Positions 1 to 42,734 of a DNA stretch of 42,734 nt are shown here, piece after piece (position 1 is the stretch's first letter; every line of letters starts with the position of its first letter). Position numbers and translations under genes: made by a program. A model generated the notes under the pieces. That model was not told where the DNA came from. It saw nothing but the letters and a program-made list of their open reading frames with translations, and ran no database searches. The stretch is taken from NCBI GenBank assembly GCA_020832415.1, contig JAFIES010000028.1, positions 1-42,734 of the forward strand. Reading direction: 5' to 3'. Source of the stretch: Balneolaceae bacterium. GTDB lineage: Bacteria > Bacteroidota > Rhodothermia > Balneolales > Balneolaceae.

Positions 1-48
1 TTTGCTGTTGGGCTTGTCTGGTTGGTGAAATTGTGCAATCTTCTTCAT
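1..48 (-). CDS. N-terminus of an unidentified protein, cut by window edge
   Basis: Reading leftward from an ATG at 48-46, the frame stays open to the window edge and encodes MKKIAQFHQPDKPNSK. A GAGG Shine-Dalgarno-like sequence lies six bases before the ATG, inside the right-hand stem of the hairpin at 48-129. Sixteen residues are too few to identify a family. Because the attC-like sites to the right all face the same way, the array's integrase would be expected on this side and in this orientation, so an integron integrase is one candidate; that is inference only. Confidence 0.25.
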   Translation of the reverse strand, partial: MKKIAQFHQPDKPNSK

Positions 49-129
49 AGGCATCCTCTTTGTTTAAATTGGCGTTTGAACAAACAAGGTGATGTTCTTC
101 TGCGAAGACATCAACCTTGAGGATGCCTA
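48..129 (-). promoter_or_regulatory. Three-way-junction hairpin covering a translation start
   Basis: Three nested stems use almost every base. The closing stem pairs TAGGCATCCTC (48-58) perfectly with GAGGATGCCTA (119-129). Inside it, 59-68 pairs with 75-84 (one G-U wobble in RNA) and 86-100 pairs with 104-118 (two single-base bulges, loop TGC). In the minus-strand transcript the closing stem contains the GAGG ribosome-binding-like sequence and ends on the A of the start codon. It could be a translational switch, a structured RNA, or the end of a mobile element. The fold was derived by hand. Confidence 0.5.
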
Positions 130-215
130 ATTGTATGATTCCTGCTGACGTGTAAGCATATAGTGCTCGACTTCAAAATTGATTGTCACGCAGCAGAAAT
201 GCCGCACCGTTATAG
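125..215 (+). other. attC-like site 1 (degenerate)
   Basis: The right end GCCGCACCGTTATAG matches the ends of the other sites below. The inner arms CTGCTGACGTG and CACGCAGCAG pair with one extra base on the left. The left core-like GCCTAAT is a one-base variant of RYYYAAC. The outer left arm pairs poorly, so this may be a decayed site or a boundary of the array. If real, it opens the first visible cassette at about 210. Confidence 0.4.
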
Positions 216-324
216 CAACTTCACGAATACATCTCTAATTCTAAGGGAATCAAATCTAAAAATTTCCAGGTCGTCCATTCGTTGACTATATTACTTGAAC
301 AACGATAAATTTTCTTGCATAGAA

Positions 325-540
325 ATGGCTACTCTAAATAATCTTATCGAAAGGCGTAAGGACATTCTCGGTGGTACACCTGTCTTCAAAGGTACGCGTG
401 TGCCAGTTAGCACCTTTTTTGAATATCTGGAAGCCGGTCATTCCCTGAACGATTTTCTGGAAGATTTCCCCACAGTAACCAAGCAACAAGCTATTCAGGT
501 GCTTGAGAGATTTAAGGATCAACTACTTCAGCCGCAATGA
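325..540 (+). CDS. DUF433 family antitoxin (VapB-like)
   Basis: This 71-residue protein carries the DUF433 signature: an N-terminal segment with GGTPVFKGTRVPVS followed by a helical hairpin with FLEDFPTVTKQQAIQVL. DUF433 proteins act as DNA-binding antitoxins paired with DUF5615 or PIN-like toxins. An earlier TTG at 295 is in frame, but the ATG at 325 gives the usual family length. Its end overlaps the next gene by four bases (ATGA), typical of translationally coupled toxin-antitoxin pairs. It lies between attC-like sites 1 and 2, so the pair forms one cassette. Confidence 0.85.
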   Translation: MATLNNLIERRKDILGGTPVFKGTRVPVSTFFEYLEAGHSLNDFLEDFPTVTKQQAIQVLERFKDQLLQPQ

Positions 541-881
541 TCAAGATTTTGCTGGATGAGTGCCTTCCAAAGAAATTGAAGTATAGAATCGAGGAGTTAG
601 ATTCGGATTTCTTTGCGAAAACTACTCCTGAAATGGGATGGGCAAGCCTTTCGAATGGAAAGTTATTGTCAGCGGCTGAAAAAGAATTTGACGTTTTTGT
701 AACCAGTGACAAAAACCTGAGCTTTCAGCAATCTATTCCCTCTTCTTCAATCCAGGTTGTACTTCTGATAGCCAGAACCAATACTTACGAAGATTTAGTA
801 CCACTGGTTGAGAAATTAAAATCAGCCATCAAAGCTCATGAGCCCGGTAAATTTTTAGAAATCGAGGAGAGGTTGCTATAA
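537..881 (+). CDS. DUF5615 PIN-like toxin
   Basis: This 114-residue protein begins MIKILLDECLPKKL, the acidic start typical of DUF5615 (Mut7-C-like PIN fold) proteins, and has a second acidic strand at VFVTSDKNLSFQQ. It is predicted to be a ribonuclease toxin neutralised by the DUF433 protein just upstream, whose stop codon it overlaps. The TAA stop lies within the left core of attC-like site 2, so the gene ends exactly where the recombination site begins, as is common in integron cassettes. Activity is inferred from the family. Confidence 0.83.
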   Translation: MIKILLDECLPKKLKYRIEELDSDFFAKTTPEMGWASLSNGKLLSAAEKEFDVFVTSDKNLSFQQSIPSSSIQVVLLIARTNTYEDLVPLVEKLKSAIKAHEPGKFLEIEERLL

Positions 882-1010
882 CAAGCGCTTCAACGCGGAC
901 ATGGCCGCTCATCGCTTTTGTGAAAAATTTTCATTGTTGCAGCATTTCCAGCTTTTTATCACTTTAGTAGCTCGTAATGGCCATGCCGGTTAAGCGCCAA
1001 ACCGTTAAGT
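875..1010 (+). other. attC-like recombination site 2
   Basis: The left core-like CTATAAC at 876-882 and the right core GTTAAGT at 1004-1010 (a perfect GTTRRRY) enclose imperfect arms: AAGCGCTTCAACGCGGACAT on the left and ATGCCGGTTAAGCGCC on the right, which share GCGCTT, AA, CGG/CGCGG and CATGGCC in mirrored order. The extra bases in the left arm resemble the extrahelical bases of attC folds. Between the arms is about 75 bp of unpaired sequence. It separates the DUF433/DUF5615 pair from the HigB/XRE pair. Confidence 0.7.
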
Positions 1011-1020
1011 ACCCTTCTGT

Positions 1021-1347
1021 TCAGGCTGCTTCCAACTCTCCTTCTAAAAGTTTACCTATCTGCTTTTTCGATGTGCCGAGCCGTAGTAGTGCTTTAATCA
1101 TCAAATCCATAGAAATGCCGGGATCGCCTCCTTCAAGCTTTGCAATTCGTGACTGACTCGATCCAATCGCACGGGCAAGCTGCTCCTGGGTCCAGCCTCT
1201 TTTTGCACGTTGGGCTTTTACCATGTTGCTGATATCCAGACGAATGTCGATATAGGCCTCCTCTTCCGGCGAGAGTTCCAAAAATTCTGCAGTAGAACCT
1301 ACCCGAAATCCTTTTTCTTCCAGTTGTTGTTTTCTTTTCTTATCCAT
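1021..1347 (-). CDS. XRE-family antitoxin of a HigBA-type pair
   Basis: This 108-residue protein has an N-terminal extension (to about residue 40) and a helix-turn-helix at about 50-95, including RGWTQEQLARAIGSSQSRIAKLE, a typical XRE/Cro DNA-binding unit. It follows the RelE/HigB-like toxin on the same strand after a 19 bp gap, and this toxin-first order is the HigBA arrangement. The protein should bind and neutralise the toxin and repress the pair. Both genes run against the direction of the other cassettes, which implies their own promoter upstream of 1696. Confidence 0.85.
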   Translation of the reverse strand: MDKKRKQQLEEKGFRVGSTAEFLELSPEEEAYIDIRLDISNMVKAQRAKRGWTQEQLARAIGSSQSRIAKLEGGDPGISMDLMIKALLRLGTSKKQIGKLLEGELEAA

Positions 1348-1366
1348 GATATTTCCTATTCCTTTA

Positions 1367-1696
1367 CTACTGTTTGTAACGAGTCAGACGCTTTTTGCAT
1401 ACTTCAATGACTTCCTTCGGCGTCTTTTGTGTTTTCTTCGCGAATACCTCCAAAAAGACAATGGCATCATCATCGATAAAATAGATAATGCGCCACGTTT
1501 TATTTTTGTCGTTAACGCGAAGTTCATGACAGTTCTTTCCAATCGATGGCATTGGCCTGGAATCCGGCATTTCTAGCATATCTCCTTTTTGAAGCCTTCT
1601 TAACAGAAAACCAGCTTTTATTCTGGTAGCTGCTGAGAAAGGCGGAGACTTTACTTCTCCCTGAATCCAAACCAGTGGTTTATCATAATCGGACAT
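1367..1696 (-). CDS. RelE/HigB-type mRNA interferase toxin (Gp49-like)
   Basis: This 109-residue protein matches the phage Gp49-like HigB family: MPSIGKNCHELRVND, then KTWRIIYFIDDDAIVFLEVFAKKTQKTP and a basic C-terminal helix. Family members cut mRNA on the ribosome. It is the first gene of a minus-strand pair with the XRE antitoxin. The pair sits between attC-like sites 2 and 3, so it is a cassette whose genes face opposite to the array direction. Confidence 0.87.
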   Translation of the reverse strand: MSDYDKPLVWIQGEVKSPPFSAATRIKAGFLLRRLQKGDMLEMPDSRPMPSIGKNCHELRVNDKNKTWRIIYFIDDDAIVFLEVFAKKTQKTPKEVIEVCKKRLTRYKQ

Positions 1697-1744
1697 AAAT
1701 TAATATGCCGAATTTGACATAAATAAGCAATTGCATAGTCGGGT

Positions 1745-1835
1745 ACTTAACAAAGCAAATCAAGCGGGCGCGTTTGCGTTTAGTTTCTTATATTTAAGTA
1801 CTTAGATGCGCCGCTTATTTGCCAAACCGTTATAC
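1745..1835 (+). other. attC-like recombination site 3
   Basis: This is the clearest site of the set. The left core ACTTAAC at 1745-1751 is a perfect RYYYAAC. The left arm GCAAATCAAGCGGGCGC pairs with the right arm GCGCCGCTTATTTGC except for a C and a G that would bulge from the left arm, the hallmark of attC. The right core is GTTATAC at 1829-1835. The total is 91 bp, within the usual attC size range. It divides the HigB/XRE cassette from the YefM/YoeB cassette. Confidence 0.78.
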
Positions 1836-1851
1836 CACCCAATTCGGGCAC

Positions 1852-1880
1852 TTGACAATATGTACGGAATGACGTACGTT
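1852..1880 (+). promoter_or_regulatory. Promoter and operator of the yefM-yoeB-like cassette
   Basis: TTGACA at 1852-1857 is followed after 17 bp by TACGTT (1875-1880), a weak -10 candidate. Between and overlapping them is the inverted repeat GTACG-gaatga-CGTAC (1862-1877). Known YefM operators contain TGTACA-type palindromes, so this repeat is a good candidate for autoregulation by the antitoxin that starts at 1913. It lies just inside the cassette, so the cassette carries its own promoter. Confidence 0.5.
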
Positions 1881-1912
1881 AAATATGGTAAATAAACTCA
1901 AGTCCCAGAACC

Positions 1913-2155
1913 ATGAAAACACTTACAGCTACAAAAGCTAGAAAAGAGATTTATCGCCTGATTGATGAGGCCGCTGAAACGCATGAGCCCATACAAATTA
2001 CCGGTAAACGTTCAAACGCTATCCTTGTCAGTGAGGATGACTGGCGTTCCATCCAGGAAACTTTGTATCTGACCTCTATTCCCGGAATGGCAGATTCTAT
2101 CAAAGAAGGACTGAATACTCCTCTGGAGGAAACGGATGACGAGTTAGACTGGTGA
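1913..2155 (+). CDS. YefM/Phd-family antitoxin
   Basis: This 80-residue protein begins MKTLTATKARKEIYRLIDEA and continues with PIQITGKRSNAILVSEDDW, the Phd/YefM fold; the acidic tail PLEETDDELDW is the part that wraps the toxin. It is predicted to bind YoeB and to repress its own promoter. Its stop overlaps the toxin start (GTGA at 2152-2155), so the two are translationally coupled. The gene lies 78 bp after the right core of attC-like site 3. Confidence 0.93.
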   Translation: MKTLTATKARKEIYRLIDEAAETHEPIQITGKRSNAILVSEDDWRSIQETLYLTSIPGMADSIKEGLNTPLEETDDELDW

Positions 2156-2418
2156 GCAACTATAATCTCGTTTATACAAAACAGGCAAAAAAAGACGCAA
2201 AGAAAGCTGCCTCATCGGGGTTAAAGTCCAAAGTTGAAGAGTTGCTTGACATCCTTCGGGAAGATCCATTTCAACAATACCCTCCTTTTGAAAAACTCGT
2301 TGGTGAATTGGAAGGAGCTTACACTAGGAGAATTAACATCCAGCATAGATTGGTTTATCAAGTTTACCGGGATGAAAAAGTTGTGAAAGTAATTCGAATG
2401 TGGACTCATTATGACTAA
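2152..2418 (+). CDS. yoeB: YoeB/Txe-family mRNA interferase toxin
   Basis: This 88-residue protein has the features of YoeB: the basic start SNYNLVYTKQAKKDAKKAA, RRINIQHRLVYQV at about 59-71 with the family's Arg and His residues, and the C-terminal WTHYD containing the conserved His-Tyr. YoeB cleaves ribosome-bound mRNA. The start is GTG, overlapping the antitoxin stop. The TAA stop falls inside the left core of the very short attC-like site 4. The gene appears intact. Confidence 0.93.
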   Translation: MSNYNLVYTKQAKKDAKKAASSGLKSKVEELLDILREDPFQQYPPFEKLVGELEGAYTRRINIQHRLVYQVYRDEKVVKVIRMWTHYD

Positions 2419-2447
2419 GAGGTGGTATAATTGCCGCACCGTTATAC
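2413..2447 (+). other. attC-like site 4, unusually short
   Basis: GACTAAGAGGTGG (2413-2425) pairs with CCGCACCGTTATAC (2434-2447), with one G extra on the right and mismatches in the outer core, leaving a loop of only eight bases. The right half GCCGCACCGTTATA is nearly identical to the ends of sites 1 and 3. At about 35 bp it is shorter than described functional attC sites, so it may be an internally deleted site. Confidence 0.5.
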
Positions 2448-2522
2448 CTGCAATCGAAAAATCTGATTTCTTCCGGATTTCATCGTTAATAATTACATTC
2501 AGGTAAACTAAACACCTTTCCT

Positions 2523-2756
2523 ATGATCACCGACTTAAAAGAGATTGAAAATTCAGTCCTGAATCTAAATAAAAAGGATAAAGCGCGCCTTGTTGATAAA
2601 TTACTGCAAAGCATACATGGTAAAATTGATCCTGAAATTGAACAGGCCTGGATTGATGAGGTTCAAAAAAGAAAGGAGTCACTTAAATCGGGTGAAGCTT
2701 CCCTTCATTCTGCTTCAGAAGTTTTAAGTGAAGCAAAAAAACGTCTTCAAAAGTGA
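2523..2756 (+). CDS. Addiction-module antitoxin of the ParE/RelE-associated type
   Basis: This 77-residue protein matches the 'putative addiction module component' family: ENSVLNLNKKDKARLVDKLL, then an acidic IDPEIEQAWIDEVQKRKES segment and a C-terminal helix. Such proteins are antitoxins encoded just before a ParE/RelE-like toxin. The following toxin frame starts at a GTG that overlaps this gene's TGA stop, but that frame carries a premature stop, so the antitoxin may have outlived its partner. Confidence 0.85.
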   Translation: MITDLKEIENSVLNLNKKDKARLVDKLLQSIHGKIDPEIEQAWIDEVQKRKESLKSGEASLHSASEVLSEAKKRLQK

Positions 2757-3043
2757 CAGTAAAATTTCATTCAGAAGCCAGGAAAGAGTTTTTTGAAGCG
2801 GCTGAATACTATGAGGAACAAGTTGTTGGCCTTGGGGATGATTTTATTGATGAAGTAGGAAAAGTACTGGAGGTTATCGAACAACAACCCTCATCTGGAA
2901 CGAAAATTACCAATACCGAATGAAGATTTTTAGTGACTCGATTTCCCTATGGAATTATCTATTCAGTTGAAGACGACCTTATAACGATTTTTGCTATTAT
3001 GAATTTGAGACGAAAACCGGGGTACTGGAATTCTCGAACATAA
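2753..3043 (+). pseudogene. ParE/RelE-family toxin with in-frame nonsense codon
   Basis: A GTG at 2753 opens a 97-codon frame encoding VTVKFHSEARKEFFEAAEYY at the N-terminus and, after an in-frame TGA at 2921-2923 (codon 57), RFLVTRFPYGIIYSVEDD and FAIMNLRRKPGYW, the standard ParE/RelE C-terminal half. The frame is identical on both sides of the stop. Homologues have Arg-Arg-Phe here, so a single CGA-to-TGA change explains the break. The truncated product lacks the core strands and should be inactive. A sequencing error is the main alternative. Confidence 0.87.
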
Positions 3044-3050
3044 GTCCGTG

Positions 3051-3128
3051 GGTATAACAAACGGTTCGTACGATTGGTGGCTCGTTTTTTTTATCCAGCC
3101 CCGCCGTACAACCACCGAACCGTTAACT
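3051..3128 (+). other. attC-like recombination site 5
   Basis: The left end GGTATAACAAACGGTTCG and the right end CGAACCGTTAACT share the inverted pair ACGGTTCG/CGAACCGT. Inside, GATTGGTGG and GTACAACCACC add further, offset pairing. The right core is GTTAACT at 3122-3128, a near match to GTTRRRY. The total is 78 bp. It lies eight bases after the remnant stop of the broken ParE toxin, the usual tight packing of a cassette gene against its attC site. Confidence 0.65.
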
Positions 3129-3167
3129 AACTGAAAGTCATCTGTTTCTTAATTGAAAAAAATAGTC

Positions 3168-3761
3168 ATGGAGAATAAAGTTGAGATACAGAAAAAACTT
3201 ACCTCAGCACTTATGCAGTTTGCAAATATATCGGAGCAAGATGCCATTAACCTTTTTGGGCAAGGCATAGTAAAAGCTATTCCTGTTCATGCTTTTTTTA
3301 TCCGTGATGGTGTAATCCCCAAAACGTTTGGTTTTGTTTGCAGCGGGCTTTTCAGGTACATGTATACCGACCGGGAAGGCAAACAGTATACAAAAGCATT
3401 TATGCCGGAACAGAGCTTTCTCAGTTCCTATTCGGCGATGATCCGGCAGGCACCCTCCTTTTATGCCATCGAAGCGTTGGAAGCATCGGTTGTGCTTGAG
3501 TTTGATTACATAAAGTGGCTTGAACTCAAAGAGTCAAACCCCTGCTGGGATCATTTTTTAATTAAAATGCTGGAGATGGGATATTCCCAAAAAGAGAAGA
3601 GAGAACGCGAGTTGCTGCTGCTCGATTCAGAAACCCGGTACCGGAACTTTCTGGAGGAATATCCTACCCTGGAAACAAGGGTAAAGCAGCATATGATTGC
3701 CTCCTTTCTGGGTATTGCACCCGAGTCGCTAAGCCGTATCAGAAAAAAACTGAACAGCTGA
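3168..3761 (+). CDS. Crp/Fnr-family transcriptional regulator
   Basis: This 197-residue protein has a cyclic-nucleotide-binding-type beta-roll (about residues 30-125, with SGLFRYMYTDREGKQYTKAF) and a short C-terminal winged helix ending in MIASFLGIAPESLSRIRKKL, the usual form of Bacteroidota Crp/Fnr regulators. The effector is unknown. A TTG at 3153 is in frame, but the ATG at 3168 gives the normal start. It lies 40 bp after attC-like site 5 and upstream of a membrane methyltransferase in the same cassette-sized interval. Confidence 0.87.
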   Translation: MENKVEIQKKLTSALMQFANISEQDAINLFGQGIVKAIPVHAFFIRDGVIPKTFGFVCSGLFRYMYTDREGKQYTKAFMPEQSFLSSYSAMIRQAPSFYAIEALEASVVLEFDYIKWLELKESNPCWDHFLIKMLEMGYSQKEKRERELLLLDSETRYRNFLEEYPTLETRVKQHMIASFLGIAPESLSRIRKKLNS

Positions 3762-3777
3762 TGCCGTCTTAAATCTG

Positions 3778-3991
3778 AACCTGAGTTCGAGTATTAATCG
3801 GCATTTACGTGCTTCAAAAGTCCCCTCCTTTCCATCCAAGGATAAATAAATGTAGCTTGGAATTCTTCGTGTTGCTTCGTGACCTCGTGACTTCGTGGTA
3901 AAAACCAGAATTAAGGCATCCATAAAATGGGATTTATCTTTTAGGACAACCTCAGCATCTATTTTCACAAACTCAAAATCGAACTCAGGTT
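3778..3991. repeat. Intergenic element bounded by 13 bp inverted repeats
   Basis: AACCTGAGTTCGA (3778-3790) and TCGAACTCAGGTT (3979-3991) are perfect inverted copies 214 bp apart end to end. The interior contains a run of TTCGTG-type repeats at about 3868-3899, a kind of intergenic repeat I associate with this group of bacteria. No convincing gene is present in the 3762-4105 gap. It may be a small non-autonomous element inserted between two cassette genes, or an extended RNA hairpin. Confidence 0.5.
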
Positions 3992-4105
3992 CTAAATATT
4001 CACCAGGAAATTTTCATCTTAACATAGATCAATGAAGTCGGTTCCTGTCGTAGATATTTTTGATGAGAGATAAACATCAAAAAATTAACAGTCTGGATCA
4101 TTAAT

Positions 4106-5263
4106 ATGGATATCATGGAAAACAGATCTGCTGACAAAACACTGACAAGGAGCGCATTCTGGGCGAGCACGGCATTTTATGGACTGATTGCCCTTGAATT
4201 TTTCTACATGTTTAGCCCTTTTGCGGCATATTTCTACGGTGTATACGGCCCCGGGCTTGAACTGCTTGCTGCCAGTGAGAGAACAAGCTGGCTTATTACC
4301 TTTTTTATGCCTCATATTGCCAGTGAAACGCAATCGTTTTTGATTACATGGCATGAGGCAATCGGGGGATTCTTTTTCCTGATGGGGCTTTTGGGGTTTT
4401 TAGTGGGAGCCGTACGAATTTACTGGAATAAACTAAAAAAACGGGGAGCTGTTACAGATGGCATTTACCGCCATATCCGCCATCCGCAATATCTGGCATT
4501 GATGATTGCAAGCTTTGGTATGGTATTGATCTGGCCGCGATATCTTGTTTTATTCGGTTTTGTTACGGTTTGCTTCGCCTACTACTTCCTTGCCCGGAGG
4601 GAAGAAAAAATATGCAAAGGTAAATTTCCGGAATATGAATCATACCTCAGCGAAACCGGACGATTTCTGCCGAAGAAAATAGAATCTCTCTTTTCGCGGA
4701 TGCCTGTTCCGTCCCGATTACCGGGCAAGGTGGCCGGTGCCTTACTGTTTTACATTCTTTTGATGGTGTTCTCTTTTACTGTGGCCCGGGCTATCCATAC
4801 TCATAGTGTAGCAGCCTTGTATACCTGGCATTCTCCTGACGGGGTGATGCTTTCTGTAGGCAAACTTGGTGAGGAGGAATTTGCGGAACTCAGGCAGATC
4901 GTCGAAGCAAATCCGGAGGTATCATCCCGGCTGGCATCCGGGGCATCTCCCGAACTCCGGTATATTTGGTATGTTATGCCTGCGGATTTATATATATCCG
5001 AAGTACCGATGTATATTCCCGATGGGGAGGTATTTTCTCATGAATCACCGGGCAGTAAAGATCAGTCCCGCTATAAAATCGTTATTACAAAAGCTGAATT
5101 TGGGGCCGCCGAACCGGGCAGCGGATTGGATATCCTCCGCAGAGCAATACATAAAACTCCTGTGCTGGAAATATGGATTGACCGCAACTCCCAGTCCGTA
5201 GAGAAGTTTCTGGAACCACCATCAATTGATATCTATTATGGTATGCCGGTTCCAATATTTTAA
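4106..5263 (+). CDS. Membrane methyltransferase of the ICMT/PEMT type with C-terminal extension
   Basis: This 385-residue protein has several hydrophobic helices in residues 15-200. The diagnostic part is GIYRHIRHPQYLALMI (about 123-138) and, further on, ARREEKICKGKFPEYESYL, shared by isoprenylcysteine carboxyl methyltransferase-like and phospholipid methyltransferase-like enzymes that use S-adenosylmethionine. After another membrane helix (about 215-230) there is a roughly 150-residue tail I do not recognise. The substrate is unknown. It follows the Crp-type regulator and precedes attC-like site 6, so both may be cargo of one large cassette. Confidence 0.78.
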   Translation: MDIMENRSADKTLTRSAFWASTAFYGLIALEFFYMFSPFAAYFYGVYGPGLELLAASERTSWLITFFMPHIASETQSFLITWHEAIGGFFFLMGLLGFLVGAVRIYWNKLKKRGAVTDGIYRHIRHPQYLALMIASFGMVLIWPRYLVLFGFVTVCFAYYFLARREEKICKGKFPEYESYLSETGRFLPKKIESLFSRMPVPSRLPGKVAGALLFYILLMVFSFTVARAIHTHSVAALYTWHSPDGVMLSVGKLGEEEFAELRQIVEANPEVSSRLASGASPELRYIWYVMPADLYISEVPMYIPDGEVFSHESPGSKDQSRYKIVITKAEFGAAEPGSGLDILRRAIHKTPVLEIWIDRNSQSVEKFLEPPSIDIYYGMPVPIF

Positions 5264-5313
5264 AAAATTTCAGGAACAATCTTTGAGGTCAATTATCCAT
5301 TTGAAATCACGAT

Positions 5314-5476
5314 AGTTAACAAGCGTAGCGCTTAGCGGTCCCGAAAAGTATTAGGGATCAAGTGGATTTTGCTGCCCTATGCTTCTATTCAGTTAATAAG
5401 CTTTGTGGAGTATCCTTATTTTAATCATATTCATTTATTGAACCGGCAAAACCGCTTATTAGCCATACCGTTATGC
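5314..5476 (+). other. attC-like recombination site 6
   Basis: The left end AGTTAACAAGCGTAGCGCTT is followed by AGCGG; the right end has AACCGGCAAAACCGCTTATT then AGCCATACCGTTATGC. AAGCGG/CCGCTT and the outer AAC/GTT pair in mirrored order with several bulges. The right core GTTATGC at 5470-5476 is a common attC core. At about 163 bp it is at the long end for attC. It closes the regulator/methyltransferase cassette and opens the CPBP protease interval. Confidence 0.55.
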
Positions 5477-5597
5477 AAACCTAATTAAACTTATTTGGCT
5501 CCGAAATGAAGCAGATATTATCAATTTCATATTATTGAGATTATACCGGGGGTGATTTACACATAGGCACTTCATTTTAGAATAAAATTTCTTAAAC

Positions 5598-6452
5598 ATG
5601 AAAATTGCAAATCCTGACTATCGCCATAAAGAAATATTATACTATTTTCTTTGTACCTATCTCTTCAGTTGGGCATTTTGGATTCCAAGTGCTTTAATGT
5701 TTGCGGGTGCAGAATCAATAGGCCAGCTAATCACATCTCCTTTATTTATTGCGCTTCAAACACTGGGAGCAGCCGGGCCCAGTATTGTTGCTTACTTTTT
5801 TTTGAAATATTACCACGGTAAGGATGCAATCAGGTCTATTACCGACAGATACAAAGTCTGGCGTTTAGAGATCAAATGGTACGCCGTCTCAATTTTCCTG
5901 ATCATTTTCATCAGCCTGCTCTCCTTGCTGATCCATATCGTTTTTATGGAATCCCCGCTCACTGAAGGTCATGCATTATTCGATATGTACCAGAGTATGG
6001 GGTTCTTTTTAATACTCATTTTGCCTGTTATTTTTTTCGCTCAACTTTTTTCGAGCCCGCTTCTGGAAGAGTTTGGATGGCGTGGATACGCTCAACCCCT
6101 TCTGCAGAAAAAGTATTCGGTATTGTCATCAAGCATAATAATCGGGCTTGTCTGGGGTGTTTGGCACTTGCCGCTGATTTTAACCTATGGCCATGATATT
6201 GCTGTTGCGTTAATGCTGATTATTTGTCACAGCATATTGATAGGGTGGGTACTCAACTCAACAAAAGGCAGTATGCTAATGGTATTGATATTTCATGCAT
6301 CCATAAACGTGGGAGTTAATATTTTATCTCCGGGACATGATGATATAGTGATGCTATGTCTGACTCTGGTAGTTACATTATTTGTGGTATATAAATTTGC
6401 GTATAACAAATTGATACCATTTAACCTTGAAGGAGTTTTTTCCAAAGATTAA
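5598..6452 (+). CDS. CPBP-family intramembrane metalloprotease (CAAX/Abi type)
   Basis: This 284-residue protein is very hydrophobic, with about eight membrane segments. The Abi/CPBP catalytic motifs appear in order: EEFGWRGYAQPLL (EExxxR), then WGVWHLPL, then FHASINVGVN. Members are membrane proteases involved in CAAX-like processing, bacteriocin immunity or signalling; which applies is unclear. The gene starts about 120 bp after attC-like site 6, so it is plausible cassette cargo. There is no obvious partner gene. Confidence 0.87.
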   Translation: MKIANPDYRHKEILYYFLCTYLFSWAFWIPSALMFAGAESIGQLITSPLFIALQTLGAAGPSIVAYFFLKYYHGKDAIRSITDRYKVWRLEIKWYAVSIFLIIFISLLSLLIHIVFMESPLTEGHALFDMYQSMGFFLILILPVIFFAQLFSSPLLEEFGWRGYAQPLLQKKYSVLSSSIIIGLVWGVWHLPLILTYGHDIAVALMLIICHSILIGWVLNSTKGSMLMVLIFHASINVGVNILSPGHDDIVMLCLTLVVTLFVVYKFAYNKLIPFNLEGVFSKD

Positions 6453-6654
6453 TTCAAACATAGATAGTTCGTGTTTATAAGTATTGCTGCACAACCTCTT
6501 TAAATATAAATTTATCAATATCTTATATTGCAACCGCCGTACATTTTTTATACGCTTCGTTTTTTAGATTCATATTCACTTCCAGAGAAATCTATTGGCT
6601 GGACGGTCATGGATCTTTTACTGACGCTACAGGCGTCAAAACATCTTTACGGGC

Positions 6655-6753
6655 TTAGTCTTTGGTTAACTCTCCATTAACCACGCGTCTGACAACACCC
6701 AATTTAAAACTATCACTGTAGGTCGTTTGTGGTTTACTACCTTTAATTTTCAT
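6655..6753 (-). pseudogene. IS3-family OrfA N-terminal remnant
   Basis: From an ATG at 6753 the minus strand encodes MKIKGSKPQTTYSDSFKLGV and then VRRVVNGELTKD before a TAA at 6655-6657. This is the helix-turn-helix start of IS3-family OrfA (YS-x-FKL-x-VV ... GE-T-x-EA). Translation resumes with AR after the stop, as expected if a GAA codon mutated to TAA, and then loses similarity. An IS3-like terminal sequence TGTGTCAACCTATTTCAG lies at about 6771-6788. The rest of the 6453-6770 gap holds only unrecognisable sequence. Confidence 0.6.
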
Positions 6754-6797
6754 CGGCTGACTCCATAATTTGTGTCAACCTATTTCAGTATAAGCCC

Positions 6798-6815
6798 CCC
6801 CGAAAGCTTTCGGGG
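6798..6815. repeat. Perfect 18 bp palindrome at the junction of two IS remnants
   Basis: CCCCGAAAGCTTTCGGGG is fully self-complementary and sits exactly where similarity to the IS110 transposase stops and the IS3-like end begins. It could be a recombination scar, part of an IS end, or an element that interrupted the transposase gene. Confidence 0.6.
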
Positions 6816-6978
6816 TACATTCCACAACAGCCTGAATCGGCTGATTGAATTGCTCAAAAAACCGGCCCAAAATTAATGGCGTATTGGTCATTTTTTCTTC
6901 AACAAGCAATTTACCGTTGTCATTTATTGCTACAAGAGTCATATTTCGGCTATGTAAATTGATTCCTATGTGAACCAT
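6814..6978 (-). pseudogene. IS110-family transposase N-terminal remnant
   Basis: The minus strand from an ATG at 6978 encodes MVHIGINLHSRNMTLVAIND and later FFEQFNQPIQAVVECT, the start of an IS110/IS1111 DEDD transposase. Similarity stops at a palindrome after about 55 residues of a normal 300 or more. The first acidic catalytic residue, usually Asp in GIDLHS, is Asn here. Both facts say the gene is dead. It lies next to attC-like site 7; some IS1111-group elements are known to target attC sites, which makes the position notable. Confidence 0.75.
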
Positions 6979-7075
6979 GACGTCCTCCTTAGTTTGTTTG
7001 TGTGGAAACTACAATCTAGATGGGGACGTCCTTTTCGTAAAGATCAAGTGTTTCGCTTCGCATTTAGAAAATGAG

Positions 7076-7150
7076 ACTGTCAACCGGTTCAGGTATTTTG
7101 CTGATCGTATAACCTGATAATTCAGCCACAGAAACACCAAGCCGTTAAAT
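7076..7150 (+). other. attC-like site 7 (tentative)
   Basis: The right core GTTAAAT at 7144-7150 is a perfect GTTRRRY and is preceded by CACCAAGCC, similar to the other site ends. The left part TGTCAACCGGTTCAGGT pairs discontinuously with ACACCAAGCCGTTAAAT, and an inner CTGA/TCAG pair extends the fold. The left core matches RYYYAAC at only five of seven positions. It may mark the right edge of the cassette array. Confidence 0.35.
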
Positions 7151-7231
7151 TTTCTCCAAAATTCTGCAACAATCTGTAAATGTAAGACGTAAATCACTTT
7201 ATTAATTTCAGTAAGTACTGCCTAACATTTT

Positions 7232-8821
7232 ATGAAATTTACAGTTAACAAAATTTTCGGACTCCTGTCTCTCTCAATAGCCTTATTCACTTGTGCAGAC
7301 ACTCAGAATTCTGGTCAGCACGCTACACAGAATATGGATTTTTACACCGAAGCGGAAAATGAAAAAGTTGCGGCCCTGTTACATCAGGTCCGGGATGCGG
7401 TTGGAATAACTGCAACTTCAAAAATTGACTTGCACCTCGAAGGGAAATCTGAATTTATGGGCAATGAGGTTGTTTTTGTTTTTGCCGCTGACAGTAACGA
7501 AGATGCATGGTTTTCTCTGCTTGAGGGTCCTGTTGCATATGCCTTCGGATATGATTCCGGAGACTACATCGTAAAATTCATGAACGGTATTTCACGTAAA
7601 GCCGGACCGGCCGAAAAGTCAAATATTCGCCTGACTGGTACGATGCAAAGCCATTCATGGTTATTGGAAAACGCTCCCTTTCTGTGGAGCCTGGAAGATG
7701 ATGAAGATTCCGGAATCATGCTCTACTATCAACTTGTTGACAGTTATAGCCGGGGAGTTATCCAAATCAATAAGGAAACCTACCTACCTGAAAAGTGGGT
7801 AAACCATACCTGGCAGGGTGAAGAAGTTTTTCGTTTTGAAGGGCAGCTTGACAATCAAACCCCATGGATGCCGGCTATAATAGAAATTACCGACAGCGAT
7901 GGCGTGAATACGACTACACAACTCTCAAATAGGATTGAGAATAATACATCTGTAAAAGATCAGCTACACCAGCATCTGAAACAATCTGATGATTTTAACT
8001 TTGAGAACATGGATCCGGTTGTGGATCTCCGGAGAAATTGGAGGGGTTTGTTGATGGTTATGGCCAATGTTAACAACTCTGAGCCCGGGTGGTTTATCCT
8101 TGATTCCGGAGCCGGGGTAAGCGTTCTGGATAACCGGTTTGTGGATAAACTTGGAGTTGAAGCGATTGGAAAAAAAGACATGACCGGGGTTGGTGGCCGC
8201 GAGCATGCTGCATATCACAGGGTTGATCAATTCAGGGTTGGGCCTTTAACGGTTGATGATTACATCTTGACTTCTCTCGATCTTTCATTTCTTGATGATT
8301 TTTTTGATCAGCCCACAGCCGGAATTATCGGCAGCGGCATTTTTGGCAGATCCGTTGTCGAAATTGACATCGAAGAAAGCCGGGCTTCATTTTATGATGA
8401 ATCGCAATTTGAAGGCAGGGAGATCGAATGGATGCCTATGGTAGTTGATTATGGCAGGCCGGCAATAAAAGGTAATATAGAAAACCACGAAGGATATTTT
8501 TTACTCGATACCGGTGGTAGTTTTGGGATTGTGATCCATTCCAATACAGTTACTGGCCTGGAACTTCTTGAAAGCCGTCAAACCCGTGAAGCGGGTATCG
8601 GTGGCGTTGGAGGGCAAACAATTGCACAAGTCGGAAAGATTTCTTCATTAGAATTTGGAGATTTTGCCCATTCCGATTTGGAAGCCATTTTCATTACGGA
8701 ATCGCAAGGTGCTTTTTCTGATCCCTACTATCTTGGTACAATCGGCATGCGAATACTCCGCGAATACAAGATTATATTTGATTATCAAAATTTAAGGATT
8801 GCTTTAATGCCAACGCCATGA
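7232..8821 (+). CDS. Exported aspartic protease with two retropepsin-like lobes
   Basis: This 529-residue protein starts with a signal sequence (KIFGLLSLSIALFTC); the Cys may be an imperfect lipobox, so it could be a lipoprotein. Residues about 30-270 form an unrecognised N-terminal domain. Two aspartic protease lobes follow: WFILDSGAGVSVLD with Asp291 and YFLLDTGGSFGIVI with Asp426, each followed by GVGG-type loops and a GIIGSGIF or GTIGMRIL strand. Such bilobed proteins form one active site from both Asp residues. Location is predicted periplasmic or outer surface. No neighbour suggests a substrate. Confidence 0.83.
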   Translation: MKFTVNKIFGLLSLSIALFTCADTQNSGQHATQNMDFYTEAENEKVAALLHQVRDAVGITATSKIDLHLEGKSEFMGNEVVFVFAADSNEDAWFSLLEGPVAYAFGYDSGDYIVKFMNGISRKAGPAEKSNIRLTGTMQSHSWLLENAPFLWSLEDDEDSGIMLYYQLVDSYSRGVIQINKETYLPEKWVNHTWQGEEVFRFEGQLDNQTPWMPAIIEITDSDGVNTTTQLSNRIENNTSVKDQLHQHLKQSDDFNFENMDPVVDLRRNWRGLLMVMANVNNSEPGWFILDSGAGVSVLDNRFVDKLGVEAIGKKDMTGVGGREHAAYHRVDQFRVGPLTVDDYILTSLDLSFLDDFFDQPTAGIIGSGIFGRSVVEIDIEESRASFYDESQFEGREIEWMPMVVDYGRPAIKGNIENHEGYFLLDTGGSFGIVIHSNTVTGLELLESRQTREAGIGGVGGQTIAQVGKISSLEFGDFAHSDLEAIFITESQGAFSDPYYLGTIGMRILREYKIIFDYQNLRIALMPTP

Positions 8822-9534
8822 TGAATCTATATCTAACCAAACCTGCGTGTTTAACTTAAACCATGAATTTTCTATACCATAGGCGCGTCTAATATTCTTC
8901 AAGCCATTAAACTATCTCCTTGATATGGCAATCTCTGAATAATCAAACCACTACCATCCGACAAAGAAAATGAAATCACTTGATATTTCCATGTCAAAAT
9001 TCCACCTCTTTGATGATTATGGAGCTAATCATTTTCTTAATTTAGTATGTTGCTGATTGCAAAGTGACACAAGCGAAGATGCTCGCGTATTGTGTGCACT
9101 TCATTAAGAAACAGAGAATTGAACCATAGTTTGTAACCCTATCTTTAAATTAAAATTTTTCAATTCTCTATACGTGTTTAAATGCAGCCGAATTTAATGA
9201 TTTGTCAATCCGTCAGTGAACCTGCAAGAAAATATATTAGGCAATACTGCTTACCCTGAGCATCATTCTAAAGTAAAATTTTACAATGTGATGCGGGCGT
9301 TAAATTGTAAAATTTTATAACCAAGAGCAGATCTGCATCCTTGTCAATCTATCCTATCATGAAAATATAAAGCAACCAAAGCAATAAATATCAACAACTA
9401 ATTCGAGGCAAAAGTATTTGAATTGAAATATTAAAAAGTTTTAATAATTTCTGATGTCCAAATTAGGGCACTGCTTTTTTTAGGTTTTACTACCTAAATA
9501 AATAGACAAACTAACTTTTGGAGGTCATAGATAT
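8822..9534. other. Non-coding interval with three inverted repeats
   Basis: No convincing gene is visible in these 713 bp. Three hairpin-forming repeats are: AGAGAATTGAA (9113-9123) with TTCAATTCTCT (9159-9169); a perfect 14 bp pair at 9274-9287 and 9304-9317 (TAAAATTTTACAAT and its complement, 16-base loop); and TTTAGGT (9479-9485) with ACCTAAA (9492-9498). The last lies 37 bp before the subtilase start and could be in its leader or promoter. Confidence 0.6.
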
Positions 9535-12315
9535 ATGAAAAGAATAATACATCTTGTTGCTACTGTTCTTCTACTACTATTGCTCAATAATTCTGCTCTA
9601 TCACAGGGGCTAATAGGCCCAACGCTTCAATCAGTGTTACAATCAACAGACGGCCTGGTACAGGTAATTGTAACTTTCGATGGGGATGAAGCTCCGGGGA
9701 ATGCTGAAATCGAATTACTTGAATCGCTTGGTATTTCAACCGGCGTAACGTTGCAATCATTGCCGATGGCTGCTGTTCTCGCTACAAGTAACCAGATCGA
9801 AGCACTTGCAAACCAGCCCGGCGTTCGTTCAGTTTATTTAAATGAACGCCTGGAATATTACAACGATAACGGTACTGCAATCACAGGAGTAAATAAAGTT
9901 CGTACTGAGGGGCAATTCCAAGTAAGAAATGGAGGGATGCCTTTAACCGGAAAAGGTGTTGGTGTTGTGATTAACGACAGTGGAATTGATGCCACACATG
10001 CCGATCACAGATTTGGAGATCATGTTGTACAAAATGTAATGGCATCGTTAAACCTGAACGCAGTTTCGGGCCTGTTACCTGTTACAATTCTGGAAAATCA
10101 GTTAAATACAGACACCAACTCAGGCCACGGAACCCATGTTGCCGGAACAGTTGGGGGAACAGGTGCCCAGTCTAACGGGTTGTATGAGGGTGTAGCACCG
10201 GGTGCCGATCTTATTGGATACGGTTCAGGTGCCGCCCTTTTAGTGCTGGATGGAATTGGGGGTATCGATTATTCAATAACCAACCAGGCCAGGTATGGTA
10301 TAAGGGTAATTAACAATTCATGGGGAGGGTCCGGTGATTTTGATCCGGAACATCCAATTAACCTGGCTACCAAGCGGGCATTTGATAGAAATATAGCTGT
10401 TGTATTTGCTGCAGGTAATTCGGGCCCCGGTACGGATACACACAACCCGTATGCCCAGGCTCCATGGGTTATTTCTGTTGGAGCGGGTACGCACGATGGT
10501 GAACTCGCCGATTTTTCATCAAGGGGTTCTAATAAAACGTTGATTTTTGAGCTGGATGGAGAAACCTTCACCATGATCGATGAACCTACCGTGGTGGCAC
10601 CGGGGGTTGATATTATCTCAACCCGCGCATTATCACCGGTAGGGGTATTGAGCATCGATCAGGATCTGCTAAACCTTGATCCGGGTCATCTGCCATTCTA
10701 TACACACATGATGGGTACCTCTATGGCAGCTCCTCATGTGGCCGGAATTATCGCACTAATGCTGGAAGCAAACCCGGCATTGAATGTATCTGAGATTAAA
10801 GAAATTCTGAGGAAGAGTGCCACAAATATGCAGGGACATGAAGCCTTTGAGGTGGGTGCCGGTTATGTGAATGCGTATGCTGCTGTTCAAATGGCGTATG
10901 ATATGGCTACACCGTTCGGTGCTACTGTAAACACCACTCGAGAGTTCAACAGTACGATCGATTTTAATGCCAAAACGGAGGAATTTTCAATAGATTACGG
11001 GTTGCTTGGCCTCACATCTACCGACTATCAATTCGAGGTTCAGCCCGGAACCAATGTTATTGAAGCAAGAATTCGCGCATTAGGATTATTGGGTGCAGGC
11101 AATCTGCTAAACCTGGTTTTGGAAGATCCAGATGGCAAAATTGCTTCATCCGGTATTCCGGTATTATTTGCACTGGAAATAGACAGGGTGGTTCGAGTGG
11201 CAAGCCCCACTCCTGGCACCTGGACCGTAAGAGTTGAAGGGTTACGGGGTGATGAGATAAATCCGCTGGGAGGAATTGCACTTCCGGAAAGCGTGGATGG
11301 CAGCGTAACCAAATTTATTTCAGCCGGCACTACCGGGTTGAATGATATTGAAGGGCATGAAGCTGAAGATGCGATTATCTTTGCAGTAGGACAGAGGCTT
11401 GTTGACGGTCTGCCGGAGGGAATTTTTGCACCGGAAGATAACCTCACACGAATAGATCTTGCTGACTACCTGGTAATGGGACAGGAAATAAGGCAAAATC
11501 TCCCGCTTAATGGTCCTCAGTTTGGTGATGTTCAGGGTGAACTCCAAACTTTAGCAGCTCATTCTGTTTCAGCAAGGGGAGCAGCACTGAGCGATCGTTT
11601 TCATACGGATGATGGAGTGATGATTCCTGCTTCTTCAAACTCTTTTGAACCTTCCGGAACAGTTAGCAAGGCAGAACTGGCCTATTCGCTGGTTCAGAGT
11701 TTGGGATTACAGGAACAGGCCCGGGAACTGAATAATGAATCCGTAACCGTGGAATATAAAGGAGAAAGAATAAATATTGACGATCAGAATCAGATTCCCT
11801 CTAATTTGCGCGGATACGTTCAGCTCGCTTTGGATTTAAAAATTCTGAATGCTGAATTTAAATTAACTCAGCGCAGATTTGCCCTCTCCCCTACTCTTAC
11901 TGCATATTTCAACCCCTCCCAGGTTATGACAAGGGCTGATTTTGCCGTTGCAGTAACCCGTGCACAGGATGTTGAAATTGCAAGCGGATCGTCAGGCCTT
12001 CTGCCACTTGCCACAGATGGAGGTGAGACCTTTAATAATCCTGATATTCCGGCAACATTTGCACTTGAGCAGAATTATCCAAACCCATTCAATCCAACTA
12101 CTGTTATTTCTTACTCTCTTCCTGAGCAGTCTGAAGTAACAATTAACGTATATAATGTAATGGGACAACGAGTAAGCACACTGGTAAATGAAGTGCAATC
12201 AGCCGGGCAGTACCAGGTAAATTTTGATGCCACCAATCTTGCAAGTGGTGTCTATATTTATCAGCTGCGTGCCGGGGCAAACGTGTTTACAAAGACGATG
12301 AATCTGATTAAATAG
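9535..12315 (+). CDS. Secreted S8 subtilisin-like protease with SLH-like repeats and sorting domain
   Basis: This 926-residue protein has a signal peptide (1-23), an inhibitor-I9-like propeptide (about 40-105), and a peptidase S8 domain with Asp148 (VVINDSGID), His198 (SGHGTHVAGT) and Ser396 (MGTSMAAPHVAG). After a beta-rich domain (about 450-595) come three SLH-like repeats at about 600-650 (LVDGLPEGIFAPEDNLTR), 656-726 and 756-814, then a C-terminal sorting domain at 839-926 with NYPNPFNPTT and ASGVYIYQLRAG. It should be secreted and held at or released from the surface. A GGAGG ribosome binding site ends ten bases before the ATG. An efficient terminator follows. Confidence 0.95.
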   Translation: MKRIIHLVATVLLLLLLNNSALSQGLIGPTLQSVLQSTDGLVQVIVTFDGDEAPGNAEIELLESLGISTGVTLQSLPMAAVLATSNQIEALANQPGVRSVYLNERLEYYNDNGTAITGVNKVRTEGQFQVRNGGMPLTGKGVGVVINDSGIDATHADHRFGDHVVQNVMASLNLNAVSGLLPVTILENQLNTDTNSGHGTHVAGTVGGTGAQSNGLYEGVAPGADLIGYGSGAALLVLDGIGGIDYSITNQARYGIRVINNSWGGSGDFDPEHPINLATKRAFDRNIAVVFAAGNSGPGTDTHNPYAQAPWVISVGAGTHDGELADFSSRGSNKTLIFELDGETFTMIDEPTVVAPGVDIISTRALSPVGVLSIDQDLLNLDPGHLPFYTHMMGTSMAAPHVAGIIALMLEANPALNVSEIKEILRKSATNMQGHEAFEVGAGYVNAYAAVQMAYDMATPFGATVNTTREFNSTIDFNAKTEEFSIDYGLLGLTSTDYQFEVQPGTNVIEARIRALGLLGAGNLLNLVLEDPDGKIASSGIPVLFALEIDRVVRVASPTPGTWTVRVEGLRGDEINPLGGIALPESVDGSVTKFISAGTTGLNDIEGHEAEDAIIFAVGQRLVDGLPEGIFAPEDNLTRIDLADYLVMGQEIRQNLPLNGPQFGDVQGELQTLAAHSVSARGAALSDRFHTDDGVMIPASSNSFEPSGTVSKAELAYSLVQSLGLQEQARELNNESVTVEYKGERINIDDQNQIPSNLRGYVQLALDLKILNAEFKLTQRRFALSPTLTAYFNPSQVMTRADFAVAVTRAQDVEIASGSSGLLPLATDGGETFNNPDIPATFALEQNYPNPFNPTTVISYSLPEQSEVTINVYNVMGQRVSTLVNEVQSAGQYQVNFDATNLASGVYIYQLRAGANVFTKTMNLIK

Positions 12316-12391
12316 CGAGATTTCAAAAAACATTTTGAAATAAATGCCGCATGCTAAAATTTGCAGGTATATTTCAGGTGATATTTTCGAG

Positions 12392-12424
12392 GCCGAAGAA
12401 GAATTTCTTCTTCGGCTTTTTTTT
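12392..12424 (+). terminator. Rho-independent terminator after the subtilase gene
   Basis: GCCGAAGAAGAA (12392-12403) and TTCTTCTTCGGC (12405-12416) form a perfect 12 bp stem, opening to a workable loop at the tip, followed by eight Ts. It ends transcription 75 bp after the subtilase stop. Confidence 0.93.
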
Positions 12425-12851
12425 GGGTTTGAATTGCTATTTGTACCTGTGGGCTAACATGATCTCCTTTATAAAAAAGATTTGTTACCAATTTATCTAC
12501 AAACCTTTCTTACACCTTTTTACTGGCACATCTTCAAATTAAAAACTCTTGCTTAATCAAATTTATTCGTTTGGTTAATTTGAAAACATTGTTCAATCAC
12601 ACTGAGTTTGGTTCCCTGGCGATTGTGAGCTGGTTTTTTACAAATAAATTAATTTTGAGCAAAAATATTCCGGATCAAGATAGTACACTCACATAGTTCT
12701 GATGATAATATTGTGAATCCTAATTCACGACTTCCACTAAATCTTCCTTTTCATTAACAGTTATTTTACCCCGCTAACTGAAATTATTTTCTCATAAATA
12801 CTTTAAATTCATATATATAATCATTTATAAGAAAAAAAGTTTATGAAATAT
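12425..12851. other. Non-coding AT-rich interval
   Basis: I see no gene in this AT-rich stretch of about 430 bp. A palindrome GTGAATCCTAATTCAC lies at 12713-12728; its reverse complement contains TTAGGATTC, a half-match to the TTAGGAnTCCTAA sites found further right. Otherwise nothing recognisable. Confidence 0.5.
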
Positions 12852-12881
12852 TTTGATTGTTAGGAATCCTTACTATATTTG
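12852..12881 (+). promoter_or_regulatory. Bacteroidota-type promoter with a TTAGGA operator in its spacer
   Basis: TTTG (12852-12855) and TATATTTG (12874-12881) match the -33 and -7 boxes of Bacteroidota promoters, 18 bp apart. The spacer holds the near-perfect inverted repeat GTTAGGAATCCTTAC (12859-12873). A protein bound there would block RNA polymerase. The gene starts at 12923, about 35 bp after the likely transcription start. Confidence 0.65.
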
Positions 12882-12922
12882 CCAAGGCAATGATGCCTCT
12901 TATCACTTAAATATTTGGAACT

Positions 12923-13156
12923 ATGGAAAAATCTAAATTCTACCACGCAGGATGTGCTGTATGCAAGAGTGCTGAGCACGACATTATAAATCTGATTGGT
13001 GCAGACAATGTGGAAATCGTTCACATTGGCAATGATCGAACCCGTATTACTGAAGCGGAAAAGGCCGGTGTAAAATCTGTTCCCGCACTGCTTACACCAA
13101 ATGGAAATGTACTGCACATAAACTTTGGTGCATCGATGGATGATGTAAAAGGGTAA
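12923..13156 (+). CDS. Small thioredoxin/glutaredoxin-like protein with CxxC
   Basis: This 77-residue protein begins MEKSKFYHAGCAVCKSAEHD with a CAVC redox pair (Cys11, Cys14), followed by a beta-alpha pattern and AGVKSVPALLTPNG, the thioredoxin-fold cis-proline region. No signal peptide is present, so it is cytoplasmic. A specific partner is not known; the nearby DUF2024 and Cys-rich MarR genes suggest a shared thiol or metal role. It is transcribed from its own promoter with an operator-like repeat and is followed by a terminator. Confidence 0.8.
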   Translation: MEKSKFYHAGCAVCKSAEHDIINLIGADNVEIVHIGNDRTRITEAEKAGVKSVPALLTPNGNVLHINFGASMDDVKG

Positions 13157-13173
13157 TTTTTTTCACATTAATT

Positions 13174-13188
13174 GTTAGGAGTCCTAAT
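13174..13188 (+). promoter_or_regulatory. TTAGGAnTCCTAA operator-like palindrome, second copy
   Basis: TTAGGAGTCCTAA at 13175-13187 is a perfect palindrome around one central base, preceded by G as in the copies at 12859 and 13988. It lies 44 bp before the secreted-protein gene at 13232 and partly overlaps the terminator at 13179-13204, so the same bases may serve both transcription ending and protein binding. Confidence 0.55.
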
Positions 13189-13204
13189 TTAAGGGCTCTT
13201 TTTT
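13179..13204 (+). terminator. Terminator after the thioredoxin-like gene
   Basis: GAGTCCT (13179-13185) pairs with AGGGCTC (13192-13198), with one G-U pair in RNA and a six-base loop, followed by six Ts. It ends 48 bp after the stop of the thioredoxin-like gene. The left arm belongs to the palindrome at 13175-13187. Confidence 0.7.
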
Positions 13205-13231
13205 AAATTCGAACTCTTAAATAGTCATATC

Positions 13232-13969
13232 ATGAAATCACTCTCCTTACTTTTAATACTTTCATTATTTTCTCTCTGTGCCATTGCCCAGGAAAAAGGC
13301 AACACTTATAACAATGACAATTTTCAAATTGAAAATGTTACTGTAAAACACTGGCCGGAGATTGCCGCGACTGTATGGGATATAACCGTACAAGGTAAAG
13401 CCGGCAAAACAACCCCTGCCCCGGCCGGCCAGCTTAATGGTGCTCCTGTTTTGGGGTATGTGTTTCCCACAACGTTAAATCCAACCGATGTAGGTTTTGG
13501 TAAAGTTGAAGGAATCGTAGCTCTGGCCCTCACATCACACCCTGATTTTGACGATACACCGCTTTGGGATGAAAGCGGTGATGGCAATTATAACAATGAC
13601 GGCATTATATGGCACCCTCACTGGGTTATACTGGGCGAGGATACCCGCGTGGAAGGCGGGCTTTCGGTTATTCAGTTCAATCCGGAAGATAACTCTGTTA
13701 TACTGCCGCCAACCAACCCGGGAATGCCTATGTATATGGATTCCCCCGGCTTTCAGGTTATCACAACAGATAACAGAATCAGAGTTGTTGTTCCTGATTT
13801 CAGGATAAGAAATAACCTGGATTTTTCTTACGATGGTGTAACCGTTTATATGCAGGTTTATACAGGTGATGATAACAGCCACAGTAAAGGAGATTTACCT
13901 ATGCTTGGTGTTTACAATATTTATTCTGTTGCAAGCGGTAATTTATCACTGCCATATACAGTACAGTAA
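13232..13969 (+). CDS. Secreted protein of unknown function
   Basis: This 245-residue protein has a clear signal peptide (LSLLLILSLFSLCAIAQ, cleavage near residue 19). The mature part looks beta-rich, with an acidic loop WDESGDGNYNNDG that resembles a calcium-binding loop and GDDNSHSKGDLPML near the end. I do not recognise the family. It is preceded by the TTAGGAnTCCTAA palindrome shared with its neighbours, so it may respond to the same regulator. It is predicted periplasmic or surface-located. Confidence 0.8.
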   Translation: MKSLSLLLILSLFSLCAIAQEKGNTYNNDNFQIENVTVKHWPEIAATVWDITVQGKAGKTTPAPAGQLNGAPVLGYVFPTTLNPTDVGFGKVEGIVALALTSHPDFDDTPLWDESGDGNYNNDGIIWHPHWVILGEDTRVEGGLSVIQFNPEDNSVILPPTNPGMPMYMDSPGFQVITTDNRIRVVVPDFRIRNNLDFSYDGVTVYMQVYTGDDNSHSKGDLPMLGVYNIYSVASGNLSLPYTVQ

Positions 13970-13987
13970 AAAATATTGCCCTGATTT

Positions 13988-14002
13988 GTTAGGATTCCTA
14001 TC
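13988..14002 (+). promoter_or_regulatory. TTAGGAnTCCTAA operator-like repeat, third copy
   Basis: GTTAGGATTCCTATC is preceded by a TTTG-like box (13986-13989) and followed by TATCTTTT (13999-14006), echoing the promoter layout of the first copy. It lies 190 bp before the DUF2024 gene and 19 bp after the secreted-protein gene. Imperfect at the outer positions. Confidence 0.5.
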
Positions 14003-14191
14003 TTTTCGGGGCTTCATCATTATGATTCTAATCAGATTGATTGTAACCAGTTAAATTCAATGACATACCAGAAAACAGCTAATTAAACATGAAACAGAAT
14101 CTGTGAATCCCACCTATTACTTGAAGTGATTGAATAAATATCAGCTTCCAATGAAAAGAAAACAGAAACATTAAACGAATATCCTGAAATA

Positions 14192-14458
14192 ATGAAAGTA
14201 TCCGTTTGGGACACCTGGGTTACCAGAAAAGATGGGCGTATGATGCATTTTGACATCATTGCTCCCGAAGAGATTAAAGACGCTTCCGTTATTCATGCCT
14301 ATGGTGATGCTTATCTGAAGACAAAAGGAGAAAGTGGCCGGCCACTTACATTCAGCGAATGTCGGTTTTGCCATGTGGAAACGATGAAGTCTGAGTGGGA
14401 AAAATCAATTCTTGCGCAAGGTTATTACATTCTTGAAATGGAGAACTGCGAAACTTGA
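14192..14458 (+). CDS. DUF2024 family protein
   Basis: This 88-residue protein starts MKVSVWDTWVTRKDGRMMHF and has FDIIAPEEIKD and FSECRFCHVE, the DUF2024 pattern with a CxxC pair (Cys57, Cys60); the length is typical. The molecular role is not known to me. Its position downstream of a TTAGGA site and upstream of a Cys-rich MarR regulator suggests membership in a redox- or metal-linked gene set. It is probably cytoplasmic because no signal peptide is visible. Confidence 0.85.
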   Translation: MKVSVWDTWVTRKDGRMMHFDIIAPEEIKDASVIHAYGDAYLKTKGESGRPLTFSECRFCHVETMKSEWEKSILAQGYYILEMENCET

Positions 14459-14636
14459 TGAAAGATATTTAAACCATGCAGAATTTCAACCTATGGTAAA
14501 TATCTATATGATAAAGCCTGTTATAACCCCATTGTTGAGCCTATTTAAATAATGTTGCCAGAATAAACCGGAATGCGAACTTACCCGGGTTATTTCTTCC
14601 CGGCCTCTAAAGGGTGGTGGATTTAAAGGAAACCCG

Positions 14637-14813
14637 ATGCAAATACACTTAGAACTAAGTAAATTAACACATATCCAGGATGAAGAATTTAACGAATGAC
14701 ATACACACTTTTTTGAAACCACAGGCATTTTGATTGAAGACGAATTAGCAATGAAAGCCAAAACCATAGCACTACGTATCAACCATTTGATGCTGCATAA
14801 AAATAGAGGCTAA
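14637..14813 (+). pseudogene. Small ORF broken by in-frame TGA, overlapping the MarR start
   Basis: An ATG at 14637 opens a 59-codon frame encoding MQIHLELSKLTHIQDEEFNE, then TGA at 14697-14699, then HTHFFETTGILIEDELAMKA and ALRINHLMLHKNRG up to the TAA at 14811-14813. That TAA overlaps the MarR ATG (TAATG), the arrangement of translationally coupled genes. I do not recognise the product. One base change (TGG to TGA) would explain the interruption. The rest of the gap from 14459 holds nothing I can identify. Confidence 0.5.
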
Positions 14814-15424
14814 TGAGCAAATCAGATTTTGATCTGAAACACCAAAACCAAAGTATTGAAAGCAAAATTGTGGCTTCCCTGGAACGGATTTCCCAGGCAT
14901 TCCGGGTGTTATTATGGCGTGAAAGTAAAGAGTATTCTCTCAGCCCTATTCAGGTGCAGTTACTTATTTTTCTTTTACATCACTCTGAGGAAAAGCGGAA
15001 GATCAGTTATTTGGCAGATGAATTTAACATGACAAAAGCAACCATCAGCGATTCCATTAAAGTACTGGAGAAAAAAAAGCTCATAACAAAAGAACCTGAA
15101 CCAAATGATTCAAGAAGCTATGTGATCCATTTAACTTCTGAGGGAAGCAAAACTGCCCAAGAGAATTCACTCTTCACAAATGAAATCCGAACCCCTATCG
15201 ATATGCTGAGTGCAGACGACAAAGAAAATCTGTTACTAAGCCTGCTGAATATCATCAGGCATTTAAACAGAACAGGTGTAATTACCATTCAGCGGATGTG
15301 TATGACCTGCAAGCACTACGAGACTACAGATAACGGGAAGCAGCACTTTTGCAAACTGCTAAATCAAAAACTGCTCAATACCGAACTTCGTACGGATTGC
15401 CCTGAACATGAAATGGTCGAGTGA
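14813..15424 (+). CDS. MarR-family regulator with C-terminal four-cysteine tail
   Basis: This 203-residue protein has a MarR winged helix (about 40-125: SLSPIQVQLLIFLLHH, ISYLADEFNMTKATISDSIK, then the wing NDSRSYVIHLTSEG). After the dimerisation helix it carries an extra tail, RMCMTCKHYE with Cys163 and Cys166, HFCKLL with Cys180 and RTDCPEHE with Cys196 and His199. The C-x2-C-x13-C-x15-C spacing could hold an iron-sulfur cluster or zinc, so it may sense redox or metal. It is a good candidate to bind the three TTAGGAnTCCTAA-like sites upstream; no direct evidence ties them. Confidence 0.88.
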   Translation: MSKSDFDLKHQNQSIESKIVASLERISQAFRVLLWRESKEYSLSPIQVQLLIFLLHHSEEKRKISYLADEFNMTKATISDSIKVLEKKKLITKEPEPNDSRSYVIHLTSEGSKTAQENSLFTNEIRTPIDMLSADDKENLLLSLLNIIRHLNRTGVITIQRMCMTCKHYETTDNGKQHFCKLLNQKLLNTELRTDCPEHEMVE

Positions 15425-15686
15425 ATTGGATTTAATCTATTTTAAACTCCTACTAAATTATCACTTTAACCCATATCAAAGACTTCATGCTGACTGGTTC
15501 AGCTATTTCACTGAACTTTCAGATTAATCGGCTGACAGTACAATCAACAGGGCTGTTACCTGACAAGAAAGTCTGCTTCTGTTCTTTATTCTACAATAGT
15601 TGTATGTAATCTGAAGGCTCAACCAACATGTAACAATGTCTGCGTATAGGGTACATTTAACAGAAAGCAAATCCACAAGAAAGTAG

Positions 15687-16265
15687 ATGCTTATGATTCC
15701 ATCGGTAAGAGAAAAATTATTAAACAGGCTTCAAATTTCTGTTGAACGTTTAGAGGAATTGTTACGTGTTTGTTTCATTGTTACACACGAAAAAAATGAA
15801 CAGATTGAAACAAATAATCGAGTATTTGACCGACTGGGATATATAATCAACGGCGCAGTAAGAACATACTATGTAAACGAAAAGGGCGAAGAAATAAGTT
15901 ATTTATTACAAGTGAATGACGATGTGATAGGCGATTATGCAAGTTACATTACGGGCGAAAAATCGCAAGTTAAAATTGAAACACTGTTGAAAACGGAAGT
16001 ACTTTATTTTGATAGAAAAAGTATGGAACAGTTGATACAGAAAGATGTCTTTTGGCTTGGTTTTGCAAAACAAATATCTGACTTAGCTTTTCTTTCTGCA
16101 AAAAAAAGGCTTGACGAACTATTTTTCTACACACCCGAACAGCGTTATTTAAACCTTCTGAAAAAGTCTCCTGAAATTTTAAATAAAATTCCTCAAAAAC
16201 ATATTTCTTCATATTTAGGAATTACACCACAATCATTGAGCAGAATCAGAAAACGAATTATCTGA
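15687..16265 (+). CDS. Crp/Fnr-family transcriptional regulator
   Basis: This 192-residue protein has a cyclic-nucleotide-binding-like roll (LGYIINGAVRTYYVNEKGEE, DVIGDYASYITGEKSQ) and a C-terminal helix-turn-helix HISSYLGITPQSLSRIRKRI. An alternative ATG lies at 15693. It is 95 bp upstream of an FAD monooxygenase in the same direction and probably controls it. These two genes appear more AT-rich than their neighbours, which fits transfer from a low-GC Bacteroidota relative. The preceding gap (15425-15686) shows nothing else. Confidence 0.88.
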   Translation: MLMIPSVREKLLNRLQISVERLEELLRVCFIVTHEKNEQIETNNRVFDRLGYIINGAVRTYYVNEKGEEISYLLQVNDDVIGDYASYITGEKSQVKIETLLKTEVLYFDRKSMEQLIQKDVFWLGFAKQISDLAFLSAKKRLDELFFYTPEQRYLNLLKKSPEILNKIPQKHISSYLGITPQSLSRIRKRII

Positions 16266-16359
16266 AACAGAAATTAACTTAAGTGAACGGCTTTTGGTTT
16301 ATTACGAGTTAATTTTACCACTGAAACTAAACTATATTTAAATAACAGAAATTTCAGGC

Positions 16360-17490
16360 ATGCTGAAAACAGCAATTATTGGTGGTGGTATAGGCGGTTT
16401 GACAACCGCTTTAGCCCTGAGTAAAACAGGAAAAAAAGTAACAGTTTACGAAAGTGCACCCGAAATCAAACCTGTTGGGGCAGGAATCATTCTGGCGAGT
16501 AATGCAATGCAAGTTTTTGAAAAACTTGGTGTTCGTAATAAAATTGAAAATGCAGGCCAAAAAATTTTTAACATAAAAGTTACAGATGCGCAACTCAATA
16601 CATTATCCGCTGCAGAACTTACAAGTTTCGAGAACAAATACGGTGTTTGCAATGTGGCAATTCATCGTGCAGATCTACAACATATTTTAGCAGTTGAATT
16701 TGGCTTTGAAAACATACATTTGGCAAAACGGCTATTGAAAATTGAAAAAGAGAAGAGCTATAAACTCACTTTTGAAGATGGTTCAATTGTTCATTCTGAC
16801 ACTGTAATAGGTGCAGACGGTATACACTCAGCTGTGAGAAAGCTGATCTTCGGGACAGGATGTATCAGATACAGTAAACAAAAATGCTGGCGCGGAGTAA
16901 TTGAAATTGACTGGACTTCAAAATTCAATCACGAGGCATTTGAGGCCTGGGGAAAAGGAAAACGTGTTGGTTTTGCAAAAATCAGCAGGAAAAAGGTTTA
17001 TTGGTTTGCCGTAATTAACGAAGAATTGATAAATGAGAATGAAAAACTTATTGAACTGTTTCAAGAATTTCACCCGGATATCATAAAAATTATCTCAGAC
17101 ACACCTGAAGAAAATATCATTTTCAATGATATCATTGACTTAGCCCCAATAAAGCAATGGCAAAATGGAAAAGTTTGCTTAATTGGCGATGCGGCTCACG
17201 CTACAACGCCCAATATGGGTCAAGGGGCTTGTCAGGCAGTGGAAGACGCCCATGTTATTGGAAAATTATTCGATCAGGGCAAAAGTGTTGAACAGATTTT
17301 TATTGAATATGAAAAACTGAGGATGGAAAAAGCACATTCCATTGTGAATAGAAGCTGGAAAATTGGAAAAATTGCACACTTTGAAAACAGCTTTGCCATT
17401 TGGTGTAGAAATGCCCTGATAAAGTACCTTCCACAATCTGTCAATGAAAAACAACTGGACAAACTATTTAATATAGAGTATATCAATTAA
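16360..17490 (+). CDS. FAD-dependent monooxygenase (PHBH fold)
   Basis: This 376-residue protein has all three landmarks of group A flavin monooxygenases: the N-terminal FAD motif IIGGGIGGLTTALALS, GADGIHSAVRK in the middle, and IGDAAHATTPNMGQGACQAV, where the ribityl chain binds. Relatives hydroxylate aromatic or heterocyclic compounds, including urate and tetracyclines (TetX-like); the substrate here cannot be read from the sequence. It is cytoplasmic, with no transmembrane tail. It follows a Crp-type regulator. The next 334 bp (17491-17824) have no recognisable gene. Confidence 0.9.
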   Translation: MLKTAIIGGGIGGLTTALALSKTGKKVTVYESAPEIKPVGAGIILASNAMQVFEKLGVRNKIENAGQKIFNIKVTDAQLNTLSAAELTSFENKYGVCNVAIHRADLQHILAVEFGFENIHLAKRLLKIEKEKSYKLTFEDGSIVHSDTVIGADGIHSAVRKLIFGTGCIRYSKQKCWRGVIEIDWTSKFNHEAFEAWGKGKRVGFAKISRKKVYWFAVINEELINENEKLIELFQEFHPDIIKIISDTPEENIIFNDIIDLAPIKQWQNGKVCLIGDAAHATTPNMGQGACQAVEDAHVIGKLFDQGKSVEQIFIEYEKLRMEKAHSIVNRSWKIGKIAHFENSFAIWCRNALIKYLPQSVNEKQLDKLFNIEYIN

Positions 17491-17877
17491 ATTACCGGTT
17501 TTTGGGAGAAATATGTATGAAGATTGCCAAATAGTATTTCCTGAGAAATAGTCCATTCCCTATCCAACGTTTAACATAAACAGCAAAACATTCTATCAAA
17601 TACTGTTATTTACTCTGCTACAACACAGAAGAGATCCTGCTGATGTATAAGCGTTTGTTGTAAATATTTATACAAGGCCACTGCTCAACTGAAATATCAT
17701 ATCATGATAATTCGTGGAAAATCTAGTGAAGAAGTACAAGGAATGGTTCAGATTGAGATCATGTAAACCAATCCTCCTTAGAGTGAAAGAGTGACAGTCT
17801 AATCTTCATAATTTATTCAATTGTTTGAAAAAAGGAACTCACCTTTATATTCTGTATATTACAGTTCACTTTTTTTT

Positions 17878-17911
17878 AAGCCCGGCTTTTAATTTGAAAG
17901 CGGGCTTTTTT
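17878..17911 (+). terminator. Terminator-like hairpin directly before the helicase start
   Basis: AAGCCCG (17878-17884) pairs with CGGGCTT (17901-17907), the loop-side bases CTTTT/GAAAG extend the stem, and a T-run follows. It ends only about 15 bp before the ATG at 17927. It may end upstream transcripts, or act as an attenuator in the helicase leader. A -7-like TTAATTTG sits in its loop region, so a promoter may overlap it. Confidence 0.7.
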
Positions 17912-17926
17912 CATTTTATCCCAACT

Positions 17927-19195
17927 ATGTCATTTACTTCGCTGAACCTAACTGATCCAATCCTCAGATCATTAAAAGAAGAAGGATACACCGAGCCCAC
18001 TCCCATTCAATCTCAAGCCATTCCAATTGCACTTAAAGGTATCGACCTTTTGGGTTGTGCACAGACCGGTACCGGTAAAACGGCCGCTTTTGCAATACCA
18101 ATTTTAGAGCTACTTAGCAGAAACAAGAGTACAGATCGTAACCGAAAAATCAGAAGTCTGATTGTTACACCTACCCGCGAACTGGCGATCCAGATCGATG
18201 AGAGTTTTCAAAATTATGGACGATATACGGGCCTCAACACCGCAGTAATTTTTGGTGGTGTAAACCAGAAAAGCCAGGTAAAAAAACTGAAGCAGGGTGT
18301 TGATATACTTACTGCCACGCCCGGCCGCCTGCTCGACCTGATGAACCAAAGATTTATCTCCATTGCTGATGTAGAAATTTTTGTACTTGATGAAGCCGAT
18401 CGCATGCTCGACATGGGTTTTATCCATGATGTGAAGAAACTGCTTGCTGCACTTCCTCGAAAGAAGCAAACACTCTTCTTTTCGGCAACCATGCCGCCTG
18501 AGATTGTGAAACTGTCAAAATCGATCCTTCACAATCCTCAAAAAGTAGAGGTTACTCCGGAATCATCTACGGTAGATGCCATTCAGCAAGGGCTCTATTT
18601 TGTAGATAAAGGAAATAAGAAAAATCTTCTCATAGATGTTCTGCAAGATGATGCGATCAAATCGGCACTCGTATTTACCCGAACCAAGCATGGTGCCAAC
18701 AAAGTTGTTACTCTGCTGAACGGAAGCAACATACAGGCAGAAGCCATTCATGGAAATAAATCCCAGGCAGCACGGCAGAAAGCACTTGGGAATTTCAAAG
18801 ATCAGCGGACCCGTGTGCTGGTGGCTACCGATATTGCTGCCCGCGGCATCGATGTGGATGAACTTCAGTATGTAATCAATTACGAAATTCCTAACATCCC
18901 GGAAACCTATGTTCACCGGATTGGACGAACAGGCCGTGCCGGATCAGACGGTACCGCACTCTCCTTTTGCGATGCACAGGAAAAAGCGTATCTCCGCGAT
19001 ATTGAAAAGCTGATCGGTAAGCGTATTCCAATTATTGACGAGCACGATTTCCCCCTGGTTGATCACAACCCTCCGGAACCTGAAAAGCAGCAGTCACGCA
19101 AATCGCACAAGAGCCGAAACAGCAGTAACAGAAAAAACGGCGCTCGTTCAAAGCCAAACAGCTCCAATAAAACAAGAATAAGGCGCCAAAGGTAA
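17927..19195 (+). CDS. DEAD-box RNA helicase (RhlE-like)
   Basis: This 422-residue protein has the full helicase set: Q motif GYTEPTPIQSQAIP, AQTGTGKT (45-52), PTRELA, TPGR, DEAD (155-158), SAT, ATDIAARGID and HRIGRTGRAG. A basic, Ser/Lys/Asn-rich tail of about 50 residues follows and should bind RNA. Such enzymes unwind RNA in ribosome assembly and cold adaptation. The frame is open upstream to 17825, but the ATG at 17927 gives the standard MSFTSLNLTDPIL start and places the hairpin at 17878-17911 in the leader. Confidence 0.95.
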   Translation: MSFTSLNLTDPILRSLKEEGYTEPTPIQSQAIPIALKGIDLLGCAQTGTGKTAAFAIPILELLSRNKSTDRNRKIRSLIVTPTRELAIQIDESFQNYGRYTGLNTAVIFGGVNQKSQVKKLKQGVDILTATPGRLLDLMNQRFISIADVEIFVLDEADRMLDMGFIHDVKKLLAALPRKKQTLFFSATMPPEIVKLSKSILHNPQKVEVTPESSTVDAIQQGLYFVDKGNKKNLLIDVLQDDAIKSALVFTRTKHGANKVVTLLNGSNIQAEAIHGNKSQAARQKALGNFKDQRTRVLVATDIAARGIDVDELQYVINYEIPNIPETYVHRIGRTGRAGSDGTALSFCDAQEKAYLRDIEKLIGKRIPIIDEHDFPLVDHNPPEPEKQQSRKSHKSRNSSNRKNGARSKPNSSNKTRIRRQR

Positions 19196-19440
19196 GGCGG
19201 AAGTATTATTCATCTGTCTATTTTTCAGCTGGATTCATCAGCTATTATTTAGTCTGAGTTCATTTTGGATTAATCCAAAAGTTGAGGAGAGTGTTAATCT
19301 GCCACCATTACTCAAGTCGGGATGCAAAATCAATAAAATAACGTATTGCAACTGCGCTAAAATGGGCAATTCTTTTCAGAATTATGCGAAACTCATGTAT
19401 TTTTAAAAAGAATCTTCTACAAAATTGGTAGTAATACGCA

Positions 19441-20184
19441 ATGCTCAAAAAATTTACTCATTTCGCACACACACTTATTGGTTGTCTGTTATTCTTATCT
19501 ATAAATATTCAGACTTCTTTAGCACAGTCCGGTTACTCAGTCGAAACGTTTGGACAGCTTCGGCTGATTATACAACAGGCAGATATCTCTGCCAATGCTG
19601 ACCTTGCTGATTTTGCTGATAAAACCAATTTTTATGCGCTGGGTGCTTTTAAAAATCTTAAGGGTGAAATATTAATTATCGACGGCACTTCCTACTCAAC
19701 GCGTAGTATTGATGGAGAAGTAGAGTTTATTCGTGCATTTGAGGAAAAAGCTACCTTGCTGGTTGGATCTTCTGTTGAAGAATGGCAAGAGATTAAAATA
19801 TCACAAACGGTATCCAATCCACAGGATTTACAGAAAGTAATTGAAGAAACGGCTGCTGAGTATGGCCTGTCAATGAATGAACCGTTTCCATTTATGATAG
19901 AAGGAGCGTTTGGTGAAATTGTTTGGCATTTGATAGACTGGCCTGAAGATGACCATGAACATACTCATGAAAAACATAAAACTTCCGGGCCCAATGGCAT
20001 ACTCACAAACACTGAGGTGAAAATTCTGGGCTTTTGGTCCGATTCTCATCACGGAATATTTACACATCACACCACAAATCTGCACATGCACTTTGTGACG
20101 AAGGATCGTACACTGGCCGGCCATCTTGATGATTTAAAAACCGGCAACAATCTGCTCCTCTACCTTCCTAAAACAGATAATTAA
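19441..20184 (+). CDS. Exported alpha-acetolactate decarboxylase-like protein
   Basis: This 247-residue protein matches the acetolactate decarboxylase family: FYALGAFKNLKGEILIIDGT in the N-terminal lobe and THHTTNLHMHFVTKDRTLAG then GHLDD, which carries the metal-binding histidines. The family converts acetolactate to acetoin using zinc. Unlike usual cytoplasmic forms it begins with a signal sequence (LIGCLLFLSINIQTSLAQ). An extra His/Asp/Glu-rich stretch DDHEHTHEKHK is inserted before the second lobe. No acetolactate synthase gene is nearby, so the physiological substrate is uncertain. Confidence 0.8.
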   Translation: MLKKFTHFAHTLIGCLLFLSINIQTSLAQSGYSVETFGQLRLIIQQADISANADLADFADKTNFYALGAFKNLKGEILIIDGTSYSTRSIDGEVEFIRAFEEKATLLVGSSVEEWQEIKISQTVSNPQDLQKVIEETAAEYGLSMNEPFPFMIEGAFGEIVWHLIDWPEDDHEHTHEKHKTSGPNGILTNTEVKILGFWSDSHHGIFTHHTTNLHMHFVTKDRTLAGHLDDLKTGNNLLLYLPKTDN

Positions 20185-20292
20185 TGTGAGTTCGATCTAA
20201 CTTTAATATCGATCGTCAGTATGAGCCTGCCACGTCGCCTGAAAGGTGTAATCCCGACGCATTTCAGTAGAGACGAAGTGTATCAATGTCCG

Positions 20293-21072
20293 CTAAGTTT
20301 CTGCATTCAGAAACAGTTTTCGAATTGTAATAAATAGAAGTATAAAAATTGAGTACCCGATAAAAAACGGGATGATCCATTCAACAAGACCCGCTGCCAG
20401 CATAAAAGCGATAATAAGCAGCTGAAAACCCAGTCCATATATTGAGACGAAGGTCATAAACCATCGGGGAAACGCTTGAACATAGGGTGCTTCCCTATCT
20501 AAACGATAGATGATTCTGTCGTACATCGAGTAGAAAATGGTATACATTTTAAAAAGTATGTTTACCGTTTTTTGATCTTCACCCGGATAGGCTTTGGGAG
20601 TTTCAGTTTCGAAAATATTACTTGTTTTGTCTCCACCGGCAGAGTGATGGCGTAAGATGACGTAGTAGTAGTTGTAAAGGGTGCCCTGAAATTGAAGTGA
20701 CACAAACGCTGCCAGTGCAGCCCATACGGAGTGGTCGGTAACAATCCAGATTGCCGTTATGAACATCAGATTCAATACGATGTCAAAGATAGAATCAAGA
20801 TATCTGCCGGTGTAAGATGGAGTTTTTTTGATCCTTGCCAGTTCGCCATCAGCCGCATCTATTACAGATTTCAATATTAAGAACACTCCTGCAGCGATGT
20901 AATAGCCATTTAAGATGCAATAAATTGCAACAATGCCGCTTACCCCAAATAGCAAGGTTACCTGAACAGGTGTGATATCAGTCTCTTTCAGCCTGCTTGC
21001 AAAAAGTTTGGCCAAAGGTCTGCCATAATCTGATACATCGATAAATCTCTCTTCCGAAGATAGTTTAGACAT
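20293..21072 (-). CDS. CDP-alcohol phosphatidyltransferase family membrane protein
   Basis: Reading from the MSKLSSEERF start, this 259-residue protein has the family signature D-x2-D-G-x2-A-R-x8-G-x3-D-x3-D at residues 72-97 (DAADGELAR, GRYLDSIFD) and about six hydrophobic helices. The family joins a CDP-linked lipid or polyol to an alcohol in membrane lipid synthesis. The acceptor cannot be deduced. An in-frame upstream ATG at 21126 would add 18 residues; Met at 21072 is preferred because the extension looks non-family. No operon partner is close. Confidence 0.83.
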   Translation of the reverse strand: MSKLSSEERFIDVSDYGRPLAKLFASRLKETDITPVQVTLLFGVSGIVAIYCILNGYYIAAGVFLILKSVIDAADGELARIKKTPSYTGRYLDSIFDIVLNLMFITAIWIVTDHSVWAALAAFVSLQFQGTLYNYYYVILRHHSAGGDKTSNIFETETPKAYPGEDQKTVNILFKMYTIFYSMYDRIIYRLDREAPYVQAFPRWFMTFVSIYGLGFQLLIIAFMLAAGLVEWIIPFFIGYSIFILLFITIRKLFLNAET

Positions 21073-21509
21073 ACGAACAGTTTTCACATGACGACGGAAT
21101 TTCCCATCAGCCACTTGGATGTACAATCTTTTAACGGTGTGTGCGCAATTGCATTTTTAACATAATAAGCTAAATCAATGAATAACCTTTCCTATTCGTT
21201 CATCTTCCGGTAAAATTCTGAAGTAATTTATTACAGTTGGAGCAACTTCTTGATCCCATTCAGAATGAACTACCCCAGGCAGAGGTCATAAAGTATTAAT
21301 GCAATAGCCTTTTAATTCTTGATAAAGAATATGCTCTTTGTGGAGTATCTCCACTTTGAAGGGGCTGTTGTTGATGAATTATTTCACTTCTACATCAAAT
21401 TTCCGATCATGCATCATTATGATCATCCTATACCTGCGATTCAACGTTTTGTGTCATTTTACACTTTGAATTCTGATGATCAAATCAGCTTATCTATACA
21501 GCTTGGCTG

Positions 21510-21680
21510 TTACTCTTCATCCCGGGCGATATAGTAACTCACACCACCTGTAATGATCACAAGAACACCAATCCATGGCGTCCAGCCAATTGTTGTTGAT
21601 GTTATATCCGGATCGGAAAGAAATGTGTAAAGCAAGAAAAAAACTCCAGATAGTAAAAGGATGATTCCAAAAACCCGCAT
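21510..21680 (-). CDS. Small membrane protein, 56 residues
   Basis: The minus strand encodes MRVFGIILLLSGVFFLLYTF, a turn with SDPDITSTTIGW, then TPWIGVLVIITGGVSYYIAR and an acidic end (DEE). Two hydrophobic helices joined by a short loop make a real small membrane protein likely. No family is recognised. It stands alone; the 21073-21509 interval to its left holds nothing recognisable. Confidence 0.6.
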   Translation of the reverse strand: MRVFGIILLLSGVFFLLYTFLSDPDITSTTIGWTPWIGVLVIITGGVSYYIARDEE

Positions 21681-21949
21681 AAGCCCTCATTTATTAATTT
21701 GTTGATCGCTAATAAGAAATCTACAACCAAAAAGTTAAATGTCATAATCCGTTTACAGAAGTCAGAATACAAACCTTTTATACACGAATTTGATAGGAAT
21801 ACTCGGCAAACCTATTCTCATACTCTGATCATTTGGCTTTAAATATCTATTTTCATCGTTGTGAAAATGTGAAATAGTAATAAATCACAAAACCATTTTT
21901 GTACATTTACTAATGAGATATCAGAATTTATGTTGTTAACCAATTTTAA

Positions 21950-22210
21950 ATGAAACTTATAACCGGTCATATTTGGTGGTGGGCTCTCCTTCTTACAGGT
22001 ACGGTTATCGTTTCTGCAATCACTTCTTATGAGATTACACTTTATGGAATATTTAGCAGCATTTCCGGTCACCTCTTGTTTGCCGTAGGAGTGGCACTTA
22101 TTCCATGGATTTTTTACCGATTGATTGGAAAGCCCCTTACTACTGAGCAGATGATGGCAACAATAACCGTTGGCTGGCTGATACTTACAGTGGCAAACTT
22201 ATCTGTATAA
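21950..22210 (+). CDS. Small membrane protein, 86 residues
   Basis: This protein is mostly hydrophobic with three likely membrane helices: WWWALLLTGTVIVSAI, ISGHLLFAVGVALIPWIFYRL and TVGWLILTVANLSV, with LIGKPLTTEQM between the second and third. No family is recognised. A TACATTTA-like box at about 21902 may be a weak Bacteroidota -7 element. The gene converges on atpC and its stop touches the shared terminator hairpin. Probably real from its regular helix pattern. Confidence 0.6.
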   Translation: MKLITGHIWWWALLLTGTVIVSAITSYEITLYGIFSSISGHLLFAVGVALIPWIFYRLIGKPLTTEQMMATITVGWLILTVANLSV

Positions 22211-22243
22211 AAAAAGCCCGTCTCTGTTTCCAAAAACGGGCTT
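22209..22243 (-). terminator. Terminator of the atpD-atpC operon
   Basis: In the minus-strand reading AAGCCCGT pairs with ACGGGCTT across a loop of about 14 bases, followed by seven Ts. It lies about 20 bp beyond the atpC stop. The plus-strand reading lacks a T-run, so it mainly serves atpC. Confidence 0.85.
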
Positions 22244-22262
22244 CAAATCTTATTTAGGAGGA

Positions 22263-22661
22263 TCAGAAACTAGCAATCTTCAGTTTATTCTCAACAATTG
22301 CCAGCTCAAGTTCCGCTTCTTCACGATTGTGACGGATCGTTTGAAGTTTCTGCTTCAGCTCATTTCTGATTTTGGTTGTTTCAACTTTGTCGATCTCTTC
22401 TGCAAGTTCTGCCTTTTCGGCAAGCAATGTGCATAAATTATCACTGATCTCAACAAAACCACCGTTTACTGCATAGTGCAGCTCCGTTCCATCTTTTTGG
22501 GTGATGGTTATCTCACCAAGACCCATAGAAGATACCAGTGGTGCGTGATTGTAAAGAACCTGAAACTTACCAAGACTTCCCGGAATCTGAACACTAACAG
22601 CATCGCCTTCAAATTTGGGGCCATCGGGTGTTAATAGTTGTGCTTTAAATACTTTTTCCAC
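22263..22661 (-). CDS. atpC: F1 ATP synthase epsilon subunit
   Basis: This 132-residue protein has the epsilon N-terminal beta-sandwich (LLTPDGPKFEGDAVSVQIPG, GKFQVLYNHAPLVSSMGLGE) and a C-terminal helical hairpin beginning at about residue 88. Epsilon couples the rotor to the catalytic head and can inhibit ATP hydrolysis. It follows atpD with a 20 bp gap on the same strand and ends before a strong terminator. The other synthase genes are not in this window; a separate atpDC pair is known in Bacteroidota-type genomes. Confidence 0.96.
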   Translation of the reverse strand: MEKVFKAQLLTPDGPKFEGDAVSVQIPGSLGKFQVLYNHAPLVSSMGLGEITITQKDGTELHYAVNGGFVEISDNLCTLLAEKAELAEEIDKVETTKIRNELKQKLQTIRHNREEAELELAIVENKLKIASF

Positions 22662-22681
22662 GATTAGACTCCGGAATCTGT

Positions 22682-24163
<1,482 letters not shown>

Positions 24164-24318
24164 TCAATCTATTTTTAAGTAGTAAATCTTATAAGGATAG
24201 GTTATTTGCAGGCTAAAAATGCTGCCTGATTTTCTTATTCTTTACAGCTTTAAAAGGTAGTTACTTCTGTTTCAAAAATCAAAGGAAGAGTCGTTTAAAG
24301 TGGTGCAAATTTGTGTGA

Positions 24319-25938
24319 TTAATTCACACTGTTGCCCGATTCATCATAAATTCTCTCCAGCAAAGTTTTCATCGAATAGATGAGCATCCGGTTTGATTGT
24401 GTTACCACCCGATTCATCATCAGCAGGAAAGAAGCTTCCCCCTTTTTGATCTGTTTTGATGAGAGCATATCACCACACATTTTTATGAATACCTTATCTT
24501 CACTCTCGATATAATCATGCAGCTCCTGCACATCCTCCGTTTGTCCGGCTGCTTCCGGATCTTCAAGCTTCAGCTCTTTCCCTTTTTCAACAATTCTTTG
24601 CAGCCTCTCTGACAGTGATTTACTCGCTTTCTGATGTGATAGATCTGTCTCACTATGCAGAATCATTAATTCGTCTCGCAGATCATAAATATTCTTTGAT
24701 GCATTCATAATATTTCTGCTTGCCCGTAGCATCTTATCCGTTTTCTCCTGAAGAGGCTTTTCCATCTCGTGGGAGATCACTCTTGTGTAATATTCAAATA
24801 TCTCCCCGTGATACTGCACCAAATCACCATACATAATATGCTTACCATGCCGGCCGGGGTTGATGGTTTGGTTGATGAATAATAGTGAATACCGAAGCTG
24901 CCGAGATATCTCCTTTCGAAGTGCCTCCAAACCCGCATCCGAAACAGAAGGCTCGGTTCGATAGATATATTTACTGAACGTTTCCTGCTTCTCCTGAATA
25001 CGTTTCTCTGCAAATCCAGCCAGATTCCCGATAAATGGATAGAAAACAATCACCCCTATGACGTTAAAAATAGAGTGAAAGAGTGCCAGGCCAAGAACAA
25101 GGTTTTCTTCAAATCCGAGAAGATCCAGCACCAGCCAGGTTAGCAGCGGCAAAACCAAAAGAGTAATAACAGCCGTACTCACCGTAAAAATAAGCTGGCT
25201 TAATGCCGCCTGCTTTTTTGAAACAATCCCCCCAATCGAACCGAGTAAAACAGTTACGGTTGTGCCCACATTCGCCCCGATTACCATCGCGGCGCCCGAA
25301 CTGAAGGTGATCACCCCGCTGAAAAGCATGGTAAGAACAATTGCAATGGTAGCCGAGCTGCTCTGCATAATCGCGGTCATCACCATCCCAACAATTGCGA
25401 AAACAATCACACCGTAGCCGGCAAACATTGCAGGATCAATCACCTCGGCAAGCTGATCCACACTGTTTTTCATGTAATCGAGCCCCATAAAGAGAAACCC
25501 GAAAGCAACCAGAAACTTACTGATGTTCACATATCGGGGGGATTTAGCAAGAAGGATAATGCCCAAACCACCAATACCAATCAATGGAAGTGAAAACGCA
25601 TCAATGTTGAACTTGAACCCAAATACAGCCACAATCCATGCGGTTGCCGTTGTACCCACCTTCGCACCCATCATTACGGCGATGGCTTGGGTGAGAGTCA
25701 TAATCCCCGCACCAACAAACGCCAGAACCATCAGAGAAACCGCAGAGCTGCTTTGAAGAATTGCTGTACTGAATATCCCACTTGAGATAGCTTTCAGCTT
25801 CGTATCGGTGTACTTTCTGATAAGCGACCGGAATGCCCCGCCGCTTAGCAGCCGGATCGACTCCTCCATCATATGCATCCCAAACAGGAATATTCCAAGA
25901 CCGGCAAGGAATACCCAAAGTTCAAATCCGGCAATCAT
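24319..25938 (-). CDS. Na/Pi cotransporter family protein (NptA-like, PhoU-like tail)
   Basis: This 539-residue protein has two related membrane halves with the family's repeated glutamine-serine motif: STAILQSSSAVSLMVLAFVG and MTAIMQSSSATIAIVLTML, each followed by GA(K/N)VGTT. Residues about 330-530 are soluble and helical, resembling a PhoU-like domain. The family imports phosphate, or a related anion, with sodium. The length fits bacterial members. It stands alone, upstream of atpD on the same strand with a 155 bp gap. Confidence 0.92.
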   Translation of the reverse strand: MIAGFELWVFLAGLGIFLFGMHMMEESIRLLSGGAFRSLIRKYTDTKLKAISSGIFSTAILQSSSAVSLMVLAFVGAGIMTLTQAIAVMMGAKVGTTATAWIVAVFGFKFNIDAFSLPLIGIGGLGIILLAKSPRYVNISKFLVAFGFLFMGLDYMKNSVDQLAEVIDPAMFAGYGVIVFAIVGMVMTAIMQSSSATIAIVLTMLFSGVITFSSGAAMVIGANVGTTVTVLLGSIGGIVSKKQAALSQLIFTVSTAVITLLVLPLLTWLVLDLLGFEENLVLGLALFHSIFNVIGVIVFYPFIGNLAGFAEKRIQEKQETFSKYIYRTEPSVSDAGLEALRKEISRQLRYSLLFINQTINPGRHGKHIMYGDLVQYHGEIFEYYTRVISHEMEKPLQEKTDKMLRASRNIMNASKNIYDLRDELMILHSETDLSHQKASKSLSERLQRIVEKGKELKLEDPEAAGQTEDVQELHDYIESEDKVFIKMCGDMLSSKQIKKGEASFLLMMNRVVTQSNRMLIYSMKTLLERIYDESGNSVN

Positions 25939-26199
25939 CTGTTTTAACTACTTTTCAGTTACAATCAAAAAAATGGCATTTATACATGTTATAAAACTGC
26001 TATCCAAAATGGAAATTAGATTATGATGCCTTTAGTGTAGTTTATATCCGCATGTAGATTTTTCTCGGGCTACACAACTTGCCCGTTGGCGTAGATTTAT
26101 TTTTTTCTGCAGGGTGATTTACATTGATTATATGGCAGAAAATATCACTATCTACAGCCACAAATAGTAACCGAATCAGCACATTTTCTTTTTTAATTC

Positions 26200-26330
26200 C
26201 TATAACATCCCTCGATTCAGTTCCGCTGCGTTGATTAAACCATCCGCCTCGGGATTTTTTTATTAACTCCATTTTCATAGGGCGTTGCCCTATGCTGTGT
26301 TATCTGACTCTTTCAGAGTCTTCCATTCAT
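26200..26330. repeat. Intergenic palindromic repeat element
   Basis: CATAGGGC (26276-26283) and GCCCTATG (26287-26294) form a tight perfect hairpin, followed by GACTC (26306-26310) and GAGTC (26316-26320). The layout resembles multi-copy intergenic repeats that I associate with Bacteroidota-type genomes. The rest of the 25939-26554 gap, 616 bp in all, shows no gene I can support. Confidence 0.5.
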
Positions 26331-26554
26331 AAAAAATCCAATTTCTTGCCTGAGAATTTCATTTGGGATCTGTATTCTTTTTTTGAGGCTCATTACCGGC
26401 ATTGCAATAGATGCCTGTGTCCTTCTGTACTATTTAATGCCGATCCTGATTAGCAAAAAGAGGCATAAAGCTCTATATTTAAGACTGTTTTTCTTTTGGA
26501 AAAAACCGTCCGGGAGCAAAGCAATTTCAGCTGGAGATATAACATTATAAATAT

Positions 26555-27883
26555 TTGAAAACATTGGAAAAAGAAGCTACCGCAAGATCTACGAGTGTTG
26601 ATTTACTGCTAAATTTTGATGAGACAGGAAACCTGAGTTTTGCTGATGCCAACGAACTTGAACCCAGAGAGCGCGCACAGGTTCGCGAATATGTTCAAAA
26701 CATTTTACGCCGAAGAAGCTACCTGGATTTTATTATCAATGAGTTTTCAAGTATTGATGTGGAGGAGATGAAATCCCCTCTCAAAAATATTCTCAGGCTC
26801 GGGCTTTACGAACTTCTTTTTATGAGCGGCACCCCCGATTACGCCTCCATCAACGAAGCCGTTGAAATTGCAAAACTTAAATTAGGTTCAAAATCCGGCG
26901 ATCTGGTAAACGCTATTCTAAGAAATATACAGCGGGATATTGACAACCTCCCAAAACCGGCCTTTGAAGATCGTACAAAGCTGGTAGCCACTACCTTTTC
27001 TCATCCTGAGTGGATGGTAAAACGATGGGTACAGCGCTTTGGCGAACGCGAAGCTTTCCAGCTGATGCAGGCGAATAATCAACGTCCGGCTTACTACATC
27101 AGGGTAAATAACCTGCGCACAAAAACAGAAAATTTTATCCTTCGAATGGAAAAACTCGATGTTGAATATGAAGAGAGCGACTGGCTGCCGGGCTACTTTA
27201 AAGTTGATTCTATTGCCCCATTTATTGAAAAAGATCTTCTAAAGAAAGGGATATGCCTGGTGCAGGATATTGCTGCCGGATTTGCACCTACCATTCTTGA
27301 GCCGCTCCCCGGCGAAACCATTTACGATCTCTGTGCCGCACCCGGAACCAAAAGCATCGTTATGAGCAATATGATGGAGGGTGAAGGAACCATCATCGCT
27401 GTGGATATAAACCCAAACCGGCTCGAAATGCTTGCCCAAAGTGCGATGGATTATGGCGCTGAAAATATGAAAATACGGCAGGACGATGTTCGAGAACTTA
27501 ACCTGAAACTGGCAGATGGCGTACTTCTTGATGCTCCATGTACAGGCACAGGAGTACTCAGCAAGCGTGCCGATCTGCGATGGAAACGAACAGAAGAAGA
27601 GCTTGAAAATTCCGTAAAATTACAGGAAGAGCTGCTGGATGAAGCTGCAAATCATGTGAAACGAGGTGGTCGCCTTGTGTACAGCACCTGCTCTATTGAA
27701 CCGGAAGAGAATTGGGAACAGATTCAAAACTTCCTCAAAAAATACGATAACTTCGAGCTTGAACCACTTGATGAATTTTTGCCGGAAGAGGTACTTGCTG
27801 AAGGAGGATTAGCTTATCAAACACTCCCCCATATTCACGGCTGCGACGGACACTTCGGAGTTCGCCTGAAAAGAGTCAAGTAA
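26555..27883 (+). CDS. rsmB: 16S rRNA (cytosine-C5) methyltransferase, RsmB family
   Basis: This 442-residue protein has an N-terminal NusB-like helical domain (to about 135, with LGLYELLFM and ASINEAVEIAK) and a C-terminal methyltransferase: CAAPGTKS for S-adenosylmethionine, DAPCTGTGVLSKRADLRW with Cys329, and YSTCSIEPEEN with the catalytic Cys379. RsmB methylates C967 of 16S rRNA. The likely start is TTG, since no ATG opens the conserved region in frame; a second TTG follows four codons later. A long hairpin separates it from valS. Confidence 0.93.
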   Translation: MKTLEKEATARSTSVDLLLNFDETGNLSFADANELEPRERAQVREYVQNILRRRSYLDFIINEFSSIDVEEMKSPLKNILRLGLYELLFMSGTPDYASINEAVEIAKLKLGSKSGDLVNAILRNIQRDIDNLPKPAFEDRTKLVATTFSHPEWMVKRWVQRFGEREAFQLMQANNQRPAYYIRVNNLRTKTENFILRMEKLDVEYEESDWLPGYFKVDSIAPFIEKDLLKKGICLVQDIAAGFAPTILEPLPGETIYDLCAAPGTKSIVMSNMMEGEGTIIAVDINPNRLEMLAQSAMDYGAENMKIRQDDVRELNLKLADGVLLDAPCTGTGVLSKRADLRWKRTEEELENSVKLQEELLDEAANHVKRGGRLVYSTCSIEPEENWEQIQNFLKKYDNFELEPLDEFLPEEVLAEGGLAYQTLPHIHGCDGHFGVRLKRVK

Positions 27884-27892
27884 TATGTGAAA

Positions 27893-27956
27893 AACCGCAA
27901 AGGACGCTAAGAATCGCCAAGGGTTATCTTTGCGGCACTTAGCGTCCTTTGCGGTT
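27893..27956. repeat. 19 bp perfect inverted repeat between rsmB and valS
   Basis: AACCGCAAAGGACGCTAAG (27893-27911) and its exact complement CTTAGCGTCCTTTGCGGTT (27938-27956) flank a 26-base loop. Sequences of this 'GCGTCCTTTGCGGTT' kind recur between genes in several bacterial groups as far as I recall. It could slow or end transcription from rsmB or mark a mobile repeat. There is no T-run. It sits 15 bp before the valS ATG. Confidence 0.75.
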
Positions 27957-27971
27957 AAACCTTATCCATTT

Positions 27972-30662
27972 ATGAGTAAAGATCAAGAAATTCCCAAGCA
28001 ATACAACCCGGCCGAAACCGAAGAAAAGTGGTACACCTACTGGGAGGAGAATGGCTACTTTCACTCCGAACCGGATGAGCGTGAATCATTCACCGTTGTG
28101 ATTCCGCCACCAAACGTTACCGGTGTGCTTCACATGGGCCACATGCTCAACAATACCATTCAGGATGTGCTTGTGCGCCGTGCCCGTATGCTTGGTAAGA
28201 ATGCCTGCTGGGTGCCGGGAACCGATCACGCATCCATTGCAACCGAAGCAAAAGTGGTTCAAAAGCTTCGAAAAGAGGGGATTAAAAAGAGTGATCTCTC
28301 CCGCGATGAGTTCCTGAAGCATGCCTGGAACTGGACCGATGAGCATGGCGGAATTATACTTGAACAGCTCAAAAAACTTGGTACCTCCTGCGACTGGCAG
28401 CGCACTCGTTTCACTCTCGAAGATGAGCTCTACGAAACTGTGATCGACTCTTTTATTGAACTGTACAACCGCGGATTGATCTATCGCGGACTGCGAATGG
28501 TAAATTGGGACCCTGCCGCACAAACCGCCCTGAGCGATGAAGAGGTCATCCACAAAGAGGTACAGTCTAAATTTTATCATGTTCGCTACCCGATCAAAGA
28601 TTCTGATGAATATGTAACCATCGCCACAACACGGCCCGAAACTATTCTGGCTGATACCGCAGTTTGCGTGAACCCGGACGATGAACGCTACAAACATCTT
28701 GTGGGCAAAACTTCCATCATCCCGATGGTAAACCGTGAAGTACCAATCATTGCAGATGAATATGTTGATCCGGAATTTGGAACAGGCTGTCTGAAAATCA
28801 CCCCAGCTCACGATCCAAATGATTACGAACTTGGCGTGAAACACGGACTTGAGGTAATTGACATCCTCAATGCTGATGGCACCATGGCCAAAGAAGCAAA
28901 ATTTTACGTGGGCGAAGACCGGTTTAAAGCCCGTAAGCGAATTGCAAAAGATCTTAAAGATTTCGGTCTGCTCATCAAGGTTGAAGAGATGAACAACAAG
29001 GTGGGCTATTCTGAGCGAACAGATGTAGTGATAGAGCCGCGCCTTTCGCTTCAGTGGTTCCTCAAAATGGATGACCTGAGCAAACCTGCTCTCGACCATG
29101 TAATGAACGACGATATTCAGTTCCACCCTGCCAAATTTAAAAACAGCTATCGCAACTGGATGGAAAACATCCGCGATTGGTGCATCTCAAGGCAGCTCTG
29201 GTGGGGACACCGGATTCCCGCCTGGTATTATGGTGATGGAGAGAATGACTATGTAATAGCCCGAACCGCCGATGAAGCCTTCTCTTTAGCTAAAGAAAAG
29301 TCAGGAAATTCAGGTCTCTCCAAAGAACAGTTGAGACAAGATGAAGATGTGCTCGATACATGGTTTTCATCATGGCTGTGGCCCATTTCCGTTTTTGATC
29401 CGGAATTTGTGCGATATAAAAAGGCAAACCCTGAGCTTGAGTACTACTACCCCACTCAGGATCTGGTTACCGCACCCGAAATTATGTTTTTCTGGGTTGC
29501 CCGGATGATTATGGCCGGTTACGCCTTTGCAGATGAAAAACCATTCAGTAATGTCTATTACCACGGGATTGTACGGGATGAAAAGCGGCGGAAAATGTCG
29601 AAATCTCTTGGCAACTCACCCGATCCGCTTGAGCTGATCAAGAAATATGGTGCAGATGGCACCCGTACCGGCATGTTATTCTCAGCACCGGCCGGTAATG
29701 ATCTTCTTTTTGATGAAGCCCTTTGTGAACAGGGACGCAATTTTTCGAATAAAATCTGGAATGCATTCCGGTTTCTCACCATGAATATGGATGAGAATGA
29801 ATCCTACACACCAACCACTGAAATTGATCCTGAGAATCTTGCCGATAAATGGATGTTGGGACGGATACGGACTACGCTGGCAGAGATGGAGGAAGATTTT
29901 GAAAAGTATCGGCTCAATGAAGCCCTAAAGAAAATCTACTCACTTGTTTGGGATGATTTCTGTGACTGGTATATCGAAGTTTGCAAATCGGACCAGATTG
30001 GCGAAAAAATGCCCAAAGAGAATCTGGAACGAGCCCTCGGTTTCTTCGAAATTCTGATGAAAATGCTCCACCCATTCATTCCCTTCATCACGGAAGAGAT
30101 CTGGCAGAGAATCCGTGAGCGATCTGCTGATGAGGCACTCACAATCAGTTCGTGGCCGGAAATTCTTGATGAGAGATTTCCCGAATCGGTTGAGTTATTT
30201 GGCATGGTTCAATCACAAATTTCTGCCATTCGAAATATCCAGGCAGAGATGAATCTTGCTCCGAAATCGGCAATGAAGATCATCATCAAACCAAAAAACA
30301 GTGAACTGGCCAAACAGCTTGAAAACTCCGGTTGGATCTACAAAAAACTGCTCCCTGTTGAGCGGTTAACATTTGATGTAGCCGCAGAAAAACCAAAAGC
30401 CTCAGCCGCATCGGTTGTGGATGGATCTGAAATCTTCATTCCTCTTGAAGGATTGATTGATCTTGACGTTGAGCGGGAGCGTATACAGAAAGAGATCGAT
30501 CGCCTGAAAGGCTTTATGAAGGGTATTGATGCCAAGCTATCGAACAAAGGTTTTGTAGAGAATGCGCCGGAAGCTGTGGTAGAAAAAGAGCGGCAGAAAA
30601 AAGCAGATGCTGAATCCAATCTCGAAAAGCTTATGGCCCAGTTATCGGAGTATGAGGGGTAA
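27972..30662 (+). CDS. valS: Valyl-tRNA synthetase
   Basis: This 896-residue class I synthetase has the HIGH-type motif HMGH at 54-57 (PPPNVTGVLHMGHMLN), the editing domain with TTRPETILADTAVCVNP, the KMSKS motif at 541-545 (RRKMSKSLGNSPDP), the tRNA-binding helical domain from about 610, and a C-terminal coiled-coil arm (about 825-896) typical of ValRS. It charges tRNA-Val. An upstream in-frame ATG at 27930 lies in the palindromic repeat, so the start at 27972 is preferred. Confidence 0.98.
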   Translation: MSKDQEIPKQYNPAETEEKWYTYWEENGYFHSEPDERESFTVVIPPPNVTGVLHMGHMLNNTIQDVLVRRARMLGKNACWVPGTDHASIATEAKVVQKLRKEGIKKSDLSRDEFLKHAWNWTDEHGGIILEQLKKLGTSCDWQRTRFTLEDELYETVIDSFIELYNRGLIYRGLRMVNWDPAAQTALSDEEVIHKEVQSKFYHVRYPIKDSDEYVTIATTRPETILADTAVCVNPDDERYKHLVGKTSIIPMVNREVPIIADEYVDPEFGTGCLKITPAHDPNDYELGVKHGLEVIDILNADGTMAKEAKFYVGEDRFKARKRIAKDLKDFGLLIKVEEMNNKVGYSERTDVVIEPRLSLQWFLKMDDLSKPALDHVMNDDIQFHPAKFKNSYRNWMENIRDWCISRQLWWGHRIPAWYYGDGENDYVIARTADEAFSLAKEKSGNSGLSKEQLRQDEDVLDTWFSSWLWPISVFDPEFVRYKKANPELEYYYPTQDLVTAPEIMFFWVARMIMAGYAFADEKPFSNVYYHGIVRDEKRRKMSKSLGNSPDPLELIKKYGADGTRTGMLFSAPAGNDLLFDEALCEQGRNFSNKIWNAFRFLTMNMDENESYTPTTEIDPENLADKWMLGRIRTTLAEMEEDFEKYRLNEALKKIYSLVWDDFCDWYIEVCKSDQIGEKMPKENLERALGFFEILMKMLHPFIPFITEEIWQRIRERSADEALTISSWPEILDERFPESVELFGMVQSQISAIRNIQAEMNLAPKSAMKIIIKPKNSELAKQLENSGWIYKKLLPVERLTFDVAAEKPKASAASVVDGSEIFIPLEGLIDLDVERERIQKEIDRLKGFMKGIDAKLSNKGFVENAPEAVVEKERQKKADAESNLEKLMAQLSEYEG

Positions 30663-30695
30663 AATTTTTTTGTGATTCTGTTTATCTGATTACTC

Positions 30696-30751
30696 TGGCG
30701 CAAGTGTCCACTTGTGCCATTTTGATATGGCGCAAACGTCCCGTTTGTACC
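30696..30751. repeat. Two tandem related hairpins between valS and the aminotransferase
   Basis: TGGCGCAAGTG/CACTTGTGCCA (30696-30719) and TGGCGCAAACG/CGTTTGTACC (30728-30751) are two diverged copies of one palindromic unit eight bases apart. They lie between convergent genes. No T-run follows either. Probably copies of an interspersed repeat that may also act as a bidirectional transcription barrier. Confidence 0.65.
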
Positions 30752-30841
30752 CTACCCTATCCTGATACCCAACCTGATGAAGCCAAAGTGTTGATTGAAA
30801 AGTTTCAGTAGAAATCTGTGCAATCCTTTTTTCCGGATTCT

Positions 30842-32035
30842 TCAGGCAAACTTTCTGATAGCTTCTGCTATTATGTGAAGAGACTCTTTCAGTAGAGTTT
30901 GTTCAATGATGAGTGGTGGTGCAATCCGTATCAGTGAATTCGAGTGGAGGGTCCACCCCAGAATGATTCCTTGTTTGAAACATTCACTCACAACCTCTTG
31001 GGTGAGTTTTGAATCTCTTAACTGAAGCCCCAGCATAGCTCCCCTTCCGCGAACTTCATTAATACCATTACCTTGCAAAATTAGCCGGGCAATCTTTTCG
31101 ATGGTTTTTGCCCGCTCAGAAAAGTTTTCACTCAACAGTACTCGCAAATTTGCATCAGCTGCTGCACAACACACCGGATGGCCGCCAAAAGTGGTTACAT
31201 GGTTCAGTGGCGGATCGTGCTTAAATACTTCAAAAATTTCGGTAGAGGAGACAAATGCACCCATCGGCATGCCTCCACCCATCGCTTTCGCCAGGCAGAG
31301 TATGTCGGGCATTACTCCATAGTGTTGAAATGCGAAGAGTGAGCCTGTTCTGAAAAAACCGGTCTGGATTTCATCAAAAATCAACAGAGTACCTGCCTCA
31401 TTGCACCGCTTCCTGATCTCTTTCAACCATGCGCTATCTGCAGGTATCACTCCGCCTTCCCCCTGAATAGGCTCGAGTATCACAGCGGCAGTTTCACTGT
31501 CGATCGTATCAAGCCTTTCGAATCGGTTGAAGTTTAAAAAGTGAACATTGGGAAGAAGGGGTTCGTAAGGATCTCGATACACATTTCGTCCGGTTACACT
31601 CAGAGATCCATGCGTATCCCCATGATAGCTGTTCTGAAAGGCCACAAACTTACTTCTGCCCGTAAACTTCTTTGCAAGTTTAAGCGCACCTTCAATCGCT
31701 TCGGTTCCGCTGTTCACAAAATAGACCCTATCCAGTGATTCCGGAAGTTGCTTGCATAACCGTTCGGCAAACCGGCTTTGTGGTTCCTGGATAAATTCTC
31801 CGTAAACCATCACATGCAGATGCTTCTCAAGCTGCTGCTGAATGGCTCTTATCACTTCCGGGTGGCGATGTCCAAGGCTGCTGACTGCAATTCCTGAAAT
31901 CAGATCAGTATATCGCTCTCCGTTTTTTGTGTATATAAAACACCCCTCAGCACTTTCAATCTCAATTCCCATCGGTTCATCACTGGTCTGAGCAATGTGG
32001 CGATAAAAGGAGTCGGTATTTAGGCTGTCAGACAA
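30842..32035 (-). CDS. Class III PLP-dependent aminotransferase
   Basis: This 397-residue enzyme carries the class III motifs: NSGTEAIEGALKLAKKFTG (phosphate binding), NSYHGDTHGSLSVTG, ILEPIQGEGGVIP, FDEIQTGFFRTG, and the PLP lysine Lys250 in LCLAKAMGGGMPMG. It resembles acetylornithine/ornithine and other omega-aminotransferases. No arginine-synthesis genes are near, so the substrate is open. It is the last gene of a tight minus-strand run, 16 bp after a thioredoxin-like gene. Confidence 0.9.
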   Translation of the reverse strand: MSDSLNTDSFYRHIAQTSDEPMGIEIESAEGCFIYTKNGERYTDLISGIAVSSLGHRHPEVIRAIQQQLEKHLHVMVYGEFIQEPQSRFAERLCKQLPESLDRVYFVNSGTEAIEGALKLAKKFTGRSKFVAFQNSYHGDTHGSLSVTGRNVYRDPYEPLLPNVHFLNFNRFERLDTIDSETAAVILEPIQGEGGVIPADSAWLKEIRKRCNEAGTLLIFDEIQTGFFRTGSLFAFQHYGVMPDILCLAKAMGGGMPMGAFVSSTEIFEVFKHDPPLNHVTTFGGHPVCCAAADANLRVLLSENFSERAKTIEKIARLILQGNGINEVRGRGAMLGLQLRDSKLTQEVVSECFKQGIILGWTLHSNSLIRIAPPLIIEQTLLKESLHIIAEAIRKFA

Positions 32036-32050
32036 TGGAGCTAATTATTT

Positions 32051-32677
32051 TCAGCTGTTTTCCCACCGGTTCAGAAGTGGTACAAATTCACTCTGAATGG
32101 ATTTTGTGCGATCATCAGCGTACCACTTATGTAATCGCTCCGCTACTTCCCGGTACGATAACTCATCATTTGATCGTAACTCATCAAAAAACAGCTGACC
32201 CTCGTTTGGGCGCGGACCCCAGGTTCCCAAAACATCCAGTGTTCGGGCATCAAGTGCTACTAATTTTGGTATCGACCGGCTCTTGCCATTTGTTAAAAAC
32301 TGATCCATAATCTCCAGATGCTCATCTCTGAGTATATACCTGCTCTGAATTTTCTTGGTTTGTTCAGCCATCATTTGAATAACAGGCAGAGATTGAGCCG
32401 CATCACCGCACCACGCTTCCGTAATAACCAGCCAGACCATCGGCCTGTTAAGATTATCCAGTGAATTCGTTATTTCTTCTGATAGTTTGGTTCTCTTATC
32501 TATACGATTCATCCTGTGCACATTCATTTTTGTATAGTGCAGCATCGATTCGGAGTGATTTTCTCCTGTAGTTTTACCTGATTTAAGCAGTTCGTCAATT
32601 AACTCTCTGTACTCATTGTAGGTATAGGCATTTTCAATAATATCACGAGTGATACATCTTGTTTTTACTTCTGTCAT
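32051..32677 (-). CDS. Thioredoxin-like protein with single-cysteine WCGDA motif
   Basis: This 208-residue protein contains VITEAWCGDAAQSLPVIQMM, the marker of a thioredoxin-fold family (Thioredoxin_9 type) in which the second active-site cysteine is missing. Residues to about 75 are helical. No signal peptide is visible. One Cys suggests glutathionylation, peroxidase or a binding role rather than classic disulfide exchange. It sits between UbiA-like and aminotransferase genes with 16 bp gaps on either side, so co-transcription is likely. Confidence 0.85.
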   Translation of the reverse strand: MTEVKTRCITRDIIENAYTYNEYRELIDELLKSGKTTGENHSESMLHYTKMNVHRMNRIDKRTKLSEEITNSLDNLNRPMVWLVITEAWCGDAAQSLPVIQMMAEQTKKIQSRYILRDEHLEIMDQFLTNGKSRSIPKLVALDARTLDVLGTWGPRPNEGQLFFDELRSNDELSYREVAERLHKWYADDRTKSIQSEFVPLLNRWENS

Positions 32678-32692
32678 AATCTGTTTAAACCT

Positions 32693-33598
32693 TTAAAAAT
32701 ATGTTCTTAAAAACGTATCCCCAATCCATTCATACCGAATGGCATTTGATGCGATTAAAAAAAGTACAAATGCAAGTGAAGCTGCAAATTTGATCTTCAT
32801 TACAATGGGGTACTCCCGGATAACACCTTTCAGTCTTGTCACAAAAGCATTCAATATAAAGAATGATAGTAAAGCAGTTATGAAGAGTGCTATTGCAGGA
32901 ACAGTGTATATTGCGTAAAACCCTAATGTCAGCAAAATCAATCCGGACAGGTAGCTGAAACGAAAAAATAGTTTAACTCCATTGAGCCCGAATCTCATTG
33001 TAAAGGTCTTATCGCCACGTTTGCTGTCTTCTTCAATCTGATATACCTGTGAAGTTGGATAGAGACTCAGTAATATCAATGCGGCACCGGCTGAAACTGC
33101 AATTAAAGCGGGTGTAAACAACCCTCCTGCTGCCCAAAACCCAAGAAGAACCGAGTTTGTGCCCGTACTCAATGCAATTGCAACCATACTTGCCAGCGGG
33201 CGTCCTTTCCAGCGGGCATGTGGCGTTGAATATAGCCAGAAAAGCAACAGGCTTACGCCAAAAACCAAAAAGTATCCGATGTTCACGGTAATGGCCCAAG
33301 CCCACCCCGCAAACATCATGAGCAGTGAAACTTTATGCATCCAGGCAGTCATTTTTGGCGGATGCTTCAGCCCACCGATTGGGCCTTCATCTTTATCCCA
33401 GTAGGAGTTATATGCCGTAGCTCCGCCAAAAAGAAGAATATGCACATTTAGAAATTGCACCCAGAATTGAGTGGTGTTCATCTCATCCGCAATCAAACCA
33501 CCAAGCAGGTACCCGCCTGACAGGATAAAGAACTGATAGTGCAATCTTAAATGGAGCAGAAAATCTTTTATCTCTTTAAGCATATCCGAATACTCCAT
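32693..33598 (-). CDS. UbiA-family prenyltransferase
   Basis: This 301-residue integral membrane protein has about eight hydrophobic helices and the two Asp-rich motifs of UbiA enzymes: NSYWDKDEG (Asn64, Asp68) and, in the second half, a divergent YQIEEDSKRGDKTF. The family transfers prenyl groups from prenyl diphosphates to aromatic or other acceptors, for example quinones or carotenoids. The acceptor is unknown. It starts 64 bp after the DUF6807 gene on the same strand and precedes the thioredoxin-like gene. Confidence 0.87.
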   Translation of the reverse strand: MEYSDMLKEIKDFLLHLRLHYQFFILSGGYLLGGLIADEMNTTQFWVQFLNVHILLFGGATAYNSYWDKDEGPIGGLKHPPKMTAWMHKVSLLMMFAGWAWAITVNIGYFLVFGVSLLLFWLYSTPHARWKGRPLASMVAIALSTGTNSVLLGFWAAGGLFTPALIAVSAGAALILLSLYPTSQVYQIEEDSKRGDKTFTMRFGLNGVKLFFRFSYLSGLILLTLGFYAIYTVPAIALFITALLSFFILNAFVTRLKGVIREYPIVMKIKFAASLAFVLFLIASNAIRYEWIGDTFLRTYF

Positions 33599-33661
33599 AG
33601 CCCACTATACGTGGAATGCAAAATCGATTTAAAACAGAATGCACTATCAGTAATCATTGCA

Positions 33662-34888
33662 TTAATCCACTTCAGTTACAGTTACTCCGGGCGGCCAGGC
33701 ATAATCATTCCAAAGCCGGTTCAGCAGTTCGATATTTGGTTCACCATCATAGGTGATGTAGCGGTAGCGGGCTCTGTAAGGAGTTCCGGGCTGAATGTCC
33801 ATTGCCCCCATCTGCTGTGGTGCAAAATTGAAAAAGGGTTCGTCGGGATGAATTCTCACTGTTTGAGGATATCGAAAATTTGATGGATGCCCTAAAATGG
33901 CAATTCCGGCGAGTTCACCCTCACTGTGGCCGCCAATATGGGTCCACCTGGTGCGGGTTCCGTGGCCATCACGTCCCAAACCTTCAGCTGTTAAAAAAGC
34001 AGCATTATCAGGATCATCCCAATCCGCATGCCCCCGAAACCCAACACCACCATATCGGTATTCAGGCAAATGAAGTGGTTTGTCTGAATTAACGGTTTGG
34101 GTGACTTCCAGATCAAAAAAATGATATCCGGCACCTGATTGATATACCCGAACTACCCACGATTCATTCAAAGCGGTAACCGGCCCATCGGGCGCTGAAA
34201 GATCCAAAAATTTGTGTTTTGATGAGAATCCTGCAAAAACAGCTCCATTCTCACGGTTTAATGATTCTTCTACCACATCAACCCGGCCTGTGTTTTGATG
34301 AATATTCCAGAAGTCAGGTGTACGGCCATCGAATTCTGTATTTGTCCAACCTGACCAGATTCCCGAATGGTGTGGATGAAGATCTGCATTAAGGTGATTT
34401 GTAAGAATTACACCGGATGGTGAATAGACCGGATGGATATAACCGCCTCTGCGATATCGTTCATCGAGCTCTTCGGGCGGATTGTTTTCACCATGAAAAT
34501 AACTCAATACGCTCCCCTCACCGGAATTTATGGTGATGGTATTTTCATCCATCAGGTAGTTAACAGCAAGTGCCGATTGATCCGAAACGAGAAATTCTTT
34601 TGAGAATATGAACTGTTTTGAGTCACCTGCTGAAAGCTCATCAAGAATAAACCAACCACGATTCTGCTGATCGATTTGCAGAACGGATTCTGTTCCGTCA
34701 TCCCCTATCAGTAAGTAGTTGCCTTGTTCAAAGTCATCAGGCAAGTGAAACGACACAACGGTATGAACCCGATCCAACGCTCCCGCTGTTACCTCAATTG
34801 AAAAAGTTTGAGCGATTGATGTGAGTGGAAACAGCATTACTATAAATAGTATTATCAGATTTTTACGGGCAGATTTTTTCATAGTCAC
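33662..34888 (-). CDS. Exported DUF6807 (PmoA-annotated) family protein
   Basis: This 408-residue protein has a signal peptide (IILFIVMLFPLTSIAQ, to about residue 26). The mature part has YRRGGYIHPVYSPSG and DLHPHHSGIWSGW, which mark DUF6807, often labelled 'methane oxygenase PmoA' though unrelated to methane monooxygenase. Such proteins are common beside carbohydrate genes. The start overlaps the uxaC stop (ATGA), which ties it to the uronate operon and suggests an extracytoplasmic role in polysaccharide or uronate use. Catalytic activity is not known to me. Confidence 0.85.
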   Translation of the reverse strand: MTMKKSARKNLIILFIVMLFPLTSIAQTFSIEVTAGALDRVHTVVSFHLPDDFEQGNYLLIGDDGTESVLQIDQQNRGWFILDELSAGDSKQFIFSKEFLVSDQSALAVNYLMDENTITINSGEGSVLSYFHGENNPPEELDERYRRGGYIHPVYSPSGVILTNHLNADLHPHHSGIWSGWTNTEFDGRTPDFWNIHQNTGRVDVVEESLNRENGAVFAGFSSKHKFLDLSAPDGPVTALNESWVVRVYQSGAGYHFFDLEVTQTVNSDKPLHLPEYRYGGVGFRGHADWDDPDNAAFLTAEGLGRDGHGTRTRWTHIGGHSEGELAGIAILGHPSNFRYPQTVRIHPDEPFFNFAPQQMGAMDIQPGTPYRARYRYITYDGEPNIELLNRLWNDYAWPPGVTVTEVD

Positions 34889-36300
34889 TCACCATAGTTA
34901 AAATAGTTTTTCACATTTTGATAACAGATTTTTCTGATTAAAGTATGCAGAAGGTTTTCGTCATCCGGAATCAATCCGGTTTCTACATCCTGACCAATAA
35001 TATTGCACAGGATCCGGCGAAAATAGTCGTGCCTGGAAAATGAGAGGAAACTTCTTGAATCCGTTGTCATACCGATAAACTCACTCAAAATACCCATATT
35101 TGAAAGTGACTCTATCTGTTTTTCAATTCCATCTTTTTGATCCAAAAACCACCACGGCGGTCCGTGTTGAATTTTTCCGGGGACGGAACCATCCTGAAAA
35201 TTTCCGGCCATGGTAGCCATTAGTTCATTATCTCTCGGGTTGATGTTGTAGAGTATCGTTTTTGGGAGATTATTTTCTGAATCGAGCCTGTTCAAGAGTC
35301 TCGCCAGTGGCCGTGCAATCTCCGCATCGCCCATCGAATCGAACCCGGAATCAGGGCCCAGCTTTTTCATCATTCTGGAACTGTTATTTCTGATTGCACC
35401 GATATGCAGCTGAAATACCCACCCTTTTTCGTGATCCATCAGCCCGCAATAATAGAGAAATGCAGATTTATAGCTTCGGATATCTCCTGTTGTCAGGTCT
35501 TTTCCCGTCATAATTTTACTGAATGTCTCTTCCAGCTGCTCATCTGTAAATGGCTCTGAATAGGGCTCTTCAATTCCATGATCTGAAGCCCTGCAACCCA
35601 ATTGATGAAAGTAGTCATGCCGAATCTTTAAAGCCTCAATAAGATCTTTAAATGTGGTGATATCTTTCCCTGACAGAACTGAAAGAAAACGGGTCCATTT
35701 TCTGAAGTTACCACGGTCTTCAATATTCATTCCCATATCCAGCCTGAATGTTGGAACCATCAAAAAATCTGTCTGCTCTTCTTTTCGAAAGTTTGAATGT
35801 TCAGTGAGCGGATTGACAGGGTCGTCGGTTGTGGCCACTACCTGAACATTGTTTCGTTTCAGCAAACTTCTGACTGAAAATTCGGGGCTTTGAAGCATCT
35901 CATTGCACTCATCCCATATTTTTTCTGCCGTTTCACCATTCAGTAACCTGTCGGTAATCCCGAATGGATTTTTTAGCTCCATGTGGGTCCAGTGATAGAG
36001 GGGATTTTTTACTGTTTTTGGGACCACAGCTGCCCATGCGAGAAACTTCTCTTTGTCGGTTGCATCATTGGTAATAAACTTTTCATCCACTCCGCAGGTT
36101 CGCATGGCACGCCATTTGTAATGATCACCGGCCAGCCAGATTTGCGTGATATTTTTGAAGTTTTTGTCAGTAAGTATTTGATTTGGTGACAGATGATTAT
36201 GGTAATCGATGATCGGAAGAGGTGCGGCAACATCATGATAGAGCTTTTTTGCAGTTATGTTCTGAAGTAAAAAGTCATCATGTATAAATCTGTTTGTCAT
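34885..36300 (-). CDS. uxaC: Glucuronate isomerase
   Basis: This 471-residue protein is a full-length uronate isomerase: IIDYHNHLSPNQI with the amidohydrolase-like His pair, GDHYKWRAMRTCGV, TTDDPVNPL, GFDSMGDAEIARPLARLLNR and GMTTDSRSFLSFSRHDYFRR near the end. It converts D-glucuronate to D-fructuronate (or galacturonate to tagaturonate) in the cytoplasm. It lies 26 bp after kdgK and overlaps the DUF6807 gene by four bases, within a minus-strand uronate operon. Confidence 0.97.
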   Translation of the reverse strand: MTNRFIHDDFLLQNITAKKLYHDVAAPLPIIDYHNHLSPNQILTDKNFKNITQIWLAGDHYKWRAMRTCGVDEKFITNDATDKEKFLAWAAVVPKTVKNPLYHWTHMELKNPFGITDRLLNGETAEKIWDECNEMLQSPEFSVRSLLKRNNVQVVATTDDPVNPLTEHSNFRKEEQTDFLMVPTFRLDMGMNIEDRGNFRKWTRFLSVLSGKDITTFKDLIEALKIRHDYFHQLGCRASDHGIEEPYSEPFTDEQLEETFSKIMTGKDLTTGDIRSYKSAFLYYCGLMDHEKGWVFQLHIGAIRNNSSRMMKKLGPDSGFDSMGDAEIARPLARLLNRLDSENNLPKTILYNINPRDNELMATMAGNFQDGSVPGKIQHGPPWWFLDQKDGIEKQIESLSNMGILSEFIGMTTDSRSFLSFSRHDYFRRILCNIIGQDVETGLIPDDENLLHTLIRKICYQNVKNYFNYGE

Positions 36301-36326
36301 AGCACTACCTGAACTTGTCTTAAATT

Positions 36327-37361
36327 TCAGCGCTCCACGCGCCCTGAACCGCCACTTTTAAGCAGTTTTTCCACTTCGTCCACGGTTACAAGATTGAAAT
36401 CACCGGGGATGGTCTGCTTCAAACATGAAGCTGCAACTGCAAAATCGAGAGCTTCTTTAGAATTCTCTTTAGTTAGAAGGCCGTAAATCAACCCGGCTGC
36501 AAAAGAATCTCCGCCGCCAACACGATCCACTATTGTAATTTCATATCGATCAGAGCGGTATGGAATTTTGCAATCTTCGCCATCGTGAAGAAGTGCACTC
36601 CAGCCATTTAAACTTGCTGAGAAACTCTCGCGAAGTGTGATGGCTACTGTATCAAATCCGTACTTTTTTTTGAGGGATTTAGCCAGTGTAATGTACGCCT
36701 CTTCATCCAGATGAGCTCCCTCAACATCTGTGGAACCGGCATCAAACCCGAGACTGCGCTGGGCATCCTCTTCATTGGCAATGCAGACATCCACATACTC
36801 CATAAGCGGGTTCATTACAGCCTGTGCTTTTTTTTCCGTCCATAGTTTTGCCCTGAAATTGAGATCACAACTAATTTGTACTCCGGCCTTTTTTGCTGCA
36901 ATGCACGCCTCTTTCAGGGCAATAGTCAGGTTTTTACCCAGTGCAGGAGTAATACCCGTCCAATGAAACCAATCCTTCCCTTCAAAGATTTTTTCCCAGT
37001 TAACCGAAGATGGTTCTAACCGGCTGATTGCTGAGTTTGCACGATCATAGATCACTTTTGATGGCCGCTGACTCGCACCTGTTTCAAGAAAATAGATGCC
37101 CAGCCTCTCTCCTTCCCGAAGTATAAAATCAGTGTTTACACCATATTTCCGCAACGATTGCACAGCAGCCTCCCCGATTTCGTGAGGTGGTATACTACTC
37201 ACAAATGTACTGTCCATGCCAAACTGAGAGAGTGATACAGCTACATTTGCTTCGCCCCCTCCAAATGTAGCATCGAACGTGTCCGTTTGAGTAAACCGCT
37301 TATATCCCGGGGTTGATAGCCGAAGCATTATCTCACCAAATGTTACAATTTGTTTACTCAT
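36327..37361 (-). CDS. kdgK: 2-keto-3-deoxygluconate kinase (PfkB family)
   Basis: This 344-residue sugar kinase has the PfkB N-terminal motif GGGEANVAVSLSQFG and the C-terminal anion-hole motif DRVGGGDSFAAGLIYG with the catalytic base Asp285. It should phosphorylate 2-keto-3-deoxygluconate to the 6-phosphate, the step before the aldolase encoded next to it. Its start overlaps the end of eda by eight bases, so the two are translationally coupled. The substrate is assigned mainly from context. Confidence 0.93.
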   Translation of the reverse strand: MSKQIVTFGEIMLRLSTPGYKRFTQTDTFDATFGGGEANVAVSLSQFGMDSTFVSSIPPHEIGEAAVQSLRKYGVNTDFILREGERLGIYFLETGASQRPSKVIYDRANSAISRLEPSSVNWEKIFEGKDWFHWTGITPALGKNLTIALKEACIAAKKAGVQISCDLNFRAKLWTEKKAQAVMNPLMEYVDVCIANEEDAQRSLGFDAGSTDVEGAHLDEEAYITLAKSLKKKYGFDTVAITLRESFSASLNGWSALLHDGEDCKIPYRSDRYEITIVDRVGGGDSFAAGLIYGLLTKENSKEALDFAVAASCLKQTIPGDFNLVTVDEVEKLLKSGGSGRVER

Positions 37362-38007
37362 AATGATCTTCCCGGTTTTGAAGGTTGTCTACCAAAATAG
37401 CAGCTTTTTTCTGGACTGAAGTATAGTTTTTGTCACGCAGATCTTCCGATGAAACCAGTGCACTTCCAATTCCAACGGCACAAGCTCCGGCTTTGAGCCA
37501 ATCTCTGCCATTGGTTAACGACACACCTCCTGTTGGCATCAGTTGTAAATGAGGGAGTGGTGCCTTAACAGCTTTGAAGAAATCCATCCCCAGAATGTTT
37601 GCCGGAAAGACTTTTACGATATCTGAGCCCAGCTCCCATGCATGTTGAATTTCCGTGGGGGTAAATGCGCCGGCCATTACAACTTTATCCCGGTTTCTTG
37701 ATGCCCGTATCACTTCTTCTTTCACAATCGGGCTAACTACAAACTCTGCTCCGGCATTGATGGCGCGTTCAGCAGTATCTTTGTCAATCACAGAACCAAC
37801 ACCTAACAGCATACCATCCGGCAGATATGATGCGCTATCTTCCAGCAAACCGATCGCACCGGGTACAGTCATCGTAATTTCAGCAACCCTGATTCCACCC
37901 TTGTAAAGCGCCTCAATCAGTGGCTTAAAGCAATCCGGATCATCAAAACGCAATACAGCAACGGCTTTGTGATGCAGAATAAAACGGATAGATTCAGTTC
38001 TGTTCAT
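37354..38007 (-). CDS. eda: KDPG/KHG aldolase
   Basis: This 217-residue protein matches bifunctional 2-keto-3-deoxy-6-phosphogluconate / 4-hydroxy-2-oxoglutarate aldolase: Glu43 in VAEITMT, GVGSVID, and the Schiff-base Lys132 in DIVKVFPAN, then PTGGVSL for phosphate binding. It cleaves KDPG to pyruvate and glyceraldehyde-3-phosphate, the last step of the pathway. It lies 14 bp after the SDR gene and overlaps kdgK, all on the minus strand. Confidence 0.96.
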   Translation of the reverse strand: MNRTESIRFILHHKAVAVLRFDDPDCFKPLIEALYKGGIRVAEITMTVPGAIGLLEDSASYLPDGMLLGVGSVIDKDTAERAINAGAEFVVSPIVKEEVIRASRNRDKVVMAGAFTPTEIQHAWELGSDIVKVFPANILGMDFFKAVKAPLPHLQLMPTGGVSLTNGRDWLKAGACAVGIGSALVSSEDLRDKNYTSVQKKAAILVDNLQNREDHYE

Positions 38008-38021
38008 ATCTACCTACAGTT

Positions 38022-38795
38022 TTAAATGGTCATTGATGTGAAACCGCCATCAACCGGAATAATCGCACCGGTTACAAACGAGGAGGCTTTTTCTGATGCG
38101 AGCCAGATCAAAGCGCCGGCCAGTTCGTCCGGTTCTCCAAACCGATTCATCGGGGTGTGATTGAAAATGGCTTCCGTTCGCTCTTTGGTGAGAATTTTTC
38201 GGTTCTGTTCAGCCGGAAAGAAACCGGGTAAAAGTGCGTTTACCCGAATATTTTTATCAGCCCATTCGCGGGCAAGAAATTTCGTCATATTATTCATGCC
38301 GGCCTTTGAGATGCTGTAGGTGAAAACTTTTGAGAGAGGTATTTCTGATGAAGCTGAAGAAATATTGATGATGCTGCCATGGGTATTGTTGCGCATCATA
38401 ATATCAGCTGCAATTCGGCTTGCAAAAAACACACCTTTCAGATTGATATCCATTATGCGATCCCACTCCTCTTCTGAAATTTCCATCACCGGGGTTGTGG
38501 AGTTAACACCGGGGGCATTTACAAGAATATCGAGCCTGCCCCATGTTTCCTCTATATTCTGAAATGCTTTTTTTAAAGATTCTTCACTTCTTACATCCGC
38601 TTTACAGATGATTGCCTGCCCTCCATTTTTTTCAACTTCAGCTTTTTGGCTTTCGGCCCCTTCTGGATTTCCGCTATAAAAAACAGCCGTCTTCGCCCCG
38701 GCTTTCGCCAATGCCTGAACCATAGCGCCACCAAGAACACCGCTGCCTCCAATTACCGCTGCTGTTTTATCTTTGAGGGAAAATAAGTCGTCCAT
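38022..38795 (-). CDS. uxuB: SDR oxidoreductase, probable D-mannonate oxidoreductase
   Basis: This 257-residue short-chain dehydrogenase has the cofactor motif GGSGVLGGAM, NAPGVN, and the catalytic Tyr160-Lys164 (YSISK). The C-terminal PAEQNRKIL, HTPMNRFGEP and VTGAIIPVDGGFTS resemble SDR-type fructuronate reductases (B. subtilis UxuB/YjmF-like) found in uronate operons. It would reduce fructuronate to mannonate. It is the first gene of the operon (uxuB-eda-kdgK-uxaC-DUF6807). The next step, mannonate dehydratase, is not in the window. Confidence 0.88.
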   Translation of the reverse strand: MDDLFSLKDKTAAVIGGSGVLGGAMVQALAKAGAKTAVFYSGNPEGAESQKAEVEKNGGQAIICKADVRSEESLKKAFQNIEETWGRLDILVNAPGVNSTTPVMEISEEEWDRIMDINLKGVFFASRIAADIMMRNNTHGSIINISSASSEIPLSKVFTYSISKAGMNNMTKFLAREWADKNIRVNALLPGFFPAEQNRKILTKERTEAIFNHTPMNRFGEPDELAGALIWLASEKASSFVTGAIIPVDGGFTSMTI

Positions 38796-38897
38796 AAAAT
38801 TTGTTCTTTGTATTGGTTAGCACGCTTTTTGATAATGTAAAGATTCCAAAACTCTATTCTAAATCCGAAACTTCTTCAAGAATCAGTATGAGTTATT

Positions 38898-39311
38898 TTA
38901 CTGAGAAAAGATGTTCTCATTTTTCAGTTTTAAAGTAACGACTACACATATTTTGTTCTCTCTGTTTTTCAAGTAGCATTTCATGATCACTGTTTTTGAT
39001 TCTTCATCAAGTGATAAAATCTTCATTAGAATTTTGTACGGCTGATCTGTAAATACAGGGCGAACAAATAAAGATTCCCTATGAATTACAATTGATCCCG
39101 GACCGGGGAAAACTGTAGTCAGAATATGGGAAAATGCAGTTACTGAAAATGTCCCTTGTACTATCGTTCGACCATATTCTGACTTTGAAGCAAAATCTTT
39201 ATCTATATGGATAGGGTTTGAATCTCCGGTTAATTCTGCAAATTGAACAACCTGTTTCTGTGTAAATGTAATCGAATCTTCAAATACTCTCCCCTTTTCT
39301 GCTTTAATCAT
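38898..39311 (-). CDS. MaoC-like (R)-hydratase / dehydratase
   Basis: This 137-residue hot-dog-fold protein has FAELTGDSNPIHIDKDFA with the catalytic Asp30 and His35 of MaoC/PhaJ hydratases, followed by VQGTFSVTAFSHIL. The family adds or removes water between enoyl and (R)-3-hydroxyacyl thioesters. The ATG at 39311 overlaps the KAS III stop (ATGATTAA), so I prefer it over an in-frame ATG 15 bases upstream. It is the last gene of the acyl cluster, after KAS III. Confidence 0.88.
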   Translation of the reverse strand: MIKAEKGRVFEDSITFTQKQVVQFAELTGDSNPIHIDKDFASKSEYGRTIVQGTFSVTAFSHILTTVFPGPGSIVIHRESLFVRPVFTDQPYKILMKILSLDEESKTVIMKCYLKNRENKICVVVTLKLKNENIFSQ

Positions 39312-40374
39312 AACTCTCAACCTCAATAAGATCAGTTATAAAACAGTTATGTGTGTTGATAATTGCACTTCCCCAGGACAGACCCACACCAAAAGCACTC
39401 AAACAGATAGTAGTTTTGGTGCCAAGTTTACTATTCAGTTCAGAAACAATGGCCAGTGGAATTGATACGGAAGAAGTATTACCAAATTTTTGGAAGTTCT
39501 GAGGCACTTTTGCTTTTTCGAGGTTGAGTTTTTTCAGCAGATAATCGTTTATGATTTTACTTGCCTGATGGAAGATGAAAAAATCAATTTCAGATTCATT
39601 CATATTTGAAAACTTAAATAATCGCCTCAAATCCTTGGGAACTTCCTTCGAAACGAAACTAAAAACACTTTCCCCATCCATATACCCATGTTCTGCATGA
39701 CGAATATTACCATATTCATCCACTACTTTTTCTTCAAACCCTTCGGGGGAACTTGGGTTTCTATATCCTCCTGCATCCATTTTAATTACAGATTCCTTTG
39801 CCCCATCAGAGTTTAGTGAAAAAAAACTCTTGCCATATTTTTCACCTTTTCCAACCAAAACTGCAGCACCGGCATCACCAAAAATAAAGGCTGTTTTTCT
39901 GTCTTTTGGAGAGTAAACTTTCGAGCGGGTTTCACCATTTAAGATAAGTACATTTCTAAAGGCCTGATTTTGAAGAAAAGAGTATGCCACATGTAGTGCG
40001 AAAATAAATGCAGAACAGCCCAATGATATGTCAAAGGCTAAAGTAGATTTCCCAAGTTTCAACCGATCTTGCAATATCACAGAGGTGGCAGGCATTCTGT
40101 AATCAGGCGTTTGAGAAACAAATAAAAGAACATCAATTTCATCGGACTTGATGTTCATTTCTGAGAGAAGCGTACTTGCCGCAGCATAACATAAGTCAGA
40201 AGCGGTTGTATTTTCATCCGTAAATCGCCTTTCAAAAATGCCAATTTTATCAACTACTTTCTTCACTTCAGCTCCTGAAAAAATTTCGGTATAGCCATAA
40301 TTATCGATGACGCGAGAAGGAACTGCTGCTGAAATCCCCCTGATACCTATATTTTCAAAAGCTGATGTTCCCAT
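39304..40374 (-). CDS. Ketoacyl-ACP synthase III-like enzyme
   Basis: This 356-residue thiolase-fold protein has the KAS III triad: Cys120 (ISLGCSAFIFAL), His269 (FIFHQAS) and Asn299 (KFGNTSS), plus a GDAGAAVL strand and a GVGLSWGSA C-terminus. KAS III enzymes condense an acyl-CoA with malonyl-ACP. The length and insertions point to a specialised FabH-like enzyme rather than the housekeeping FabH. A second one lies at 42025. It is eight bases after the SDR gene and overlaps the MaoC gene. Confidence 0.93.
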   Translation of the reverse strand: MGTSAFENIGIRGISAAVPSRVIDNYGYTEIFSGAEVKKVVDKIGIFERRFTDENTTASDLCYAAASTLLSEMNIKSDEIDVLLFVSQTPDYRMPATSVILQDRLKLGKSTLAFDISLGCSAFIFALHVAYSFLQNQAFRNVLILNGETRSKVYSPKDRKTAFIFGDAGAAVLVGKGEKYGKSFFSLNSDGAKESVIKMDAGGYRNPSSPEGFEEKVVDEYGNIRHAEHGYMDGESVFSFVSKEVPKDLRRLFKFSNMNESEIDFFIFHQASKIINDYLLKKLNLEKAKVPQNFQKFGNTSSVSIPLAIVSELNSKLGTKTTICLSAFGVGLSWGSAIINTHNCFITDLIEVESYD

Positions 40375-40381
40375 ATATCAA

Positions 40382-41131
40382 TTATTGAAGAGTGTATCCG
40401 CCATCTATCAGAATATTTGTTCCCGTTACCCAATTGGATGCATCAGATAAAAGATAAATTACAGCGTGGGCAACATCCTCCGGTTTGCCCAAACGCTTTA
40501 AGGGATATCGATCTGTTACTTTCGTTAGCTGTTCTTCTGATAATTTTGTGCTTTCAATAAGCTCTGTCTCAATGATGGCAGGGTTCACACTGTTACAGCG
40601 AATTCCCTTTGATGAGAGATCCAAGGCTGCATTTTTCACAAAAGCATCCAAAGCCCCTTTCGAAGCTGAATAGATACTATTTCCAACCGATACATTAAAA
40701 ACTCCGGTAATGGATGATGTAAACACTACCGATGATGGATTTTTCAGCTTTTTTTCTTTCAGGAGATTTTTCATCAACATAACCGATGCTGTGAAATTGA
40801 TACTCATCACATCATTCAGGCTTTTTTCACTGATAAACTGAATGGGTTTTCGATTGATGATCCCTGCATTGCTAAATACTCCATCCAAAGGTGGCAATGA
40901 TGATATCATACTTAGTAATTCATCAGCTGCTGTTAAATCGGCCGTGAGCTTTTGATGGTTATTTCCGGCTAATTGTGAAAGTGTTTCGTCCAGTTTTTGA
41001 TTGTTCCGCCCGGTTATGATAAGACGTGCACCCATTTTTGAACATTCAATTGCCGTTGTTTTACCAATACCGGAAGAAGCTCCGGTTATAAGTATCGTTT
41101 TCTCACGCAGAGAATATGGATTATAGTTCAT
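40382..41131 (-). CDS. SDR ketoreductase, FabG-like
   Basis: This 249-residue short-chain dehydrogenase has TGASSGIGKTTAIEC, SNAGI, and the catalytic Ser140-Tyr154-Lys158 (YSASK), then an NPAIIETEL loop and a GTNILIDGGYTL end. In its setting, overlapping the ACP gene by 11 bases and preceding KAS III, it probably reduces a 3-ketoacyl-ACP made by the neighbouring synthases. A sugar dehydrogenase role is the alternative. Confidence 0.9.
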   Translation of the reverse strand: MNYNPYSLREKTILITGASSGIGKTTAIECSKMGARLIITGRNNQKLDETLSQLAGNNHQKLTADLTAADELLSMISSLPPLDGVFSNAGIINRKPIQFISEKSLNDVMSINFTASVMLMKNLLKEKKLKNPSSVVFTSSITGVFNVSVGNSIYSASKGALDAFVKNAALDLSSKGIRCNSVNPAIIETELIESTKLSEEQLTKVTDRYPLKRLGKPEDVAHAVIYLLSDASNWVTGTNILIDGGYTLQ

Positions 41132-41360
41132 CAGATTTATGTTTCACAATCAGGTAGAGATCTTCCAGTGTGTTTACATCTCTTATATCATTTCCATCCA
41201 GTTCAATCTCGTATTCCTCATCAAGCATTGCAATAATTTCAAGAGCCAATAACGAATCCCACTCCTCAAGTTTTTTGAATTCCGTCTTTTCGCCTAATTC
41301 ATAGTCATCAGTTACCTCAAAGAGTGATCTGACAGATCGATAAAAATCTTCTTTATTCAT
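41121..41360 (-). CDS. Acyl carrier protein
   Basis: This 79-residue acidic protein has LEEWDSLLALEIIAMLDEEY, with Ser36 as the phosphopantetheine site in the D-S-L motif, and a helical C-terminus. The Met at 41360 gives the usual ACP length; an earlier in-frame Met at 41393 would overlap the acyltransferase gene. It is a stand-alone carrier lying between the acyltransferase and the SDR genes, so it is likely dedicated to this cluster. Confidence 0.92.
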   Translation of the reverse strand: MNKEDFYRSVRSLFEVTDDYELGEKTEFKKLEEWDSLLALEIIAMLDEEYEIELDGNDIRDVNTLEDLYLIVKHKSDEL

Positions 41361-41373
41361 ACCTGCATTTATT

Positions 41374-42018
41374 TTACTTATTAAATTTTCCAATTACTCT
41401 TGCGGGATTTCCAAATACTGTTGTATCTGCTTCTACATCTTTTATTACAACACTTCCGGCGCCCGTTACAGCTCTGCTTCTAATTTTTACACCTGCAAGT
41501 ACTGTTGATCGAACATGTACTTGAGCTTCATCCTCAACTATTGTGTTCCCTCCAATAAAACTAAATGGCCCAATATGGCTCCATTTTCCAATTTTTGCGT
41601 CATGTCCAATTACGGTTTTAACCATAATCGTAGAAAAGTCGCCAATTTCTACTCCAGTTGATATACGGGTGTCAGCCATTATGATAACACCATTGCCAAT
41701 TTTTGAGTTTGGAGTGATATACGCATCTGAACTCACAAGAGACATAAACCGGCCATTTTTGGCTAAAATCTTATTGGAATACTTTTTTTTATCAACAACA
41801 ATCCCCAATCCACATACAAACCGGTCGTTCTCTTCTGGTTGATAATTTTCAACAGAATCAAGAATCGGGGGCAGGCCTTCATGATGGTTTAAACCACCGG
41901 ACTTATCATCAAGAAAACCCTTTACTTTAAATTTTTCTCCAATTCCCACCGAGTTAATACTGGTATAGTATACCTCTCTCCCAAAACCTCTTGCTCCGAT
42001 TATTATCAGGTTTTTCAT
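41374..42018 (-). CDS. NeuD/PglD-like left-handed beta-helix acyltransferase
   Basis: This 214-residue protein has the N-terminal Rossmann-like segment of NeuD/PglD enzymes (LIIIGARGFGREVYYTS) and C-terminal hexapeptide repeats (ITPNSKIGNGVIIMADTRIS, TVIGHDAKIGKWSHIGP) ending in AVTGAGSVVIKDVEAD and VFGNPARVIG. The family O- or N-acylates nucleotide sugars, usually with acetyl-CoA. Its place between KAS III and ACP suggests that here the donor may be acyl-ACP. A cytoplasmic role in surface glycan synthesis is likely. Confidence 0.9.
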   Translation of the reverse strand: MKNLIIIGARGFGREVYYTSINSVGIGEKFKVKGFLDDKSGGLNHHEGLPPILDSVENYQPEENDRFVCGLGIVVDKKKYSNKILAKNGRFMSLVSSDAYITPNSKIGNGVIIMADTRISTGVEIGDFSTIMVKTVIGHDAKIGKWSHIGPFSFIGGNTIVEDEAQVHVRSTVLAGVKIRSRAVTGAGSVVIKDVEADTTVFGNPARVIGKFNK

Positions 42019-42024
42019 AAAACT

Positions 42025-42734
42025 CTACGCTACCTCTATCAATTCAGAACATATAGCATTTTCCAGTTCAAAATGTACACTTCCCCACGATAGGCCTACG
42101 CCAAAACCGCATGCGAGCATTGAAAGCTTTTTTTCAGATGTTTTGTTTATTTCATCTCTTAATTTAACTGCCATAGTGAGAGGAATGGAACCTGATGATG
42201 TATTCCCAAAGTTTTGAAACACGTTTGGAGCCTTATCGTCAACAATGCCCAACTTTTTCTGTATACGATTATTAATCAACAAGTTAGCCTGATGGAAGAC
42301 AAAAAAGTCAATATTCTCAACCTCAAGATCAAAATGGCCCATAAAATATTTTATGCTTTTAGGCACTTTGTTAATTCCAAACGAAAATACAGTCATACCA
42401 TCCATGTATGTATATAACTTCGATCTCTTATTTCCATCCTCAAATTCTACTTCTTCAAGAGATTTGGCCGTAAACGGATTTCTCGTGCCACCATCCTCCA
42501 TAATAATTGCCTTATGATTCTTACCGTCTGTTGCCATATGGCACAAAATATCTGCAGCATCTTCACAATACTCGAGTGCAGTTGCAGAACCTGAATCACC
42601 AAATAACGGATATGTACCCTTATCTTTGGGTGATTTACTGAATGTGGTTGTATCACCTGCAAGAAGAAGTGCTTTTTTAAATTTACTGGCTGATACTAAA
42701 GAAGCTAGTGTTGATAATCCATAAACCCAGCCTG
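42025..42734 (-). CDS. Second ketoacyl-ACP synthase III-like enzyme, N-terminus cut by window edge
   Basis: The minus-strand frame is open to the right edge and encodes GWVYGLSTLASLVSASKFKK at the border, then GDSGSATALEYCEDAADIL, FFVFHQANLLINNR (catalytic His) and NFGNTSSGSIPLTM (catalytic Asn). The catalytic Cys, normally in C-S-G just before WVYGL, should lie immediately beyond the window. It is related to the KAS III at 39304 but clearly a different protein. It ends six bases before the acyltransferase start region, in the same operon. Confidence 0.9.
   Translation of the reverse strand, partial: GWVYGLSTLASLVSASKFKKALLLAGDTTTFSKSPKDKGTYPLFGDSGSATALEYCEDAADILCHMATDGKNHKAIIMEDGGTRNPFTAKSLEEVEFEDGNKRSKLYTYMDGMTVFSFGINKVPKSIKYFMGHFDLEVENIDFFVFHQANLLINNRIQKKLGIVDDKAPNVFQNFGNTSSGSIPLTMAVKLRDEINKTSEKKLSMLACGFGVGLSWGSVHFELENAICSELIEVA

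Follow-up and report, generated by a model that had tools for sequence, protein, structure and literature searches.

A short acyl-ACP and sugar acyltransferase cassette, apparently mobile, within a uronate catabolism operon of a Balneolaceae bacterium

Results

The window—the whole stretch of 42,734 nucleotides analysed here—ends in a cassette of six minus-strand genes, all of which (6/6) gave Pfam matches above cut-off in a profile search. In the direction of transcription, these encode a first KAS III (KAS III-A, 42025..42734; PF08541/PF08545), truncated by the window end so that its C-terminal 235 aa are inside the window; a NeuD/PglB/VioB-type nucleotide-sugar acyltransferase (HEX, 41374..42018; TIGR03570, VioB-like model, PF17836, PF00132); a dedicated acyl carrier protein with a DSL serine (ACP, 41121..41360; PF00550 above cut-off); an SDR ketoreductase with TGASSGIG and YSASK motifs (KR, 40382..41131; PF13561); a second KAS III (KAS III-B, 39304..40374; PF08541/PF08545); and a MaoC-type (R)-hydratase/dehydratase with a GDSNPIH motif (38898..39326, although the true start may be 39311; PF01575), whose solved relatives are a 3-hydroxyacyl-thioester dehydratase and (R)-enoyl-CoA hydratases. 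KAS III-A and KAS III-B share 39% identity and both keep Cys-His-Asn, and catalytic residues are intact across the cassette. All of the genes listed in a first-pass annotation—two distinct KAS III, an ACP, a ketoreductase, a MaoC and a NeuD/PglD-like acyltransferase—are thus real. The gene overlaps that it described stand for ACP/KR and KAS III-B/MaoC, but not for HEX/ACP: the ACP probably starts at 41360, like its relatives, rather than at 41393, and with this start the apparent overlap vanishes. Chance grouping of these genes is excluded because an identical order is seen again in several species, being conserved in this genome and in genomes G020, G017 and G012. Neither a thioesterase nor an alternative acceptor enzyme was found among the cassette genes or on contig C34, which continues the locus.

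The N-terminal third of KAS III-A lies at positions 1-399 of C34, which joins the window end through a 38-base overlap (37/38 matching) that leaves the joined ORF intact, and in G020 a single contig carries the equivalent gene order without a break. Just upstream of KAS III-A, beyond the window, C34 bears a sulfotransferase-family gene. Similarity of its product to CurM is not significant (E 0.25) and is confined to short segments surrounding the PRSGST loop; since there is no thioesterase either, release of the CurM/olefin-synthase type was rejected. In G017, this position is occupied by a protein that resembles annotated glycosyltransferases in tblastn annotations, for which Pfam and PDB searches gave nothing useful and a single-sequence structure model (pLDDT 38) was not used.

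The cassette sits inside a uronate catabolism operon, between UxaE and an SDR. Upstream, C34 encodes a TRAP transporter and UxaE. Downstream, on the minus strand of the window, are the SDR (38022..38795), which bounds the right edge of the cassette as transcribed and is fructuronate/mannonate oxidoreductase-like by NCBIfam (best match D-mannonate oxidoreductase, 265.9 bits, just below the cut-off of 281); a KDPG/KHG aldolase (37354..38007; PF01081); a pfkB sugar kinase that is KDG kinase-like (36327..37361; PF00294); and the glucuronate isomerase UxaC (34885..36300; PF02614, 662 bits). The co-occurrence of UxaC, UxaE, a KDG kinase-like gene and a KDPG aldolase gene identifies a uronate operon. 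Mis-assembly was rejected because each side is contiguous within its contig and G020 and G017 are arranged alike. The expectation that extension beyond the window end would reveal a surface-sugar locus was not borne out: both sides are uronate catabolism, an O-antigen or capsule locus there was rejected given UxaE and the TRAP transporter on C34, and no glycosyltransferase, polysaccharide or amino-sugar gene was found on C34 or in the part of the window flanking the cassette. Nor is there an amino-sugar aminotransferase at the cassette locus, the DegT genes of this genome being only on contigs C42 and C14. Aryl polyene, polyketide or lipid pathway genes, which the same annotation regarded as incompatible with its proposal, are likewise absent beside the cassette. 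A promoter/terminator scan performed no better than on shuffled sequences, and a literature search for uronate genes with an ACP and a sulfotransferase found no paper.

Several lines of evidence concern the origin of the cassette. Its GC content is 35-38%, versus 42-48% for the flanks. In the sister species G002, the flanks are 92-94% identical and the site is empty, with homology picking up again at the start of the SDR. The same uronate gene order without the cassette is found in G002 and others, and the cassette is missing from the majority of the genus's uronate operons; three other species have it at the identical site. More broadly, this uronate locus or its immediate vicinity houses the cassette in this genome, G020, G017, G010 and G012, while G013 retains HEX alone at the uronate locus, with no KAS or ACP neighbours. 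The cassette tree rejects the grouping of G017 with G020 (p-AU 4e-7) that is seen in the UxaE tree, a conflict that led us to reject simple vertical inheritance with UxaE. The lower GC, the unoccupied site in G002 and the disagreement with the flanking-gene tree show that the cassette moves; it appears to have arrived by horizontal transfer and to have settled between UxaE and the SDR. Because its history differs from that of UxaE, the uronate address would have been reached or kept more than once.

By family and fold, HEX is a predicted NeuD/VioB-type nucleotide-sugar acyltransferase. It scores 167.6 bits against TIGR03570 (NeuD/PglB/VioB; cut-off 160.8), combines a PglD_N Rossmann domain (PF17836) with a left-handed beta helix (PF00132), and its predicted structure matches VioB (7txp) with a TM of 0.88 in Foldseek. 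Residues D37, H139 and G157, invariant in an alignment of 8 relatives, correspond to the nucleotide-binding Asp, catalytic (base) His and oxyanion Gly (roles matched to PMC8040287). HEX differs at positions 168-170, where GxG is replaced by HxR in this genome and by xxR across the HEX branch. A standard acetyl-CoA pocket, which the first-pass annotation suggested looking for by alignment around the acyl-CoA site, is not evident, and the donor of HEX may be ACP or acetyl-CoA. Position 170 is Arg throughout the branch versus Gly in acetyl-type relatives (Gly in PerB, Asn in VioB by alignment); in other acyl-linked groups it is Asn or His in some and Gly in one. It should be said that VioB, the closest fold to HEX, is annotated as an acetyltransferase, which counts against ACP as the donor.

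The kinship of the cassette is with glycan biosynthesis. Homologous KAS III/ACP/KR/HEX sets are found in polysaccharide and flagellin-glycan loci; KAS III-A groups with KAS of Flavobacterium glycan loci (support 100/99) and KAS III-B with KAS of polysaccharide loci from the same genus (95/98). The presence together of KAS III, KR, ACP and a NeuD/VioB-type acyltransferase is shared with the short acyl-ACP plus VioB-type cassettes (vioS/R/B/acp; wfpC-G). These sets, together with the TIGR03570 match and VioB fold of HEX, uphold the original proposal of a dedicated type II acyl-ACP module paired with a nucleotide-sugar-type acyltransferase.

Discussion

The interpretation that we favour, and consider reasonably probable, is of a short type II unit for acyl synthesis, equipped with a sugar acyltransferase of its own, that acylates an activated sugar for a surface glycan. 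With malonyl carried by the dedicated ACP, one KAS III would perform the condensation with a short acyl-CoA, KR would reduce the product to a 3-hydroxyacyl-ACP, and the second KAS III would add a further malonyl unit, giving a chain of about C6 after two rounds that MaoC could dehydrate. HEX would then take the completed acyl off ACP and join it, at an amino (or hydroxyl) position, to a nucleotide-activated sugar destined for a surface glycan that other loci of the genome make, and the sulfotransferase-family enzyme may sulfate an acyl hydroxyl or the sugar. Against this reading, the cassette here has neither a glycosyltransferase nor an amino-sugar gene beside it, and HEX stands without KAS or ACP in G013. 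In addition, the only DegT in G020 and in G017 is of WbpE type by context, and G010 has no DegT above threshold, so that the cassette carriers do not consistently offer a 4-amino nucleotide sugar as acceptor.

The address of the cassette suggests a more tentative extension. If co-transcribed with the uronate genes and under uronate control, the cassette could provide an acyl built in two extensions, perhaps unsaturated and sulfated, that a carrier-dependent NeuD-type enzyme puts on a sugar during uronate use, or a uronate-derived sugar might itself be acylated; we hold this scenario as a whole to be possible rather than likely. Were uronate control true, diet would directly change the cell surface, and real co-expression would tie surface chemistry to the carbon source.

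One particular version of the surface-sugar explanation, plausible for this genome yet on balance doubtful, is that HEX replaces a missing LegH, N-acylating the UDP-4-amino sugar that LegB/LegC are predicted to make and yielding a nonulosonic acid whose 7-N-acyl is unusual. Contig C14 has LegB, LegC, NeuB- and NeuC-type genes and no LegH, which adjoins LegC in G023, G014 and on C70 of G008, and HEX is the sole protein of this genome above the NeuD-family cut-off. However, the LegH slot on C14 holds a carbamoyltransferase-like gene, contig C74 encodes two weaker NeuD-like proteins, and LegC was not found in the cassette carriers G020, G017, G010 and G012, nor in G013, for which reason a genus-wide LegH substitution was rejected.

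It is unlikely that HEX is an ordinary acetyl-CoA N-acetyltransferase, with the acyl-ACP going to another product that is, for example, released after sulfation. NeuD-family members of known function do use acetyl-CoA (PMC8040287), HEX keeps the NPA turn, and the G013 copy lacks KAS and ACP partners, but every full copy has HEX surrounded by the acyl genes, its branch-wide Arg170 departs from acetyl-type relatives, the cassette has no thioesterase or alternative acceptor enzyme, and the sulfotransferase match to CurM is not significant.

A role in uronate metabolism, in which an acyl (perhaps sulfated) is placed on a uronate, aldonate or NDP-uronate for storage, detoxification or signalling, seems to us if anything slightly less probable still. 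The repeated residence at one locus despite a history distinct from UxaE and the lack of a consistent amino-sugar partner would fit, whereas the nucleotide-sugar family of HEX, the close relatives that every module protein has in glycan loci and the absence of the cassette from most uronate operons, including that of G002, do not, and recombination through conserved flanks could explain the repeated address. Finally, a functionless passenger is highly improbable, since for all its low GC, patchy presence between sister species and conflict with flanking trees, the cassette keeps intact genes and active sites in strongly diverged copies, as well as gene order, which indicates that selection acts on it.

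These findings indicate that cassettes pairing short acyl-ACP synthesis with a sugar acyltransferase move as units outside glycan loci and that a single catabolic operon can take them up repeatedly. In addition, the Arg170 signature is a testable handle on acyl-ACP versus acetyl-CoA use by KAS-linked NeuD-family enzymes.

The chemistry that we propose is already known from flagellin sugars, genetically, and from O-antigen sugars, by prediction; use of carrier-bound donors, which the first-pass annotation held to be unusual for the NeuD family, is therefore a published idea (PMC3927599, PMC6519341). New here are the combination of MaoC with a sulfotransferase, the location in a uronate operon and the lack of any amino-sugar partner found consistently. 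The flanking UxaC/UxaE/KDG kinase/KDPG aldolase genes are of a known kind, here interrupted by the acyl cassette. The N-acetyltransferases VioB, PerB, PglD and Pcryo_0637 share with HEX the fold and, by alignment, the Asp, His and Gly, but are acetyl-CoA enzymes, with Gly (PerB) or Asn (VioB) aligned to Arg170 of HEX. The flagellar cluster on Burkholderia glumae pBGF3 likewise has two KAS III matches, an ACP, an SDR and an acetyltransferase, but is next to vioA and fliD, has a Rieske protein in place of MaoC, and its HEX homolog is only 27% identical. By its published description, wfpC-wfpG of the Flavobacterium psychrophilum R1 O-antigen, predicted to transfer 3,5-dihydroxyhexanoyl from ACP to UDP-Qui2NAc4NH2, includes two KAS, an ACP, a ketoreductase and a PglD-like acyltransferase, although in an O-antigen locus with pglE/pglF and with no MaoC or sulfotransferase named (PMC6519341). 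The viosamine island of Pseudomonas syringae (vioS/vioB/vioR/acp) differs in having one KAS III and neither MaoC nor sulfotransferase, in lying outside any catabolic operon and in adjoining the vioA aminotransferase, a methyltransferase and the vioT transferase (PMC3927599). Nevertheless, it shares a KAS III, a ketoreductase, an ACP and a 213-aa VioB-type acyltransferase with the cassette, and there the need for vioB and vioR has been established by mutants, which lose the N-(3-hydroxy-1-oxobutyl)viosamine of flagellin, and by mass spectrometry (PMC3927599).

Results

The acyl cassette is notable for both its address and its composition. All six genes proposed by the first-pass annotation are found, and they lie on the minus strand where the window ends on the right: KAS III-A (KAS_A; 42025-42734, cut by the window end), the NeuD/PglD-like hexapeptide acyltransferase HEX (41374-42018), ACP (41121-41360, start corrected by match to relatives), the SDR ketoreductase KR (40382-41131), KAS III-B (KAS_B; 39304-40374) and MaoC (38898-39326). 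The last 38 bases of the window—the complete contig G000:C108—overlap the start of contig C34 from the same genome (37/38 identical), and joining the two restores a single intact KAS III. This join is supported by genome G020, where the same gene order is contiguous. The KAS III inventory of our genome consists of one N-half, one C-half, KAS_B and one housekeeping FabH, and nothing more. On C34, directly upstream of the six genes and counted here with them, is a sulfotransferase-family gene (PF13469, PRSGST loop), preceded by genes for an M20 peptidase, DctP, DctQ, DctM and UxaE. Downstream, in the window, come an SDR (top NCBIfam match D-mannonate oxidoreductase, slightly below its cut-off), KDPG aldolase, a pfkB kinase, UxaC and DUF6807. 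With UxaE (16 bp away) and TRAP genes on one side and SDR (102 bp away), aldolase, kinase and UxaC on the other, the cassette therefore sits inside a uronate operon, and neither C34 nor the window flank has genes for glycosyltransferases, amino sugars, polyketides or lipids next to it. Downstream of UxaC, on the same strand, 30842-34888 encodes DUF6807, a UbiA-type prenyltransferase, a thioredoxin-like protein and a class III aminotransferase. Elsewhere, the window encodes a subtilase of 926 aa (9535-12315), in which an S-layer-homology stretch is combined with a Por secretion C-terminal sorting domain, and a 245-aa ORF with no match in Pfam (13232-13969).

Comparison with related genomes bears on how the cassette reached this site. 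In the sister species G002, whose two flanks are 94.5% and 92.2% identical to ours at the nucleotide level, the site is empty: UxaE is followed by ~150 bp and then SDR. Homology stops at the UxaE stop and restarts at the SDR start, so our genome has ~5.35 kb where G002 has ~150 bp. The site is likewise empty in G025, G022, G005, G015, G011 and G006. The cassette occupies the same site in G020, G017 and, judged from two contig ends, G010; it lies beside TRAP genes of the same uronate locus in G012, and on an isolated contig in G008. In G013 (C136, L028; 2376-3020), HEX stands alone between SDR and UxaE (68% identical, with Arg170), and no KAS or ACP cassette was found in that draft genome. Cassette GC is 35-38% versus 42-48% in the flanks, and is lower in other species too. 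The cassette tree rejects a G017+G020 clade (p-AU 4e-7), whereas the UxaE tree unites G017, G020 and G010 (support 99/100). The cassette therefore has a separate history, though it recurs at the same locus.

Catalytic motifs are present throughout: GCS, HQA and GNTS in both KAS_A and KAS_B, TGASSGIG and YxxxK in KR, GDxNPxH in MaoC and DSL in ACP. HEX scores above the cut-off of the NeuD/PglB/VioB model. The closest fold to its predicted structure (mean pLDDT 76.6) is that of VioB (TM 0.88). Its D37/D38, H139 and G157 are positional counterparts of the UDP-binding Asp40/Asp41, base His142 and oxyanion Gly160 of the Pcryo_0637 acetyltransferase (PMC8040287); D37, H139 and G157 do not vary across eight relatives. 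Position 170 is Gly in most relatives without adjoining KAS genes. All copies of the HEX branch have Arg there, as do the copies from Flavobacterium and G416 that are linked to KAS; other acyl-linked groups carry His or Asn, and one KAS-linked case has Gly. Arg170 is thus a lineage signature that may point to a different donor pocket.

Discussion

The acceptor sugar may lie outside the operon. Our genome has two strong DegT aminotransferases. One adjoins a WbpD-like hexapeptide protein and is of WbpE type by context; the other, LegC, belongs to a legionaminic-type cluster that lacks LegH. That cluster (G000:C14, L116; 8312-14448) holds LegB, LegC, NeuB- and NeuC-type genes, with a 569-aa carbamoyltransferase-like protein where relatives have the LegH acetyltransferase. 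Since LegH is missing and HEX is the only NeuD-family protein over cut-off in the genome, HEX is a candidate here for N-acylating what LegB and LegC make. However, LegC was not found in G020, G017, G010, G012 or G013, nor any strong DegT in G010 (98% complete draft). An acceptor linked to uronate metabolism is also conceivable.

As for the donor, the two catalytically complete KAS III would carry out two condensations, KR would perform the reduction, MaoC could dehydrate the product and HEX would pass the acyl group on to a nucleotide sugar, possibly with sulfation. Since neither active site is damaged, the two KAS III are more likely to act in successive extensions than to form a heteromer in which one subunit is dead.

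The first-pass annotation considered a carrier-bound donor unusual, yet the idea was already published. In Pseudomonas syringae flagellin, N-(3-hydroxy-1-oxobutyl)viosamine is lost in vioB and vioR mutants, and the island with these genes also holds vioS (KAS III) and acp (PMC3927599). For Flavobacterium psychrophilum wfpC-G, synthesis of ACP-bound 3,5-dihydroxyhexanoyl and its transfer by the PglD-like WfpG are predicted (PMC6519341). The mechanism is therefore an established idea, genetically supported in one system. The first-pass interpretation is partly supported: the proposed type of chemistry is probable, but a surface-sugar locus, given uronate genes on both sides, is not supported.

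Close relatives of the cassette genes lie in glycan loci. The sister group of KAS_A comprises KAS from Flavobacterium loci also holding DegT and glycosyltransferase genes, and that of KAS_B comprises KAS from G023 and G008 polysaccharide loci; Flavobacterium also has a two-KAS arrangement, its second KAS being of a different clade. The G008 draft genome (9% contamination) contains three similar KAS_B/ACP loci (C42, C67 and C6; L068, L069 and L070), two of which carry KR and NeuD-like genes within polysaccharide clusters. In G017, the sulfotransferase position is taken by a protein 24-32% identical to annotated glycosyltransferases or HlpA-like proteins (C69, L030; 5297-6298), which has an EDDT motif and matches no Pfam model. 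Among known systems, an annotated Parabacteroides distasonis glycan locus shares an acetyltransferase, a phosphopantetheine protein, an SDR and a KAS III with the cassette, and also has sugar-nucleotide and glycosyltransferase genes; the Burkholderia glumae flagellar cluster has the same parts, together with vioA.
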